Shown here: in pieces, positions 1 through 64,000 of the stretch | Position numbering within the stretch: position 1 is the stretch's first letter | Layout of the letters: the number at the start of each line of letters is the position of its first letter | Assembly (NCBI GenBank): GCA_016928355.1 | Contig: JAFGKW010000008.1 | Location: forward strand, 1 to 64,000 | Length of the DNA: 64,000 nt | Direction: 5' to 3' | Source of the DNA: Methanomicrobiaceae archaeon | GTDB taxonomy: Archaea; Halobacteriota; Methanomicrobia; Methanomicrobiales; Methanomicrobiaceae | Program-made: the position numbers and the translations under genes | Notes under the pieces: generated by a model | Database searches by the model: none | The model's input: only the letters and a program-made list of their open reading frames with translations | What the model was told of the DNA's origin: nothing

Positions 1-6
1 CTATTA

Positions 7-42
7 CAAAAAAGAGATATGGATCATCTCATGATCATATCC
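7..42 (-). terminator. Putative hairpin plus U-tract terminator
   Basis: On the minus strand GATATGATCAT (41-31) and ATGATCCATATC (27-16) pair around a 3-nt loop with one bulge. They are followed by six T at 13-8. This lies just downstream of the stop codon of the minus-strand nucleotidase gene, so it could end that transcript. It is predicted from sequence alone. Confidence 0.35.
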
Positions 43-116
43 GGGATTTTAGCAAAACCGGTTTGAGAGAAGGATTTCTACAGAGCCTATTATTGAATAA
101 AAATTGAGATCCCAGG

Positions 117-1781
117 TTACAAAAATCGTATTCTCCCGTCTGTCTCAGGTGATATAGGGGAATCTTTCTCAATTGCACCTGAAAGAAGATTGATTAAATT
201 GATCTCGGTATTCCATTTTTTGTCATCGGCGATCGCCTTTATATTAGTATAACCATCGCCTCCGCCGGCCAGGTAATCATTTACGGCAACAATATAGACC
301 GCACCGGGATCAATAGGAACAAACCTCTCCGAAGTTACAACAGTAAGATTCCCGATCCGGTTTCCCTCCGAGATTAAAGTATTTGTGTCAAAATCAGCAG
401 AGAATGATTCCTCGCTTGTATTGATCTCAAACCTGATGCCGGAAACCTGCAGGAAGCCTCCCGATGCAATCCTTTCCTCACTCCCAACATCATCACCGTG
501 AACAACAATCGCTGATGCTGAACGTTCAAGAGTATCCTTAACCTCCTTTCCGGTCATCTGAATCGTCACGATAATATTCTCAAATGGAAGAAGGGTCTCA
601 AGCGTAAGATATGAAATTTCCCCGGCAGGAATCGTGCAGTCCCCGCGGATAGAACCCGAATTTATGAGTGCAATATCGACACCAGGCACATTTTCCCGGA
701 CCGTATCGGTAACAAGGTCGCCTGCATTTGTCTCACCCGTCCGGAGATCTTCATATGTAGCATCAAGCGGTATGAGGGTTTCCCCGACAGGTTCAGAGAG
801 GCTGGCAGTGTAATTCTCGTAATAAGGGATGATAAATGATGTAATCCGGTTTTCGTCCAGTAGATCCTCATTTATTTCGTACCGCTCTATGGATGTTTCT
901 TTAACGACCCCATCTTCAATTTTAAGGCAAACAGAATCTGTTTCCTCGCCGTATTTCCCGGCATGAACGATCAGAGTCTTTCCCCCGTCGGGAGCTGTAA
1001 CCGTTTTGTTCCAGACAAGATGATCGTGACCCCCGATTATGAGATCAATACCTGAAACCGATTCGGCAAGTCCGGCATCCTCATCACCATACTGGTGTGT
1101 GAGTGCTATAATCACATCGACACCCTTGTCTTCAAGTTCTTTTATAGCAGATTCCGCAATTACGGAGGTATTTCCATAAAGAACTACTCCTTCAGGAATT
1201 GTTACCACCTTTCCGAGCTGTGGAGTGATTATTCCAAACACACCTACCTTTGCATCGCCGGCATCAAGAATAACATAGTCCTTTACCGTTTCATTCAGAA
1301 TAGCGTCCTCAAAATCGACATTTGCACATAATACAGGATATGAAGCATTTGTGACCCACAATTTAAGAAGCGAAACTCCAAAGTCAAACGCGTGGTTACC
1401 CAGAACAGCGGCGTCGACCCCTGCCATATAATAAGCCTTCACCTCAGGTATTCCCGAGTACATATGATAAAATCCACCTTCGCCGAGATCGCCCGCGAAG
1501 AGATAAAGCGTATCTTCATTCTCTTCCCCAAGAGTATCGGCGAGTGTACCGATTCGCCCGATTCTTGATCCCGTGTCATTGTCGCTCATCGGGAAGATGT
1601 GACTGTGGATATCCGGAGTTGTCAGGACTCTCAGGTCACCTGAATATTCATGAATCTTTTCATTTCCACTCGTTTCAACATCAAATACGGGTCCAAAAAA
1701 TAATACAGATAATATAAGAAGAATGAATATTAACAACAGGGTCAGTGATGCAACTGTTCTCAAACCGGCGGGCTCCTTCAT
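117..1781 (-). CDS. Membrane-anchored 5'-nucleotidase / metallophosphoesterase (UshA/CpdB family)
   Basis: 554 residues. An N-terminal hydrophobic segment (about residues 10-33) acts as uncleaved signal or anchor, placing the enzyme outside the membrane. The N-terminal half is a calcineurin-like metallophosphatase with its metal ligands visible: PDIHSH (about 56-61), GDLGEGG (about 97), GNHAFDFG (about 128), a Thr-His pair (about 228) and GGHDH (about 251). The C-terminal half is a 5'-nucleotidase C domain with NAGDLVTD, NSGSIRGD, LPFENI and AGGGDGYT, which bind the nucleoside. The family dephosphorylates extracellular nucleotides or cyclic nucleotides; the exact substrate cannot be read from sequence. 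It ends 83 bp downstream of the start of the next minus-strand gene's 3' end and is probably transcribed separately. Confidence 0.9.
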   Translation of the reverse strand: MKEPAGLRTVASLTLLLIFILLILSVLFFGPVFDVETSGNEKIHEYSGDLRVLTTPDIHSHIFPMSDNDTGSRIGRIGTLADTLGEENEDTLYLFAGDLGEGGFYHMYSGIPEVKAYYMAGVDAAVLGNHAFDFGVSLLKLWVTNASYPVLCANVDFEDAILNETVKDYVILDAGDAKVGVFGIITPQLGKVVTIPEGVVLYGNTSVIAESAIKELEDKGVDVIIALTHQYGDEDAGLAESVSGIDLIIGGHDHLVWNKTVTAPDGGKTLIVHAGKYGEETDSVCLKIEDGVVKETSIERYEINEDLLDENRITSFIIPYYENYTASLSEPVGETLIPLDATYEDLRTGETNAGDLVTDTVRENVPGVDIALINSGSIRGDCTIPAGEISYLTLETLLPFENIIVTIQMTGKEVKDTLERSASAIVVHGDDVGSEERIASGGFLQVSGIRFEINTSEESFSADFDTNTLISEGNRIGNLTVVTSERFVPIDPGAVYIVAVNDYLAGGGDGYTNIKAIADDKKWNTEINLINLLSGAIEKDSPISPETDGRIRFL

Positions 1782-1864
1782 AATAATTCCTGAAGGTAGA
1801 TTATCCCTGATTTTTGATAAAATATGAGGATTGAAATTCAGTGATTTTTTAGAGAAAAAATAAA

Positions 1865-3211
1865 TTATTCCTTTATGTCCCCGGGTGAACCGCCTTCAGC
1901 GTTTTTTGGCCCTTCCTGTTTTTTTTCACCTGAAGATTCCGCCTGCTCCTCTACAACTGGCTCATCACTGTTTTTCTTATCATCAGATTTTTCTTCAGGT
2001 TCAGCCTTAACGATCTGATCTTCTTCTTTCCCTGGTTTTTCTTCAGATTTTCCTTTCAGGACCTCTTCAACCTCAGAAATCTCCTCACTTATGGGGACCT
2101 CTTCTGCAGGTATAGATTTATCAGTAATCTTCTCAATATCCATCCTCTTCAGTTTCGAGTACATCCAGCCAATTTCATTCTCGCATTTCTTCGTCTGGCA
2201 ATAATAGTACCCAAGTGCAAATGAGAATACACTCATAAGAACTGAGAGGACACCCAGGACAATGAACTGAACCGTTACATCACAGCATACTGCTGTTGTT
2301 GCAGGACAGTAAACAACATTTCCGGATTCAACTACTTCTTTCCCGGGACCTTCGGAAATCTCTGCCCCTGAACCAGTACCTGATGTTTTGGCAACGTCAT
2401 TCTGGAGATTGACAGCAAAAGACCATTCATTGTTGTCCTCCTCCAGTTCCCCGATCGCATTCGGCCCGTCGAGGATTATTGTAATTTTATCGCCTTTTGA
2501 GATATTCCCAAGCGTAAAAAAAGCCTTTTGGGATTCCCCGGAAGGAATCATCCCTACCGGATTCTCGACCCCCGGTTCTTCGTTATTTATAAGGATTTTA
2601 CTAACAGAGGCACTGGCTCCGAGAGGTCCTGTGTTTTCAACGACATAATAAAATTTCTTTTCAAGACCATTTTCCCCGGTGCCTGCCACTCCGGCCTCAA
2701 TAATTGTGAGGTCCGGCATAGGTATGTATTTCTCATCTATGAATATTTCTGCAGCTCCCCATTCCTCCGGGTTGTACTGAACAATCCCTTTATTATTCTG
2801 GGCATTATATGCAGGCCAAATCTTCCAGAGGCCTGGCTTGTCAACTTTCATTCTAGCCTTCATTATTAGCGAATCACCGGGATTGAGAAACTCCCCGATA
2901 TATGACCCTCCCGCCTTAACCTCATCACCACCGGGAGCAACCGCCTCAAAATGAAGACCGTCGGGAAGGCTGATTAGCATAGGGTAAAATGCGTCTGATG
3001 TTATGACAGAATATAATTCAAGAGTATCCCCGGGATATATCTCATCCCTTTCAGATGTTATTGAAAAATCACTTAAAATTAGCCGGTTTGAGGACATATC
3101 CTCACCTGATTGCAGATATTGGACAGTCCCGGCAGCAGATATACAGGGAATAACAAGAAGTGCCAAAAAAAAGGCAAAAATTAACAGATATTTGGTATTT
3201 GATACAGACAT
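1865..3211 (-). CDS. Secreted CARDB-domain membrane protein
   Basis: 448 residues. A signal peptide is visible (hydrophobic residues 8-26 ending at an ISA-like cleavage site). The next 130 residues form a beta-rich extracellular region. A CARDB-like adhesion domain follows at about 165-270, with a Pro-Asp-Leu-Thr start and the NTGP, GESQ and EEDNNEW signatures of that fold. A single transmembrane helix lies at about 310-332, just after a Cys-rich juxtamembrane patch. The cytoplasmic tail of about 110 residues is very rich in Glu, Lys and Pro and looks disordered. The architecture suggests a surface protein with a charged internal tail. I know of no specific function. Confidence 0.7.
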   Translation of the reverse strand: MSVSNTKYLLIFAFFLALLVIPCISAAGTVQYLQSGEDMSSNRLILSDFSITSERDEIYPGDTLELYSVITSDAFYPMLISLPDGLHFEAVAPGGDEVKAGGSYIGEFLNPGDSLIMKARMKVDKPGLWKIWPAYNAQNNKGIVQYNPEEWGAAEIFIDEKYIPMPDLTIIEAGVAGTGENGLEKKFYYVVENTGPLGASASVSKILINNEEPGVENPVGMIPSGESQKAFFTLGNISKGDKITIILDGPNAIGELEEDNNEWSFAVNLQNDVAKTSGTGSGAEISEGPGKEVVESGNVVYCPATTAVCCDVTVQFIVLGVLSVLMSVFSFALGYYYCQTKKCENEIGWMYSKLKRMDIEKITDKSIPAEEVPISEEISEVEEVLKGKSEEKPGKEEDQIVKAEPEEKSDDKKNSDEPVVEEQAESSGEKKQEGPKNAEGGSPGDIKE

Positions 3212-3363
3212 AGATAATCCTCCGGAATTAAAAAATATTAATCTGATTCACATATAATCTTTCCCAAATTTAAGAAAAATGAACTTGCCGAGTTATTTCG
3301 GATTCCGGACACCAGTTGATCAGGACAATTCTCTTTTATCCTCACAAACATAATAAATTAAAA

Positions 3364-4146
3364 ATGAAACCCAGAGTCCTGCTTACAAATGATGACGGAG
3401 TTACCTCAGCCGGCCTGTGGGCGGCATACGAGGCGCTAATCCCAATTGCAGACGTTTCTGTCGTGGCCCCCTCTACCCAGCAGAGTGCGGTCGGCCGTTC
3501 AATATCCATCTTCGAACCGATTAGGGCAACGAAGATCAATATAAACGGTGTTCAGGCCTATTCGGTCGGCGGGAAACCGACGGATTCGGTAATAATTGGA
3601 ATATATGCACTTGGAATACAGCCCGACCTTGTAGTCTCCGGCATAAATATTGGCGAAAACCTCTCTTTTGAATCGATAATGACCTCAGGAACGGTAGGTG
3701 CCGCGCTTGAGGCTGCCAATCACAACTTCCCTTCAGTCGCCTTCTCACTTCAGGTCGAAGACCAGGGAGATAAATTCGACGACCCATCCTATTTCGGCCA
3801 CAGCTTCGACGACTCCAAGGAGATGGTGAAAGAGATCTGCGGGAATATATTTGAAAAAGGATTTCCTGAAAATATGGATCTCATTAATGTAAATATTCCA
3901 AAGACAGTGACCGGAGGAACCGAAATAACAAGGCTTGCCGAGAAACTCTTTGAGACAGGAGTTGAAAAGCGCCTTGACCCGCGTGGAAAACCCTATTACT
4001 GGATCAACGGACCCCTTTATGAAGAAGCAGAAGAAGGAACCGACGTCAACGCCGTTGCAAACGGCAGGGTTTCGGTGACTCCGATAACACTTGATTCAAC
4101 ATCTTTTGAGGGAATGGAGCCTTTAAAGAATCTTCTCTCAAAATAA
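3364..4146 (+). CDS. surE: 5'/3'-nucleotidase SurE
   Basis: 260 residues from the ATG at 3364. SurE proteins begin almost at once with the LLTNDDG metal-binding loop, seen here at residues 6-12, so I prefer this start to the in-frame TTG at 3316. Other family signatures are the GTPTDS-like loop (GGKPTDS, about 77-83), SGIN-GEN (about 95) and SGTVGAA (about 108). SurE is a metal-dependent phosphatase acting on nucleoside 5'- and 3'-monophosphates, and on short polyphosphate in some species. Its 3' neighbour converges from the other strand 63 bp away. It is probably monocistronic. Confidence 0.95.
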   Translation: MKPRVLLTNDDGVTSAGLWAAYEALIPIADVSVVAPSTQQSAVGRSISIFEPIRATKININGVQAYSVGGKPTDSVIIGIYALGIQPDLVVSGINIGENLSFESIMTSGTVGAALEAANHNFPSVAFSLQVEDQGDKFDDPSYFGHSFDDSKEMVKEICGNIFEKGFPENMDLINVNIPKTVTGGTEITRLAEKLFETGVEKRLDPRGKPYYWINGPLYEEAEEGTDVNAVANGRVSVTPITLDSTSFEGMEPLKNLLSK

Positions 4147-4209
4147 TATCTTTTCTTCAAAAAACATATTTCAGGCCGGAACCTGCCCGGCCATAATGTA
4201 ATCCCTTTT

Positions 4210-4686
4210 TTATACCATCTTTTCAATAGCGTTCTTCATAGCTTCGAGGGCGGCAGGATCAGTTTCACAGATAATTGCCGCTGCAAGAGCGGATTTTGCA
4301 CTTGAAGACGACCCGATTGAGCCAAGTGACACGGCAACAATCTTTCTTACATATTCATTCTCATCCCTCAGCAACGGGAGAAGAGATATCGATGACTCTT
4401 TTTTGCCAAACATTCCAAGACTCTTTGCTGCCATATAGCGGACATGATCCTTATCGTCTTTCAGCGATGCAGTAAGCGCCGTTACAGCCCTCTCATCACC
4501 GATCAGGCCAAGTGCTTCTGCCGCCCTGTATCTTATAACCCACGAACCATCATCAAGTAGATATATTAAAGGAAGGACCGCAGGCTTACCGCATTTGACA
4601 AGCCCTTCCATACATTTTGCCCTTTCAGTCTTATCAGGCCCGTAAAGGCCCTCAACCAGGAGACTTACTCTTTCGCGTTTGCACAT
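4210..4686 (-). CDS. HEAT-repeat protein
   Basis: 158 residues, almost entirely built of HEAT/PBS-lyase-type helical repeats of about 31 residues. Three clear copies carry the pattern 'hydrophobic-L-x-D-x-x-x-x-V-R-x-x-A-A-x-x-L-G' (V-I-R-Y-R-A-A-E-A-L-G, V-R-Y-M-A-A-K-S-L-G, V-R-K-I-V-A-V-S-L-G). Such alpha-solenoids bind other proteins. In methanogens they are common as small stand-alone proteins of unknown partner. No catalytic residues are visible. It converges on surE and is followed by the condensation-domain gene on the same strand. Confidence 0.8.
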   Translation of the reverse strand: MCKRERVSLLVEGLYGPDKTERAKCMEGLVKCGKPAVLPLIYLLDDGSWVIRYRAAEALGLIGDERAVTALTASLKDDKDHVRYMAAKSLGMFGKKESSISLLPLLRDENEYVRKIVAVSLGSIGSSSSAKSALAAAIICETDPAALEAMKNAIEKMV

Positions 4687-4734
4687 CCGGATAAGTCTTG
4701 GTGTGAAGAACAGATATAATTACAAGATTCCAAT

Positions 4735-6039
4735 TCACGGGAGAAGTGCATCAATGCAGTCTAGAAACCTCTCAACCGTCTCAACCGAATATGGTCCTTC
4801 CTCATATCCACACTGGATGCTTAAAGATCCTCTCCATGTAGATGCACTAAGCAGAAAACCCAACGGCCGGCAGATCACCGGGAGAAACAAGGCAGACTCT
4901 ACATTCAGTTTTTCCCGGCCTTTTCCCTGCCCGGGATCATATCTCCGCTCATCGATGATCCCAATGTTTGAAAACACTGGATTTTTGAGCGAGGTCGTAT
5001 CATAACCGGAATGAATTAACTTAAAGAAATTCCTGATCGAATCCAGCCCCTGTTCATAGAGACTCTCATATAACTGGACATCAAAGAGGCCAAATGCACC
5101 GGATTTCTTATCGCGGGTTATCGCTGCTACTTTCGGTACGGCTTCTTCCATACCAACTCCCTCCTCCAGTGAGATCTCCACCATGTATGCAATCGATAGA
5201 TTCTCGACTGAATAATCCGGATTTTCCGGCAGATGGCGCCTCATATCCGCGGATGTGAGGACTCCCCTTAAGGCATTCCTGTCCGATGGATCGTCCCTGA
5301 CCTCCATTAAGGCAAGGATATTTGCAGCAATCAGGACATCATTTACTGTCGCCTCGTGCTTCTTCCCAAATTCCTTTGTTTTTACCAATCTCTCTTCCGG
5401 GAATTCCCTCAACACGTACCTGGGTGTCCCCCGTCCCCGGTATTCAAAGGGGAATACCCACCGGTCGGTTATCCTGGCTTCTTTCCCGGCCTCTGCCTCA
5501 ACCTCCTCTGCGGAGAACCGGTTAAGGATCTTCTTTGCATCCCGGTCGTACCATCCCTTAAACTCCGGGATATAACTCCCATCTTCCCCGAGCCTGCAGT
5601 ATATTGAGAAGACATACGATGAAAGATCCAAAAGTCCCCGTGCATCACAGCAGCCGTGATGGACGCTTACAGTCAAAACATCCCCCCGGCCGGCCATCCG
5701 GTAAACAGCCACAGCAGCACAGGGACCGGAATACACATCCACACTTCCGGGTGGAACATCCGGGGGAGCAGAATCGCCTTCATTTATATTGTGAAATGAA
5801 AATGCTGAATCCAGCCTGTTACGTGGAATCTTTTCCCAGTATGCCATCCCTTCCTTCTCCACATAGCAGGACGAAAGATAAGGGTCGGATTCAAGTGCAA
5901 GCATGAATGCAGACCTGAGCCTCTCCTCTTCGATTAGCCCGTCAAGCCGGAAACAGAGATGCATTGTAGGATCATAGATACTGCCGAAATACACATTTAA
6001 TATATCAAAAGGCAGGGCAGGAGCTCTTTCAGGATTCAT
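4735..6039 (-). CDS. Condensation-domain-like acyltransferase
   Basis: 434 residues. The fold resembles the chloramphenicol-acetyltransferase / NRPS condensation superfamily, including alcohol acetyltransferases and polyketide-associated PapA proteins. The diagnostic acyl-transfer motif is present as VSVHHGCCDARG at about residues 125-136. The second His and the Asp match HHxxxD, but the following Gly is displaced by Ala-Arg. The C-terminal half carries a DFGWG-equivalent region that I could not identify with confidence. No adenylation or carrier-protein domains occur nearby, so this is a free-standing enzyme. Its substrate is unknown. Alternatively it could be a WS/DGAT-like acyltransferase. 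Confidence 0.65.
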   Translation of the reverse strand: MNPERAPALPFDILNVYFGSIYDPTMHLCFRLDGLIEEERLRSAFMLALESDPYLSSCYVEKEGMAYWEKIPRNRLDSAFSFHNINEGDSAPPDVPPGSVDVYSGPCAAVAVYRMAGRGDVLTVSVHHGCCDARGLLDLSSYVFSIYCRLGEDGSYIPEFKGWYDRDAKKILNRFSAEEVEAEAGKEARITDRWVFPFEYRGRGTPRYVLREFPEERLVKTKEFGKKHEATVNDVLIAANILALMEVRDDPSDRNALRGVLTSADMRRHLPENPDYSVENLSIAYMVEISLEEGVGMEEAVPKVAAITRDKKSGAFGLFDVQLYESLYEQGLDSIRNFFKLIHSGYDTTSLKNPVFSNIGIIDERRYDPGQGKGREKLNVESALFLPVICRPLGFLLSASTWRGSLSIQCGYEEGPYSVETVERFLDCIDALLP

Positions 6040-6215
6040 TGATTACTGTATAGAGATTGTTTTTGCGGTTATTAGAATATCGCCCGTTAAAAACTCTTTT
6101 CCTGAAGAATATCAATCCACACATACCTGGCATATTGCAACTCTTTATGCTTTTAGAGCCAATATTCTGTATAAAATAGAGATTATAAATGACTAATCAG
6201 GAGTGATGTAAATCA

Positions 6216-7274
6216 ATGACGCAATACGATATTAAAGACCTGGGATGGGACGAATCTTTTGATTCGGCGTTTGAGAAATACGGAAGCTCCTATATTCCGG
6301 GAAGAGTCTCGAGCCGGCAGAGGACTGTATTTGACGTAATGACTGCATCAGGGCAGATCCAGGCGGGCCTCTCCGGAGCGCTCCATCGTATCGGCCGCAT
6401 CCCGGCGACAGGTGATTTTGTTGTTCTGCTTCCACAGCCGGGTGCATACACGATAGTTGATATACTTCCCAGGAAGTCGGTTTTTACCCGGGGTGTTCCC
6501 GGAAAGGACGGAAAAGACCAGGTGATAGCATCAAATATCGATGCTGTTTTCATTGTAACCGCTATCGGACCCGAATTAAATCCCCGGAGAATAGAGCGGT
6601 ATCTCTCCGTCGCCCATGCATCCGGTGCAAAACCCGTGATAGTAATCAACAAGGCCGATCTTGCCGAAGATATTCACACATATACCAAATCCCTGTCAAA
6701 AGCGGCGCCGGGAATACCGGTTATCTCCATAAGCGCTCTTACGCACTCCGGATTATCACAGCTAGATCCATATCTCACACCCGGCACAACAGTCGCCCTC
6801 ATCGGGTCCTCCGGGGTAGGCAAATCCACACTTATAAACGCCCTCCTGAACCAGGCAGTCCAGTCCGCCGGAGATATAAGGGGTTACGATGGAAAGGGCC
6901 GTCACACAACCACAGTCAGGCAGCTGTTCATACTCGAAAAAGGGGCGCTCGTTATCGACAATCCCGGCCTTAGAGAAGTGGGGGTTGGCACTTCGGGCTC
7001 CGGGATATACGAGACTTTTCCCGAGATCCGGGAACTGGCCGCAGGCTGCAGGTTTTCGGACTGCAGGCATGAAAATGAACCAGACTGTGCAGTCCGGCGG
7101 GCGGTTGAGGAAGGAGTTCTCCCAAAGGAGCGCCTTGAGAGTTACCTAAGGCTCTCAAAGGAGCTTGAATTCCAACATGAAAAGGCGGAGATTGGACTTA
7201 AAAGACTTGAACGCAATAAATGGAAAGGGATCAGCAAGGTTGCACGCGATATTCACGAATCGAAGAAAGGATAA
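6216..7274 (+). CDS. rsgA: Ribosome small-subunit GTPase RsgA (YjeQ)
   Basis: 352 residues with the full RsgA layout: an N-terminal OB fold (about 35-105), then a circularly permuted GTPase in which NKAD (G4, about 145-148) precedes GSSGVGKST (G1, about 197-205) and DNPG (G3, about 248-251). A C-terminal zinc domain has the ligands C-x4-C-x-H-x5-C (CRFSDCRHENEPDC). In bacteria RsgA checks the decoding centre during late 30S maturation. It is patchily present in archaea. A good ribosome-binding site (AGGAGTGAT) lies just upstream of the ATG, and a TATA-like TTATAAATGA sits at about 6183. Presence in an archaeon suggests an old transfer from bacteria, which I infer. Confidence 0.92.
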   Translation: MTQYDIKDLGWDESFDSAFEKYGSSYIPGRVSSRQRTVFDVMTASGQIQAGLSGALHRIGRIPATGDFVVLLPQPGAYTIVDILPRKSVFTRGVPGKDGKDQVIASNIDAVFIVTAIGPELNPRRIERYLSVAHASGAKPVIVINKADLAEDIHTYTKSLSKAAPGIPVISISALTHSGLSQLDPYLTPGTTVALIGSSGVGKSTLINALLNQAVQSAGDIRGYDGKGRHTTTVRQLFILEKGALVIDNPGLREVGVGTSGSGIYETFPEIRELAAGCRFSDCRHENEPDCAVRRAVEEGVLPKERLESYLRLSKELEFQHEKAEIGLKRLERNKWKGISKVARDIHESKKG

Positions 7275-7360
7275 TTAATCCAAAACTGGAATGAGTTCCT
7301 CAGGCAATGAGAATCCCATAGATAATTATAATTTTTCCCAGGAAGGTCAAATTGAAGAAT

Positions 7361-8167
7361 TTACTCCTCTTCAAAAAAAAACCTGATGATGTCTGCCATA
7401 TCCTCAGGATACTGGAATATAGCTCCATGGCCACCGTTTTTCATGATAATGTGGCGTGCATCAGGCATTCCGGAGGCAAGAATGGAAGCATTTAAGGGCG
7501 GCACAACAATATCCTCATCACCCGATATAACAAGAGCCGATGAGATTATATGATCAAGCCTGGAGAATGTCCCTTCCCATGATGACATTGCTTCGTATTG
7601 TCCGGTTACAGCCTTCTGGTTTGTCGGCTCCCCATAATCCGGAAACCAGCTCATGGGGTCGGGATGCTCTCTCCGCCATTTTTCAGTGAGAAGCAGTCTT
7701 CCGGCCCGCTGGATGTATTCATCGATTTTGTCTGGCGTGGAGGCCATCTCATCAAGGACCCACTGTTCAGGAGGGGCTGCCTCCGCCCCGCCGCAGTGCG
7801 TACTGATGAGCACGATTTTTCCTGTGAGTTCGGGGTGATGTATTGCGAACTCCTGTGTGATCATGCCCCCCATAGAATATCCAATAATATTTACCGCCTC
7901 TGCTTCAACAGCAGTAACTAGTTCATAGAGATCTTCGGCTGCGAGAGGGATGGTAAATGGTAATTCAGAATCAGATTCGCCGGCTACGCCCCGGAGGTTG
8001 AATCTAATCACCGAGAAAGAGCGTGAAAGTCCGTTGATCATGCGTGAGGGCCACTCTGCCATAGTCATGCCATACCCATGAACAAGAATGACAGACGGCC
8101 CTTCCCCTGATATCATATACTGCAAAGGGCAATGATCACCGGTCATGAATACTCCGCTCTTCTCCAT
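7361..8167 (-). CDS. Alpha/beta-fold hydrolase
   Basis: 268 residues. The sequence shows HGYGMTMAEW (oxyanion loop, about 30), the nucleophile elbow GYSMGG (Ser at about residue 98), an acid in SGDEDIVVPP (about 216) and the catalytic His in GGHGAIFQYP (about 247). This is a complete Ser-Asp-His triad. Close relatives are annotated as carboxylesterases, peroxidase-like hydrolases or MhpC-type hydrolases. The specific substrate cannot be inferred. It is transcribed divergently from the small helical-protein gene at 8320 and convergently with rsgA. Confidence 0.85.
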   Translation of the reverse strand: MEKSGVFMTGDHCPLQYMISGEGPSVILVHGYGMTMAEWPSRMINGLSRSFSVIRFNLRGVAGESDSELPFTIPLAAEDLYELVTAVEAEAVNIIGYSMGGMITQEFAIHHPELTGKIVLISTHCGGAEAAPPEQWVLDEMASTPDKIDEYIQRAGRLLLTEKWRREHPDPMSWFPDYGEPTNQKAVTGQYEAMSSWEGTFSRLDHIISSALVISGDEDIVVPPLNASILASGMPDARHIIMKNGGHGAIFQYPEDMADIIRFFFEEE

Positions 8168-8319
8168 AAAAATAGTTCAATCTTCTACGGCATATCAATT
8201 GCCGTTTATTCCATCTGTCGCCGGAAAAGGAGATTCACATTATAGAACAGAACCCCTCAATAAAATATAAATATCATTATGCCAGATTTCCCGCCATTCA
8301 ATAACAGGAGGTTAGAATA

Positions 8320-8670
8320 ATGGCAGTTGCAGAGGGTGGCAGGGAACTAACTCCTGCCCAGAGACAGTTTGTCGAGCAGGCAGAAAACCGTTTTAAGAGT
8401 ATCAACGGAATGGAGAAGGACATCAGGAAGAGGATGACGGTCTGCTCGGACGAGAGATGCAGGGAACTGGAGGAATGGTTCGAAAAGCTCGAGAGTTTTA
8501 AGAGCCAGGCGGCAGTAGAGATCGAGATGATCGAACAGGCAAGTGAGAACGAATGGGCTCAAAGGCGCCAGAGAGTAGACCAGTTCCTGGGCGAGGCAGA
8601 AAGAGAGTTTGAAACAGGCTACGAGATCCTTGAGCGCCCTGAAGAACAGACACATAAAAGGATTTGGTAA
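8320..8670 (+). CDS. Small helical protein of unknown function
   Basis: 116 residues, highly charged and almost wholly alpha-helical by composition, probably a coiled-coil hairpin. Hydrophobic residues repeat at 3-4 spacing through residues 15-100. A Cys-x4-Cys pair lies in the middle (CSDERC, about 43-48). No signal peptide or membrane segment is present. The gene has its own strong signals: a TATA-like AAAATATAAAT at about 8266 and an excellent ribosome-binding site (AGGAGGT) 9 bp before the ATG, so it is probably well expressed. I do not recognise the family. Confidence 0.7.
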   Translation: MAVAEGGRELTPAQRQFVEQAENRFKSINGMEKDIRKRMTVCSDERCRELEEWFEKLESFKSQAAVEIEMIEQASENEWAQRRQRVDQFLGEAEREFETGYEILERPEEQTHKRIW

Positions 8671-8850
8671 ATAAAATCCTGCGAAAACAACTTTTTCCCG
8701 GTAATTTTCATAACATCATGAACCGTACTTTTACAAAAGGGCTCTAATCTAATTCAGGCCTGATATATTCATTATATTGAGTGATCGTTCAATAAATCGA
8801 ATAAAAAAATTAAAAATTGAAGTTAAATCAGATTACCCTAATTTATAGAC

Positions 8851-9969
8851 TCAGCCTTTCAGGACGTCATTCGCAATCCAGTCGCCGACACCGGAAGTGC
8901 TCATCGAACCTCCCATATCACGGGTAACGGCTCCGCTCGTAATCGAATTCTCGATCGATGAAACGATCGCGTCTGCAGCCTCCTTCTCCCCAAGCGTATC
9001 TAGAAGGAGGGCCCCGGCCCAGATCGTTGCAAGCGGATTCGCCACGTTTTTGCCCTTGTATTTAGGTGCAGAACCGTGGATCGGCTCAAACATAGATGTT
9101 CCCTTAGGGTTAATGTTTCCACCGGGTGCAAGGCCGAGTCCGCCCTGGATCATGGCACCGAGATCGGTTATGATATCCCCGAACATATTCGGGGTGACGA
9201 CGACATCGAACCACTCAGGATTTTTGACAAACCACATAGTAACTGCATCGACGAAGTTGTATTCGGTCGCAACATCAGGGTAGTCCTTCGCGGTTTCCTC
9301 AAAGACTTCACGCCAAAGGCCATAGACGTCTGTCAGCACATTTGCCTTGTCGACCGATGTCAGCCTCTTATCGCGCGATTGTGCAAGGTCGAATGCATAC
9401 TCCATCACGCGTTTTGAACCCTGCCTGCTTAAAACTCCGATCTGGTATGCAATCTCATCGGCATCGGTCTCAACATCAACTCCAAACTTTACATTGTAGA
9501 GGTCACGGATAACGGAGAGCTCATCCCTCTGTTTTCCGGATTTAACCCGACCACCTATTCCGACATAGAAGTCCTCGGTGTTCTCGCGGACGACTACGAA
9601 ATCGATATCCTCCGGCTTCTTGTTTGCAAGCGGAGTTTCAACCCCTTTCAGGAGTTTGATCGGCCGGAGGTTTACGTACTGGTCAAAGTAGAACCTGAGA
9701 GCAAGCAGGATGCCCTTCTCCAGTACTCCGGGCTTTACCCTTTCATCACCGATTGCACCAAAGTAGATCGCCGGAAATCCGGAGAGCTCCTTTAATTCAT
9801 CCTCGGATACTAGCTCGCCCGTCTTCAGGTATCTCTCAGCACCGATATCGTAATCCGTCCAGTCTATATCAAACCCAAACTTCTCCCCTGCGGCATCGAG
9901 GACCTTTATTCCTGTCGCGACGATCTCAGGTCCGATACCGTCTCCACCTATCGAGGCTACTTTATACAT
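8851..9969 (-). CDS. leuB: 3-isopropylmalate dehydrogenase (LeuB/IMDH family)
   Basis: 372 residues. Oxidises and decarboxylates 3-isopropylmalate with NAD to give 2-oxoisocaproate, the last specific step of leucine synthesis. Visible motifs are GDGIGPEI at residues 8-15, the substrate region [15 protein letters not shown] (about 127-141), the catalytic Lys in DKANVL (about 203-208) and the Mg-binding stretch [12 protein letters not shown] (about 260-271), followed by EPIHGSAP. It is the last gene of leuACDB and overlaps leuD by 13 bp, implying translational coupling. Methanogens also use paralogues for coenzyme B synthesis (AksF); the operon context favours leucine. Confidence 0.88.
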
Positions 9970-10451
9970 GTCTCAACCTCATCCATCGATCTTGCATATT
10001 CAACAAGGCCACCTGCCTCAACTATTTTTGATAAAAATTCAGGGACAGGCTCAGTTATGTACTTCTTTCCCGAGACATCCAGGTAACCCTCATCAAGGTG
10101 GGGAGTTATTATATCCTCTTCCGAAATCTTATCCGCCTCCGGGCATACAACAGGCAGAAACCCGGTGTTTATGCAGTTCCTGTAAAATATCCTTGCAAAG
10201 GACTTTGCAATGACCATCTCTATTCCCGCACCCTTAAGAGCAATCGGAGCATGCTCTCTCGATGAGCCGCACCCGAAGTTCCTTCCGCCGACAATCACAT
10301 CCCCTGCAGACGCATCCTTTGAAAATTCGTCGCGGGTTCCCTCGAAAGCGTGCGACGCAAGCTCTTTGGGATCGTATATTGTCAAAAACCTTCCAGGTAT
10401 TATCGCGTCCGTATCGATATCGTCTCCAAACTTCCAGATTTTCATAATCAC
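9957..10451 (-). CDS. leuD: 3-isopropylmalate dehydratase small subunit (LeuD/HacB family)
   Basis: 164 residues, the usual size for archaeal small subunits. It starts [20 protein letters not shown], the conserved N-terminus of the swivel domain, and carries [15 protein letters not shown] at about residues 56-70. The short flexible loop after DxDAIIPxR helps set substrate choice between isopropylmalate and homoaconitate: here it is [13 protein letters not shown], lacking obvious specificity marks. It pairs with the LeuC subunit immediately upstream, overlapping its stop codon (ATGA). Confidence 0.9.
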
Positions 10452-11704
10452 ACCTCTCTCGGGTCGGTTATCACACCGGTGATCGCACTTGCGGCGGCCG
10501 TTGCAGGCGAACAGAGGTAAACCTCTCCTTTGGTGCTGCCCTGCCTGCCGCGGAAGTTACGGTTTGATGTCGAAAGTGAGACCTCTTCTACCCCGATAAG
10601 TCCGAATGCCCCGCCCATACATGGTCCGCAGCAGGGAGCCTCAAATAGGGCCCCGGCCTCGACGAACTTCTCGATAATCCCACCTCTCAGACATTTCAGG
10701 TATTCTGTCTTCGATGCCGGGATCGCGATTACCCTGACATCATCGGAGAACTTCCGGTCGCCAAGCACCTCTGCGGCCTCCACAAAATCCTCATACCTCC
10801 CATTGGTGCAGGAGCCGATGAATACCTGGTCGAGGCGGGTTCCCTCGACCTCATCGACATCAACCACATTGTCAACATTATGCGGGACTGCCACCTGCGG
10901 GACGAGATCGCCAACATCATATTCCACCTTTCCTGCATATGCGGCACCCTCGTCGGGTTTCAGGTCGAAATCCCCCGCATTAACATCGCCCCACTGCGAG
11001 AGCCACGCCTTCGTCTTCTCGTCAGGCGGAACAATGCCTGCCTTTCCGCCCATCTCTATCGCCATATTGCAACAGGTCATCCTGCCGGGAATCTCCATAT
11101 CCTCAAACGCCCCACCCATAAACTCGGCCGCACGATATGTCGCACCGTCAGCACCGACATCCCCGATGGTCTTCATAATGAGGTCTTTCGGGCCGACACG
11201 GGAGGCGAATCTCCCTTCGGCTTCAACACGAATACTCTCGGGAATTCTGAAGTAGAGCGACCCGAACCGGAGAACAAAACCCATATCAGTCGAGCCTATT
11301 CCGGTTGAAAAAGCACCGACTGCCCCGTAAGTACAGGTGTGTGAATCCACACCCACCACAATATCACCGGGCATGATCTTTCCGGTCTCAAGTGCTACCT
11401 GGTGGCAGATGCCCTCCTTAATATCATAATTATGGATGCCCTGCTCCTTTGCAAACTTCCTCATCATGATATGATTCTCAGCCGCGGTGATCGAGTCGGC
11501 CGGGACCTGGTGATCAAAGAGCATGATGATCTTCTCAGGATCAAAGACCTTTTCGCCCTTCATCCTGTAGAACATTTCAACGGCAAGCGGCCCTGTAATA
11601 TCATGAACCATTGCCGCGTCCACGGGCACAACCATCATATCCCCAGCCGATACATCACACCCGCATTTACGGGAAAATATCTTTTCAGTTATCGTTTTTG
11701 TCAT
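10448..11704 (-). CDS. leuC: 3-isopropylmalate dehydratase large subunit (LeuC/HacA family)
   Basis: 418 residues, matching the short archaeal LeuC type. Aconitase-fold protein holding a [4Fe-4S] cluster. Cluster ligands are visible in FIGSCTNGR (about 295) and APCCGPCMG (about 356-364). The [13 protein letters not shown] stretch (about 120) forms the substrate pocket. Together with the downstream small subunit it converts 2- to 3-isopropylmalate. The start overlaps the end of leuA by 20 bp. Family members for homoaconitate (coenzyme B pathway) look very similar; the assignment rests on operon context. Confidence 0.9.
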
Positions 11705-13220
11705 ATCTGTACACCATATTCAGTGCGTTGACCATTGCTTCGACTGAAGCCAGCACAATATCCGCATTCGATGCTCCTGCATCAAACACACGCCCGTTCT
11801 CGTCCTCAACCGCAATCGACACATGGCCTAATGCATCGCTTCCGCCGGATATTGCAGCCACATTGAAGTCCTTGAGCACAACTTCCATCGGGACCAGGGC
11901 CATTAAAGCCTTCATAGCCGCATCGACCGAGCCGTTGCCGGTCATGCACGATACCTTCTCCTCGCCGCCGACTATCGCCTTAACCGTCGCAGAAGGCAGG
12001 ACATGGCTTCCGGTCATAACTGCAAAGCCATCCAGCACAACCTCCTTTACCATTACTCCGGTACCGCAGACGGTATCCGCAATATCATAGAGATCGTTCT
12101 CCTCGATCTTTTTGCCGCGGGATGCTATATCCTTTATCTTGACAACGATAGCATCCAGTTCATCCTCCGAAGGTGACATTCCCACCTGTTCGAGCATCTG
12201 ACGGACCGCATGCTTGCCAACATGCTTGCCGAGCTTCAACCTCCTCCTGTGGCCGACCATCTCGGGAGTCATGATTCCCGGCTCGAAGGTGCTGGAATTT
12301 GCAATCACACCATGAGAATGGATTCCGCTCTCGTGCGCAAAGGCATTGTCGCCAACAACCGGATGAACAGGCAGTACCGATATACCCGAGTACCTCGAAA
12401 CCATACGCGATACTTTCACGAGGTTTTCAGTTTTTACACCAGTATTCAGGCCTAATATCGATTCAAGGGACATAACTGTCGATGCAAAGTCCGCGTTCCC
12501 GGCCCTCTCACCGATACCGTTGACGGTTACCTGCACCTGTGATGCCCCCGCCTCAACAGCCGACACCGAGTTTGCAACAGCCATTGAAAAGTCATTGTGG
12601 CAGTGCACATCGATCGGGCATTTCACTTCAGCGCTTATGGCCGAGATCAGGGCACCCATCGATGAAGGGATTGCAACTCCCACGGTGTCAGGCACGTTTA
12701 TCGTCGTGGCACCTGCATCTACCGCCGCCCTGAAGACCTCTATCAGGTAAGGTACATCCGTTCGCGTGGCATCCATCGCCGAAAACAGGACCTTGTCCGC
12801 GTTCTCCCGTGCATACCCCACTATCCTCGAAGTAATCTCAAGAACTTCTTCGCGGGTCTTTTTGATAGTATGCTCTCTCTGGACGTCTGACGTTGGAATA
12901 AAAACATGCACCATATCCACATCGCATTCGATACACCTGTCAACATCGGATACAGTTGATCGTGCCAGACCACAGATATCCGCCTCCAGCCCGAGGGAGC
13001 TAATCATCTTTACAGTCTCAAACTCGGAATCAGAAGATGCCGGAAAACCTGCCTCTATCACAGAAACGCCCATTTCGGATACCACCCTTGCAATATCGAT
13101 CTTCTGATCGAGAGTGAACGAAACACCCGGCGTTTGTTCCCCGTCTCTTAAAGTCGTGTCAAAAACAGAAATTTCCTTCGCTATGCTATTCTTAGCGCCA
13201 AAGAAGGCGACCTGCCGCAT
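11685..13220 (-). CDS. leuA: 2-isopropylmalate synthase (LeuA; citramalate synthase possible)
   Basis: 511 residues. The N-terminal TIM barrel has the DRE-TIM signature [12 protein letters not shown] at about residues 21-32, the metal-binding His-x-His in [10 protein letters not shown] (about 199), and [10 protein letters not shown] (about 294). A C-terminal regulatory domain (about 390-505) with GNGSVDAA and LGHV motifs suggests feedback control by an amino acid. The enzyme condenses acetyl-CoA with 2-oxoisovalerate (LeuA) or pyruvate (CimA); these are hard to separate by eye. Being first in an operon with leuCDB favours LeuA, though leuCDB also serve the citramalate route to isoleucine. A TATA-like element and repeated CGGTGCA boxes lie upstream. 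Confidence 0.85.
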
Positions 13221-13276
13221 CTGTTGCGACTACTCCTGCATCAAAACGTTTTGATGGCATGCTGATAATATTAGCT

Positions 13277-13375
13277 CCATATATTATTTAAGGATGTTGT
13301 ACGTTGCACCGCATTGCACAAAATAATCGCCATATGTGCACCGTAGAATATACAATCCAAACTTTCAGTGCACCG
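13277..13375 (-). promoter_or_regulatory. leuA promoter with four GTGCA-type boxes
   Basis: On the minus strand a TATA-like stretch (TTAAATAATATATGG, about 13277-13293) lies about 60 bp before leuA. Directly upstream of it are CGGTGCA at 13369-13375, 13337-13343 and 13305-13311, plus a variant TGTGCA at 13315-13320. The start-to-start offsets are 32, 22 and 10 bp, close to whole helical turns. This is what an array of binding sites for an oligomeric regulator looks like. No regulator is identified. Confidence 0.5.
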
Positions 13376-13395
13376 CACCCTCCAGAAAAATTGTT

Positions 13396-13908
13396 TCACT
13401 TTCCGGAGGTTAAAGCCTTTTCAAACTCTCCGGCTTTCTTTGAGCCAAAGATGACCTCCCTTTTATCTTTAAAAGTTATCCATACCCCGTATCTTCCTGC
13501 CACCGTATAGGCTCTGCCACGCCGGTTCCGGCGGATCCCCCAGCCGCCGAACTCCCTGAGCCCGCTGCACTCCGTGAATTCTGCCTTTTTTATTCAAATA
13601 GGATTTATAATCTCCTATTTTATATGAAATAGATAATATCTGTAATGTAGTTCATTTTCTAAAACCCGGGTCCCAAGGCGAAGACTGAACATAACCAGCG
13701 GAAAAATGATTCCAAACGAGAGCATCAGCAACCAGACTGTATAATCAGGTGACGGATTGTTTCCAACAGGAGATCCCAGAATGATCTGAACTGCAAACAC
13801 AGCCCATGAAAATATTGTAATTCCCCATACGATTATGGCCATCAGCGGCTGTTCCTTTGCCATATACTGGACTTCATAAAATTCCCCTGAAGCTGCTTTT
13901 ATTTTCAT
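13396..13908 (-). pseudogene. Small membrane protein with two in-frame stops (DUF6141-like)
   Basis: A single reading frame of 170 codons is interrupted by TAG at 13617-13615 and, six codons later, TGA at 13596-13594. Before the stops there are two membrane helices (about residues 22-44 and 57-78) and a segment ending HYRYYLFHIK. After them the frame continues without any shift as IKKAEFTECSGLREFGGWGI, then a Gly/Arg-rich turn, then GVWITFKDKREVIFGSKKA, ending at TGA 13398-13396. The second half matches what I remember of a conserved small membrane-protein family with an LREYGGWGIR signature. Both halves remain well preserved, so inactivation is recent, or the stops are read through. The upstream half alone would make a 97-residue protein. 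Confidence 0.7.
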
Positions 13909-14031
13909 GTATATCTTTTAAATTCTAATTTTATCAATTTAAACCTTTCATGAATTCAGGAGAAGTGTCCTTACTTTCACACTGCACACGAACGCCGCTT
14001 ATACAAATAAAAATTTAGAAACAATCCTCCA

Positions 14032-14544
14032 ATGAGCAAAGACCCAAAAAAGATTCCCTTCTTCTCACAGGGGACATTCAGCATTGTTGCCGCTCCGCAC
14101 GAGGCTCTTCTTCCTGCGATTGCATCGACCCTTCCGCCGCACGAGAAAAGTCTCTGCCTCTATCTCTGCGGCAACTACCCTGTGCTTCTCCCTAAACTCG
14201 ACAGGAGAAGAAGGATATTCCATGTCAGGCGGGCGATCAACCCCTACCAGGTCTTTGAGATACTCGACGAATCACGCCATTCACTGATCCTTTTCGAGCA
14301 TGACCCCGGCCTTTACGACGGCGAACCCGAACTTGCAGAAGCTGTCGGGATGAAATGCAGGGAGACCGCGGAGGATGCAGCAGTCGTTCTCTTTCACAAG
14401 CGGTTCGACTCGGCCCTCTCGATGATGGAGAGATACGCCGACAGGGTCGTAGTTATCAGCGAGGCGGATAAAACCCGACCCATTGAGAAGGCAAGGGCGA
14501 CCCGTTGCGGGCAGACAACTCTGGGGAGCTGGAAAAACGGCTGA
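14032..14544 (+). CDS. RecA-fold-like protein without P-loop, next to PolB2
   Basis: 170 residues. The order of elements recalls a RecA/RadA ATPase core: GTFSIVAAPHEALLPAIA sits where a Walker A strand-loop-helix would be but has no GxxxxGK[ST]; a hydrophobic strand SLILFEHD (about 84-91) stands at the Walker B position; and a later strand AAVVLFHKR resembles the sensor strand. Thus it may be an inactivated RecA-like partner. From memory, some archaeal PolB2 loci encode such a protein beside the polymerase; that family link is recalled, not tested. Its 3' end overlaps the polymerase frame by 62 bp. A TATA-like TTATACAAATAAA lies about 25-35 bp before the ATG, implying a very short leader. Confidence 0.6.
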   Translation: MSKDPKKIPFFSQGTFSIVAAPHEALLPAIASTLPPHEKSLCLYLCGNYPVLLPKLDRRRRIFHVRRAINPYQVFEILDESRHSLILFEHDPGLYDGEPELAEAVGMKCRETAEDAAVVLFHKRFDSALSMMERYADRVVVISEADKTRPIEKARATRCGQTTLGSWKNG

Positions 14545-16546
14545 AAAAAACACGGGGGGGTGGATATTCGATGTTTCGTACCGCAGGGATTCAGCCTCAC
14601 TCTGGGTCAAAGATCGCGGAGGCGTCAGGTGCTACATTAAAAAATTTCCACCCACATTTTATCTCCATCTCCCAGACCCACACCTCCATTATAATATGAC
14701 ATGGGAACTGGAAGACAGAGATCTTTCAGAGGAATGCATATTCAGGACGATCTACGGCGAAAAACACGGATGGAAGATCTTCGGTGGCCGCGATATCGCC
14801 GATATGATCGAAAAGCAGACCCGGTACACGGCAGACCTCTACAACGTGGACATTCGGCAGGAACAGAGATTCCTCGCAGAAAACAATTTGAGACTCTGCC
14901 TTAACACCGGAGATGACGTATTTTCTTCCGGACCCGGGATGCCGCTTTCGGTAATGGAGATCCAGGCAAGTGTAGCACCACACAGGAACAAAGAGATGCG
15001 TTCCCTCTCCGCAGTCTTTGGCGGGAGAACATGGGAGAACTCAGGGAGCAACACGGAACTTTCGGAATGGTTAATCGATCTCGTTTCAGAAACCGACCCG
15101 GATGTGGTTTTGTTTGAAAATGCAGACGGCTGGATGCACAGGATCTGTAAAATCGCTGATGAATTACAGATCTTCAACTCCCTGAGCAGGACCGGGACTT
15201 TCGGGGAGCTTAAAAGCAGGTCATACTTCTCATACGGCAGAACAGAATACAAGCCTCCTGCGATGATCCCGGAGGGAAGGGTCATAATCGACAATGCACA
15301 GAGCTTCGTGTACCACGAAGGCGGACTTCGGGGAGTCTTTCTTGCATCCAGGCTGGCAGGGGTCTCCCCCAATCTTGCCAGCCGCTTCACACCAGGGACA
15401 ATCGTATCGAAGTACGAGGAGTTTGAGGCGCTCAGGAGGGGAATAGCCATCCCCTACAGGAAGCGTGACGCAGAGATGCTCCGGCCCTCGAACGAGATCC
15501 GCATCGATTACAGGGGCGGGCTCATATTCCAGCCGGAACCTTCGGTATATGGAAATGTCCACCAGCTGGACTTCACCTCATTCTACCCGTCGATAATCGT
15601 TAACTACAACCTCTCCCCGGAGACAATGGAAAATCCAGGTATCGAAGGATTCCTTCCTTCCGTGATCGATCCGCTCCTGAAATTTCGTCTGAAGACGAAA
15701 TCCCTCAAAAAGATCGACCCGGAATATTCAGGCATGGATGCACTGCTGAAATGGATGCTTGTCACCTGCTTCGGCTATACGGGTTACAAGAACGCCAAGT
15801 TCGGGAGGATCGAGCTCCATGAAAAGATTACGACAATTGCCACCGAAATCCTCACCGGGGTTGCAGATATCGCGGATTCGATGGAAATGCCGGTTCTTCA
15901 CGGGATAGTCGACTGCGTCTGGGTGCAGGGCGGCGATATCAAAGAGCTCAAAAGACGTGTTGAGGAGAGATACTCAATCCCAACAGAATACGAATCATAT
16001 GACTGGATCTGCTTCCTCCCCCAGAAGGACGGCTCGGGATCATATACAGGATACTTCGGGAGGCTCACCGATGGCCAGCCAAAGATCAGGGGAGCGGCCG
16101 CAAGAAGGAAGGATATGCCGCCCTATGTCCGCCGGATGCAGGAGGAGATGATATCCATCTTATGCAGTGAGAAAACTCCCGCAGGACTCCTGAATCTGGA
16201 GTGCCCGATCAGGGAGATCTACAGCAGATACTACGAAGAAGCCCCCTCCGCCCCTGTTGAAGACTTCCTTTTAAGGCGGAGAATAGGACGTGAAAAATAC
16301 ACAAAACGCTGCATCGCCGGAACGCTCATTGAAGCCTGTCGTGATGACGGAGTGCACATATCTGCCGGTATGGATATCCCCTACGTGGTCAGGGATGCAC
16401 GAAGGCAGGCGGCAGATCCGGAATGGGCCATGAAGACCGCCGACATGAAATATTACAGGGGACTCATCGACAAGGCTTACGGAGAGATTGAATTCGTTTT
16501 CTCGTCGATAAAGAAGAAAGATATTTCCCGGCAGGGTGAGAGATAA
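14483..16546 (+). CDS. polB2: Degenerate family B DNA polymerase (archaeal PolB2-like)
   Basis: 687 residues counted from a TTG at 14483, the only usual start codon before the first conserved segment (GGWIFDVSYR); the true start is uncertain. Palm motif A is intact (DFTSFYPS, Asp 363). Motif B is altered (KWMLVTCFGYTGY in place of KxxxNSxYGYxG). Motif C reads HGIVDCVW, so only one of the two usual catalytic aspartates (Asp 477) remains. The exonuclease motifs are lost: MEIQ replaces DIE, and NADGWM replaces the second one. This is the pattern of archaeal PolB2, long thought inactive; as I recall, a Sulfolobales homologue has since been linked to lesion bypass. It sits between a RecA-like gene and an SRAP gene. 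Confidence 0.8.
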   Translation: MRRQGRPVAGRQLWGAGKTAEKNTGGWIFDVSYRRDSASLWVKDRGGVRCYIKKFPPTFYLHLPDPHLHYNMTWELEDRDLSEECIFRTIYGEKHGWKIFGGRDIADMIEKQTRYTADLYNVDIRQEQRFLAENNLRLCLNTGDDVFSSGPGMPLSVMEIQASVAPHRNKEMRSLSAVFGGRTWENSGSNTELSEWLIDLVSETDPDVVLFENADGWMHRICKIADELQIFNSLSRTGTFGELKSRSYFSYGRTEYKPPAMIPEGRVIIDNAQSFVYHEGGLRGVFLASRLAGVSPNLASRFTPGTIVSKYEEFEALRRGIAIPYRKRDAEMLRPSNEIRIDYRGGLIFQPEPSVYGNVHQLDFTSFYPSIIVNYNLSPETMENPGIEGFLPSVIDPLLKFRLKTKSLKKIDPEYSGMDALLKWMLVTCFGYTGYKNAKFGRIELHEKITTIATEILTGVADIADSMEMPVLHGIVDCVWVQGGDIKELKRRVEERYSIPTEYESYDWICFLPQKDGSGSYTGYFGRLTDGQPKIRGAAARRKDMPPYVRRMQEEMISILCSEKTPAGLLNLECPIREIYSRYYEEAPSAPVEDFLLRRRIGREKYTKRCIAGTLIEACRDDGVHISAGMDIPYVVRDARRQAADPEWAMKTADMKYYRGLIDKAYGEIEFVFSSIKKKDISRQGER

Positions 16547-16550
16547 CGGT

Positions 16551-17228
16551 ATGTGCGGGAGGTTCTCCTTTTTCAATGCAGAAGGTTTCGGGGATAATTT
16601 CGGGGTATTCAACCCGCTCCCATCCCTTCCGTTCTCGTACAACATCTCGCCGGGGAGAAGCATCCCGGTCGTCTGCCAGAGCAAAGATGAAAGCCCGGAG
16701 GTTCTCTTTGCAAAATGGGGCCTCGTTCCGTCATGGAAGAAGAACGATGAATCGGGTGCATGGCTCATCAACGCCCGCTCGGATTCCCTCACCGAAAAAC
16801 CGGCCTTTAAGGATAATTTCAGAGAGCACAGGTGCCTGATTCCCGCGAACGGATTCTACGAATGGAAACACGAAGGCACCCGGAAAGTTTCATTTTACGT
16901 ACGCTTCGATCGCCCCCTGATCGCTTTTGCGGGAATATACGACACCTGGACAGCACCGGAAGGCGATGGGAGGCTGTCCTGCTGCATCATAACAACAGAT
17001 GCAAATGCCGAAGTGAAAACAATCCACGACAGGATGCCGGCGGTCCTGGCAGAAGAAGACTGCAGAAGATGGATTATGCCCGGACTTTCGCAGGATGACT
17101 ATCTCGGAATGCTGAAACCCTGCCCGGCCGGGGAGACTGAAGTCTACGCAGTCAACCCGAAGGTCAACTCTCCTGAAGCCGAAGGGCCTGAATTGATCGA
17201 AAGGTTCGATGCAGGGGGCTGGTGGTAG
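16551..17228 (+). CDS. SRAP-domain abasic-site DNA-protein crosslinking protein (YedK/HMCES family)
   Basis: 225 residues from the ATG at 16551. Start choice is decided by chemistry: Met removal exposes Cys2 (MCGRF), which in this family forms a thiazolidine bond with an abasic site in single-stranded DNA. The other active-site residues are all present: Asn74 (LINARSDS), Glu104 (GFYEW) and His159 (TIHDRMP), at positions nearly the same as in E. coli YedK. The start lies only 4 bp after the polymerase stop, so the two are almost certainly co-transcribed. Shielding of abasic sites beside a putative bypass polymerase suggests a joint role in damage tolerance. Confidence 0.93.
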   Translation: MCGRFSFFNAEGFGDNFGVFNPLPSLPFSYNISPGRSIPVVCQSKDESPEVLFAKWGLVPSWKKNDESGAWLINARSDSLTEKPAFKDNFREHRCLIPANGFYEWKHEGTRKVSFYVRFDRPLIAFAGIYDTWTAPEGDGRLSCCIITTDANAEVKTIHDRMPAVLAEEDCRRWIMPGLSQDDYLGMLKPCPAGETEVYAVNPKVNSPEAEGPELIERFDAGGWW

Positions 17229-17250
17229 TAATAATTGTCTCTTGTTTGAA

Positions 17251-17505
17251 GACGGGACATTAGCCCCTTCGGGGCAGCCCCAGCTCATTTTGCCATGCAA
17301 AATTTCGCACAATGGAGATAGCCGGTCTGGACGCTACCCTCCGGGTAGCCTCGGCCGGGAGAGAATGGAAAGACCAGACAATTCTAAATAACCTTGAAAA
17401 ATATTCTTTCTGGAGCCGGAGGGATGATCATCCATCCCGACGGCGACCTGTCACTATCAGGGGGAGGGTTGAAGGGAGGGGGAGATGCCCACTCCCTTCT
17501 CAGAA
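17251..17505 (+). repeat. Dispersed structured repeat, copy A
   Basis: About 255 bp, filling the gap between the SRAP gene and the next gene. It shares with other copies a 5' part (CCCCTTCGGGG hairpin), the box GGTCTGGACGCTACC (17324-17338), the hairpin GCTACCC-TCC-GGGTAGC (17333-17349) enclosed by CCGGTC/GGCCGG, a GGAGGGATG...CATCCC hairpin, and a 3' GGGGGAGGGTTGAAGGGAGG block. No open reading frame is shared between copies. Confidence 0.75.
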
Positions 17506-17516
17506 TGCAACAATAA

Positions 17517-17678
17517 TCATTCCCTCCTTACGCCCTTGAATTTCCCTCCAGTAGTTTTGACATCCGTGAATTTTCCATCAGGCCCTCTTTTGGTGTATAA
17601 TCCTGTTTTTAGGTTCTTAACTTGTGATCTTCCTTTAACAGCTCCTTTCCTTGAGCTATTTCCTGTATTCTTCGCCAT
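17517..17678 (-). CDS. Small basic conserved protein (MAKNTGN type)
   Basis: 53 residues from the ATG at 17678; the longer frame upstream of this would run into tRNA-Asp and is not credible. It starts MAKNTGNSSRKGAVKGRSQV and has TGLYTKRGPDGKF followed by DVKTTGGKFKGVRRE. I recall very similar short proteins in many bacteria and a few archaea, always of unknown function. It is rich in Lys, Arg and Gly and is probably a nucleic-acid or ribosome-associated peptide; that is inference. It lies between repeat copy A and tRNA-Asp. Confidence 0.75.
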   Translation of the reverse strand: MAKNTGNSSRKGAVKGRSQVKNLKTGLYTKRGPDGKFTDVKTTGGKFKGVRRE

Positions 17679-17755
17679 TGTATCGCGATAGGATTTTATG
17701 ATCGAAGAAATTTTCGATTTGTTCTTAGTAATTGATGAAAAAAACAAAAAGATAC

Positions 17756-17827
17756 GCCCAGTACGGAATTCGAATCCGTGTCGCAGCCGTGACAGGGCTG
17801 CATGATAGGCCACTACACTAACTGGGC
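17756..17827 (-). tRNA. tRNA-Asp (GTC), copy 1
   Basis: 72 nt on the minus strand. The acceptor stem is GCCCAGT/ACTGGGC, the anticodon stem CAGCC/GGCTG with loop CTGTCAC giving anticodon GTC, and the T arm has TTCGAAT. CCA is not encoded. The same gene recurs without change at 20831. Confidence 0.96.
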
Positions 17828-17982
17828 AGATTAATGCTGTAAATCAGCATAACATATTGATCGTTTTGGTTATTTAAGGATTCTACTTGTGATCCTCCGT
17901 CCGCATACATTATAGCGACAGGCTGCACCCTTAAACATCACAATATATTATATTCTCATCCTGCGACTTCTCTGTGATACAA

Positions 17983-18261
17983 ATGACCGGCGATGAAGAA
18001 TCATACAGGAAAGCAAAAGAGAAGGTAGCAGAACTGAAAGGGTTTTACTCCCACCTCTTCGCTTATATCTTTGTCAACCTCATTCTTGCGATAATCAACT
18101 ATCTCACATCCCCGGGCTACTACTGGTTCTGGTGGGTAACCCTCTTCTGGGGAATCGGCCTCCTGATGCATGCATGGCACGTATTCGGCCACCCGAAAGT
18201 TATGGGTGACGACTGGGAGGAGAGAAAGATTAAGGAATACATGGAAAAAGATAAGAAATAA
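17983..18261 (+). CDS. 2TM-domain membrane protein
   Basis: 92 residues from the ATG at 17983 (a GTG three codons earlier is possible). A short charged N-terminus (about residues 1-20) precedes two membrane helices (about 22-42 and 49-68) separated by a short SPGYYWFWW loop. A charged amphipathic tail ends in EERKIKEYMEKDKK. This layout is the '2TM' family, found alone or at the end of histidine kinases and LytTR regulators. Function is unknown when it stands alone. Confidence 0.85.
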   Translation: MTGDEESYRKAKEKVAELKGFYSHLFAYIFVNLILAIINYLTSPGYYWFWWVTLFWGIGLLMHAWHVFGHPKVMGDDWEERKIKEYMEKDKK

Positions 18262-18297
18262 AATCTAATTTCTCTTTTTAATTTCTTCCTGAATTTG

Positions 18298-18600
18298 GAT
18301 AAGGGCATAAGCCCCTGACGGGTCACCTCTATGCTTAATTCGCTACGCGAATTTACTCAATCACAACAACCAGGTCTGGACGCTACACAAAATGTTAGTT
18401 CTACAAGCTGAGGCTTCATGAAATGAAGAGGTGACCGAAAGTCGCCCCCGGTATCGAAAGGGCGACAGCCCTTCGGTTCCCTCGACCGGGGAGAAATATC
18501 TGATAAACAACTGGAGCCGGAGGGATGCTTGTCCATCCCGAAGGCGACCTATCACATCAGGGGGAGGGTTGAAGGGAGGGAGAGAATCCACCTCCCTTCT
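18298..18600 (+). repeat. Dispersed structured repeat, copy B (with apical insert)
   Basis: Same 5' part, GGTCTGGACGCTAC box (18373-18386), GGAGGGATG...CATCCC hairpin and GGGGGAGGGTTGAAGGGAGG end as copy A. The small GCTACCC hairpin is replaced by about 95 bp (18387-18481) containing a long stem: ACCGAA and GTCGCCC pair with GGGCGAC and TTCGGT. The enclosing GGTC/GACC pair is kept. The insert recurs in copy E. Confidence 0.75.
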
Positions 18601-18622
18601 CTAATATAATCTTAACAGAACT

Positions 18623-19579
18623 TCAGGGATCAGCACTAACAAAAAAGATACCCCGCCCTTCCCTCTTCTCCCTGATCCGCCCCTCTTCCATCAGGAGCTG
18701 AATATACTTGTTCACTTCATTAGGGTGCATACCAAGAACCGACGACAGGTCCTCAACCGTGCCGGGCCTGCGGCTTATCGTCTGCATGATGCACTCCACC
18801 GCATCGCCCGAAAAACTCTCAACCCCCGATCTCGACGAGGGCCTGCCGGTTATTTCAACCCCTTCATATTCAAGACCTGCCGCAAAGGCCTCCATCTCCT
18901 CATGCGTCGCCGCCCTTATCCAGTCTACAACCCCGGGCCGGTCGAGAGTATTGAGCTGGACCCGCTCCGGAACAATCCTGTGCACCGATTCCGAAAGGGC
19001 TGAGAGCTCCTCTTTCGTATCGTTCAGTCCCGGGACCACAAAGATCTCAAGCCAGAACTCCCCCTTAAATTCCTTCCTGAGTTCAACAAGCCCGGAGATA
19101 ATATCCTCAACCTTCAGCGAACTGCACGGACGATCGATCTTCATAAATCCCTTTTCTGTGGCGGAGTCCAGCGAAGGGATTATCACATCTAAATCCATGA
19201 CCTCGTCCCTGACACTCTTATCGAAGAAAAGACTCCCGTTGGTGAGAAGCGCAACCCTGTAGGCAGGATAATTCCCCTTAATAAAACGGGTAATCTCCCC
19301 AATACCACTGTGAAGGGTCGGCTCCCCAGAGCCTGAAAAAGTAATGAAATCAAGCTTTGGAGATTCTGAAAGATAATCATCCAGCTCTTCGATAATCTCA
19401 GCCGTCGGGACATACTCGCGACGCTCTGCGGTGAGGTCGGTCGTTCTCCCGCATTCACAGTAGATGCAGTTATAGCTGCATGTCTTATGCGGCACAAGAT
19501 CTATACCAAGGGAAATTCCAAGCCTTCTTGAAGGAACAGGGCCGAAGAGATGTCTGTATATTCTTTTTCCGCAAGCCAC
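18623..19579 (-). CDS. Radical SAM protein with C-terminal winged helix
   Basis: 318 residues. The [4Fe-4S]-binding motif CSYNCIYC lies at about residues 34-41 and is followed by SAM-binding SGSGEPTLH (about 82-90). The core to about residue 245 is the radical SAM barrel of the type found in the wide family that includes MoaA-like and 'YfkAB/Wyosine-like' proteins. The last about 60 residues (SRRPGTVEDLSSVLGMHPNEV...) form a winged-helix domain, as in transcription regulators. The combination is known in methanogen genomes but I know of no proven reaction. It stands between repeats B and C. Confidence 0.85.
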   Translation of the reverse strand: MACGKRIYRHLFGPVPSRRLGISLGIDLVPHKTCSYNCIYCECGRTTDLTAERREYVPTAEIIEELDDYLSESPKLDFITFSGSGEPTLHSGIGEITRFIKGNYPAYRVALLTNGSLFFDKSVRDEVMDLDVIIPSLDSATEKGFMKIDRPCSSLKVEDIISGLVELRKEFKGEFWLEIFVVPGLNDTKEELSALSESVHRIVPERVQLNTLDRPGVVDWIRAATHEEMEAFAAGLEYEGVEITGRPSSRSGVESFSGDAVECIMQTISRRPGTVEDLSSVLGMHPNEVNKYIQLLMEEGRIREKREGRGIFFVSADP

Positions 19580-19663
19580 AAGTCACACCTTAGGGATAAT
19601 TATGCAACGTGTGGATAATTAAAACGTGAGTATTCCATAGTTCCTGGTTTATTGGGAATCTAT

Positions 19664-19921
19664 TGGGGCATAAGCCCCTGTCGGGGCAGCCCATGCTTAA
19701 TTCGCTTCGCGAATTTGCGCAATAGCGATAACCCGGTCTGGACGCTACCCTCCGGGTAGCCTCGACCGGGGAGAGAGATAAAGTGAATAGAGAACGTGAA
19801 ATTCCTAAAATTTGAAGTACGAAATATTCTCTTTGGAGCCGGAGGGACGCCCCCCCGTCCCGGAGGCGACTTATCGCGATCAGGGAGAGGGTTGAAGGGA
19901 GGGGAAGAATCCCTCTCCCTT
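19664..19921 (+). repeat. Dispersed structured repeat, copy C
   Basis: About 258 bp. It holds the fullest 5' part: CCCCTGTCGGGG hairpin, TTCGCTTCGCGAA palindrome, and CCCGGTC/GACCGGG enclosing GCTACCC-TCC-GGGTAGC (19744-19760). The GGAGGGACG...CGTCCC hairpin and the GGGAGAGGGTTGAAGGGAGG end follow. It differs from copy A mainly in loop positions and keeps pairing in stems. Confidence 0.78.
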
Positions 19922-19948
19922 CTCAGAATATTAAAATTCAATTTACAG

Positions 19949-20178
19949 GCAACCCTTGCGCAGTTCGCTCCGCGAACACGCCCTGACCTCAGGGCTTTGC
20001 GCTATGGAGATAATCCGGCCTTCGGCTGGAAAATAAACATCAAATGGGGGTTGAGTCTTCTAAATTATCCATAATATATTCTCTCCGGAGCCAGAGGGAT
20101 GCCTGCCCATCCCGAAGGCGACCTATCTCCATCAGGGGGAGGGTTGAAGGGAGGGGGAGAATCCACCTCCCTTCTCAA
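19949..20178 (+). repeat. Dispersed structured repeat, copy D (partial)
   Basis: Directly follows copy C. It keeps TTCGCTCCGCGAA, a short CCGGCCTTCGGCTGG hairpin in place of the central module, GGAGCCAGAGGGATG...CATCCC and the GGGGGAGGGTTGAAGGGAGG end. The GGTCTGGACGCTACC box is lost. C and D together form a tandem pair. Confidence 0.7.
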
Positions 20179-20211
20179 AATGCTACAATCTATTTTAAAT
20201 GAAAATAAAAA

Positions 20212-20751
20212 TCAGGATAAGTTACCATTTTTCCAAAAGAAATTCTTTTCAGGATCTCTTCCGTATTTCTCGAAAACGCTGGGATACAAATCATTATATT
20301 TTATTTCACTCAGGGGGATGCAGAACATATATTCTTCAGGATTAAATCTTTGACAATATTCATTATCAATGATATCAAGCCCTAATATCACAAAAACAGG
20401 CATATTTCTTTTTTCAGAAAACTCCCTATACCTTTTTAATTGCCCGGGTTTAAAGATCCTCAGTTTACCTGTTTTATCAAAAGAAGCTTCAGTCCTGAAT
20501 TTACACTCAACAGCAAACTCTCCTCCCCCTCGTCCATTATATCTAAAAACAAAGTCTGGGTTAAGGCTGCTTTCAACATATCTCTCCCTGTTCACTTTTT
20601 CCGAGTGTGTTTGTTCAACGAGAACGAACCATTTTTGGCTGAAAAGAGTCTTTACATAATCCTCATATTTTTTTCCGACAACATGAGGATCATTTGAAAA
20701 ATTTTCATCGATTTTTGTTAGGGTTTCTCCAATTCTTCCTAAAAAGCCCAT
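20212..20751 (-). CDS. PD-(D/E)XK nuclease-like protein
   Basis: 179 residues from the ATG at 20751. A nuclease core is suggested by VGKKYEDYVKTLF (about 25, helix with the usual Glu), NPDFVF (about 64-69) and FAVECKFR (about 76-83), matching the D...ExK signature. The region after it predicts alternating strands and helices (PVFVILGL). There is no partner methylase or helicase. Base composition is richer in A/T than the surrounding genes, hinting at transfer. It may be an orphan restriction-like or VSR/Holliday-type nuclease; sequence alone does not settle it. Confidence 0.6.
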   Translation of the reverse strand: MGFLGRIGETLTKIDENFSNDPHVVGKKYEDYVKTLFSQKWFVLVEQTHSEKVNRERYVESSLNPDFVFRYNGRGGGEFAVECKFRTEASFDKTGKLRIFKPGQLKRYREFSEKRNMPVFVILGLDIIDNEYCQRFNPEEYMFCIPLSEIKYNDLYPSVFEKYGRDPEKNFFWKNGNLS

Positions 20752-20830
20752 ATTAATCAAACAAATTCTGTCTAATTCATTGATGATTAAAGAATCGATT
20801 CACTGATAATATAACTCAAAAAATCGAAAC

Positions 20831-20902
20831 GCCCAGTACGGAATTCGAATCCGTGTCGCAGCCGTGACAGGGCTGCATGATAGGCCACTACACTAACTGG
20901 GC
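20831..20902 (-). tRNA. tRNA-Asp (GTC), copy 2
   Basis: 72 nt, identical to the copy at 17756 over the whole gene (acceptor GCCCAGT/ACTGGGC, anticodon GTC, no CCA). It lies 14 bp from tRNA-Tyr on the same strand. Confidence 0.96.
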
Positions 20903-20915
20903 AAATACAACATTA

Positions 20916-21026
20916 TCCCGCCTCCCGGATTCGAACCGGGGACATCGCGGTAGCCGCGCAGTTACCCCTTTCGTGAGGGTAAAACCATCTACAGCCGCGC
21001 ACTCTACCAGTCTGAGTTAAGGCGGG
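20916..21026 (-). tRNA. tRNA-Tyr (GTA) with 37-nt intron
   Basis: Acceptor CCCGCCT/AGGCGGG with discriminator A; C1-G72 is the archaeal tyrosine identity pair. Anticodon stem CGCGG/CCGCG, anticodon GTA. A 37-nt intron at 20952-20988 interrupts the gene after position 37, the standard archaeal place, and its ends can pair into a bulge-helix-bulge for the splicing endonuclease. Mature length is 74 nt. CCA is not encoded. Confidence 0.95.
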
Positions 21027-21199
21027 ACACTGTGCTCTATAACATTGGGAAAAATAGGCTTTAATGATTTCGCTTTTGAGTCCGGAAATATTCGCTGAAA
21101 AACGTCAAAGTATGAAAAGAACATGCCATGCGCATAAATTATCCAAATCGGAGAATTCTTTGCCGGACCTGCATTACAAAGGCAGAATTAAAAAAAAGA

Positions 21200-21568
21200 T
21201 CAGTTGGACTGCGGTGATGCTCCTGCACCGCCACCGAGAGCTGCCTGAATCTGCTGCTGAAGCTGCTCAAACTTGCCCTGGAGTGCAGCCTCCTGCTTCT
21301 GGAGGGACTTAATCCGGAGCTCAAGGGTCTCGATCTTCTCTTCGAGTTCTGCCTTTACCGAGTCCCTGTCCTTCTGCATCATAACAGCGCCAATTGATAC
21401 GAATACCTCGGCGTCACTGCTCAGGGTTTCAAGCTCTTCATTTGCCTTCTTTGCTTCCTTTGCAGACATCTCAAATGACATCTTCTGCTGGACAATTGTC
21501 TGGAGCTGCTGCTGTACCTGCTGCAGCATTGAAATCTGCTGCTGAATTTTGGGTGAAATATTGTTCAT
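21200..21568 (-). CDS. pfdB: Prefoldin beta subunit
   Basis: 122 residues. Two long coiled-coil helices (about residues 5-45 and 70-115) are joined by a short beta hairpin (SSDAEVFVSIGAVMMQKD), the prefoldin beta layout. The first helix is extremely Gln-rich. Prefoldin is a hexamer of two alpha and four beta subunits that holds unfolded proteins for the thermosome. The start codon overlaps the pcc1 stop (ATGA). It is the last gene of the long superoperon. Confidence 0.95.
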   Translation of the reverse strand: MNNISPKIQQQISMLQQVQQQLQTIVQQKMSFEMSAKEAKKANEELETLSSDAEVFVSIGAVMMQKDRDSVKAELEEKIETLELRIKSLQKQEAALQGKFEQLQQQIQAALGGGAGASPQSN

Positions 21569-21801
21569 GGATTTATTACCTCCTGCATCTCATTGGCGAT
21601 ACTTATCAGCCTGAGCCATGTGTTAAGTGCGGCGCGAAGAGCGGATACGTCCACTGCCTCCACCGAGAGTGCGATTACATCCTCGCACCTGAGAACAACC
21701 GACGCTAAAGACCGGCCCATATTCTCACTCTCTGGTACCACTGATACATATATTCTCCCTGCTAAAGGAGTTTTAAATTCAAAAACCGCTTTATACGGCA
21801 T
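21565..21801 (-). CDS. pcc1: KEOPS complex subunit Pcc1
   Basis: 78 residues from the ATG at 21801. I prefer this start because Pcc1 proteins begin just before the first strand (YKAVFEFKTP here). Conserved features are the RIYVSVVPE segment and the C-terminal helix SALRAALNTWLRLI. Pcc1 is the dimerising subunit of KEOPS, which makes threonylcarbamoyl-adenosine at position 37 of tRNAs. It begins inside the 3' end of the Brix gene and overlaps pfdB. Confidence 0.9.
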   Translation of the reverse strand: MPYKAVFEFKTPLAGRIYVSVVPESENMGRSLASVVLRCEDVIALSVEAVDVSALRAALNTWLRLISIANEMQEVINP

Positions 21802-22192
21802 TTTTAAGGCTGAGGACATACCGCCTCCTCTGGGCACCGTCGAATGTGACGACTGAATTCCCGCATTCTGTCTTTGAAACATTTAGATATTGTTTCAGAA
21901 TATCATAAACGGTTTGGTTTCCAACCTGAAGACCCCTGATAAGGTCCCCTTCCCTGCTCTGAACCTGAAATGAAGCGAAGGATAGGCCTTCAACAGATTC
22001 GCCATCAAGAAAGATCTCAACAAGATATCCTCTCCTCTCTTTTGATACTACAAGGACTAATGAATCAATTCTGGTAATCACGTCAAGGCCTGCCTTTCCC
22101 CTGGGAGAATAATGACACCCAAGAGCAAAGGCTAAATCCTTGGAAAAAGTCCTCAAAAAAGGAGCGGGTTTTCTTGAAGTTGTAACTTCCAT
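21791..22192 (-). CDS. Brix-domain ribosome biogenesis protein (Imp4-like)
   Basis: 133 residues, shorter than the usual 160-200 for archaeal Brix proteins. It starts [20 protein letters not shown], matching the conserved opening 'TTSRKPS..TR.F.KDL' of the Brix fold. The domain binds pre-rRNA and is related to eukaryotic Imp4/Rpf. The ATG shares one base with the rpoP stop (TAATG), so translation is coupled. Confidence 0.88.
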   Translation of the reverse strand: MEVTTSRKPAPFLRTFSKDLAFALGCHYSPRGKAGLDVITRIDSLVLVVSKERRGYLVEIFLDGESVEGLSFASFQVQSREGDLIRGLQVGNQTVYDILKQYLNVSKTECGNSVVTFDGAQRRRYVLSLKNAV

Positions 22193-22323
22193 TATCGGGC
22201 TTTCAGGTGCTTTATACCCGCACCACGCTCTTTAAACAGAATTCTGTGTCCGCAATAAGGGCAGCGGACATTCAGGTCAATCTCAACCTTCTGTTTACAT
22301 CTTGCACATTTATAACCGGCCAT
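22192..22323 (-). CDS. rpoP: RNA polymerase subunit P (Rpo12/RpoP)
   Basis: 43 residues, read from ATG at 22323 to TAA at 22194-22192. It begins [15 protein letters not shown] and has a zinc ribbon with CxxC (CARC, residues 6-9) and CPYC (21-24), followed by GHRILFKER. This is the archaeal equivalent of eukaryotic Rpb12. It sits in its normal place between eL43 and the Brix gene. Confidence 0.95.
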
Positions 22324-22339
22324 CTTGTCAGGCCTCCAT

Positions 22340-22630
22340 TTATTCCTTTATGAGTGAGCGCTCAATTGAGCGGAGCGCCACTTTAAGGTTGGGCGTCTGC
22401 GGAGCATAGGCGCCGCCCGCATATTTGTATCCGCATTTGCGGCATTCCCAGATACCTGTACCCTTTCTTGAAACAGCTTTGGTTTCACAGCTGGGGCATA
22501 TGTGTTTGGCATTTGTGACTTTTTCGACTTCGTTTACACGTTTTCTGATGAAACGGCCGTACCGTGGACCAAACCTTCCTGCGCTTCCTGTTGTCCTTCC
22601 TTTTGCTCTGTGTTTTCCTGATTTTGCCAT
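22340..22630 (-). CDS. rpl37ae: Large-subunit ribosomal protein eL43 (L37Ae)
   Basis: 96 residues. It has the basic N-terminus ([20 protein letters not shown]) and a C-x2-C ... C-x2-C zinc finger (CPSC at about 45-48, CRKC at about 63-66), followed by [10 protein letters not shown], all typical of L37Ae. It lies 16 bp before rpoP. Only 61 bp separate it from the SBDS gene, where many archaea carry exosome genes. Confidence 0.97.
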
Positions 22631-22691
22631 ATTAGTTATACCCCGAAATTTAGGTCTGTATATGTTTATCCTGCATCCTTAATAATAGTGG

Positions 22692-23393
22692 CTAATCCTG
22701 ACTCAGGATCTTTACTTCTCCGTCCCCTTTTGTCAGGCGGTTTATCATATTGTAAAAATCCTCCTGAATTCCGGCCGGGATCCTGCATATGCATACCCAT
22801 GAACCGTCACTCTGCCACTCCTCCTTTTCGATAGTCGTTCCTGCAGCGATCTCCCCATAGGCTTTTGGAGCGAAATCTGCGGGAATCTTTACTGCGAATT
22901 TCATCTCAGCGAATTTAATCGGGAGAATTGGACGGAGAGCCTTTACCGTATCCTTGACCAGTTCATCGATATGCCTGAAAGGATCGACATTGACCTTCGC
23001 CTCCTCCATTGCCATTTCAATGCGTGTCGGAGGATGAGGGAGTTTTGTCTGCGGATTGATCGCATTTCTTGCGATAAAATTCACAACCTGTTTCCGCTTG
23101 TCTTCGATCATCTTCTTCCGCTGATCTGCAGTAAGGTGGATCTCACCCTTACGGATAATCCTTTCAGCTACACTTACGAAATCAGTATCTCCAAATACTT
23201 TTACTAGTGCCTCTTCCGAGGCCTTTTCAGCCTTTGAAGCATTTTCAAAGACATAGAGAGCTGCAACTGCATCTTCGATATCAATATCATCGCCATGACG
23301 TATCTCTGCTGCAAGATCGGGGTCCACAAGGATCTCGAATCTTTCACCATGGCTTTCCAGTCTTGCAACAACAGCCTGTTCAAGGGGAATCAT
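22692..23393 (-). CDS. Ribosome maturation protein SBDS homologue
   Basis: 233 residues in three domains: FYSH domain (about 1-90), helical middle with RKGEIHLTADQRKKMIEDKRKQVVNFIARNAINP compressed here into residues about 84-115, and a C-terminal ferredoxin-like domain. The pattern GEIHLTADQR and NAINPQTKLPHPP is diagnostic. In eukaryotes SBDS with EFL1 releases eIF6 from the 60S subunit. The archaeal role is presumed similar. It lies 25 bp downstream of psmA in the same operon. Confidence 0.96.
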   Translation of the reverse strand: MIPLEQAVVARLESHGERFEILVDPDLAAEIRHGDDIDIEDAVAALYVFENASKAEKASEEALVKVFGDTDFVSVAERIIRKGEIHLTADQRKKMIEDKRKQVVNFIARNAINPQTKLPHPPTRIEMAMEEAKVNVDPFRHIDELVKDTVKALRPILPIKFAEMKFAVKIPADFAPKAYGEIAAGTTIEKEEWQSDGSWVCICRIPAGIQEDFYNMINRLTKGDGEVKILSQD

Positions 23394-23418
23394 ACGGCAT
23401 CACCTCAATTTCAATTAA

Positions 23419-24174
23419 TTATTCTTCCGGCTGTTCTTCAGGATTTTCAAAATCATAATTGTCGACATATTCCTTAACCTCTTCCCGGGTCATTCTCATG
23501 AAATCAGAGCCTTCTATTGTTACTACACCAATCTCAACATTATTTACGTCGAACTTGCCTTCTGTAGCAGCATGAAGCGCTTTTAATCCCATAGGTATTG
23601 CCTCGCTGACCGTCATTCCCTCTTTGTAATCCTCTTCAAATACCTTCATTACGGCAGGCCTGCCGGTGCCGATAGCGCTTGCCTTGTACTCAAGAAGTGT
23701 TCCCGAGGGGTCAGTTTCAAAGAGGCGCGGGACACCATCACTGACACCTGCAATAAGCAGTGCAGTCCCGTATGGTCTTGCACCACCATACTGCGTCAGG
23801 GTCTGCATGTGATCGCAGATCTTCTTTGAGAGTGTCTCTACATCGATCGATTCATTATAGGTTACGCGGTTTATCTGCGATTCAACCCTCGCCCTGTCGA
23901 CGAGAGCCCTTGCATCACCCACAAGACCGGACGATGCAACAGCAATGTGATCGTCTATCTTGAAGATCTTTTCGATTGAAGTCTGTTCGAGAAGGGTTGT
24001 ACTGACCCTCTTATCAACAATAAGGACAACTCCGTCGGAGCATTTTACCCCAACTGCCGTTGTTCCCCTTTTAACCGCCTCACGGGCATATTCGACCTGG
24101 TATAATCTTCCATCCGGGCTGAAAACCGTAATAGCCCTGTCATATCCGCCCATCTGGGCATTCATTGGCTGCAT
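23419..24174 (-). CDS. psmA: Proteasome alpha subunit
   Basis: 251 residues. The N-terminus [20 protein letters not shown] is the alpha-subunit signature helix that gates the 20S barrel, and HbYX-accepting pocket residues follow. No catalytic Thr is expected or seen. A strong ribosome-binding site (GGAGGAT) lies about 8 bp before the ATG at 24174. The start overlaps the 3' end of the Pop5 gene by 35 bp. It forms the outer heptameric rings of the 20S proteasome. Confidence 0.97.
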
Positions 24175-24658
24175 TTATAGTATCCTCCATATCATCGGTA
24201 GTAAAATACAAATTCTCTTGGTTTTTTATTCCATCTTTGTATAAATCAACCTTTTCCTGTGAGCGCTGCCTGGCGACGTAACCCTTTCCTGAAATGATGA
24301 CTCTCCTCTCAGAAACAGGGGCTGAAATCTCCGGCATCCGTCGCCTGAGTGCGGCAATCGTCCCTGACGTCCAAACAGGGTGGAGAGCACAGAAGGTCTC
24401 TTTTATCCTGTTTACCATTAGTGCCGCGGTAATAAGCACCTTTTCACTTCCCCTTCTGCAACGAATTATGGCATAATTTCCTTCACAGAAGACCACAGCC
24501 ATTGACAATTCTGCAGCCCCTGAGTCGCCATAAAGAGAGGAGATCGCCTCATAAACAGCATAATAGACCTGTTTGCCGTCAAATATTGCATGATGGGGAA
24601 CAATCCTGAAAAGTACATAGCGTTTCTTGTCCCTGAGTGTAGGAGGCAGGGGCTTCAT
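24140..24658 (-). CDS. rnp2: RNase P protein component 2 (Pop5)
   Basis: 172 residues. The Pop5 fold is marked by [11 protein letters not shown] (about 9-19) and the [18 protein letters not shown] region (about 92-110). It is longer than many archaeal Pop5 proteins because of a charged C-terminal extension of about 50 residues overlapping psmA. With p30 it forms the heterotetramer that assists the catalytic RNA in 5' tRNA processing. ATGA overlap with rnp3. Confidence 0.92.
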
Positions 24659-25302
24659 TCACTGATCACCCCGACAACCGGCTGGCGGTTGATTATAGAA
24701 TCAACCGACCCGAGTGCAGAGGCCGCTTCGTCCTTTTCCATTCCAAAAATCCCGCAAATTGACATGATCTCATCCGCAGATCTCATATTGATATAAGAAG
24801 AGGCACCGGATGAAATCGAGATCATGAACCCGAATTTGCGCTGAAACTTCAGAATCTCTGCGAATGATTCAAGCGCTTTCTGCCGGGATACGCCCTTCCT
24901 GCAGATGATTGCAGAGAGATCTATATCAACGGCGATAAAATTCTCAACTGCCTTCCTTGCGCATACATCATCAAAAGCTCTTCTCCCGGCATCATGGATT
25001 CCGCGCAGGATATCAACCCCCCCGGTTGAGAGTGCCGCCCGGTTAAAAGATGTATCTCCTGCTTCTGCAAGAACGATATCGGGCCTGAAACCTGACTTCC
25101 TTATTGCCCTGACGAGGTCATTCTGATTTTTGGCTTTCACGCAGAGTGCCCTGTAAACCCGGACTCCGAAAATATCCCCGGAAAAGCCGCCGTCTGCGCA
25201 TACAATGCTGTCAAAACCCATGTACCTGGCCTCAATTGCAAATCTGCGGACAGAAGTGTCACCCGAAGGATACGGAAATACGCAGGCGTCAGAATATGCC
25301 AT
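24655..25302 (-). CDS. rnp3: RNase P protein component 3 (Rpp30)
   Basis: 215 residues. TIM-barrel-like PHP fold. Visible signatures are YSDACVFPYP at the N-terminus, GFDSIVCADG (about 29) and the strand FIAVDIDLSAII (about 117-128), followed by KFGFMISISSGASS (about 152). Partner of Pop5 in archaeal RNase P. It lies 30 bp downstream of rpl15e and overlaps rnp2 by 4 bp. Confidence 0.9.
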   Translation of the reverse strand: MAYSDACVFPYPSGDTSVRRFAIEARYMGFDSIVCADGGFSGDIFGVRVYRALCVKAKNQNDLVRAIRKSGFRPDIVLAEAGDTSFNRAALSTGGVDILRGIHDAGRRAFDDVCARKAVENFIAVDIDLSAIICRKGVSRQKALESFAEILKFQRKFGFMISISSGASSYINMRSADEIMSICGIFGMEKDEAASALGSVDSIINRQPVVGVISE

Positions 25303-25332
25303 ACAATTAATTATTGAAAAAAGATGGGGAAA

Positions 25333-25923
25333 TTACTTTCCTCTGTTCTGGTTGGAACGGATGCTCGGGCGGGTCTTCTCTGTACCCCTGCCTTTCTTCT
25401 GCATTCCACGCCCTCTTACACCGGCACTTGTCAGTCCACGCTCGGCACGGCCCCTGTGTTTTGAGTCGCCCATCCATGAGAGATGTGCATCGCTCTTAAT
25501 TGCAGGGTGATGACCGTCAACGAGAATTACCTCGTAATACTTGGCTTTTCCGTCCTGGCCGACCCAGTAGGAGTTGAGAACTTCCATGTTCACGAATTTG
25601 CGTGCGGCACGCTCTTCAGCGATCCTCTGGATGCTCTTTCCCATCGTACTCTTGCGCATACCCATGCGGTTCGTTCTACGTCCGCGGATATAGCGCGGCT
25701 TTCTGCGGCCACCACGGCGGACCTTGACACGGCAGACGACAATTCCCTGCTTTGCACGGTACCCGAGGTTTCTTGCACGATCAATTCTTGTAGGCCTTTC
25801 GATGCGGACTACACTTCCCTGACGACGCCATTCCTGCATGCGGGTCCAGAGAAGTGTTTTTACTTCGGAATCTTCCGGACGTTTCCATGCGTCGCGGACA
25901 TATCCATACATTGATTTTACCAT
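25333..25923 (-). CDS. rpl15e: Large-subunit ribosomal protein eL15
   Basis: 196 residues, very basic. It begins [18 protein letters not shown] and has [29 protein letters not shown] and the C-terminal [18 protein letters not shown], all conserved in L15e. First gene of the superoperon that runs to pfdB on the minus strand. Confidence 0.98.
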
Positions 25924-26070
25924 TTGTAATTCACCATGAAAGGTTCAGCCTGTCTTAAACAGGCCACATCCCTTTGTGCTCCTGGAGGGACGCATCCCCA
26001 CAGTTCTTTACAGTTTAGTTATTGTTAGTATTAAAATAGCGGGTTTGATTTAGGTTTGGTTGAGGTTATT

Positions 26071-26132
26071 CTCACCCTTTTCTCTTCTCGACCACGTGGA
26101 TATCCTCGATTCCTGTCTCAGGGTACTGGCCG
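26071..26132 (-). pseudogene. Fragment of moaC 3' end
   Basis: 62 bp, about 90 % identical by hand alignment to the last 62 bp of the intact moaC gene (30166-30227) and in the same orientation. On the minus strand it reads [19 protein letters not shown] followed by TGA, exactly the MoaC C-terminus. Similarity ends sharply at both sides. It lies just upstream of the signalling island and together with the real moaC end forms direct repeats around it. Confidence 0.8.
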
Positions 26133-26169
26133 GAATGAACAGGAAGATATTATCTGTTCCAATTAGAAA

Positions 26170-26517
26170 ATGAATATTATGGAGATTACAAGGAAAAAAT
26201 CCGAACCAGCTGAAATTATTATGGTCAAAGGCAGGATTGATGCGCAAAGCTCCTGTATTCTCGATGAAAATCTGATGGAAGCCATCGAATCAGGTTCTGA
26301 GAAGATTATAATCAATATGAATGAAGTGGATTATATCAGCAGTTCGGGGCTTAGAGTGATGCTTTTGGCATTGAAAAAAGTCAGGCTGTCGGAAGGAGAC
26401 ATAAAATTATCAGGATTAAAACCTTTCGTCATGGATGTATTCGTTGTATCCGGATTTAAAAATATTTTTAATATTTATGACACGGATAATGAAGCACTTT
26501 CAGATTTTATAAAATAA
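26170..26517 (+). CDS. STAS-domain anti-anti-sigma-factor-like protein
   Basis: 115 residues, a single STAS domain. The phosphorylation site is visible in MNEVDYISSSGLRVMLLALK (about 55-74), where the Ser before Gly-Leu-Arg is the one modified in SpoIIAA/RsbV. In bacteria the unphosphorylated form binds a kinase/anti-sigma factor. Archaea lack sigma factors, so the output must differ. It begins a three-gene partner-switching set (next: PP2C phosphatase 15 bp downstream). Confidence 0.93.
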   Translation: MNIMEITRKKSEPAEIIMVKGRIDAQSSCILDENLMEAIESGSEKIIINMNEVDYISSSGLRVMLLALKKVRLSEGDIKLSGLKPFVMDVFVVSGFKNIFNIYDTDNEALSDFIK

Positions 26518-26532
26518 AATATTTTAGGCCAT

Positions 26533-27894
26533 ATGAGCGTAGAACTAGACTTTTTTATAGAACTTTTTGAACTGATCTGTGTAATTATAGTCTTCTCCAT
26601 CTTTGTTATACACTCACGCTGGTTTTCGGATGCCGTAGAGAGAAGACATACCTGGAAAAATCAGGCTGTCCTTATCCTCTTCTTCGGTCTTCTCTCGATC
26701 TACGGTACTCTTGGAGGTCTCAGCATCCTCGGCGAGCCTCTGAATGTCGGGGACATCGGCCCTATGGCGGGAGGGCTTTTCTGCGGCCCCTATGTCGGAA
26801 TTGGTGCCGGACTGATCGGCGCAGTCCTGATATCTGCAACGGGTGGTACGACCAGCCTCCCGTGTAGTCTTGCAGCAGTTTTGAGCGGCCTGTTTGCCAG
26901 CATGGTCTATCTTCTGCTGAAAAATCATTTTGCAGGGGTAAAAATCGCTGTAATCTTTGCGATAGCCATGGAATCACTCCAGATGCTGATAATTCTCATT
27001 ATGGTGAAACCACCTGAAATTGCCTGTGAAATTGTCAGTTATGCGGCTCTTCCCATGATAATTGCAAATGCCACAGGAATTCTTATATTTTCATATCTCT
27101 TCAGGAATCTTCTCGAAGAGAAGAAAACTAGAAATGAGAGGGATCAATATGAGGCAGAGGTTGCAAAGAACAGGGCGGAACTGGAGATCGCCTCCGAAAT
27201 CCAAACCGACTTTCTTCCGGGAGGTATCCCTGAGATACCAGGGTTCAGCATCTTTGCCTTAAGCAGACCTGCAAGGGAGGTCGGCGGGGATTTTTACGAT
27301 TTTATCGATTGCGGCGGAGAAGAAACCGGGATAGTTATCGCCGACGTTTCAGGAAAAGGCGTGCCTGCCGCACTTTTCATGGTTCTCTCGAAAACTCTTA
27401 TGAATGCAAGTGCAGGCTGGAACAGGTCGGTAAAAAAGGCGATGGAAGATGCAAACAACCTGATCCTGGCCGAATCAGGGACCGGAATGTTTGTTACATT
27501 ATTTTACATGCGCCTCAACCATTCGTCCAAAAAAATCGTATATGCAAATGGCGGACACTGCCCCCCTCTGTATCTTGGAGCCTCAGAGAATGATTTCTTG
27601 TCCCTCAACCCCACCGGCATGGCTCTCGGGGTGCTGGAGGACAATAAATACGGGGCCCGGGAGATCTCCACCTCTCCCGGCGATCTTATAGTCTTCTTTA
27701 CCGACGGCATCACCGAATCGATTAACACCAGGGAAGAAGAGTTCGGAGAGGAAAGACTTAAAGAGATTATTATGAATAACAGGAACAAAAAACCGGAAGA
27801 AATTGCAGGCCTGATAATCGAATCAGTAGATCTTCATTCATCAGGAAATCCTCAATTCGACGATATTACACTAATAATCCTGAAGGGGTTATGA
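26533..27894 (+). CDS. Membrane PP2C-type (SpoIIE/RsbU) phosphatase with LytS-like sensor
   Basis: 453 residues. The N-terminal about 195 residues hold six hydrophobic segments of the 5TM-5TMR_LYT sensor type (GPMAGGLFCGPYVGIGAGLIGA at about 77-98, shown here in part). A short coiled linker (about 195-225) leads to a PP2C/SpoIIE domain: EIQTDFLP, REVGGDFYDF (about 246-255, metal Asp), IADVSGKGVPAALFM (about 269-283), GGHCPPL, and FTDGITE...FDDIT at the end. It should dephosphorylate the STAS protein when a membrane signal is received. The ligand is unknown. Confidence 0.92.
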   Translation: MSVELDFFIELFELICVIIVFSIFVIHSRWFSDAVERRHTWKNQAVLILFFGLLSIYGTLGGLSILGEPLNVGDIGPMAGGLFCGPYVGIGAGLIGAVLISATGGTTSLPCSLAAVLSGLFASMVYLLLKNHFAGVKIAVIFAIAMESLQMLIILIMVKPPEIACEIVSYAALPMIIANATGILIFSYLFRNLLEEKKTRNERDQYEAEVAKNRAELEIASEIQTDFLPGGIPEIPGFSIFALSRPAREVGGDFYDFIDCGGEETGIVIADVSGKGVPAALFMVLSKTLMNASAGWNRSVKKAMEDANNLILAESGTGMFVTLFYMRLNHSSKKIVYANGGHCPPLYLGASENDFLSLNPTGMALGVLEDNKYGAREISTSPGDLIVFFTDGITESINTREEEFGEERLKEIIMNNRNKKPEEIAGLIIESVDLHSSGNPQFDDITLIILKGL

Positions 27895-27955
27895 CATATG
27901 GAGGCATGGCTGTAAGAGGTCGTTTATATCCCATTGGCTCAGCAGGCGAATAATA

Positions 27956-28393
27956 ATGAGTGAAATATTTTGTTATAATACGGATTCATTGACGAAGGAA
28001 AAACTGCCGCCGTTGTCGGAGGCATTTTCCGGATACCTCAGGTCTCTCGCTCTGCCTGCCGAAGTCCGCATGATTACTGAAATAATGCTTGAGGAGGTCT
28101 CTGAGAATATTATCATGCATGCAGCCCCTCAAAGATCTTTTTCGTTCAGGTGTGAATTAAAGGACGATCACCTTGGGATGGAGTTCAGGGACAACGGCAA
28201 TGAATTCAATCCCTTAAAAGACGCACCGGTTCCGGATATTGGCCTTTCTGCGGAAGAGAGAAAGATCGGCGGACTTGGAATACTGCTCGTACGGAAGTTT
28301 TCCGATTCTGTATCCTATAAAAGAGAAGGAGACGAGAACATCCTATACCTTATTATAAAAATTGAAGACGACAGACCTCTTCAATTTGATTAA
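27956..28393 (+). CDS. RsbW-like serine kinase / HATPase
   Basis: 145 residues. GHKL ATPase fold with N box EVSENIIMHA (about 50-59), G1 box FRDNGNEFNP (about 78-87) and G2 box GGLGILLVRKF (about 104-114). This is the SpoIIAB/RsbW type that phosphorylates a STAS partner and sequesters a target. Completes the switch with the two upstream genes, 61 bp after the phosphatase. Confidence 0.92.
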   Translation: MSEIFCYNTDSLTKEKLPPLSEAFSGYLRSLALPAEVRMITEIMLEEVSENIIMHAAPQRSFSFRCELKDDHLGMEFRDNGNEFNPLKDAPVPDIGLSAEERKIGGLGILLVRKFSDSVSYKREGDENILYLIIKIEDDRPLQFD

Positions 28394-28432
28394 AACAGGT
28401 TATCTATAAAATAAAAAGGATCTAATCTGTTA

Positions 28433-29044
28433 ATGATGATAGGTGAGGAAATTGCCATTATTATCCTTTTTGGCTTTATTGGTGCCAGCCTGAAATATAT
28501 TGATGCAAGTTATGATGATGGGGTATTTAACCAGAAATTTGCACTCGCTCTTTCACCTGTAACAGCCATAGTATATTGCGGAATTATTGCATTGAATGAA
28601 TATGCTGCCGGAATATGCCTTGGAATCATAATTTCCGTGATTCTATGTGGTAAAATAGACAACTTTGCTTTTTCTCTAATTGTAGTAATGGTTATTACAA
28701 CCGTTATTATTCTTGGTGTATCCGGATCACTTTCAGTTTCCATCCTGACACTTCTTGTAATACTCCTCTGTTCCGGAATAGATGAAATTGGAAATGACTT
28801 TGTTGATAAGGAAATGAAAATCCCTCATTTAGATAAAAACAGATCCAGGTACAAAGAAATAATGAGAAATCTCCGTATTCGCTGGTTTATGTATCGTGCT
28901 ACATCTTATGTGGGGGTTATTTTTCTGATTTTAACTATAGCTGTGCCATGGTTTCTTTTCATTGCTCTTATTGTCGAGGAATGTATGTACCAACTCGTAG
29001 AATCAATTGCACATAAGAGAAAGTGTCAACAGGGAATTACCTAA
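28433..29044 (+). CDS. Multi-spanning membrane protein, unknown
   Basis: 203 residues with about six hydrophobic segments (around residues 5-20, 40-55, 58-72, 80-96, 100-115 and 155-180). An acidic/basic cytoplasmic stretch (IDEIGNDFVDKEMKIPHLDK, about 118-137) separates the last ones. The Asp-rich pattern faintly recalls prenyltransferase-type membrane enzymes, but spacing does not fit and I do not claim it. Codons are A/T-rich compared with genes outside the island. It lies between the partner-switch genes and a CDF transporter. Confidence 0.6.
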   Translation: MMIGEEIAIIILFGFIGASLKYIDASYDDGVFNQKFALALSPVTAIVYCGIIALNEYAAGICLGIIISVILCGKIDNFAFSLIVVMVITTVIILGVSGSLSVSILTLLVILLCSGIDEIGNDFVDKEMKIPHLDKNRSRYKEIMRNLRIRWFMYRATSYVGVIFLILTIAVPWFLFIALIVEECMYQLVESIAHKRKCQQGIT

Positions 29045-29094
29045 ATACGTCTGAAAATCTAAAAGAAATAAATTAGTCTGAAGGGAGAGAATGT

Positions 29095-30054
29095 ATGTTT
29101 AAAGGAGATTTAAGACAAAAAAGAGAAAAAAGCCCGGCTCTATTCAGTAGATCAGATCCCAGGTCTATCGCCGCTTCAAAGGCATTTATTCTCTCGATGG
29201 CTGTGACGATTTTAATTGGCATATCGGAGATCATTCTATGGCAGTTATCAGAAAATGAACTCTTTTATATTGAAGGATTTGGAAATCTGGTCTGGGTAAT
29301 TCCTGATGCAGTGCTACTTGCCATGATCCTGTTAGGTGGACATAAAGCAGATTTTCGAATGAATTTTGGGTACCAGCGAATTGAAACGCTTACAATGTTT
29401 GTCTTTACCCTTGCAGTTGCATCATATGTATTTTATTTCTTCTTTGAGACACTTTTTTCCCCTTCTCCTGAATTGAATGTAGATTATGGACCTATTACTG
29501 TTATCTTTTCCTTAATCGTAATTGGTTTGTTGTGTCTTCTCTACCGGTATGTCCGGGATGTTGGAAAAAGGTTAAACAGTCAGATCATTCTGCTGGATTC
29601 TGTAGTAATCAAAGCTGATATTGCATGTATGGCAATTATTTTAGTAAGCGGATTAGTTCAGATTTTTGCTCCATCTTTATTGATAGTACACACGATTTTA
29701 ACCCTTCTTGTTGCTTTAGGTCTTTTTATCTACAGTGTCAGTGAATGTCTCGGAGCGGCAAAAGAGCTTATTGATGCTAACCCGTCGATGCATATTATGA
29801 ATTTAACCGAAAAGATAACAGAAGAATTGCCGGAGGTATTATTTATTTCAGACCACCGAATCCGAAGTTTTGGAGGTGCTATTTCTGTTGATATCACTAT
29901 AGAGACAGATCCGGATATTACGGTGAGGGAAGCATATGAAATATCCGAAAAAGTAGAAGAAAGGATACGTTTAGCAGTAGAGAATGTTTTTGATGTCAGG
30001 GTCAGAGTAACTCCGGCAGGGGCATTCCTCGCCAAAGAGGGTTTGGATCTATAA
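29095..30054 (+). CDS. Divergent cation diffusion facilitator (CDF) transporter
   Basis: 319 residues: six predicted helices in the first about 225 residues, then a ferredoxin-like cytoplasmic domain (about 235-315: HRIRSFGGAISVDITIE and VRVRVTPAG). The fold order is that of CDF Zn/Fe/Mn exporters. However, the transmembrane metal site looks incomplete: the helix-2 DxxxD is replaced by NLVWV, and the helix-5 HxxxD by VIKAD. It may carry another ion or be regulatory. A/T-rich codon use, as in the gene before it. Confidence 0.8.
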   Translation: MFKGDLRQKREKSPALFSRSDPRSIAASKAFILSMAVTILIGISEIILWQLSENELFYIEGFGNLVWVIPDAVLLAMILLGGHKADFRMNFGYQRIETLTMFVFTLAVASYVFYFFFETLFSPSPELNVDYGPITVIFSLIVIGLLCLLYRYVRDVGKRLNSQIILLDSVVIKADIACMAIILVSGLVQIFAPSLLIVHTILTLLVALGLFIYSVSECLGAAKELIDANPSMHIMNLTEKITEELPEVLFISDHRIRSFGGAISVDITIETDPDITVREAYEISEKVEERIRLAVENVFDVRVRVTPAGAFLAKEGLDL

Positions 30055-30166
30055 ATAATAATATAATTCCTAACTTTTTTGAAATATTCTCAAATTCTAA
30101 AAAATTTGATTATATAGCTAAAAATAAGATTTATACTCCGGGTTCATATAGGCCGGGAAGAATCCC

Positions 30167-30637
30167 TCACCCTTTTCTCTTCTCAACAACGTGGATATCC
30201 TCGATCCCGGTCTCGGGGTACTGACCGTCCGCGTCTTTCTCCGCGGACTTGACCATATCCCATATCGTCAGGAGTGCAATGGATACACCGGTGAGCGCCT
30301 CCATCTCCACACCGGTCTTCCCGTAGGTCTTCACCGTGCATACCGCCTCGATACAGGGCTCGCCCCCGATCTCGTTGAAGTCGATGTTTACGCCGCCAAC
30401 AGGAAGCGGGTGGCACATGGGAATGAGATTTGAGGTCTGCTTCACAGCCATTATACCGGCAACCCTGGCGGTCGCAAGAACATTGCCCTTGATGGCTTCG
30501 CCATTTCTTATTGCCTCAACGGTCTCCTCCCGGAGATATATCTTACCTGCGGCAACAGCTATCCTGCCGACATCCGGTTTTTCTGTCACATCGACCATGT
30601 ATGCCTTGTCATCTTTTATATGTGTAAATTCGGTCAT
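30167..30637 (-). CDS. moaC: Cyclic pyranopterin monophosphate synthase MoaC
   Basis: 156 residues. Conserved active-site sections are present: MCHPLP (about 74-79), [12 protein letters not shown] (about 106-117) and the late MVKSAEKD (about 130-137, catalytic Lys). MoaC closes the pyranopterin ring made by MoaA, on the way to the molybdenum/tungsten cofactor needed for formylmethanofuran and formate dehydrogenases. It begins 1 bp after the stop of the NAD(P)HX repair gene and uses a ribosome-binding site inside that gene's end. Confidence 0.96.
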
Positions 30638-30638
30638 T

Positions 30639-32042
30639 CTAGTTGTCTCCTAATATTACAGATGGTATTTTTTCCAGTAGATCTGTAGCGATCATCCCGT
30701 CGCCTCTTTCCAGTCCTGCTGCCATTCCGGCACAGCCGTTTATGTATGTTCCAATGCATGCCGACTCAAACGCAGGAAGCCTGCACAGGAGTGCTCCGCA
30801 GATCCCCGCAAGAACATCCCCGGTTCCACCAGTAGTCATCCCGGGATGACCTGTGCGGTTAAACCTTACCCGGCTGCCGTCGCTAATAATGTCTGTCTCA
30901 CCCTTCAAAAGAATTGTCGAATTCTCTACCAGGCCCCCACCAAGATCCTTTAGAGACTTCGCCTTTTCATAAAGTGTTCCTGATGCCCTGTAACCCAAGA
31001 TTCTCTCAAGCTCTCCCGTATGAGGAGTATATATTGTTTCAACTGCAGAAGGCAGGGGTTTTCTGAGAGCATCCGCATCAAATACGGCTTTTTTCATATA
31101 AGGTGCGGCTTTAGTTACGACATCATGGCTCTTTTCCCCGAGACCGCAGCCGCATACGACCACGTCAGAGTCTCCGATAAGCCCGATAAGATCTTCAAGA
31201 TGCGACTCCGAGACGCAGGGCCCATCCAGCCTCTCGACGATAATATCAGGACACTGCATTACTACCGGCGATGCTACCCTCACTATATCCGCACCGGCAC
31301 GGAGAGCCGCCATTCCCGCAAGATAGGGCGCACCCTGGTAGGGGCCGCCGCCGATCACAAGAACCCTCCCGCCAGTACCCTTATGGGCAGACGAATCCTT
31401 CTTCGGGATCATTGTCAGGTCACCCGGGCCTGTGAAGATCTCAGCTTCAAGAGGGATGCCTATGTCAATTTTTTCAGAGCCATGAACCTTCGTGCGGTGG
31501 AAACCGCAGACCACGTCGGGAGTTATCCCGGAGGTGGGCAGGTCAGCAGATATCAAAGTTGCACAGGAGATGGACAGCGTTTCGACCATAGATAAATAAG
31601 GCTCCCGAAGATTCCCTTTTCCTCCGGTCCCAAGAATTGCATCGATGATCACGCCGGCACCCTCATAAAGTCCTGAGAGATCCCTGACATCCCCGGGGCA
31701 TGAGACAGGATGAAGGGATACAGCACAGTGCCTGAGCTTCTCAAGACTGGACAGTGCATCAGGTGTTTTGACACCGTCCTTTGGATAGACTACGTGGACT
31801 TCTGCCTCCCGCTGAAGATGCCTTGCTGCAACGAAGCCGTCACCCCCGTTATTCCCGCTTCCGCAGAGGATCAGTATGACATCGGGCGAATACCTCAGTG
31901 CGACTCCGGCAAGAGCCGCTCCCGCCGACTCCATAAGGCACAATCCTTCAACACCAAGACTAATTGCATTCTTATCCACTGCACGCATTCTTTCGGGAGT
32001 AATTAGTCCGGTCTCCTCAAATTCCCTGAGATCTTCGTTCAT
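30639..32042 (-). CDS. nnr: Bifunctional NAD(P)HX epimerase/dehydratase
   Basis: 467 residues from the ATG at 32042, chosen over an upstream GTG at 32102 because a GAGGA ribosome-binding site precedes it and the first conserved segment ([11 protein letters not shown]) follows at the usual distance. Residues about 10-215 are the NnrE epimerase ([27 protein letters not shown]). Residues about 225-465 are the NnrD dehydratase with [13 protein letters not shown] and the nucleotide-binding [19 protein letters not shown]. It repairs damaged hydrated NADH and NADPH. Co-transcribed with moaC. Confidence 0.93.
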
Positions 32043-32184
32043 CCTGTCTTCCTCTTTATCAGAGAAGTCTTTTGACCGGAGAGTAAATCCTTTTTGTGCC
32101 ACCGGCAGTATGAACTAACGTATAAATGCATCAGAATGTCGTGTTCATGCACGTTTTAAACTTACAATACAAATATGATACCAG

Positions 32185-33564
32185 ATGGGTTTTGAGAAGG
32201 AAATCTCCGATGTAGCCGGGATAATAAAGGACTCCGGAAAAGTTACGATAATCTCTCATATCGATGCCGATGGAATAACAAGTGAGGCCATCATGAGACA
32301 GGCTGTCGCGAGAGAGGGCATCGAGGTAAAATCCGTATTCGTAAGACAGCTTGAGCCGCTTACGATGAAGCATGTGCCCGACGACAACTCGCTCAAAATC
32401 TTCATAGACCTTGGCTCAGGTCAGCAGAATCTTCTTGAAGAGAGGGGACTCTCAGAAAGGGAAGTTGTAATCATAGATCATCACGTATCACAAGACGTTG
32501 ACACACATTACTTACAGGCAAACGGGCTGCCACACGGTCATGAAAAGCTGTCTGCAGCAGGAACCGGCTACCTTGTTGCCAGGGAGATCAACGATTCGAA
32601 CATTGACCTTGCAAAGCTTGCCGTCATCGGAAACGTGGGAGACATGATGGCACGCGAGCACTGTGGGCTTATCGGACCTGCAAGGGAGATCGTTGACGAC
32701 GGGGTAGAATACGGAAATATCGAAGTTGTCAAAGATGACCTGAACTGCTACGGGATATCTACAAGACCTCTCCACATATGCCTCTCCTTCGCTGACGACC
32801 CTCACATCCCCGGAATATCAAACAGGCCCGGCGAGGCCCAGAATATGCTCGCATTTGAGGCGGGAATACAGCTCCGGAAAGGCAACGGGAAATGGAAGGT
32901 CTGGGAGGACCTTGATATCGACGAGAGGAAAAACATCATAGGGCGCCTCGCCCTGAAACTCCACTCTGCAGGCGAACCTCTCGACCGTCTCAGGGGTGAA
33001 CACTATATCTTCCCCGACGAGAGAAGATACACCCCTCTCAGAAACGCCTCGGAATACGCGACAATGCTCAATGCATGCGGGAGATGGGTGAAACCGCATA
33101 CCGGAAGCGCCGTCTGCTGTGGGGAAAGGGGCGACCAGTACAGGGAAGCCGAGCATATGCTCAGGCATCACCGGAAGATAATCAGGGAGATGATGGAATA
33201 TATCCTCGACAAGGGAGTGGAAGAGTGCTCACATCTCCAGCATATTCATGTGGGGGACAGGTTCCCCGACACCATTGTAGGAATCGGTGCCGGAATGGCG
33301 TTATCGAAGCTCGACCGCCGGAGGCCCATAATGGTGCTCTGCTACCTTTCAGACGACCCGGAGCTTGTGAAAGTATCGATGCGGACCAACGAGATGATGG
33401 TTCAGGAGGGGCTTGATCTCCAGGCAGCACTTCTTGAGGCATCGGAGAAACTCGGCGGAGCAGGCGGAGGACATAAGATAGCAGCAGGCGCATATATTCC
33501 AAAAGAATCCGAAGAGGGGTTTGCCGAAGATGTCAACAGAATCCTCAGAAAGCAGCTCTCTTAA
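32185..33564 (+). CDS. RecJ-like DHH-family exonuclease (archaeal RecJ/GAN type)
   Basis: 459 residues. DHH phosphoesterase motifs: SHIDADGITSEA (about 25-36), the IDLGSG strand (about 74), DHH (about 98-100), and GNVGDMMA (about 152). The DHHA1 signature GGAGGGHKIAAGAYIP lies near the C-terminus (about 425-440). Archaeal relatives are 5'-3' single-strand exonucleases, one of which (GAN) binds the GINS part of the replicative helicase; others act on RNA. Which group this belongs to needs a tree. Its 3' end overlaps the PUA gene by 35 bp. Confidence 0.88.
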   Translation: MGFEKEISDVAGIIKDSGKVTIISHIDADGITSEAIMRQAVAREGIEVKSVFVRQLEPLTMKHVPDDNSLKIFIDLGSGQQNLLEERGLSEREVVIIDHHVSQDVDTHYLQANGLPHGHEKLSAAGTGYLVAREINDSNIDLAKLAVIGNVGDMMAREHCGLIGPAREIVDDGVEYGNIEVVKDDLNCYGISTRPLHICLSFADDPHIPGISNRPGEAQNMLAFEAGIQLRKGNGKWKVWEDLDIDERKNIIGRLALKLHSAGEPLDRLRGEHYIFPDERRYTPLRNASEYATMLNACGRWVKPHTGSAVCCGERGDQYREAEHMLRHHRKIIREMMEYILDKGVEECSHLQHIHVGDRFPDTIVGIGAGMALSKLDRRRPIMVLCYLSDDPELVKVSMRTNEMMVQEGLDLQAALLEASEKLGGAGGGHKIAAGAYIPKESEEGFAEDVNRILRKQLS

Positions 33565-34003
33565 AAGAGTGCGCATAATAGCCGACTTTCAGTTTGGCAG
33601 GGGAACCGGCGTTAAGCTCTTTCCCGAAGACTGTACGTTCAGGTTGTCCTCCACCAAGAGGATCAGGTATGTTATGTCCGGAAAGGTTCGCCTTGCGACT
33701 GTGAGAGCCGGCGACGGGCGGCTTACGCTCGGAAAAGAAGCCGGAGAAAGACTCTGCGAAATCCTTCCTGCACCGGCATACCGTACAGTCGTCAGAAACG
33801 ACGTGGCAGAGTTTATCACAGCAGGAAAGAACGCGATGGCAAAGCATGTGATCTCCGCCGATACGGAGATCAGAGCTGGTGATGAGGTTTTAGTTTGTAA
33901 CGAGCAGGGGAGCTTCCTTGGTGTCGGCAACGCGGTCCTTTCAGGAGAGGAAATGCTTTCATTTAATTATGGAGTAGCAGTACAGGTAAGAAAAGGGAGT
34001 TAG
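33530..34003 (+). CDS. PUA-domain protein
   Basis: 157 residues from the ATG at 33530. The C-terminal about 75 residues are a PUA RNA-binding domain (VVRNDVAEFITAGKNAMAKHVISA and RAGDEVLVCNEQGSFLGVG). The N-terminal part (residues about 12-80) is a beta-rich domain as in the C-terminal region of archaeosine tRNA-guanine transglycosylase (FQFGRGTGVKLFP, RIRYVMSGKVRLATVRAGDG). Thus it resembles the stand-alone PUA/TGT-C2-like proteins near nac genes of archaea. It probably binds tRNA or rRNA. It is 5 bp upstream of nac. Confidence 0.85.
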   Translation: MSTESSESSSLKRVRIIADFQFGRGTGVKLFPEDCTFRLSSTKRIRYVMSGKVRLATVRAGDGRLTLGKEAGERLCEILPAPAYRTVVRNDVAEFITAGKNAMAKHVISADTEIRAGDEVLVCNEQGSFLGVGNAVLSGEEMLSFNYGVAVQVRKGS

Positions 34004-34008
34004 AAGAT

Positions 34009-34344
34009 ATGATTCCAGGTGTAAATCCAAAACAGATGAAACAGATGATGAAGAAGCTCGGCATGAAGATGGACACCATCGAAGGTGTCGAGCGTGTGGT
34101 CGTGTATACAAAATCAGGAAACTACGTCTTCGATGATGCAGAGGTCGTTGCAACCGTGATGCAGGGGATGACCACATATCAGATTAACGGCGAACCGAGA
34201 TTTGAGGAAGCTGAGGCAGTAATCCCCGAAGACGACGTGAAGCTCGTCTCCGAACAGGCAGGAGTATCAGAAGATGAAGCTTCTGCAGCCTTAAAGGAGG
34301 CAAAAGGGGATATCGCCGAAGCCATCCTGAAGCTATCAGAATAA
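34009..34344 (+). CDS. nac: Nascent polypeptide-associated complex protein
   Basis: 111 residues. Residues about 1-65 form the NAC dimerisation domain (PKQMKQMMKKLGMKM..., VVVYTKSGNYVFDDAEV). A C-terminal UBA domain follows (VSEDEASAALKEAKGDIAEAILKL, about 85-110). In archaea it works as a homodimer at the ribosome exit. In an operon with the PUA gene before it and TrmI after it. Confidence 0.97.
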   Translation: MIPGVNPKQMKQMMKKLGMKMDTIEGVERVVVYTKSGNYVFDDAEVVATVMQGMTTYQINGEPRFEEAEAVIPEDDVKLVSEQAGVSEDEASAALKEAKGDIAEAILKLSE

Positions 34345-34353
34345 AAATACAAA

Positions 34354-35079
34354 ATGATAAGAGAAAACGACAGGGTCCTTCTGGCAGGAAGAAAACGTAA
34401 ATTCTTCGTCCGTGCGGGCGAAGGTGAACTTTCAACAGACAAGGGGATCATCCGGCTTGATGAACTCGTTGGTCTTTGCACAGGCGATAAAATTTCGACC
34501 CATATGGGATTCGAGTTTATCGTCAGGGTTCCGAGACCTACTGATTTTTTTAGTTATGCGAAACGGACAGGTGCACCGATGCTGCCGAAGGACATCGGGA
34601 TGGTCATCGCCTGTACTGGTATGAACAAAAAGGACAAGGTGCTTGACGCGGGAACAGGAAGCGGGATTGCGGCGATATTCTTCGGGGGAGTTGCCGGATC
34701 GGTTGTAACCTGTGAAAAGAGACCGGAGTTTTCTGAGATCTGCGCAAAGAACATAGCCGATGCCGGACTTGAGAATGTTGAAGTCATCGCAGGTGATGTT
34801 CTTGATGCATCAGGAGAGTTTGATGTGGTTCACCTCGACATGCAGATTGGTAAAGAGCATGTTGAACATGCATACAGTCTATTAAAGAAGGGTGGATACC
34901 TTGCGACATACACCCCGTTTTTCGAGCATACGATACTTGTAATGGATTCGGCAAAACCATTGTTCTCCGAGGTCGTATGCCACGAAACGATTGCAAGGGA
35001 ACTCACAAGGACCGAGAGAGGCACCCGCCCCTCGACAAGAGTATGCCATAGCGGATACATTACGATCTGCAGGAAATAA
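34354..35079 (+). CDS. trmI: tRNA (adenine-N1)-methyltransferase TrmI
   Basis: 241 residues. A small N-terminal beta domain (about 1-65) precedes a Rossmann methyltransferase. SAM-binding motif I is DAGTGSGIAA (about 99-108), motif II TCEKRPEF, and the catalytic region HLDMQIGKEHVEHA. The leading RPTDFFSYAKRTGAPMLPKD is typical of TrmI/Trm61. The archaeal enzyme methylates A57 and A58 of tRNA. It is last in the recJ-PUA-nac-trmI run. Confidence 0.93.
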   Translation: MIRENDRVLLAGRKRKFFVRAGEGELSTDKGIIRLDELVGLCTGDKISTHMGFEFIVRVPRPTDFFSYAKRTGAPMLPKDIGMVIACTGMNKKDKVLDAGTGSGIAAIFFGGVAGSVVTCEKRPEFSEICAKNIADAGLENVEVIAGDVLDASGEFDVVHLDMQIGKEHVEHAYSLLKKGGYLATYTPFFEHTILVMDSAKPLFSEVVCHETIARELTRTERGTRPSTRVCHSGYITICRK

Positions 35080-35124
35080 AAAGGCACCTGCAGCCAATAA
35101 TACTTTTTTAACAGGAGAATACCT

Positions 35125-35712
35125 ATGAAAACAGATCCTTCTGAAGAAAGAAACGGCCCTGTATCAATTGTAACGACACATTATGTCAAACCCGAATGCA
35201 TGAAGGAGTTTGAAGAAGAGATTGGAGTCGTATCCAGATATTTTTCCTGTTATCCCGGGTATCCCGGAGTAAATTTCTTCAGACCCGCCGACCCCTCGGA
35301 CAGATATTCAGGGTGGTTTTGAAGTTTAGATCGGCAGAGGACTACGACAGATGGACGGAGTCTGAAGAACGAAAGAAAAGAAGAGAAAGTTTACAATCGC
35401 ACCCCCAAAGAAATACAGGGTCAACGGTCTTGAGACATGGTTCACACTCCCGGGCAACAATATATTAAAACCACCACCCCGCCACTGCCAGTATTTTTGT
35501 AACATGGCTCGCTATGGCCGGTTATCGCAATTCTGTCGCCGATTGAAGAATATTTATTCAAAGATCTCCCTTATTTCCTCCAGAAGATGACCTGCGTCGC
35601 AATCCTTGCCTTTCTCCGGACCTATATCGTGATGCTGTTTATGACTAAGATATTCAGGTGGTTTCTGTACCGGGGCGGGACGGAGAAGGAGATGGAGACC
35701 GACAAATGGTGA
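35125..35712 (+). pseudogene. Decayed antibiotic-biosynthesis-monooxygenase-like membrane protein gene
   Basis: A once intact gene of about 190 codons can be traced across several frames. The first frame runs from the ATG at 35125 to 35322 (VSIVTTHYVKPECMKEFEEE, then YPGVNFFRPADPS). Then a shifted frame gives VVLKFRSAEDYDRWTESEER, a third gives NGLETWFTLPG, a fourth VTWLAMA, and a fifth ILSPIEEYLFKDL through a membrane helix to TGA at 35710. The order matches ABM-fold proteins with a C-terminal two-helix membrane region. At least four shifts are needed, so it is not functional. Confidence 0.82.
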
Positions 35713-35903
35713 AAAATGTGGTGCACCACATCCTCCCTGTATGAACCAAAACCAGACACTATTATATCCATGCAGGGACAACTACATTCAGGTATTTTGA
35801 ATATGGCATACGAATGCAGATTCACGGAGGGTGCATACTTTAACACTGCAGCTCCGGTATTCGTATTTTCCTTTGACTTCTTTAACTTCTTTACATTTAG
35901 ATA

Positions 35904-35930
35904 GGGCGCCGGAAAAATAACCGGTCGCCC
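35904..35930 (+). terminator. GC-rich hairpin before the symporter operon
   Basis: GGGCGCCGG pairs with CCGGTCGCCC around an AAAAATAA loop, with one bulged T. A weakly T-rich stretch (TATAGTTTTAGTTATTATT) follows. It lies 54 bp before the small accessory protein. It may end upstream transcription or act in the leader; I cannot tell. The rest of 35713-35983 shows no gene. Confidence 0.35.
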
Positions 35931-35983
35931 CTGTATAGTTTTAGTTATTATTCAGATTACCGCAAGGAATTTTTCAAGGTTTT

Positions 35984-36121
35984 ATGATGTTTGGAATTAC
36001 TGATCCATATATCTGGATGGGATATCTGCTGGCGTTCATACTGACGGCGGCATGTATAGCTTACGGCATATTGAACTGGAGAAACGGACAGGAGCCAGAG
36101 GAGGACAACAATGGCAGTTGA
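35984..36121 (+). CDS. Small symporter accessory membrane protein
   Basis: 45 residues from the ATG at 35984 (a second ATG follows at once). It has a short FGITDPYIWMGY start, a single membrane helix (about residues 12-30, LLAFILTAACIAYGIL) and a polar acidic tail (NWRNGQEPEEDNNGS). The gene overlaps the symporter start by 11 bp in another frame. Short proteins with 'DP.IW..Y' openings beside sodium:solute symporters are a recurring arrangement that I recall. I infer that it is a subunit or assembly factor of the transporter. Confidence 0.8.
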   Translation: MMFGITDPYIWMGYLLAFILTAACIAYGILNWRNGQEPEEDNNGS

Positions 36122-37688
36122 TACACTCACTTTTACCATAATCACGGTGATCTATCTTGCCATTATTGTCTTCCTTGGTTACCTTGGATACAAGCAGACG
36201 AAGGGCAGCGATGACTTCATGATCGCCGGAAGGAGAATCAATCCGGTCGTTCTTGCACTCTCATACGGTGCTACTTTCATAAGTACATCCGCCATAGTCG
36301 GTTTCGGCGGTGTTTCCGCAATGCTGGGGATGGGCTTAGTCTGGCTTACGGTTCTCTGCATAGGTGTCGGCGTGCTTATTGCCTTCATAGTATTTGGGAA
36401 AAAAACGCGTGAGCTTGGAAAGAAGACAAATGCACTCACTTTCCCCGATCTTCTCGGCAAATGCTACGGTTCGACATTCATGCAGCGTGCAGCAGGCCTA
36501 ATCATCCTTTTCGGGATGCCATTATACACAGCAGCCATCCTAATTGGCGGTGCACGTTTTATTGAGACGACGCTCTCAATACCTTACGACACCGCACTTG
36601 TGGCCTTCGCGGTGATCGTTGCGGCATATGTCATTCTCGGCGGACTGATTGCCGTCATGTATACAGACGCCCTGCAGGGCGCAATCATGTTTGTCGGAAT
36701 GACAATCCTGCTTATACTTACATACACTTATCTCGGCGGCGTCTATGAGGCCAATTCGGCTCTCGACGCAATGTCCTCTATGGTGCCTGAAGCGCTTGCC
36801 GCAGGAGGAATGACCGGATGGACTTCGATGCCTGAATTCCTCTCCCCCATATGGCTTACGATGATAACCACAATGGTCCTCGGAGTAGGGATTGGTGTTC
36901 TTGCCCAGCCCCAGCTTGCAGTCAGGTTCATGTCTGTAAAGGACAACCGCTCCATCCACAGGGCCGTAATGGTCGGCGGGCCCTTCGTTCTCATGATGAC
37001 CGGTGTTGCATTTACAGTCGGACCGCTTACAAACGTCTGGTTCATGCAGACAGAAGGTATGCTCGCGGTCGAGGCGGCCGGGGGGAACGTCGACAGCGTA
37101 ATTCCTGCCTTCATCAATTCTTCAATGCCGGATTACTTCGTGATCATCTTCATGCTCGCCCTCCTTGCAGCGGCGATGTCAACCCTGAGTTCATTATTCC
37201 ACACCATGGGAACAACAATTGGACATGATCTGAATGTGAAGGTAAAAGATTCAAAACCATCCATTCGGGCGATTCAGGCAGGAACTGTGGTTATGATTGT
37301 GGTAAGCACCATCGTGGCATACCTGATGCCCGGAAACATAATAGCAAGAGCGACTGTTATGTTCATGGGACTTTGCGCCGCAGCGTTCCTTCCCGCTTTC
37401 GCACATGCACTCTACTCAAAGAAACCCTCTGTCTTTGCTGCAAAGGCCAGCCTTCTCGCAGGAGCGATCGCCTGGTTCTTATGGACCGCCTTCGTGCATT
37501 CCGCTGAATCATCAGTACTCGGGATATCGCAGGCAATATTCGGGGTTCCGTCGGTACTCCCGATGCCCTGGGGAGTTGTAAACCCGATTGTAATCGCACT
37601 TCCGGTATCTGCAATAGTGCTCGGTGCTGCCCTTATGTACGAGAAATCCTTAGTGGATTCCCCGGAAGAGAAGGCAGAATCATCATGA
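36111..37688 (+). CDS. Sodium:solute symporter (SSS family)
   Basis: 525 residues with about 13 membrane helices. It shows the SSS core: AGRRINPVVLALSYGATFISTSAIVGFGG (residues about 34-62, in family style), GGLIAVMYTDALQGAIMFVG (about 178-197) and QPQLAVRFMSVKD (about 263-275), which carry the sodium-site serine/threonine positions. Substrate is not certain; relatives move proline, pantothenate or acetate. A ribosome-binding site (GAGGAGG) lies inside the accessory gene, arguing for joint translation. Confidence 0.93.
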   Translation: MAVDTLTFTIITVIYLAIIVFLGYLGYKQTKGSDDFMIAGRRINPVVLALSYGATFISTSAIVGFGGVSAMLGMGLVWLTVLCIGVGVLIAFIVFGKKTRELGKKTNALTFPDLLGKCYGSTFMQRAAGLIILFGMPLYTAAILIGGARFIETTLSIPYDTALVAFAVIVAAYVILGGLIAVMYTDALQGAIMFVGMTILLILTYTYLGGVYEANSALDAMSSMVPEALAAGGMTGWTSMPEFLSPIWLTMITTMVLGVGIGVLAQPQLAVRFMSVKDNRSIHRAVMVGGPFVLMMTGVAFTVGPLTNVWFMQTEGMLAVEAAGGNVDSVIPAFINSSMPDYFVIIFMLALLAAAMSTLSSLFHTMGTTIGHDLNVKVKDSKPSIRAIQAGTVVMIVVSTIVAYLMPGNIIARATVMFMGLCAAAFLPAFAHALYSKKPSVFAAKASLLAGAIAWFLWTAFVHSAESSVLGISQAIFGVPSVLPMPWGVVNPIVIALPVSAIVLGAALMYEKSLVDSPEEKAESS

Positions 37689-37793
37689 GATAATGGTTCT
37701 TCCATGATACTTTTTTTTCGCAGGTCTCCTATGCAGGCGCATTACTCGAACAATTTTTAAAATCATGGAGTAATAATTAGAGATGGAGAGTTC

Positions 37794-38690
37794 ATGCATC
37801 ACATCATCTCAATAAAAGAACTTGAAACTGAAGAGATAAACGCCCTGCTAAATAAAGCTGAAAAAATTAGCAAAGAGGGATTCGTTCGCCGGACTCTCGA
37901 AGACAAACTCGTCGCACTCCTTTTTTTTGAACCTTCGACGCGGACAAGAATGTCTTTTTCAGCTGCACTCTCCCGCCTTGGGGGAGACGTCATTACAGTG
38001 GACAGTGTTGAAGGAAGCTCTATTTCAAAGGGAGAGACTCTTGCGGATACGATAAGAGTAGTAAGCAGCTACGTGGACGCGATTGTACTTCGTCACCCGA
38101 AGGAGGGCGCTGCAAGGCTTGCGTCAAACTTCTCTACTGTTCCTGTGATAAATGCCGGAGACGGGGCAGGACAGCACCCGTCCCAGACACTCCTTGATCT
38201 CTATACAATCAGGGAGAATATGCCGCTGGACAATATCGACGTCGGCCTCCTTGGAGACCTTCGCTACGGAAGGACGTCACATTCACTCTCCTATGCACTT
38301 TCGAACTATAACGTAAGGATACATACAATAGCACCAAAAGGGCTTGAAATGCCGGCGGCACTCAACGAAGAACTGATCGAACGCGGTATCGAACTGGTCC
38401 ATCATGATAATCTTCAGGATGTAATCAATGAACTGGATGTTCTCTATGTAACTAGAATCCAGAGAGAAAGGTTCCCTGATTCGGCGAGTTACGCGAGAGT
38501 CGCATACTCATACAGGATTACCCCGGAGATTCTCAACAATGTCAGAGAGAACCTGATACTAATGCATCCCCTCCCAAGGGCAGGAGAAATTGACCCTGCT
38601 GTCGACAGCCTCCCTTATGCAAAATATTTCAGGCAGGCTGAAAACGGCGTCCCGGTGCGAATGGCGATGCTTGAAGAGGTGATACTTTGA
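37794..38690 (+). CDS. pyrB: Aspartate carbamoyltransferase catalytic chain
   Basis: 298 residues. Carbamoyl phosphate binding loop FFEPSTRTRMSF (about 45-56), the KGETLADT loop (about 81-88), DGAGQHPSQTLLDL (about 121-134) and the Asp-binding HPLPRAGEI (about 259-267) are all present. Catalyses the first committed step of pyrimidine synthesis. It overlaps pyrI by 4 bp. Confidence 0.98.
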   Translation: MHHIISIKELETEEINALLNKAEKISKEGFVRRTLEDKLVALLFFEPSTRTRMSFSAALSRLGGDVITVDSVEGSSISKGETLADTIRVVSSYVDAIVLRHPKEGAARLASNFSTVPVINAGDGAGQHPSQTLLDLYTIRENMPLDNIDVGLLGDLRYGRTSHSLSYALSNYNVRIHTIAPKGLEMPAALNEELIERGIELVHHDNLQDVINELDVLYVTRIQRERFPDSASYARVAYSYRITPEILNNVRENLILMHPLPRAGEIDPAVDSLPYAKYFRQAENGVPVRMAMLEEVIL

Positions 38691-39157
38691 ACGTAAAGAA
38701 AGAGCCTGAAGGCGGACTACTGATAAGCCCGATAAGAGACGGAACCGTAATCGATCATATCACCGGCGGGGAGGCGCTTGTGGTCTTAAGGATTCTCGGA
38801 ATAACCGGAACAACGGATGAATCGCTCTCTGTCGCGACAAATGTAGAGAGCAGGATATCCGGCAGCAAGGACATTGTCAAGATCTCAAACAGGGAACTTT
38901 CAAAAGAGGAGGTTGACAGGATTGCGCTCCTCGCTCCTGAAGCCACCATCAATATCATACGTGACTACAGGGTATTTGAAAAGATGAAAGTCGAGATCCC
39001 GAAGTCTGTTACAGGTTTTGTGAGGTGCCCGAATCCCGGATGCATCACCAACTCCAACGAACCGGTGGAGAGCAGCTTTGAGACAAAAAGAGGAAAACTT
39101 CAGTGCATCTACTGTGATGCAATAATATCGGAAAATATTGCTGAATATATTATCTGA
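38687..39157 (+). CDS. pyrI: Aspartate carbamoyltransferase regulatory chain
   Basis: 156 residues. The start is a TTG overlapping the pyrB stop (TTGA). The N-terminal allosteric domain binds CTP/ATP (GTVIDHI, about 18). The C-terminal zinc domain shows C-x4-C (CPNPGC, about 108-113) and C-x2-C (CIYC, about 137-140). With PyrB it should form a feedback-regulated dodecamer. Confidence 0.97.
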   Translation: MNVKKEPEGGLLISPIRDGTVIDHITGGEALVVLRILGITGTTDESLSVATNVESRISGSKDIVKISNRELSKEEVDRIALLAPEATINIIRDYRVFEKMKVEIPKSVTGFVRCPNPGCITNSNEPVESSFETKRGKLQCIYCDAIISENIAEYII

Positions 39158-39164
39158 AAGTGGA

Positions 39165-39626
39165 CTATTTTTTTATGACATTCCCGTGAGAGTCGATCTC
39201 ACCCTTCCAGATTCTCGTGCTTGAGATCCATTTGCCATCATCGGCAAGGACACACGTAATCTGGTGGATATCGACTTTACTCCTGCCCTTCTCCCGGCGT
39301 AACCTGTTTATCTCAAGGGCTGTCGGAAAGGTCTCCTCGGAGACGACAATCGCATCAAACTCCGAATCGATCGATGAGCCGAACCTGTCGCTGAGCATCT
39401 CGATACTCCACCCGGCATCAAAGCCGGAGCTTTCAAGAAAATCGACAAGCTCTTGCCTTCGCACTTCATATGGCCTGATCGGATGCGATTTCCAGTTCGC
39501 AAATTCGTCCCCCGATAGCCCGATCGTCACATGTCCGTCCGGTCCGGCGATGAAAAAGGATCTCTCAAGGAGTTTTTTATGCCCGTCATGCAGGGGATCA
39601 AATGTCCCGCCCACCATCACTCTCAT
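39165..39626 (-). CDS. coaD: Archaeal phosphopantetheine adenylyltransferase
   Basis: 153 residues from the ATG at 39626; the frame is open further upstream but the conserved start MRVMVGGTFDPLHDGH (nucleotidyltransferase HxGH site, here HDGH) is here. Later motifs: GLSGDEFANWK (about 36) and VVSEETFPTALEINRLRREKG (about 96). Archaeal CoaD adds AMP to phosphopantetheine for coenzyme A. It converges with pyrI, 8 bp apart. Confidence 0.93.
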   Translation of the reverse strand: MRVMVGGTFDPLHDGHKKLLERSFFIAGPDGHVTIGLSGDEFANWKSHPIRPYEVRRQELVDFLESSGFDAGWSIEMLSDRFGSSIDSEFDAIVVSEETFPTALEINRLRREKGRSKVDIHQITCVLADDGKWISSTRIWKGEIDSHGNVIKK

Positions 39627-39726
39627 AATTCGTTTAAGATTAAGCAGGACAGTTATTAGCACTTTTCCGTCCTGCATCCGGACAACAGTGGCAGACATAT
39701 AAAATACAGAAATAAATGAACTGATC

Positions 39727-40647
39727 ATGTCACCTGCAGGTAAATTAATGAAATTGGAAGATATTGTAATCCGCACACCCCGGCAGAAGGTCTACAATAT
39801 CTTAAACAGGGGGATCAGCGGGTACAGGCCAGGTGAACAATTCAACACCCTAATGTTTCTCTTTATTACCATAATCATCATCAATGTCATCATCCAGACC
39901 GTGCCAGGCATCCCGGAAAATATTTTCCTGTTCGGAAGACTTCTTGACAGCCTCGCTGTCTTCGTATTTACAGCAGAGTACATACTGAGGGCCTGGGTAT
40001 GCATTGAGGATCCGGAATACCAGAGTAAAAAGACTGCTGACACTGCAGTATTCGGAAGGCTCAGGTATATGGCATCGGGAATGGCGATAATCGATCTGGT
40101 GTCACTCTTCTGGTTTTATCTCCCGTTCTTCTTCCCTGAACAGGATGTATACGCAATGATTGGAATATTGAAATTCTTCACAATATTCAAGCTCGTCAGG
40201 TATTCGCCATCGCTCCACATCATCGTCCGGGTATTCAATGCAAAGAAACGACAGCTTGCAATGATGCTCTACATCATCCTCTTCATGCTCATAGTCACAT
40301 CCGCAGTAATGTTCTATATTGAGCACCAGGCCCAGCCGGAAAAATTCGCCTCAATACCAGACTCGATGTGGTGGGCGATAATCACCCTGACGACAGTGGG
40401 ATATGGTGATGTCTACCCGATAACGCCGCTTGGAAAGTTCTTCGGCGGGCTTGCCGCTCTCTTTGGTATAGGGCTGATTGCACTCCCCACAGGCATTCTT
40501 GCATCCGCGTTCATGGAGGAGGTCTCCAATGATGAAGATGAAGACATAGTTGAAGATGACATCAGGGACATAGAAGAAGAAATCCTCTGTAAATGCCCCG
40601 GATGTGGTCACGAGTTCAGCATATCCGGTAAAAAAAACAGGGATTAA
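39727..40647 (+). CDS. Voltage-gated-type potassium channel
   Basis: 306 residues. Six membrane segments; S1-S4 in residues about 35-165, a pore loop and S6 to about 265. The selectivity filter is TVGYGDVYP (about 222-230), potassium-type. The S4 region has only scattered positive charges (KLVRYSPSLHIIVRVFNAKKRQ). The tail is acidic and ends with a zinc-finger-like CKCPGCGHEF. The start could also be the ATG seven codons later (39748). Confidence 0.93.
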   Translation: MSPAGKLMKLEDIVIRTPRQKVYNILNRGISGYRPGEQFNTLMFLFITIIIINVIIQTVPGIPENIFLFGRLLDSLAVFVFTAEYILRAWVCIEDPEYQSKKTADTAVFGRLRYMASGMAIIDLVSLFWFYLPFFFPEQDVYAMIGILKFFTIFKLVRYSPSLHIIVRVFNAKKRQLAMMLYIILFMLIVTSAVMFYIEHQAQPEKFASIPDSMWWAIITLTTVGYGDVYPITPLGKFFGGLAALFGIGLIALPTGILASAFMEEVSNDEDEDIVEDDIRDIEEEILCKCPGCGHEFSISGKKNRD

Positions 40648-40718
40648 AAAGGTAATTAGCCAGAAGATTTATCGCCACCATAAAATACTTTGAAGCAGAG
40701 AGCCAATAATAAACCATT

Positions 40719-41210
40719 ATGAGTAGCAATACTCGCAAAAATGATGCTCTTTTCATTGCTGAAAACGCCACCGTAATAGGAGACGTATCCCTGGGGAAGG
40801 ATACGGGAATCTGGTTCGGTGCGGTAGTCAGGGGCGATAATGAAAGAATAACAATAGGCGAAGGCTCGAATGTACAGGACAACTGCGTAGTGCACGTCTC
40901 TGCCGGACATCCTATAAACATCGGGGATTATGTATCCATAGGCCATGGTGCAATCGTCCACGGCTGCACGATAAAGGACAGGGTGCTCGTCGGAATGGGC
41001 TCTATTATCCTCAACGGGGCAGAGATTGGTGAAGATACGATAATCGGAGCAGGGGCCGTTGTTCCCGAGAACAAAATAATCCCGCCGGGATCGGTTGTTA
41101 TGGGGATTCCGGGAAAGGTTGTCAAAGATATCTCCGAAGATCAGAAAGCCCATATCCTGAAGAATTCAAAGGTATATATCGAACTTGCAGGGAGATATGC
41201 AAATGAATGA
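40719..41210 (+). CDS. Gamma-carbonic anhydrase family hexapeptide protein
   Basis: 163 residues, left-handed beta helix of hexapeptide repeats. Three zinc-ligand histidines match the Cam type: one in CVVHVSAGHP (about 60) and two in GHGAIVHG (about 79-86). It lacks the extra acidic loop of Methanosarcina Cam, so it belongs with the CamH/YrdA group, in which activity varies. The 3' end overlaps the HdrA-like start by 8 bp. Confidence 0.9.
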   Translation: MSSNTRKNDALFIAENATVIGDVSLGKDTGIWFGAVVRGDNERITIGEGSNVQDNCVVHVSAGHPINIGDYVSIGHGAIVHGCTIKDRVLVGMGSIILNGAEIGEDTIIGAGAVVPENKIIPPGSVVMGIPGKVVKDISEDQKAHILKNSKVYIELAGRYANE

Positions 41211-42489
41211 GATTGCGGTAATTGGTGCCGGCCCGGCAGGGATTCAGGCTGCAATCGATACGGCGAACAGGGGAATTAAGGTTCACCTCATCGATAGAGA
41301 GCCATCCATAGGTGGAAGAATGGCGCAGCTCGACAAGACTTTCCCGACAAACGACTGTTCAATGTGCATCCTCTCACCGAAGATGGTCGAAGCGGAGAGG
41401 AACGAAAACATCGTCATCCACACCCTCACCGAACCCGTCGGGCTCGAAGGAGACGTAGGGGATTTTAAGCTCAAACTCCTTCGACACCCACGATATGTCA
41501 ACGCAGAACTATGCAACGGCTGTGGAGACTGCTATGAAGTCTGCCCGGTCGAGGTCTACAACAGGTATGATGCGGGCCTTGGCGTCAGGAAGGCAATATA
41601 TAAGCCGCACGCACAGGTTGTCCCCAATCTTGCCATCCGCGATCCTGAGCACTGCATCGACTGCGGGCTTTGCTACGATATCTGCGGCAGGGAGGCAGTC
41701 CTTCATGATGATGAAGACAGTGAAGAGGAGTTCACGATAAACGTTGCCGCAATAATCATCGCCACCGGATACGACACGTTCAACCCTGAGGAGAAACCCG
41801 GCTTCATGTACCTGAGACACCCCGACGTCATCACGAGCCTCGAATTCGAGCGGATGATCTGCGCAAGCGGGCCGACCGGCGGAAAACTCAGGAAACTCTC
41901 CGACGGAAACACACCCGAGTCCATTGTATTTATCCAGTGTATAGGCTCAAGGGATCTGACAATCGACAGGTGCTACTGTTCATGCGTTTGCTGCATGTAT
42001 GCAATCAAAAACGCGATGCTGATCAAGGAGAAGAACCCTGATACGGATATTGTCATGCTTTACATGGATATAAGAGCATACGGCAAGGGATACGAGGAGT
42101 ACTACGAGAGAGCGAAGAATCTCGGGATCAGGTTTATCCGGGGAAGACCGGGAGAGATACTCGAGACACCTGAAAAGGGACTTGAGATTCCGGTTGAAGA
42201 CACCGAGACCGGAGATTTCCTCAGGCTTAAACCCGATCTTGTGATCCTCTCGGTCGGCATGCAACCGTCAAAGGGCACAGACAGGGTCGCCGAAATCTTC
42301 GGGATCAAAGAAGAGGAATCAGGATTCTTCAGCTCACCTGAGATGAAGCTTAACCCGGTGGGAACCATAAGGCCCGGGATCTACGTGGCAGGTGCGGCAT
42401 CGGCGCCTAAGGACATCCCGGACAGCGTAACCCAGGGAGAGGCAGCCGCAATGAAGGCCTTTCTCGATACTCTTAAGGCGGGCGCCTGA
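41203..42489 (+). CDS. Short HdrA-like FAD/iron-sulfur protein
   Basis: 428 residues from the ATG at 41203. FAD motif GAGPAG (8-13). The conserved HdrA stretch GGRMAQLDKTFPTNDCSMCILSPKM lies in two pieces at about 38-62. Two [4Fe-4S] sites follow: CNGCGDCYEVCP (about 102-113) and CIDCGLCYDIC (about 144-154). The C-rich CYCSCVCCMYAIK (about 251) is also HdrA-like. It lacks the about 220 residues with extra ferredoxin clusters of full HdrA. No hdrB or hdrC is nearby. The role is probably electron bifurcation-related or an HdrA paralogue with another partner. Confidence 0.9.
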   Translation: MNEIAVIGAGPAGIQAAIDTANRGIKVHLIDREPSIGGRMAQLDKTFPTNDCSMCILSPKMVEAERNENIVIHTLTEPVGLEGDVGDFKLKLLRHPRYVNAELCNGCGDCYEVCPVEVYNRYDAGLGVRKAIYKPHAQVVPNLAIRDPEHCIDCGLCYDICGREAVLHDDEDSEEEFTINVAAIIIATGYDTFNPEEKPGFMYLRHPDVITSLEFERMICASGPTGGKLRKLSDGNTPESIVFIQCIGSRDLTIDRCYCSCVCCMYAIKNAMLIKEKNPDTDIVMLYMDIRAYGKGYEEYYERAKNLGIRFIRGRPGEILETPEKGLEIPVEDTETGDFLRLKPDLVILSVGMQPSKGTDRVAEIFGIKEEESGFFSSPEMKLNPVGTIRPGIYVAGAASAPKDIPDSVTQGEAAAMKAFLDTLKAGA

Positions 42490-42504
42490 ACGGACCGGAT
42501 AAAA

Positions 42505-43545
42505 ATGGACGAAAAGACAGTATACTGGAACCATGATACTGGTTCCATAAATTTAATCGAACAGACTGCACTACCTGCAGATTACAGGACAGTAAACTGC
42601 AAAACCATCGAGAGACTTGCAGAAGCAATCCGCAGGCTTGAGGTCAGGGGAGCTCCGGCACTGGGTGTTGCGGGAGCTTTCGGGGTGGCACTCTCCGCAT
42701 CCCTGCACGACGACTCTAACATGGATTCTTTCCTGAGGCTCGTCCGGGAGGACGCGGAATACCTTAATTCTACAAGACCGACTGCTGTAAATCTTTCCTG
42801 GGGGATAAACAGGGTGTACGAATCGATAAAGGATTCCTCATCTCCAAAAGAAGCCGCAGAGATCGCCCTGCATGAAGCAGAATCAATCGCGGCAGAGGAC
42901 GAGATGATGTGCAGGAAGATCGGGGAGACAGGCGCAAAATTTCTTCCTGAAGAATGCACCGTACTTACGCACTGCAATGCAGGAGCTCTTGCATGCTATA
43001 CATGGGGAACAGCGCTTGGGGTTATCAGATCCGCGGTCGAAGCGGGGAAGAACGTTTCAGTCATCTCCTGTGAGACAAGACCCTTAAACCAGGGGTCGAG
43101 ACTTACGGCATGGGAGCTTTCAAGGGACAATATTCCTGTCAAAACCATAACCGACTCATGTGCCGCATTCCTGATGAAAAGGGGAGAGATCGACGCTGTG
43201 GTCGTTGGGGCCGACAGGATAACGCATGACGCAGTCTTCAACAAGATCGGGACCTACATGCATGCAGTATGCGCAAAACACCACGATATCCCCTTCTATG
43301 TCGCCGCCCCGACATCAACATTCGATGCTAAACTGTCGGAGAAGGACGTCGTAATAGAAGAGAGAGACAGAAGCGAGCTTGCAAAATGCGGGGAAAGGCT
43401 TCTGATACCCGATTCGGTGGATGTATTGAATTATGCCTTTGATTCTACACCGGTGGAGCTTGTCAGTGCAATATTTACGGAAAAGGGAGCAATCAGGGCC
43501 CCATATTCAGTAAAAGAGATCTTGCAGCTAAAGGTTAGTATATAA
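42505..43545 (+). CDS. mtnA: S-methyl-5-thioribose-1-phosphate isomerase (MtnA/eIF2B-like)
   Basis: 346 residues. Motifs RGAPALG (about 49-55), the catalytic Cys in HCNAGALA (about 156-163) and the catalytic Asp in GADRITHDAVFNKIGTY (about 234-250) identify the isomerase branch rather than eIF2B proper. It makes methylthioribulose-1-phosphate in methionine salvage; in methanogens a dual role with 5-deoxyribose-1-phosphate is known in one species. It starts 15 bp after the HdrA-like gene. Confidence 0.92.
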   Translation: MDEKTVYWNHDTGSINLIEQTALPADYRTVNCKTIERLAEAIRRLEVRGAPALGVAGAFGVALSASLHDDSNMDSFLRLVREDAEYLNSTRPTAVNLSWGINRVYESIKDSSSPKEAAEIALHEAESIAAEDEMMCRKIGETGAKFLPEECTVLTHCNAGALACYTWGTALGVIRSAVEAGKNVSVISCETRPLNQGSRLTAWELSRDNIPVKTITDSCAAFLMKRGEIDAVVVGADRITHDAVFNKIGTYMHAVCAKHHDIPFYVAAPTSTFDAKLSEKDVVIEERDRSELAKCGERLLIPDSVDVLNYAFDSTPVELVSAIFTEKGAIRAPYSVKEILQLKVSI

Positions 43546-43570
43546 ATTCTGATTACATACAGGTGAATGA

Positions 43571-44242
43571 ATGTTGCCGGGAACACCCTTGTGGGAACAG
43601 GTTATGATCGTAATAGGAGAGCTTGCGATCATCTTCATAATCGGAATGTTCCTGTTCTCCCTTTTCGTAGTAGCAGTTGCATTCTACTCGATCAAACGAG
43701 GAAGATTCTATTTCCCAAGAGTTGTTCAGGCAGGCCTTGTAATATCCGAAGGATTTGTAAAAGCCATATGTAAATTCTTTAACCTCGACGACAGAGAGCT
43801 TACGGCATTCTTTATCAGCCTCCACAATGCAATGACGAAGAGCTCCTTTGCTGCAGTCCCTGTAAATAAAAGGGCGATCTTCGTACCACAGTGCCTGAGA
43901 AATTCCGGATGTCCTGCAAACCTTACACCGGAGGGCCTTGTATGCAGGCGATGTGGGAGATGCGAGATAGGCGCACACATAGATGAGCTGGAGGAGATGG
44001 GCTATATGGTCTGGATAGCCCCCGGATCAACACTTATAAAGAGGATGGTTCAAAAATACAAACCCGAAGCCGTAATTGGTGTGGGGTGTCTTGTTGAGGT
44101 CAAGGAAGGCCTTGAGATGCTCGATAAGGCAGGTCTGGTCGGAATGGGCGTTCTGACATTAAAAGACGGCTGCGTTGAGACTATAATGAACTGGAACGAT
44201 CTTTTGGAGGTTGCCCGGGAGGGTATTCCTCAGGCGGATTAG
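43571..44242 (+). CDS. DUF116-family membrane-anchored cysteine-rich protein
   Basis: 223 residues. One or two N-terminal membrane segments (about residues 10-45) and then the DUF116 domain with conserved cysteines: VPQCLRNSGCPA (about 112) and CRRCGRCEIG (about 130), and further GVGCLVEV and DGCVE. The cysteines probably hold a cluster. Function unknown; often next to radical SAM or lipoate-type genes. The last 62 bp overlap, tail to tail, the next gene on the minus strand. Confidence 0.87.
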   Translation: MLPGTPLWEQVMIVIGELAIIFIIGMFLFSLFVVAVAFYSIKRGRFYFPRVVQAGLVISEGFVKAICKFFNLDDRELTAFFISLHNAMTKSSFAAVPVNKRAIFVPQCLRNSGCPANLTPEGLVCRRCGRCEIGAHIDELEEMGYMVWIAPGSTLIKRMVQKYKPEAVIGVGCLVEVKEGLEMLDKAGLVGMGVLTLKDGCVETIMNWNDLLEVAREGIPQAD

Positions 44243-44663
44243 GATCCAGATTGGGATCCCTCAGGACTTTCACCTGCCTTCCGAAGAGTTTTCCTGATTT
44301 AACCTTTCCATATACGTATATCGTTCCTTCGCTCTTCACATCTCCTGTCTCAACTCCCGGACGAAGGATCACATCTCCGGCTGCTTCTATTGTCTCTATT
44401 TTTGCAGAATCGCATATTGTGACATCCCCCAAAGCCTTAAGGGGCCCGCTTATAATTGTATTCGACCCGATAACGGCATTTTTGCACCTTATCCGCGATT
44501 TCACAGATGAATTCGGACCCAGTTCGAGATCGCCCTCGACATCAAGGACGCCCCAGAAATGAGTGAAAGGAGGAACCAGAAAGTCCCCGTTTATCTTAAC
44601 ATTGCCTTCAAAATACGACCCTGCGGGAGCTATAAAAGTATTGCCGTCCCTGAAAATTTTCAT
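44181..44663 (-). CDS. Bactofilin-like polymer-forming protein
   Basis: 160 residues. From residue 12 to 130 it is a run of short beta-strand turns (GNVKINGDF, GDLELGPNSSV, GDVTICDSAKI, GDVILRPGVETGDVKSEG, GKVKSGKL) with Gly-Asp repeats of about 15-18 residues, as in bactofilins and related beta-helix proteins. A proline-rich tail (NPPEEYPPGQPPKD) follows, as in bactofilins. No signal peptide. It probably polymerises in the cytoplasm. Tail-to-tail overlap with DUF116. Confidence 0.75.
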   Translation of the reverse strand: MKIFRDGNTFIAPAGSYFEGNVKINGDFLVPPFTHFWGVLDVEGDLELGPNSSVKSRIRCKNAVIGSNTIISGPLKALGDVTICDSAKIETIEAAGDVILRPGVETGDVKSEGTIYVYGKVKSGKLFGRQVKVLRDPNLDPNPPEEYPPGQPPKDRSSSL

Positions 44664-44697
44664 TGATCAAGAAATGATTTCCCTTTACTTATTTAAT

Positions 44698-45570
44698 TTA
44701 TCCTAAAAACACTGCAGAACTGATGAAGATCACCAGTGATATGAACATTCCATACTTCAGAAGCGAGGTAGCTTTTGACCTTCTGAGGGTTGCAGGATCA
44801 GTCGCGTGAAGGCCTTTTATCGCACCTGCCATTATGACAAGATCTGCAATTAAAATCAATGAAAGATATACAGGCCCCCACCAACGAAAGATCGGCAGAA
44901 GGGTGATTATTACTGCCGCAAGACATGAAATCAGCCCTATAAAAGCCGTACTCTTCACCCCGATGAACATAGGGAGCGTTTTCGCCCCACCCTCACGGTC
45001 GCCTTCGATATCCTCTGCATCTTTAAGAATTTCACGTGCAAAAATCGCCAGAAATACTATTATTGCGACATAGATATTCTGCCACAGGCCGGAAAACCCG
45101 TAGACTGCTCCTCCAAAGAGAAATATGCTTGCCGTCAGGTAGGATACCGCGACATTGCCTGAAAGGGGAAGCCCTTTCAGTTTCATTGCATACAGAACAA
45201 GGAGCGCAGAATTTAATACCGCAATTGCCATACACAGGACATTTGTAAATAAACAGGACACAAGTCCGGTGAGAAACAGGATCATGCTGAACAAAAGTGC
45301 AGCATTAGGGGAGATATCTCCAGATGGTATCGGGCGATCAGGCCTGTTGACTGCATCAATATCACGGTCAAAGTAGTCGTTGATGACGTTTCCGGCCGCT
45401 GTTATCAGGGCCACAGCAAGGATCAGGGCAGGATATATGTATAAAGGAGGTGCCGCTTCTGATGAGATTAAAGGCGCTCCTGCCGCGATTATTACACCGA
45501 GAAGGACCGCAAAGCCTGCGAAGACGGAATTTATCGGTCGGGTTATCCTGATATATGCAGCCGGATTCAT
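44698..45570 (-). CDS. Digeranylgeranylglyceryl phosphate synthase (UbiA family)
   Basis: 290 residues with eight or nine membrane helices. Both Asp-rich motifs of the family are present: NDYFDRDID (about 64-72) and DAEDIEGDREGG (about 186-197). Helix order and the RPxNS start (ITRPINSVFAG) match archaeal GGGP geranylgeranyltransferase, which adds the second isoprenoid chain of the membrane lipid. Confidence 0.9.
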   Translation of the reverse strand: MNPAAYIRITRPINSVFAGFAVLLGVIIAAGAPLISSEAAPPLYIYPALILAVALITAAGNVINDYFDRDIDAVNRPDRPIPSGDISPNAALLFSMILFLTGLVSCLFTNVLCMAIAVLNSALLVLYAMKLKGLPLSGNVAVSYLTASIFLFGGAVYGFSGLWQNIYVAIIVFLAIFAREILKDAEDIEGDREGGAKTLPMFIGVKSTAFIGLISCLAAVIITLLPIFRWWGPVYLSLILIADLVIMAGAIKGLHATDPATLRRSKATSLLKYGMFISLVIFISSAVFLG

Positions 45571-45620
45571 AATTTCAGATAGAGATTGAACTTTTGATTA
45601 AAATAGATTGACGCATGGCT

Positions 45621-45876
45621 ATGATCGTGATAAGTCGCAGGAGTGATGGACGAGCATCCCTCTCTGCTCCAATTTTGTAAAATTCACCCGGCCGAGGCAA
45701 CCGAAGGGCTGTCGCCCTTTCGATACCCAGGGCGACCTTCGGTCACCTCTTCATTTCATACAATCCGTTTTTTAGAATTTACCCCGGGTAGCGTCCAGAA
45801 CGGTTATATTCATTTTGCAAAAAGTTGCATAGGAAACTGAGCTCGGGCTGCCCTGGCAGGGGCTTATGCTCTTATG
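45621..45876 (-). repeat. Dispersed structured repeat, copy E (with apical insert)
   Basis: In opposite orientation to copies A-D. On the minus strand: GCATAAGCCCCTGCCAGGGC start, TTCTGGACGCTAC box (45790-45802), then the same insert as in copy B (GACCGAA...GTCGCCC paired with GGGCGAC...TTCGG; 45694-45757), CTCGGCCGGG, and the GGAGGGATG part of copy B. The 3' GGGTTGAAGGG block is missing. It ends 37 bp from tRNA-Arg. Confidence 0.75.
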
Positions 45877-45912
45877 AAATATCCCAAACAAAACAACAAT
45901 AAAAATCGAAAA

Positions 45913-45987
45913 CGGGCTTGAGGGGATTCGAACCCCTGACTTTTAGCTTAGGAGGCTAACGCCATATCCAGGCTAGGCCACAAGCCC
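45913..45987 (-). tRNA. tRNA-Arg (CCT)
   Basis: 75 nt. Acceptor GGGCTTG/CAAGCCC with discriminator G, anticodon stem TTAGC/GCTAA with loop CTCCTAA (anticodon CCT), T arm GGGGTTCGAATCCCC. No intron and no CCA. Confidence 0.95.
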
Positions 45988-46101
45988 TTTAAAACTGCTT
46001 AAATAAATAAGACTGTATAAGCTATAAGATTTCCTGATACAAAGATTAAGGGAGATGGCTTACACCATATCAATAAAAAGCCGTTTTGCAGGTATTTTAA
46101 T

Positions 46102-47211
46102 ATGAAACTTGTCGAAATAAAGGAAGGTAAGACCAGATTCCTGATTCCGGAGCAGGAGGAAGGCCACAATTTCCCACCGGGGAGCGCACCGGTCTTCTTC
46201 AACAAGAGAATGGCGATAAACAGGGATCTCACGGTGCTCCTTTTAAAATGCATCGAACCGGAGACCTACCTTGACGCGATGGGTGCAACAGGAGCAAGAG
46301 GGCTCCGGGTCTTTAACGAATGCGGAATTAAAGCCACAATCTGCGACAAGGACAACGATGCAATAAGCCTCATCAAATACAACCGTGACTCCTGCTGTAA
46401 GGATGTCGAGGTCGTCGAATGCGACGTAAATGTCCTGATGCACCAGAGAAGATTCGACGCAGTTGACATCGATCCATTCGGATCACCTGCACCCTTTATA
46501 AATTCCGCGGCAACATCAGCAAAAAAATACCTCTTCCTGACGGCAACGGATACAGCTCCACTCTGCGGTGCACATCAAAAGGCAGGAATCAGGCGGTATT
46601 TTTCAAAGCCATTAAACAATGAGTACCACAGCGAAACAGGACTCAGGGTGCTTCTCGGATATGCAGCAAGGGAATGCGCAAAATACGACCGGGGGACAGA
46701 ACCCCTCTTCTGTTACGCTAGAGAGCACTTTGTAAGAGTTCACCTGAAGGTTACAGGAGGTGCAGGAAGGGCTGATAAGGCACTTGACAATCTCGGATAC
46801 GTGCACCACTGCAGCAAGTGCGGGTTTCGGACCGAGCAGAAGGGCATTCTGCCTGAAACAATTCACTGCAGCGAATGCGGCAACAAACTCGCCATCTCGG
46901 GTCCGGTATGGCTCGGTGCAGTCAGCAATAATGAACTCCTCAGAGAAATGCTGGATAAACTCCCTGAAGCAGAACTTGACAATGAAAGGGCAATAGAAAA
47001 ACTCCTCTCAGTATGCATGGGCGAACTCGATACATCGACATTCTACGACTATCACGTGATGAGCAGGCTCTGGAAGGTCTCGCCGAGATCCATCGATAAA
47101 GTCATCGAATCGCTGAATGAAAAGGGATACAAAGCATCAAGAGTTCATTACTGCGGAACAGGGATTAAAACAAATGCGCCACTTGATGCGATAAAAGAGT
47201 CTTTAACCTGA
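46102..47211 (+). CDS. trm1: tRNA (guanine-N2)-dimethyltransferase Trm1
   Basis: 369 residues. SAM site GATGARGLRVF (about 55-65) and catalytic DPFGSPAPFI (about 123-132) are clear. A C-terminal zinc domain has CSKCG (about 238) and CSECG (about 256). The enzyme dimethylates G26 of tRNAs. It is preceded by tRNA-Arg on the other strand. Confidence 0.96.
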   Translation: MKLVEIKEGKTRFLIPEQEEGHNFPPGSAPVFFNKRMAINRDLTVLLLKCIEPETYLDAMGATGARGLRVFNECGIKATICDKDNDAISLIKYNRDSCCKDVEVVECDVNVLMHQRRFDAVDIDPFGSPAPFINSAATSAKKYLFLTATDTAPLCGAHQKAGIRRYFSKPLNNEYHSETGLRVLLGYAARECAKYDRGTEPLFCYAREHFVRVHLKVTGGAGRADKALDNLGYVHHCSKCGFRTEQKGILPETIHCSECGNKLAISGPVWLGAVSNNELLREMLDKLPEAELDNERAIEKLLSVCMGELDTSTFYDYHVMSRLWKVSPRSIDKVIESLNEKGYKASRVHYCGTGIKTNAPLDAIKESLT

Positions 47212-47339
47212 GAGTTATAGATGTCCGGATAACATTCTGTCGTCACAGGAACTGACAAACCTACTTAATATTCTCCTCCTCAATCCCGAAAAAGAAAGAA
47301 GGAAAGAGGCATTTAATCATACAGTGAGAATGGCCTCCA

Positions 47340-48257
47340 TTATATGAAAAATGCCAGCAGAATACCTGCTGCATATACCAGCATTGCAATATGGAAGAGC
47401 GGAAGTGCCTTCATTCCCGCATCCGGCGTTTTTTCACGGACAATGATGATATTTGCAGCAATAAGGAACATAAAGCCGGAGAACACTGCCACCTGTCCGG
47501 TGAAATTCAGGATTCCTGCAAAGAAAATTGCCATGATTCCATGTATCCCGGTACAGACTCCAGTCCAGATGACCGCCCCTCTCTTACCATAGAGCACAGG
47601 AACGGTCTTCATCCCCCTGGCGAGATCATTTTTCAGGTCGGCGATGTCGTTTACAGCGAGATGGGCAAGGGCAAAGGGGTAGAAGAAGAAGAAAAAGAGA
47701 AGAGCCGTCATATCCGGCATTCCCACTGCAAGATACCCTGCCACGGGAAAGAGGGCAAGGTCGGTTCTTCCTACAAGCTGGGCGACGGGCAGAATCTGCG
47801 ATCTTTTCTTCACCTGGTAGAAAAACTCAGCAGCATAGCTGTATCCCATGATTAAAGCAACGAAGAGAGAGTGCGGATATGGAAGTGTGAACGTCAGGAC
47901 GAGGGCCGCAAGTGTGAGAACGGTAAAGAGAAAGAGAGCATGATGAGCATGTATAAGTCCTTCTGCAATGGGCCGTGTCCCAAACAGCCTCCAGTATCTG
48001 GTCATCCGGTTCTCAACATCTCTTCTGTCATAGCTCCGGTCGACATAATCATTGAGGACCATGCCTGCCTCAAATCCGAAGAGACCGATTAATCCTACAA
48101 TGATAAGATATGACCAAGAAAATCCGCCATATGCTGCAAAGGCGAGAACTGTTCCCGAACAGAAAAGAAGTGGCCAGGCAATGGCAAAGTGTATCCTCAG
48201 GAGATCAAGATATGCCTGTAGAATCTGTCTTTTTTTGAATAAAGTTTGATTCGTCAT
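47340..48257 (-). CDS. UbiA-family prenyltransferase, second copy
   Basis: 305 residues from the ATG at 48257; a start at 48317 would overlap the previous gene. Eight to nine membrane helices. The first Asp motif is NDYVDRSYDRRD (about 68-79) and the second NDIADLKNDLARG (about 193-205), both consistent with UbiA. It differs much from the lipid enzyme at 44698. The substrate is unknown; a quinone-like, haem or other prenyl acceptor are all possible. Confidence 0.82.
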   Translation of the reverse strand: MTNQTLFKKRQILQAYLDLLRIHFAIAWPLLFCSGTVLAFAAYGGFSWSYLIIVGLIGLFGFEAGMVLNDYVDRSYDRRDVENRMTRYWRLFGTRPIAEGLIHAHHALFLFTVLTLAALVLTFTLPYPHSLFVALIMGYSYAAEFFYQVKKRSQILPVAQLVGRTDLALFPVAGYLAVGMPDMTALLFFFFFYPFALAHLAVNDIADLKNDLARGMKTVPVLYGKRGAVIWTGVCTGIHGIMAIFFAGILNFTGQVAVFSGFMFLIAANIIIVREKTPDAGMKALPLFHIAMLVYAAGILLAFFI

Positions 48258-48282
48258 TGCAGCAGAATTGTATCCTGTATTC

Positions 48283-49395
48283 TCACGCCCTTGTAACAAC
48301 AGTGAGAATATCGCCATCCATTAGTTGGTGCGGGAGGCTGACCCTCTGCGCATCGTGCTTGACCGACGGACCCCATACTTTTGCATACCTGAATTTTCTT
48401 ACAAAATCACGGTGGAGCTTGTTGCAGACGTCCTCAACGGTCGCAGGCTTCCGGATAATGAGCGGCTCTTCCATGTCGGCTTTGCCGCCAACGGGCTTCA
48501 TATATATCCTGATAAAACCGAGCTGTTCGTAGATCTCATCTTTGAGTGTTTCAATATTGAACCCGCTGTATGCCGAGAGCATAATCGGTGGCCTGCCGAA
48601 CCTTTTGGTCACATCCTTTACGATATCCTGTCTCGTCTCCTCATCAACCAGGTCCACCTTGTTGATTGCAAAGAATGCAGGAATATACATCCTGTTGCCG
48701 AACATTGCATCGATAAAGTCATCCTGGGTTACCTCGCCCCTTACAAGGACATCAGCATTGACGATCTTGTTCTCGGCGAGTATTGCACGGATCTCTTCGA
48801 GGTCAAGTCCGGAATAGCCGACAGTATTGAACCTTATACCGCCGTTTGATGATTTCTTGATGGTAATATCCGGCTTCTGTTTGTTTATACGAATACCTGC
48901 ATCGTACAATTCGTTTATCAGGACGTCGATGTGCTTCTCGTTGAAGACATCACCCAGGAGGAGAATCAGGTCAGCACCCCTTACAACCGCGATGACCTCC
49001 TTACCGCGGCCCTTGCCCATTGCGGCCCCGGCAATAAGCCCCGGGATATCAAGAATCTGGATATTTGCCCCTTTGTGCTCCATGGCACCAGGGACCACGG
49101 TAAGGGTTGTAAATGCATAATTGGCCGTTTCACTTGCAGCACCGGTAAGCTTGTTCAGGAGTGTTGACTTTCCGACTGACGGAAAACCTACCAGGACAAC
49201 CGTCCCGTCACCGGACTTTTTTACCGAATAACCTTCGCCTCCGCCTGCCGAGGCCATAGCTCTTGTTACGGCCTCATCCTTCAGTTTTGCCAGTTTTGCC
49301 TTGAGCCTGCCGATATGATGAGAAGTCGCCTTATTGTATTTTGTGTTCTTTATCTCGTCTTCAAGTTCTTTGATTGTGTCTTCAACGGAGGCCAT
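48283..49395 (-). CDS. DRG-type GTPase with TGS domain
   Basis: 370 residues. G1 GFPSVGKSTLL (about 69-79), G3 DIPGLIAGAAMGKGRGKEV in two parts (about 116-134), G4 NKVD (about 247-250). A C-terminal TGS domain (about 295-368) ends with GDILTVV. An N-terminal coiled segment (ELEDEIKNTKYNKATSHHIGRLKAKLA, parts) is typical of eukaryal and archaeal DRG. Interacts with ribosomes. Divergent from the trp operon, sharing the 174 bp upstream. Confidence 0.95.
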   Translation of the reverse strand: MASVEDTIKELEDEIKNTKYNKATSHHIGRLKAKLAKLKDEAVTRAMASAGGGEGYSVKKSGDGTVVLVGFPSVGKSTLLNKLTGAASETANYAFTTLTVVPGAMEHKGANIQILDIPGLIAGAAMGKGRGKEVIAVVRGADLILLLGDVFNEKHIDVLINELYDAGIRINKQKPDITIKKSSNGGIRFNTVGYSGLDLEEIRAILAENKIVNADVLVRGEVTQDDFIDAMFGNRMYIPAFFAINKVDLVDEETRQDIVKDVTKRFGRPPIMLSAYSGFNIETLKDEIYEQLGFIRIYMKPVGGKADMEEPLIIRKPATVEDVCNKLHRDFVRKFRYAKVWGPSVKHDAQRVSLPHQLMDGDILTVVTRA

Positions 49396-49518
49396 CTTTG
49401 TTCATATAAGTCATCCGGGAAATTACTTATTTATAGTGCATCACACATTCCAAAACTACGATAATTTCACCGAATTTTTCTACATATATTAGTAATTTCA
49501 GACGGCACATACAACGCC

Positions 49519-49554
49519 TGTACAATAAAGTACAATAATGTATAAATATGTACA
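49519..49554 (+). promoter_or_regulatory. trp promoter with four phased TGTACA-type boxes
   Basis: TGTACA at 49519 and 49549, AGTACA at 49529 and TGTATA at 49539 lie exactly 10 bp apart. The third overlaps the TATA box TATAAATA (49541-49548). TGTACA is the binding core of TrpY in Methanothermobacter, known to repress trp genes. A protein bound here would block TBP. The predicted transcription start (about 49570) supports use of the ATG at 49594. Confidence 0.75.
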
Positions 49555-49593
49555 AAACAAACAATTGTTGTGATACGAGGTGATGCCGGTGGA

Positions 49594-51129
49594 ATGGAAA
49601 CCGGTTTGTTAAAAAATACAATTCCAAAATTATCGGATATTGAAAATATCTGCGCAAATAGGGAATTTCCACAGATTATTCCTCTTTATGCAGTAATGGA
49701 AGACACTTTGCCAAGACCTGCCGATGTCTTTGAACGGCTGCGTGACGGTGAGGCGTTCATACTGGAATCTCTTGAAGGGAATAAAAAAACAGCCAGGTAC
49801 TCGATACTGGGTTTTAACATAAAGGAAAAGCTCAGAATCACGGATAACAATGAAGTTATCGGAGAGAAGAAGTTTTCAGGGTTGCAGGAATCAGCAATTG
49901 CCGGAGACCCCCTGGAGGCCGCAAGAGCGGTGATTAAGAACCGACACTTCCATAATACCGGGATTCCAATCTTTCCAGGCGGTTTTGCAGGTTATTTCTC
50001 ATACGACATTGTGTATTCATTATATCCTGAACGGTTTACCAGAAACAGAGCCCGATCCAAATTTCCTTTCGCAGAATTTCTTCTTCCCGGAGACTATATG
50101 GTTTACGACCACTATGAAAACTCGGTCTATATCGCATCTCTCATGACAATTGAAAAAGAATCCGATGTGGAAACCGAATACCAGAAGGCCACTGACAGGA
50201 TCGAAGAGATGATAAATGTCCTGGCTTCAGGGACAGAAAATGATACCCCTGCAGTTAAGGATACCGGAGTGAATGATTCGGGAAGATCCAAATACGAATA
50301 CATCTCACCAACAGACAGGGAATATTTCGAAGATATGGTCAGGACCGCCCGGGATCATATCTATTCAGGAGATATCTTCCAGGCTGTTGTTTCAAGAAAG
50401 TTCGAATGTGAATTCGGCGGCGATCCTTTCACCATATACAGGTCTTTCAGGAGAATCAACCCGAGTCCCTATATGTATTTCATCGATTTCGGTGACCGGC
50501 AGGTAATCGGTGCAAGCCCGGAGATGCTCGTTCGCTGCAGAAAGGGAACCGTCTCAACCGTGCCGATCGCCGGGACGAGAAGGCGGGGACTTACACCAGA
50601 AGAGGATGCCGCTCTTGCAGACGATCTTCTTGCAGACGAAAAGGAATGCTCAGAGCACATAATGCTCGTCGATCTTGCACGAAACGATATTGGCAGAGTC
50701 TCTAAATACGGGACGGTCAGGATGTCACAGTTCATGGATGTCGAAAAGTTCTCTCATGTCCAGCATATAGTGTCCACAGTCGAAGGCGAACTGAGGGATG
50801 GTCTTGACGGGTTCGATGCCCTCAGGTCGTGCTTCCCGGCCGGAACGGTCAGCGGAGCCCCGAAGATCCGGGCGATGGAAATCATTGACGAACTCGAAAA
50901 TGATAACAGGGGGCTTTACGCCGGGGCTGTCGGCTATATCTGCCCGGACGGGGATCTCGATTTTGCTATTGCCATCAGGACGATCCTCGCAGAAAATGGA
51001 AAGCTGACACTCCAGGCAGGAGCAGGAATAGTCGCAGATTCGATCCCCGAGAAGGAATTCTTCGAAACCGAGAGCAAGGCGGCCGGAATGATAAATGCAA
51101 TCGATGCATCAGGGGGGACCGCGAGATGA
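49594..51129 (+). CDS. trpE: Anthranilate synthase component I
   Basis: 511 residues from the ATG at 49594, preceded by GAGGTGAT. A GTG at 49570 lies at or before the likely transcription start. The chorismate-binding domain shows PSPYMYFIDFGDRQVIGASPEMLVR in parts (about 290-315), GTRRRG, the LVDLARNDIGRVSKYG region and SGAPKIRAMEIIDELE (about 425-440). Feedback-site residues LLES-equivalents (FILESLEG, about 50) are present. First gene of trpEGDCFBA; overlaps trpG by 4 bp. Confidence 0.97.
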   Translation: METGLLKNTIPKLSDIENICANREFPQIIPLYAVMEDTLPRPADVFERLRDGEAFILESLEGNKKTARYSILGFNIKEKLRITDNNEVIGEKKFSGLQESAIAGDPLEAARAVIKNRHFHNTGIPIFPGGFAGYFSYDIVYSLYPERFTRNRARSKFPFAEFLLPGDYMVYDHYENSVYIASLMTIEKESDVETEYQKATDRIEEMINVLASGTENDTPAVKDTGVNDSGRSKYEYISPTDREYFEDMVRTARDHIYSGDIFQAVVSRKFECEFGGDPFTIYRSFRRINPSPYMYFIDFGDRQVIGASPEMLVRCRKGTVSTVPIAGTRRRGLTPEEDAALADDLLADEKECSEHIMLVDLARNDIGRVSKYGTVRMSQFMDVEKFSHVQHIVSTVEGELRDGLDGFDALRSCFPAGTVSGAPKIRAMEIIDELENDNRGLYAGAVGYICPDGDLDFAIAIRTILAENGKLTLQAGAGIVADSIPEKEFFETESKAAGMINAIDASGGTAR

Positions 51130-51704
51130 ACGTGCTTATCATCGACTGCTATGACAGCTTTACCTACAATCTGTGCCAGCAGATCGGAAAAACGGGCTGC
51201 AACCTCAATGTATTCAAAAACGATGCAGACACAGAGGTTGTTTTTGCCGAAAATTACGACAGGATCATTCTTTCACCAGGGCCTGGAAAGCCCGCGGACA
51301 CGGGCATATGCCTGGAAGTCCTGGAGAGACTCGGCAGTAGTGTTCCCACACTGGGGGTCTGCCTTGGTCACCAGGCAATATGTCATTTCTATGGCGGAGA
51401 GGTAGAAAAGACAAATAAACCGGTCCACGGCAGAGTCTCGGATATCGAACACGATTCAAAGAGCATATACTCCGGACTTCAATCTCCTCTAGAGGCGACA
51501 CGCTATCATTCGCTCGCCGTTCTTGATGAGACACTCCCCGAAGACCTGGTAATTACTGCACGAAGCATTGACGACAATATGATCATGGGTGTCAGGCATA
51601 AGAGATACCCGATTGAGGGTGTACAGTTCCACCCCGAGAGCATTCTCACCGGAGACGGCGACCGGCTCATTGGCAATTTCATCAGGACAGGAGTATGCAG
51701 ATGA
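51126..51704 (+). CDS. trpG: Anthranilate synthase glutamine amidotransferase
   Basis: 192 residues. Class I amidotransferase: the nucleophile Cys is in GVCLGHQAI (about 77-85) and the His-Glu pair in EGVQFHPESIL (about 168-178). Supplies ammonia to TrpE. Overlaps trpE (ATGA) and trpD (10 bp). Confidence 0.97.
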   Translation: MNVLIIDCYDSFTYNLCQQIGKTGCNLNVFKNDADTEVVFAENYDRIILSPGPGKPADTGICLEVLERLGSSVPTLGVCLGHQAICHFYGGEVEKTNKPVHGRVSDIEHDSKSIYSGLQSPLEATRYHSLAVLDETLPEDLVITARSIDDNMIMGVRHKRYPIEGVQFHPESILTGDGDRLIGNFIRTGVCR

Positions 51705-52723
51705 TCCGGGCAGCCATATCGATGGCAGTAAGCGGAACCGAACTCACGGCTATTGAAGCCTCTTTGGTCATGAAACAGATAATGAGAGGTGAGGCCACCG
51801 ATTCGCAGATCGCATCATTCATAACGGCCATGAGAATGAAGGGAGAGACAAGCAGTGAGATTGCACTCTTTGCAGGGGCGATACGTGAATCTGCAATAAA
51901 AATCCATCCGAAGATTGAAGGGATCCTTGTTGATACCTGCGGAACCGGCGGGGACGGGAGTGATACATTCAATATCAGCACTGCTGCGGCATTCGTAGCT
52001 GCAGGTGCCGGTGTACCTGTGGTAAAGCATGGCAACAGGAGCGTTTCAAGCAGGTGCGGTTCGGCTGACGTCCTTGAGGCACTCGGAGTGGATATAATGG
52101 TCCCTCCGGCAACAGTGGAAAAATTGATTGAAGATACCGGAATAGGATTCCTCTTCGCCCGCAACTATCACCCGGCTCTTAAATATGTAGCAAAGGCACG
52201 CCAGGAGACAGGAATAAGGAGCGTCTTCAACGTGCTCGGTCCGCTGGCAAATCCTGCAGGAGCTCAGGCACAGCTGCTCGGAGTCTATGACAGGAATCTT
52301 GTACGAAAGATTGCAGAAGTTCTGCTTCTGCTCGGCACAGAGAGAGCAATGGTTGTCCACGGAAACGGACTCGATGAGATCACGACAACGGGTGCAACCC
52401 TCGTTGCCGAACTAAAAAACGGTGAGATCAGTGAGTACTATCTTGACTGCAGGGATCTCGGTATCCCTGTATCGCACCAGGAAAAGCTCAGGGGCGGTGA
52501 TCCCAGGACAAATGCATATATTATCCGCAGGATTCTCTCGGGAAAAGAAGAGCCGGGAAGGGATATCGTGCTCCTGAACGCTGCAGCGGCAATATACGTG
52601 GGCGGTTACGCTCCGACGCTTGAAAAGGGGCTCTCTGCCGCTGAAAGATCTGTAGACAGCGGTTCAGCACTGAAAAAACTCGAGAGTCTTGCACTATGCA
52701 CGGCAGGTGACGGGAATGCTTGA
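51695..52723 (+). CDS. trpD: Anthranilate phosphoribosyltransferase
   Basis: 342 residues. PRPP-binding CGTGGDGSDTFNIST (about 86-100), KHGNRSVSS (about 114) and the anthranilate-site RNYHPA (about 170) are conserved. It overlaps trpG and trpC. Confidence 0.97.
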   Translation: MQMIRAAISMAVSGTELTAIEASLVMKQIMRGEATDSQIASFITAMRMKGETSSEIALFAGAIRESAIKIHPKIEGILVDTCGTGGDGSDTFNISTAAAFVAAGAGVPVVKHGNRSVSSRCGSADVLEALGVDIMVPPATVEKLIEDTGIGFLFARNYHPALKYVAKARQETGIRSVFNVLGPLANPAGAQAQLLGVYDRNLVRKIAEVLLLLGTERAMVVHGNGLDEITTTGATLVAELKNGEISEYYLDCRDLGIPVSHQEKLRGGDPRTNAYIIRRILSGKEEPGRDIVLLNAAAAIYVGGYAPTLEKGLSAAERSVDSGSALKKLESLALCTAGDGNA

Positions 52724-53465
52724 TCGTATTCTGGAAATTACAAGACTTCGAATCAGGGAGATCGATCCTTTGCCTTACATTGAAGAAAGAAGGAGATTCA
52801 GCCTTGAAGATAATCTCAGGCAGCAGAACAACAGGAACCGGATCATAGCAGAGATCAAATTCAGGTCACCTTCTGAAGGAATGATCCGTCATTATGAAGA
52901 CCCGGCCGGAATCGCATCAGGATATACAGACTCAGGATGTTGCGGGATCTCTGTTCTTACCGAACCAGAATTTTTTGGTGGGGATACGGCATTCATAGAA
53001 AGGATCCGACCCCGGACAGCGGTTCCAATCCTGAGAAAAGATTTCATCATTAATGAAGTCCAGGTCAGGCAGACGGCGGCTCTCGGGGCCGATGCGATCC
53101 TGCTTATAGCAGCCGTTCTCGGCGATTCACTCGGTGATTTTATAGAGTGTGCATCAGGCTACGGGCTTGAGGCCCTTGTCGAGGTGCATGAAGAAGCCGA
53201 GATGGAGAATGCAATCTCGGCAGGAGCACAGATTGTCGGGATTAACAACAGGAATCTTAAAACGATGAAGACCGAACTTGGAACCACAAAAAGACTCGCG
53301 CCTTTGGCGGAGGAGAGAGGACTAACTGTAGTCTGCGAAAGCGGAATCACGGGTCCTGCGGATGTAAAGGAGATGAAGGATTACTGCGACGGTTTCCTTG
53401 TCGGAACATACCTTATGTCTGCCTCAGATCCGGCGAAGGCACTGGAGGAGCTCGTATGCGCATAA
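52716..53465 (+). CDS. trpC: Indole-3-glycerol phosphate synthase
   Basis: 249 residues from the ATG at 52716. Conserved TIM-barrel motifs: IAEIKFRSPSEG (about 45-56, catalytic Lys), VLTEPEFFGG (about 82), PILRKDFI (about 103), GINNRNLKT (about 175) and ESGI (about 209). Slight overlap with trpD (8 bp) and trpF (10 bp). Confidence 0.97.
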   Translation: MLDRILEITRLRIREIDPLPYIEERRRFSLEDNLRQQNNRNRIIAEIKFRSPSEGMIRHYEDPAGIASGYTDSGCCGISVLTEPEFFGGDTAFIERIRPRTAVPILRKDFIINEVQVRQTAALGADAILLIAAVLGDSLGDFIECASGYGLEALVEVHEEAEMENAISAGAQIVGINNRNLKTMKTELGTTKRLAPLAEERGLTVVCESGITGPADVKEMKDYCDGFLVGTYLMSASDPAKALEELVCA

Positions 53466-54040
53466 AGATCTGCGGGATAACGACGGCCAGGGATGCACTA
53501 ATCGCAGAGGAGCTTGGTGCCGATGCAATAGGTGTCGTCGTCTGCTCGGATTCACCGAGATCGGTCCCTGTAAAGCGGGCTAAGGAGATATTTGCAGCCC
53601 TCCGGCCTTCCACGATGAAGGTCTGCGTTACAGATACCTGCTCCGAGAGTGACCTTGAGGTAATCACCCATATCAGACCGGACGCAATCCAGCTCCACAG
53701 TGGAATTGCAGTTCCGGAGAGATGCGGGATAAAGGTCATCCGTGCGGTCAGGCCTGGAGAAGCCCCGGTACCGGGATTCAATATGGTCCTCGTCGACGGG
53801 AGCCTGGGAAAAGGCACACCCTATGACAGTGATTTCGCGGCAAAGATAGTCCGTGAGACCGGTGCACCGGTAATACTCGCAGGAGGGCTTACGCCCGACA
53901 ATGTAGTTGAGGCGATCAGGACTGTTTCGCCTTCAGCAGTCGATGTATCATCGGGTGTCGAGAAGAGCCCGGGGATAAAAGACCCTAAAAGGGTTGCGGA
54001 GTTCATACGTCATTGCCGGGAGGTTGAGGCATGTCTGTAG
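53456..54040 (+). CDS. trpF: Phosphoribosylanthranilate isomerase
   Basis: 194 residues. KICGIT (residues 3-8) with the catalytic Cys and IQLHSG (about 77-82), then [24 protein letters not shown] and [15 protein letters not shown] complete the family pattern. Overlaps trpB by 10 bp. Confidence 0.97.
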
Positions 54041-55215
54041 ATATTGTAAAGCCAGGGAGATTCGGACGATTTGGAGGACAATTTGTCCCTGAGACACTGA
54101 TGTTCGCTCTTAACGAACTTGAATACAGCTACAGGAAGTTCTCAGCTGACGACAGATTCAAAGCCGAGTTCAACGGATATCTCAGGAGCTATGCCGGGAG
54201 AGAGACTCCGCTCACGTTCTGCAAAAATATATCCAAAGACCTCGGTTGTAGGGTGTATCTTAAACGCGAAGACCTACTTCACGGCGGCGCCCACAAGATC
54301 AATAACACCCTGGGACAGGTCCTTCTTGCAAAGTACATGGGCAAAGAGAGGATCATTGCCGAGACCGGTGCCGGCCAGCATGGTGTCGCAACCGCAATCG
54401 CGGGAGCTCTGCTCAGGATTCCCGTAGAGATCTACATGGGCGAGAAGGACTGCGAGAGGCAGAAACTCAACGTATTCCGGATGGAACTCCTGGGGGCGAA
54501 GGTCCACCCCGTTGGTTCAGGAACGAAGACCCTCAAGGATGCGACCAACGAGGCGATGCGGGACTGGGTTGCAAGCGTCATGAATACGCACTATGTCATC
54601 GGGTCAGTCGTAGGACCACACCCGTTCCCTGAAATGGTAAGGGATTTCCAGTCCGTGATTGGAAATGAGACGAAGAGGCAGGTCATGCAGGCAGAGGGAA
54701 GGCTGCCCGATGCGGCAGTTGCCTGTGTCGGCGGCGGCTCGAACGCGATTGGGATGTTTCACCCATTCATCAGCGATCCTGTAAGGCTTATCGGGGTCGA
54801 GGCTGGCGGAAAGGGCAACACTCCCGGCCAGCACGGTGCAGCCCTCTGTAAGGGAGAACCGGGCGTCCTTCACGGGGCCTTGTCCTACCTCCTCCAGGAT
54901 GAAAACGGACAGATCAGCGAGACGGACAGCATCTCCGCCGGGCTGGATTACCCCGGAGTGGGGCCCGAACACAGTATGCTTAAGGACGCGGGAAGGGTCG
55001 ATTACAGGATGGCGGGGGACGATAATGTCCTGAAGGCCTTTGCGTATCTTTCGAAGAAGGAGGGGATCATACCAGCCCTCGAGTCCGCACATGCGGTTTC
55101 ATACCTGATGGACAACTCTTCGGAGTTCGAAAAGGACGATATAGTGGTCGTATGCTTATCCGGCAGGGGAGATAAGGACGTGGCAAGGGTCGCAGAACTT
55201 TCGGAGGCGATATAG
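54031..55215 (+). CDS. trpB: Tryptophan synthase beta chain
   Basis: 394 residues. [13 protein letters not shown] at the N-terminus, PLP lysine in [13 protein letters not shown] (about 83-95) and the phosphate-binding GGGSNAIG (about 232-239). It is the TrpB1 type that pairs with TrpA, not the stand-alone TrpB2. Stop and trpA start abut exactly. Confidence 0.98.
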
Positions 55216-56001
55216 ATGGGAAGAATTGAAAAGGCATTTGAAAAGCCTGCTTTCATTGGCTACATGGTGGCCGGAGACCCGGACATTGAGAGATCGAAGA
55301 CCGTCGCATCGGCCATAATAGGGGGCGGGGCAGACATCATCGAGATCGGGATCCCCTTTACCGATCCGGTTGCCGACGGCCCGGTAATCCAGAGAGCGGA
55401 TACAAGGGCGCTTTCTGCAGGAGCCGTCCCCTCATCTGCATTCGAAATCACGAGGGACATCAGGAGATACTCGGATGTCCCGGTAGTAATCTTCACTTAT
55501 ATAAACCCAATAATAAAGGCTGGATTCGACAGTTTCTACGCTGGTGCAAAGGAAAGCGGTGCAGATGCTGTGCTTATAGTGGACATGCCGTTTGAAGAGG
55601 CGGACGAGGCACAGGCAGCGGCCGGTAAACACGGTCTCGACCAGATATTCCTCGTATCGATCACAACGAGCGAAGAGAGGATGAAAAAGATCGCGGAGAA
55701 GGCATCAGGTTTTGTATATCTCATCTCTGCCCTTGGTACAACGGGCCAGAGAGACCAAATCCCGCAGGAGGCGCTTGAGCTTGTTGCAAAGGCAAAAAAA
55801 ATATTCGATATACCGGTGGTCGTCGGTTTCGGGATATCCGGCCCCGGGAACGCCCGGAGACTGATCGACTCGGGAGCGGACGGGGTCGTCGTCGGTAGTG
55901 CGATAGTATCTGCAATTGAAGATAACATGGATTCAGCCGAAGGGATCGGGGATTCTATCAGAAAACTAGTCAATGAGATCAAATCCGGGATTGATAGTTA
56001 A
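55216..56001 (+). CDS. trpA: Tryptophan synthase alpha chain
   Basis: 261 residues. Catalytic Glu and Asp in IEIGIPFTDPVADGPVIQ (about 42-59), the phosphate loop GFGISGPGNARRL (about 203) and GSAIV (about 225). Last gene of the operon. Confidence 0.98.
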   Translation: MGRIEKAFEKPAFIGYMVAGDPDIERSKTVASAIIGGGADIIEIGIPFTDPVADGPVIQRADTRALSAGAVPSSAFEITRDIRRYSDVPVVIFTYINPIIKAGFDSFYAGAKESGADAVLIVDMPFEEADEAQAAAGKHGLDQIFLVSITTSEERMKKIAEKASGFVYLISALGTTGQRDQIPQEALELVAKAKKIFDIPVVVGFGISGPGNARRLIDSGADGVVVGSAIVSAIEDNMDSAEGIGDSIRKLVNEIKSGIDS

Positions 56002-56062
56002 TACACTTTCCAACATTTTTCTGCACAATGGTTATCTGTAATGATAGTGAAATTGCTCATTA

Positions 56063-58759
56063 GTGACCGAAGAAATCTCAGGATCAAAAGAGTCATGGTA
56101 TACACTGGATGCGGATGAAGTTGCGAAGAGGCTTGAAACCTTCCCAAGAGGTCTCAATGCGGAAGAAAGAAGCCGCAGGCTTGAACAATACGGGCCAAAC
56201 GAGATAAAGGAGGAAGAGAAGGCATCGCCTCTTGTTGTTTTCCTGAGACAATTTAAAAGCGTTCTTATCGGAATACTGATAGCTGCGGCAATAATCTCGG
56301 TCTTTCTCGGTGAGATAATCGATACTCTTGCAATCCTGCTTATTGTAATTTTGAATGCCGCAATCGGGTTTATAAATGAATGGCAGGCTGAAAAAGCGAT
56401 AGAGGCCCTCAAAAAAATGCTCGGCCTCAGTGCGATAGTTCTTATCGACGGAACCCATGTAGAGACGGACTCAAGGGAGATTGTGCCGGGTGACGTCCTG
56501 GTCCTTGAGATGGGGAAAAAGGTCCCTGCCGACGCCTACATCATTCATTCCGCAACGCTTCAGGCAGACGAGTCCGCACTGACCGGCGAATCAGTCCCTG
56601 AAGAAAAGGTCGTCTGCACCCTTGAGGGAGAGACTCCCATCTCCCAGAGAAAGAATATGGTATTTATGGGAACGACCATCGTCAACGGTAGGGGTCGGGC
56701 GCTAGTGACCGCGACGGGGATGAATACGGAGTTCGGCGGTATTGCAGGGCTTACCGGGAGCATAAAGGACGAGGAGACACCGCTCTCGAAGAGGCTCGAT
56801 GTCCTCGGAAAACAGATCAGTATATTGTCAGTTCTTGTTGCCGTCCTGATTGTAATCGCAGGGCTTCTGCAGGAGAGAAATCTGCACGAGATGTTTATGA
56901 CCGCCGTTTCTCTTGCAGTTGCGGTCATTCCCGAGGGGCTTCCCGCAGTCGTGACGCTCACCCTCGCAATCGGGATCAGGCACATGTACAGCAAAAAATG
57001 TCTGATCCGGCACCTCTCAGCCTCGGAGACCCTTGGAACCGTATCGATCATATGCACCGATAAGACCGGAACGCTCACCAAAAACGAGATGACCTTAAAG
57101 GAGATCTATACCCCGGAGCACTTCACGGAGGTCGGGGGGGCAGGTTACGAACCAATTGGAGAATTCACGCGGGACGGAGAGAAGATCGATCCAACCGCAG
57201 ATCAGGGAATAAGGTCATTTCTACGGGCAGGACTATTCTGCAATCATGCAGTCCTGAAAGAGAAAGAAGGAGAGTGGACAATCTCCGGGATGCCAACAGA
57301 AGGAGCGCTTGTGGTTGCAGCCCATAAGGCATGGATACCTGAATACTCTCATGATATACAGGATATCAAAAAGGAGTTCTCGTTCAATTCATCGAGAAAG
57401 AGAATGACCACGATCCTTGAGATTAATGGGGAAAACCTCGCTTTTTCAAAGGGAGCCCCGGAGATTGTCATCGCCCTCTCATCCTCGTACCTGAAGGACG
57501 GGGAGATCCTGCCAATGGATGATGCCTCAAAAGAAGAATTCCATAGAGTCTACGAATCTATGGCATCAAAGGGCCTCAGGGTTCTTGCAATTGCCGAAAA
57601 AAAACTCGGGAACGAAACGCCAGAGACGGCTGAGGAATGCGAGAAAGATTTTGTATTCCTCGGTTTTGCGGGTATAATCGATCCACCGAGGGAGGAAGTG
57701 AAAAAAGCCCTTAAGACCTGTGATACGGCAGGTATAGGAGTTATCATGATTACAGGCGATTCTGCTCTTACCGCACAGGCTGTCGCAGAATCGGTGGGGC
57801 TTAAAAGCGAAGGCGTCCTTAGGGCGGCTGATATCGACAGTCTTACAGATGATGAGCTTGCGGACAGGCTCTGGGATACAAGGATACTTGCAAGGGTTAC
57901 CGCAGGGCACAAACTGAGAGTAATCGAGATCCTCTCATCCGCAGGAGCGGTCGTTGCAATGACCGGGGACGGGATCAACGATGCCCCGGCACTGAAAAAG
58001 GCGGATGTCGGGATCGCAATGGGCATCAAGGGAACCGATGTCGCAAAGGAGGCGAGTGATATAATCCTCGTGGACGACAACTTCGACAGCATCGTCGAAG
58101 GAGTTCACGAAGGCCGGAGAGAATATGACAACATCCAGAAGTTCACGAGGTATCTTCTCTCCTCAAACATAGGCGAGATAATCGCAATCGCCGGGGGCCT
58201 GATGATGGGACTTCCGCTCGTCCTTCTTCCGCTCCAGATCCTATGGATCAATCTCGTGACAGACGGAGTTGCGGCTCTTGCAATCGGTGCAGAACCGGCC
58301 GAGAGGGATATTATGATGCATAAACCCCGCGAGATAGACCGGCCGGTCCTCGACAGGAAGGCGATGCTCCTTATATCCGTAATCGGCGGATGGATCGGGC
58401 TTTTGACCCTCTTCGTCTTCCTCCATGAATATGATGACGGTCTTGAGAAGGCCCGGACGATGGCCTTTACGGGGATTATCATTTTCGAGCTCGTGAATGT
58501 GCTGAACTTCAGGTCGTTCCGGTGGAACCTGGGAAATATCGGCATCCTCTCGAATCCATACATACTCGCCGCGATAGTCTTAAGCGTGATAATCCAGGTC
58601 GTGGTAATCTACCTTCCCTGGTTCCAGGTCTTCCTTAATACAGTTCCACTCTCGCTCTTCGACTGGATCTGCCTAACGGCAATCGCACTGCCGCTCCTGT
58701 TTGCAGGGGAGTGGTACAAATGGATCAGGAGAAGCAACGGAAAAAAGAGTGTGTCGTGA
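56063..58759 (+). CDS. P-type cation ATPase (P2A-like, Ca2+ type)
   Basis: 898 residues from a GTG at 56063. It contains the N-terminal cation ATPase domain (about 8-75), TGES (actuator, about 174), the phosphorylated Asp in CSDKTGTLT-like CTDKTGTLT (about 332-340), KGAPE (nucleotide domain, about 470), and TGDGINDAPALKKADVG (about 633-649). Membrane helix 4 has AVIPEGLPAVV and helix 6 has NLVTDGVAALAIG; both are as in calcium pumps, but the helix-5/8 positions do not settle calcium versus another cation. Confidence 0.93.
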   Translation: MTEEISGSKESWYTLDADEVAKRLETFPRGLNAEERSRRLEQYGPNEIKEEEKASPLVVFLRQFKSVLIGILIAAAIISVFLGEIIDTLAILLIVILNAAIGFINEWQAEKAIEALKKMLGLSAIVLIDGTHVETDSREIVPGDVLVLEMGKKVPADAYIIHSATLQADESALTGESVPEEKVVCTLEGETPISQRKNMVFMGTTIVNGRGRALVTATGMNTEFGGIAGLTGSIKDEETPLSKRLDVLGKQISILSVLVAVLIVIAGLLQERNLHEMFMTAVSLAVAVIPEGLPAVVTLTLAIGIRHMYSKKCLIRHLSASETLGTVSIICTDKTGTLTKNEMTLKEIYTPEHFTEVGGAGYEPIGEFTRDGEKIDPTADQGIRSFLRAGLFCNHAVLKEKEGEWTISGMPTEGALVVAAHKAWIPEYSHDIQDIKKEFSFNSSRKRMTTILEINGENLAFSKGAPEIVIALSSSYLKDGEILPMDDASKEEFHRVYESMASKGLRVLAIAEKKLGNETPETAEECEKDFVFLGFAGIIDPPREEVKKALKTCDTAGIGVIMITGDSALTAQAVAESVGLKSEGVLRAADIDSLTDDELADRLWDTRILARVTAGHKLRVIEILSSAGAVVAMTGDGINDAPALKKADVGIAMGIKGTDVAKEASDIILVDDNFDSIVEGVHEGRREYDNIQKFTRYLLSSNIGEIIAIAGGLMMGLPLVLLPLQILWINLVTDGVAALAIGAEPAERDIMMHKPREIDRPVLDRKAMLLISVIGGWIGLLTLFVFLHEYDDGLEKARTMAFTGIIIFELVNVLNFRSFRWNLGNIGILSNPYILAAIVLSVIIQVVVIYLPWFQVFLNTVPLSLFDWICLTAIALPLLFAGEWYKWIRRSNGKKSVS

Positions 58760-58772
58760 TGATGACCCGGTT

Positions 58773-59630
58773 TTATCTCAGACAATTGTAAAGGTCCCGG
58801 ACGGAATCGGAGAAGGGGGTATTCATGTCCTTTAATTCCGTAATGTCCGGTTCAATCTTCATGACCTCATCGTCAAAGGGGATATAATGGACGGATTTGA
58901 ATCCCGAGAAATTTCCGACCAATTTTTCTGCCTTTTGCACGTCGGCCTCCGATCTCACCCTGTTTATGACAAGGTGAATTTCGGGAACATCAAGCTGTCT
59001 GGCAAGTTCTGCAGAATGGAGGGCAACCGATATCGAGTTGAACGATGGCTCGGTTACAATAATCGCCTTCGAAAAGCCACCGGCCATAGACCTCCCGAAA
59101 TGCTCGACACCCGCCTGGGTGTCCATGATTATTACTTCATCGTCCCGCAGGCGGATGTAGCTGACTACACTGCTTAAGAGAGCATTTTCCGGGCAGAGAC
59201 AACCTGTTGCAGCAAGCGAGATGCTGCCCATCACAAGGACGCTGATTCTGTCCGAGACCTTTACGCCGAACCTGTCCACGACGTCACCGACATCGGGATT
59301 GAGTCTCAGCATCCCGCCCCAGCCTTCGCCAGGCCGGCAGCCGATCTTCTCCTCTATATAATCCGCGTTCTTCGAGAGCGGAACTATCTCAGATGCCTTC
59401 TCCGGAGGATAGCCGAGCGAGAACGGCAGGTTCTGCTGGGGATCCTCGTCGACCGCAAGGACGTTCAGGCCGTCTTCAGCGAACATTGCCGCAAGAATGG
59501 CGGAGATCGAGGTCTTCCCCACCCCTCCCTTTCCTGCGACGAAGATCCTCTTCCCGCCGTCGGGCTTTTGCTGTGAATGGTTCCGGAAGTAATTCGTTGC
59601 CTTCCGGATATTATCCGTATTTTTCGCCAA
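58773..59630 (-). CDS. cooC: CooC-like nickel-insertion ATPase
   Basis: 285 residues. Deviant Walker A AGKGGVGKTS (about 31-40), DEDPQQNLP (about 62), and the switch DTQAGVEHFGR (about 165), as in CooC/MinD. CooC loads nickel into the C-cluster of CO dehydrogenase. It is 12 bp downstream of cooS, so it belongs to the same operon. Confidence 0.92.
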   Translation of the reverse strand: MAKNTDNIRKATNYFRNHSQQKPDGGKRIFVAGKGGVGKTSISAILAAMFAEDGLNVLAVDEDPQQNLPFSLGYPPEKASEIVPLSKNADYIEEKIGCRPGEGWGGMLRLNPDVGDVVDRFGVKVSDRISVLVMGSISLAATGCLCPENALLSSVVSYIRLRDDEVIIMDTQAGVEHFGRSMAGGFSKAIIVTEPSFNSISVALHSAELARQLDVPEIHLVINRVRSEADVQKAEKLVGNFSGFKSVHYIPFDDEVMKIEPDITELKDMNTPFSDSVRDLYNCLR

Positions 59631-59642
59631 ATTTACACCTGT

Positions 59643-61604
59643 TCAGATACCGAGCGCTTTTCTCTTTCCGTCGATGTGCTTTATGATCAGTTCTGCTGCG
59701 GCCATGGGGTCGGGCTCGACAGCGAATGATGCATTTACCACTCCGTTGAGTCCGGTTGTAAGGAGCTCAACGACATTCCCGCTTCCCGCGATCTTCGGCA
59801 TTACACCAAGAACTGTGTACACACCCGATGCAACGAAGTACGAACCGATCGAGACCGCTTTCTGCGAATACCACTCGGGTGCGGCGCCTGCGGCAGGAAG
59901 CTGGTCGATCCCGACATCAAGAGTCTTTGCGAGTTCGGCGAGAAGCACGAGTATCCTCGAGCAGTCTACACAGGAGCCCATGTGAAGGACCGGGGGTATA
60001 CCTAGTTTATTGCATACGCCCTTTAATCCAGGTCCGGCGAGGAATGCCGCATCGGGCATCATAAGTCCTGCCTTTCCGCAGGCAACGGCGGCGCAGCCAG
60101 TCTCGACACATAAGATATCGTTCTTTATCAGCTCCTTTGCGAGGGTGACATGGCCAAAGTCATGCTTTACCTTCGGGTTGTTGCACCCGACGATGCCGAC
60201 AGCCCCGCGTATATCTCCTGATGCAATCAGGTCGACAAGGGGTTTGAATGTTCCCCCGAGCGCTGCCTGTATAGCCTCGACCGAGAATCCTGCCATCAGA
60301 TCGACAGGCTTTCCGGGGATCAGCACTCTCTCCTGAACCCTGTTGGGGAAGTTGGCGACAGCCATCCTGACGATAGCCTTTGCAGTATCATACGCGTTCT
60401 CCGGGTGGAAATCAAAGTAGTATGATCCGACTATCTTCGATTTTTCGCTTGTGGATATAATCTTCGTGTGGAAGCAGCTCGCCGTCCTCGGTAGCGAGGG
60501 GAATATGCACTGGTAGTCAACGACCATTGCCTCAAGTGCACCTGTGGCAATGACGAGTTCCTGGTTGAAATGGTTCCCGGCCATCGGGACGCCCTTTCTC
60601 ATGAGGAGTTCATTGCCCGTGCAGCACAGCCCTACGAGATTGATCCCTTTCGCCCCCATCTTCTCTGCAAGCGCCTTCATCTCCGGGTCGCCTGCCGCCC
60701 GGACGATCATCTCGGAGAGCATCGGGTTGTGGCCGTGGAGCGAGATGTTGACATGGTCCTCCTTAAGGACGCCGAGGTTCACCTTCGACTGATTTATCTC
60801 CGGTGTTCCGAACATGACGTCCGATATGTCTGTTGCCATCATCGATCCGCCCCACCCGTCGCCGAGCGCCGTTCTTAATCCGTGGAGCAGGATGTTGGCA
60901 TAGTTCGCACCGACTCCCATATGGATCCTGTGCATGGCCTCGACGATCTCGCGGTCGACGCTCCGGGGAACAATCCCGGCCTTCTTCCAGAGCTCTTTTG
61001 TCTGCCCGGGTGCACGGTCGGCAAATGTCACCTTGTTTTTGAAGGTCCCGAACTCATAGAGAAGTGAACGGCCCACATCTGTTGCGATCTCCTCTTTGGT
61101 TCTTCCCGAAGTTTCGACACCCAGTTCAGCGGCGATCTTTTGAAGCTTTACTTCATCGGTGATCTCGTACCCCTGGGCTTCACCGATTCCTGTTTTATAC
61201 AGGGTTTCGACGATGTCCCGGCCGTGATCCGAGTGAGCCGCAGCACCGGTTGTGAGCGTGTCGAGGAGATTCCTCGCTACTATAAGATCCGCGTCGGCGC
61301 CGCACACACCTCTCTCACGGTGATGTTCGGGGATGATCCTGCATGGGCCCATCGCACAGCGGCTGCATGAAAGCCCGTCCGAGCAGTATTTACACTGCGG
61401 CTGCTGCATCTCGAAGCGGTCCCAGACCGTCTCGATTCCTTCTCTCATCGTGTGCTGGATCATCTTCACTGCAAGATCGTCGATAGTCCGCCCGGATGAT
61501 TTTTCCTCTATCACCTTCGGATTCATCAGGGACATTTTTGCGCGATCCAGTTCGCACGTCTCCAGTTTCCTGCCTACAATGGCAGGTTTTGGGTTTTCCT
61601 CCAT
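59643..61604 (-). CDS. cooS: Anaerobic Ni-Fe carbon monoxide dehydrogenase (CooS)
   Basis: 653 residues from the ATG at 61604, which has a GGAGGG site 8 bp upstream (61628 has none). The N-terminal cysteine cluster CKYCSDGLSCSRCAMGPC (about 69-86) holds the B and D clusters. C-cluster ligands are all there: HGHNP, LVGLCCTGNE, VDYQCIFPS, VGCNNPK, ETGCAAVACGKAG and MGSCVDCSR. No acetyl-CoA synthase genes or ferredoxin subunit are in view. The function may be CO oxidation or CO2/CO handling. Confidence 0.95.
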   Translation of the reverse strand: MEENPKPAIVGRKLETCELDRAKMSLMNPKVIEEKSSGRTIDDLAVKMIQHTMREGIETVWDRFEMQQPQCKYCSDGLSCSRCAMGPCRIIPEHHRERGVCGADADLIVARNLLDTLTTGAAAHSDHGRDIVETLYKTGIGEAQGYEITDEVKLQKIAAELGVETSGRTKEEIATDVGRSLLYEFGTFKNKVTFADRAPGQTKELWKKAGIVPRSVDREIVEAMHRIHMGVGANYANILLHGLRTALGDGWGGSMMATDISDVMFGTPEINQSKVNLGVLKEDHVNISLHGHNPMLSEMIVRAAGDPEMKALAEKMGAKGINLVGLCCTGNELLMRKGVPMAGNHFNQELVIATGALEAMVVDYQCIFPSLPRTASCFHTKIISTSEKSKIVGSYYFDFHPENAYDTAKAIVRMAVANFPNRVQERVLIPGKPVDLMAGFSVEAIQAALGGTFKPLVDLIASGDIRGAVGIVGCNNPKVKHDFGHVTLAKELIKNDILCVETGCAAVACGKAGLMMPDAAFLAGPGLKGVCNKLGIPPVLHMGSCVDCSRILVLLAELAKTLDVGIDQLPAAGAAPEWYSQKAVSIGSYFVASGVYTVLGVMPKIAGSGNVVELLTTGLNGVVNASFAVEPDPMAAAELIIKHIDGKRKALGI

Positions 61605-61623
61605 TTTAATTACCCTCCATAAT

Positions 61624-61640
61624 GGCATCTTCAGGATGCC
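61624..61640 (-). promoter_or_regulatory. Hairpin in the cooS leader
   Basis: GGCATC (61624-61629) pairs with GATGCC (61635-61640) around five bases, directly before the ribosome-binding site of cooS. A TATA-like GATATATATC lies farther upstream (about 61665). It could be a regulator site or could mask the leader; it may also be chance. The remaining 61641-61829 shows nothing else. Confidence 0.35.
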
Positions 61641-61829
61641 GTTAAGCGGGAATAATATCGCATGATATATATCAGTTTCCCGGACGACCGGGCTTCTTTC
61701 ATATCCGGCAGGTCAAACGTAGCAAAAAAAAAAGAAGGATTTTTATGAAGATCAGGCAAAGAAAAATGCCGGGCCAAATAATTAGGTTTAAGTATTGATT
61801 TAACCAATATTTTAAGGCACAAACGATTT

Positions 61830-61904
61830 GCTGATATAGTGTAGTTCGGCCAATCATGCAGGACTCTCACTCCTGCGACTGGGGTTCAAATCCCCATATC
61901 AGCA
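61830..61904 (+). tRNA. tRNA-Glu (CTC)
   Basis: 75 nt. Acceptor GCTGATA/TATCAGC with discriminator A, anticodon stem CAGGA/TCCTG with loop CTCTCAC (anticodon CTC), T arm GGGGTTCAAATCCCC. CCA not encoded. Confidence 0.95.
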
Positions 61905-61936
61905 TGATTTTTTTTGACTTTTTTATTATCAGTAAT

Positions 61937-62626
61937 TCACTGACACTCCAGAACCAACCCCCGGATCTTCTCTTCAAGATCCCTCTGTTTCTGTTCGTCC
62001 TTCGGATGCCATGCCCCCATGGCTGCACCTGAAGGATGAGGAAGATGATACAGGCGACCATTCTGAATTCCCTCTATTTCGGCACAGTTATTCTCAAACC
62101 ACCGCTCCACATCCTTCCCGAGAGTAATTATAAATCTAATATCCTCACGGGCAGCCGCTTCGATCTCTGATTTAAGCCACCGGTCAGCACACTGCCTTGC
62201 GTTTCTCTGCCTGAAGTTCAATGAGTCTTTCTTTTGATTGTCTGTACAGCATTTGTGAAGATGCGTCCAGTATACGGAATTATAAAGAGTGTCCCTGAAG
62301 TTCCCCAGTTCTTCTTTAGAGAATAAATCATCCATATATTTCCGGTTGAACATTTCAATACGACTACATACCCACCTTGGGATTGCATCCGTTGCAAACA
62401 GATGCTCCCGCCATTTCGGAAGATCCATCTCTTTCGCTTCATTATAGAAGGGGATGAACGCCGTTGTCGGGTCTCTTGATATGATTATTCCGGCAAACGG
62501 GTGTCTTTGGGGAGGGGGAACCCAGACCGCCGGAGCCGTTGAAATGCTCTTTAATCCGCATTCGTCAGGACACGAATCTTTTTTATTCATATTCCTGCAA
62601 TCTTCGAAATGTTCGCTGAAACCCAT
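61937..62626 (-). CDS. Uracil-DNA-glycosylase-superfamily protein
   Basis: 229 residues. The C-terminal HLPHPSGA (about 192-199) resembles motif 2 of the UDG fold, and IISRDPTT (about 48-55) fills the position of motif 1 (GxxPG) with an altered sequence. The FIITLGKDVERWF strand-helix (about 165) is also usual. The active residue cannot be read with confidence, and the N-terminal Cys residues (CRN, CPDEC) could bind a cluster. It is an unusual member; DNA repair is a reasonable but unproved guess. Confidence 0.6.
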   Translation of the reverse strand: MGFSEHFEDCRNMNKKDSCPDECGLKSISTAPAVWVPPPQRHPFAGIIISRDPTTAFIPFYNEAKEMDLPKWREHLFATDAIPRWVCSRIEMFNRKYMDDLFSKEELGNFRDTLYNSVYWTHLHKCCTDNQKKDSLNFRQRNARQCADRWLKSEIEAAAREDIRFIITLGKDVERWFENNCAEIEGIQNGRLYHLPHPSGAAMGAWHPKDEQKQRDLEEKIRGLVLECQ

Positions 62627-63006
62627 TATTCATTGATTGTTATAGCAGGACATGTAAATTTCCCATCACCGGATAATTAAACCAAAAACCACTCCGACCA
62701 TGCAACCCCACCAAAAAAACACCCAAAAAAACCCCAAATCAGGCTCCTTTTCCTCATTCCAGCCCCGAACAAAACACCCCTGAAAAACAACCAGAATACA
62801 CCGGTTTCAGGGCAAACAAACCCAGTATTACATCGATATAGAGGCACGTGAGAACCCGTTTTTCCCGGGCGATTGTTATATCGAAAAGAGACCGGATCGT
62901 GTAACACAGGCAATCTGTGAAGGCCAAAAAAATGAGAGTTTTATGGGATTTGGACGGATATTTAAGCTTTACTTTATCAGATTAGAATCGGCATGAACCA
63001 AAAAGA
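62627..63006. other. 380-bp intergenic region without a gene
   Basis: No convincing gene. At 62683-62790 the plus strand is rich in A and C and poor in G, so the minus strand carries runs such as GGGG-TTTTTTT-GGG-TG-TTTTTTT-GG-T-GGGG. A 78-residue frame there has no homology that I recognise and odd composition, so I leave it out. The last part may be leader or terminator of neighbouring genes. Confidence 0.5.
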
Positions 63007-64000
63007 TCAATCCTGCTTCCGCTTCTTATTCACCTTAACCAGGGTAACGTAACCGCCTGCAGGCTTCTTCTTTTTATCGGGAACTCTTCTGCCGGAAGCC
63101 TTCTTCAAAGGCTCTTCGCTCCTGACCGTTACCCCTCTCTCCCTGCATATCTCCTTCATCTTCGGGGGAAGCTCCTTCCAGCGCCAGAGGCCCCATCTCC
63201 TCCATTCAGGCGGAAAAGCCTTCTTTTCAGCCCAACTGTCAAGGAATTCGTCCCACCGCCCTGCAAGTCCCGGGTGCATTCTCCTGACCTCTTCATACTC
63301 GCTCTCGAGCATCGCCGGGCATAGGTAGCACCCGATCCTCTCGAGCCCCTTTTCATACAGCGGGTTTACAGGGATATCCTGCCACCAGATATACAAAAAA
63401 ACCTCAAAGGCCCGCCAGCTGCGGATAGGAGACAGGTTTAACTGAAGAGGATTTGACGGGTTCTCCGCGATCTCTTCTATCTCCGCACGGCTCCACGACT
63501 CATACCACCGGTTGCCCTGGACGGTCACGCACGGACCTGTATCAGCCAGGTATTTTCCGAGCGGATCGATCTTTAAGAGCTTGCAGCACCAGCGGTCGTC
63601 CTTCGTCGGCGGCCCGGATCTCCGGACCTGCTTCCAGAAGTCGTTTCCCTCATCGACGATCTTAACACCCGAAGAACGGACGAATTCGATAGTCTCAGGA
63701 AACTCAAGACCGGTATCGACGAAAAACGCATTTTCAATCCCGGCTTTTCGTGCAAGATTGAGAACCACCGTGCTATCCTTTCCGCCTGAAAAAGAGACGT
63801 TGGCCGCCGGGCGGTCCTTCATGTGCTGCTTAATTGTCCGGACTGCATTTCGCTCCAGGTTTTTCAGGTGAGTCTTATTGGCCCGGATCACATCCTCCCA
63901 GCCGGGATCGGGGATCTGAACAGGCTCAACCTGAACAAGCTCCTTCACCTTGATCATCCCGTCCTTAACGATCCCGGTCCCGTACTTGTTCCGGAATTTA
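63007..64000 (-). CDS. PAPS-reductase-family protein (partial at the window end)
   Basis: The frame continues past the Met at 63957 to the window edge without a stop (KFRNKYGTGIVKDG precedes it), so the N-terminus lies outside. In view: SFSGGKDSTVVL (PP-loop, about 55 residues after the Met), DTGLEFPET, the zinc/iron-type CCKLLKIDPL, and ERIGCYLCPAMLESEY. This is the archaeal branch of the PP-loop family with extra N-terminal domains, related to PAPS reductases and known next to sulfur or tRNA modification. The reaction is not settled. Confidence 0.85.
   Translation of the reverse strand, partial: KFRNKYGTGIVKDGMIKVKELVQVEPVQIPDPGWEDVIRANKTHLKNLERNAVRTIKQHMKDRPAANVSFSGGKDSTVVLNLARKAGIENAFFVDTGLEFPETIEFVRSSGVKIVDEGNDFWKQVRRSGPPTKDDRWCCKLLKIDPLGKYLADTGPCVTVQGNRWYESWSRAEIEEIAENPSNPLQLNLSPIRSWRAFEVFLYIWWQDIPVNPLYEKGLERIGCYLCPAMLESEYEEVRRMHPGLAGRWDEFLDSWAEKKAFPPEWRRWGLWRWKELPPKMKEICRERGVTVRSEEPLKKASGRRVPDKKKKPAGGYVTLVKVNKKRKQD

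What the first reader, a model, noticed from the sequence alone, without database searches (positions are those of the whole stretch)
49519..49554. Helically phased TRP boxes around the TATA element
Four TGTACA-like hexamers start at 49519, 49529, 49539 and 49549, exactly 10 bp apart, and one overlaps the TATA box. TrpY of Methanothermobacter binds TGTACA; seeing its core in another order of methanogens with perfect spacing suggests a conserved repressor that coats one face of the DNA.
Basis: partly seen in the sequence, partly recalled or inferred. Interest (0 to 1): 0.65.

Follow-up and report, generated by a model that had tools for sequence, protein, structure and literature searches.

The report
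Phased trp operator plus hidden leader ORF
The DNA just before the tryptophan genes of this methane-making archaeon carries an evenly spaced row of repressor-type sites that its whole order shares, and right behind it sits a previously undescribed tiny reading frame with one tryptophan codon, overlapping the start of trpE, which may let the ribosome itself sense tryptophan shortage.

Summary
Observation confirmed: TGTACA, AGTACA, TGTATA and TGTACA start at 49519, 49529, 49539 and 49549, and box 3 overlaps the TATA box. The array is unique in the genome, never reached in shuffles, and recurs order-wide upstream of trpE, trpB2-trpE and separate trpB2 genes; related 10-bp-spaced boxes occur at trp promoters of other families of the phylum. 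A TrpY-family gene (HTH plus ACT) exists in the genome and in 135 of 135 good genomes of the order. It is not next to trp, its promoter lacks the array, and it persists where trpE is absent. So "trp operator" is well supported; "bound by TrpY" is likely but unproven.
Downstream lies something stranger. In 94 of 115 trpE loci (29 genera) a short ORF, ATG CCN NNG GAM TGG (Met-Pro-x-Glu/Asp-Trp, rarely Gly or Arg at codon 4) then an early stop, overlaps trpE's start in another frame. In 41 loci trpE's presumed ATG is CTG; 16 of these have no usable in-frame start. The ORF's ATG sits at leaderless or stop-start-coupled positions, and half the genera have a hairpin 3-6 nt behind the Trp codon. I propose, untested, that Trp starvation causes a -1 frameshift there to make TrpE.

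The parts
49519..49524 (+). box 1, TGTACA
49529..49534 (+). box 2, AGTACA
49539..49544 (+). box 3, TGTATA, overlaps the TATA element
49541..49548 (+). TATA element TATAAATA of the trpE promoter
   Evidence: sequence; same position in relatives
49549..49554 (+). box 4, TGTACA
   Evidence: matched in 73% of genus representatives
49579..49584 (+). GGTGAT, Shine-Dalgarno-like, overlaps the short ORF's ATG
   Evidence: conserved in most of 29 genera
49583..49612 (+). overlapping short ORF ATG CCG GTG GAA TGG AAA CCG GTT TGT TAA (MPVEWKPVC), with its single Trp codon at 49595-49597
49594..51129 (+). trpE (anthranilate synthase I); ATG at 49594 lies in the -1 frame relative to the short ORF
   Evidence: TIGR01820 TrpE-arch above cut-off
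51126..56001 (+). rest of the operon by sequence inspection: trpG 51126, trpD 51695, trpC about 52716, trpF 53456, trpB 54031, trpA 55216-56001
   Evidence: translations; not individually profiled

Best explanation
The four boxes are an operator for a tryptophan-responsive repressor. They are spaced by one helical turn, so several copies of the protein can sit side by side on one face of the DNA, one of them over the TATA box, and exclude TBP/TFB when tryptophan is plentiful. The most likely protein is the TrpY-family HTH-ACT regulator encoded elsewhere in this genome, with the ACT domain reading tryptophan. The same regulator would control trpB2 and possibly a membrane transporter in relatives. 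Shown: array, uniqueness, conservation, regulon pattern, presence of the regulator gene. Inferred: binding, tryptophan dependence, repression rather than activation. A second, translational layer (overlapping short ORF with a Trp codon) lies immediately downstream and is treated under the rivals and the novel case.
For: Array far beyond chance and unique in the genome. In 9 genomes a 3-box pattern with up to 2 mismatches hits only trpE (8 of 9), trpB2 of the ninth (perfect copy) and one ECF-S-like gene of G002. trpB2 promoters of G003 and G221 carry perfect arrays, others weaker ones. Boxes at -20, -10 and +10 around the TATA box in 27%, 48% and 73% of 33 genus representatives, background 2% (the anchor choice favours these somewhat). 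When trpB2 leads the operon, the array moves in front of trpB2. Similar 10-bp-spaced boxes sit at trpD or trpC, the first genes of the trp operon, in other families of the phylum (G242, G248, G239, G390). TrpY_fam gene in the genome and in 135/135 good genomes of the order. Its model shows an N-terminal HTH and a C-terminal ACT domain, nearest PDB folds ACT enzymes and Lrp/AsnC regulators.
Against: No binding data. trpY is unlinked, its promoter lacks the array, and it is kept in genomes without trpE. The Thermococcus homologue does not act on trp. Box 3 is partly constrained simply by being the TATA box.
Confidence: 0.66

Rival explanations
1. The array is a real trp operator but is bound by a different regulator, not TrpY.
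For: TrpY_fam is present where trpE is not; no array at trpY; Thermococcus uses Tar instead of TrpY.
Against: trpE plus trpB2 is the target pair recalled for Methanothermobacter TrpY, and TrpY_fam is the named candidate with HTH and ACT domains. No rival regulator was identified, but none was searched for systematically.
Confidence: 0.24
2. The boxes are only a generic promoter feature (TATA plus BRE) of this order.
For: Box 3 is the TATA element; it matches in nearly all relatives, as any TATA box would.
Against: Genome-wide, close matches are confined to trp genes and one transporter-like gene; flanking TGTACA at 10 bp is far above background.
Confidence: 0.05
3. Second layer, reading A: TrpE is made by a -1 ribosomal frameshift. 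Ribosomes start at the short ORF's AUG. With enough Trp-tRNA they read UGG and stop a few codons later. When Trp-tRNA is scarce they wait at UGG, slip from GAM to GGA and continue in the trpE frame.
For: ORF in 94 of 115 loci and 29 genera; Trp codon, G13 and GATGCC invariant. Early stops: genus median 4 codons against 14 in the third frame, P 1.6e-5. 41 loci have CTG at the presumed trpE start, 16 of them no in-frame ATG/GTG/TTG in reach, while all 21 motif-less loci have an ATG. ATG and CTG both occur in 7 genera, never GTG or TTG. The short ORF's ATG lies 26-27 nt from the TATA box in genera g5/g9, and overlaps the trpB2 stop as TGATG in 26 loci of 6 genera. Hairpin 3-6 nt behind UGG in 15 of 29 genera, 3.1 expected, with paired changes. 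GGTGAT could act as the 5' stimulator known from dnaX.
Against: No slippery heptamer; tRNA-Asp re-pairs poorly on GGA; the window's genus lacks the 3' hairpin; 53 loci keep an ATG that could simply start trpE with GGTGAT as its ribosome site; genera are not statistically independent; no expression data.
Confidence: 0.4
4. Second layer, reading B: trpE starts at AUG or CUG with GGTGAT as ribosome site. The overlapping short ORF is a separate leader peptide whose translation, timed by its Trp codon, blocks or frees that start.
For: GGTGAT lies 9 nt before [A/C]TG; 53 loci have ATG there; ORF and early stops as above.
Against: CTG starts are very rare in general (own knowledge), yet CTG is common here and GTG/TTG absent. 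Does not explain invariant G13. A hairpin that close behind a start would be expected to hinder initiation.
Confidence: 0.3
5. Second layer, reading C: GGUGAUGCC-NNN-GGAMUGG is an RNA element (weak hairpin AUGCC/GGAMU with a free triloop) bound by a protein at the trpE start; the short ORF is a by-product.
For: Invariant and free positions fit a small hairpin; A or C only at position 16.
Against: Does not explain early stops in the ORF frame, invariant G18-G19, the leaderless and TGATG placement, or loci without any trpE start. No Rfam family matches at a meaningful score.
Confidence: 0.15

Closest known systems
TrpY / TRP boxes of Methanothermobacter thermautotrophicus
   Same: Boxes of the same core over the trpE promoter, trpB2 as second target (from memory), HTH-ACT regulator of the same NCBI family
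   Different: Another order; trpY unlinked to trp and its own promoter without the array; boxes in a strict 10-bp ladder; binding untested
Bacterial trp leader peptide attenuation (trpL)
   Same: Short ORF with a Trp codon in the trp mRNA, conserved, ends early
   Different: One conserved Trp codon, overlaps trpE itself, no terminator/antiterminator pair seen, archaeal
Bacterial RF2 (prfB) autoregulatory frameshift
   Same: In reading A a slow codon whose decoding depends on the gene product diverts the ribosome into the productive frame; internal SD
   Different: -1 not +1, sense codon UGG not UGA, amino-acid biosynthesis enzyme
dnaX-type -1 programmed frameshift cassette
   Same: 5' SD-like element and, in half the genera, a 3' stem-loop at 3-6 nt
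   Different: No tandem slippery heptamer; frameshift at codon 4-5 of the ORF

Membership tests
TrpY-regulated trp promoter | TrpY-family regulator encoded in the genome | tested here: met
   E 9e-61, above cut-off; HTH + ACT fold
TrpY-regulated trp promoter | Repeated TGTACA-type boxes over the trpE core promoter | tested here: met
TrpY-regulated trp promoter | Boxes conserved in relatives | tested here: met
TrpY-regulated trp promoter | trpB2 also carries boxes | tested here: met
   (relatives; the window genome and its two congeners gave no trpB2 match)
TrpY-regulated trp promoter | trpY beside trpE and autoregulated through the same boxes | tested here: not met
   trpY on another contig, no array at its promoter
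TrpY-regulated trp promoter | Tryptophan-dependent binding of TrpY to the boxes | not testable with these tools
   needs footprint or EMSA
trp leader-peptide attenuation | Short ORF with Trp codon at the head of the trpE message | tested here: met
   (comparative evidence; translation itself not shown)
trp leader-peptide attenuation | Tandem or multiple Trp codons | tested here: not met
   one Trp codon is the conserved one in the ORFs
trp leader-peptide attenuation | Mutually exclusive terminator/antiterminator hairpins | tested here: inconclusive
   ORF overlaps trpE; only a 3' hairpin in half the genera
   16 of 41 CTG loci lack an in-frame ATG/GTG/TTG; not so in the window's genus
-1 programmed frameshift | X_XXY_YYZ slippery heptamer | tested here: not met
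   site is G_GAM_UGG
-1 programmed frameshift | 3' stem-loop close behind the shift site | tested here: inconclusive
   present in 15 of 29 genera at +3 to +6, 3.1 expected, but absent in the window's genus
-1 programmed frameshift | Trans-frame protein observed | not testable with these tools
   needs mass spectrometry

The most novel reading that the evidence does not exclude
In Methanomicrobiales, TrpE is produced by a -1 frameshift at a single conserved, hungry tryptophan codon, the fifth codon of the message's first ORF, so the ribosome itself measures Trp-tRNA. It works behind a TrpY-type phased operator. A 2016 review of recoding says no example is known of starvation ('hungry codon') frameshifting that makes a functional trans-frame protein (PMC5009743).
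Probability: 0.4. Interest if true: 0.93.

Novelty: new variant of a known kind. Interest (0 to 1): 0.72.

Why it matters
Regulation of amino-acid synthesis in archaea is barely known; the paper read here names TrpY as the exception for trp. The array extends a trp operator of that type to a whole order and probably its phylum. The overlapping ORF would be, to my knowledge, the first comparative evidence for translational tryptophan sensing in archaea. If the frameshift reading is right it is a natural use of hungry-codon frameshifting, and in Methanoculleus marisnigri JR1 it would explain how a trpE without any usable canonical start codon is expressed. Existing methanogen proteomes could settle it.

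Tried and rejected
Generic promoter feature: rejected by genome-wide pattern search. N-terminal extension of TrpE (GDAxG[M/L]) from an upstream in-frame start: rejected, several loci have a stop directly before GGT GAT and no start between. Kink-turn reading of GGUGAUGCC-NNN-GGACUGG: considered, fails because G19 replaces the required A. A conserved hairpin CCGGT/ACCGG around the trpE start in the window: not conserved. Averaged over all genera a downstream hairpin is not stronger than control (P 0.37); only its position is non-random. The HTH-ACT protein beside trpE in G240 as query for TrpY: no hits in the order, replaced by NF053754. First ACT-domain candidates in the genome: judged by eye to be other ACT proteins, none the TrpY-family gene. 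Genome-contig scan with trpE: used window-specific peptides and gave mostly bacteria, of little use. Paper searches found no report of this leader ORF. The ORF motif was not found in 20 trpE loci of other families; strong ladders are not at trpE itself there, but 10-bp boxes appear at the operon's first gene in several.

Full report
WHAT IS THERE. The window lies in a 60-contig assembly (G000). Its same-genus relative G002 has a 2,843,290-bp genome, the length reported for Methanoplanus (now Methanolacinia) petrolearius (PMC3035365), so the genus is almost certainly Methanolacinia. The boxes start at 49519, 49529, 49539 and 49549 exactly as reported. trpE follows, with ATG at 49594, and the operon runs trpE-G-D-C-F-B-A to 56001 (trpE by profile). 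A GTPase gene diverges upstream.

IS IT CHANCE. Single TGTACA is not enriched in the window. The ladder scores 22/24; nothing else in the window exceeds 17, no shuffle of the window (best 17 of 40 tried) or of the local 201 bp (0 of 3000, best 19) reaches it, and the genome has no second place within two mismatches.

CONSERVATION OF THE ARRAY. I collected 115 trpE loci of the order, with upstream DNA. The ladder NNTACA-N4-TGTATA-N4-TGTACA recurs at the trpE promoter. Where trpE follows trpB2 the ladder sits before trpB2, and a separate trpB2 carries it too: perfect copies in G003 and G221. A genome-wide 3-box search in 9 genomes gives, at two mismatches or fewer, only trpE (8 genomes), trpB2 (G003) and an ECF-S-like membrane gene (G002). 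Offsets of -20, -10 and +10 from the TATA box stand out against 2% elsewhere (the anchor was chosen with the flanking boxes in view, so these fractions are somewhat inflated). Outside the order, loci of other families show similar 10-bp-spaced boxes at the first gene of the trp operon, for example TGTACAtaaaTGTACA before trpD in G242.

THE REGULATOR. NCBI's TrpY family model NF053754 finds one strong gene in the genome, G000:C2:7106-7594, and 135 of 135 good genomes of the order have a match. The protein is well conserved, and a predicted model (pLDDT 86) has an N-terminal HTH and a C-terminal ACT fold; the nearest solved folds are ACT enzymes and Lrp/AsnC regulators. Three facts hold back the claim that it binds here: it is not next to trp, its promoter has no clear array, and it is kept in genomes without trpE (116 of 135 good genomes have trpE). 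In Thermococcus a TrpY homologue does not regulate trp (PMC6737238).

THE OVERLAPPING SHORT ORF. Most aligned trpE starts showed the same stretch, GGTGATGCC-NNN-GGA[A/C]TGG. Read in the frame that is +1 to trpE it is ATG CCN NNG GAM TGG (Met-Pro-x-Glu/Asp-Trp; Gly or Arg at codon 4 in a few g18 loci), followed by a stop after 0 to about 30 codons. It is present in 94 of 115 loci and 29 genera. By genus-weighted counts GATGCC, G13, G14 and TGG are invariant (G14 is replaced in one g18 locus), the three middle bases are free, and position 16 is only A or C. The exact sequence GATGCCGGTGGAATGG is confined to trpE in 20 genomes; the looser pattern has scattered other hits. It was not found in 20 loci of other families.

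EVIDENCE THAT THE ORF IS REAL. First, its stops come early: genus median 4 codons after the Trp codon against 14 in the third frame (26 of 29 genera, P 1.6e-5). In 25 full-length genes every ORF stops sooner than the control median of the same frame later in trpE, where some GC-rich genomes run open for about 100 codons. The stops lie at different places in different genera, so they are not one inherited accident. Second, its ATG is where initiation is expected: 26-27 nt behind the TATA box in genera g5 and g9, a leaderless arrangement, and overlapping the trpB2 stop as TGATG in 26 loci of 6 genera. Third, trpE's own presumed start is not conserved as a start: 41 loci have CTG, 7 genera contain both ATG and CTG, and none has GTG or TTG. 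Sixteen of the 41 have no ATG, GTG or TTG in frame near enough to the enzyme core; one is the finished genome of Methanoculleus marisnigri JR1 (G055, 2,478,101 bp; PMC3035220). All 21 loci that lost the motif do have an in-frame ATG.

A HAIRPIN BEHIND THE TRP CODON. In 15 of 29 genera a hairpin begins 3-6 nt behind UGG, against 3.1 expected from control windows in the same genes (binomial P 5.5e-8, not corrected for relatedness). The stems differ completely between clades (GCCGCC/GGCGGC, GCTC/GAGC, CTGCC/GGCAG, AGCCCT/AGGGCT) but keep their place. In one clade of 15 loci, paired changes exceed all shuffles on the count of two-sided changes. Average hairpin strength over all genera is not above control, and the window's own genus lacks the hairpin.

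HOW IT MIGHT WORK. Layer one (likely): a repressor ladder over the TATA box. Layer two (open): the ribosome enters at the short ORF. When Trp-tRNA is plentiful, UGG is read and translation stops a few codons on. When it is scarce the ribosome waits with GAM in the P site and UGG in the A site, slips one base back onto GGA and continues as TrpE. This reading needs G13 (invariant) and explains CTG, the early stops, the placement of the ATG and the hairpin. GGTGAT, 7 nt before the P-site codon, would act as a 5' stimulator like those described for dnaX (PMC5009743). It does not explain why position 16 is never G or T, and tRNA-Asp would re-pair poorly. The alternative, a CUG/AUG start with a competing leader peptide, fits the 53 ATG loci, including this window, equally well. 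The review states that no functional example of starvation frameshifting is known.

VERDICT. Observation confirmed; interpretation partly supported; the more interesting feature is the leader ORF immediately downstream.

Noticed in passing
L052 906-1424 (-), array at 1501; G002:C1:2263371: ECF-S-like membrane protein in Methanolacinia petrolearia preceded by a multi-box TGTACA array; possibly a tryptophan transporter, no confident Pfam hit.
   Followed up: partly
L192-L211, trpY starts: TrpY proteins of the order nearly all begin Met-Trp (ATG TGG), so the second codon of the presumed tryptophan regulator is itself a Trp codon.
   Followed up: no
L163 / G240:C67:86729-87361: In a distant family an HTH-ACT regulator is divergent from trpE, with only a weak TrpY-family score; may be a separate trp regulator.
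   Followed up: partly
L068, G028 trpE start: In one genus the homologous GATGCC ATG is in frame with trpE and the Trp codon is gone, as if the frame gap had been closed.
   Followed up: no
L219, G016 trpB2: trpB2 of G016 reads through one in-frame TGA.
   Followed up: no
G177, L278: In genus g18 (Methanoregula-like) the short ORF's ATG appears to be decaying in some genomes while an in-frame trpE ATG exists downstream.
   Followed up: partly
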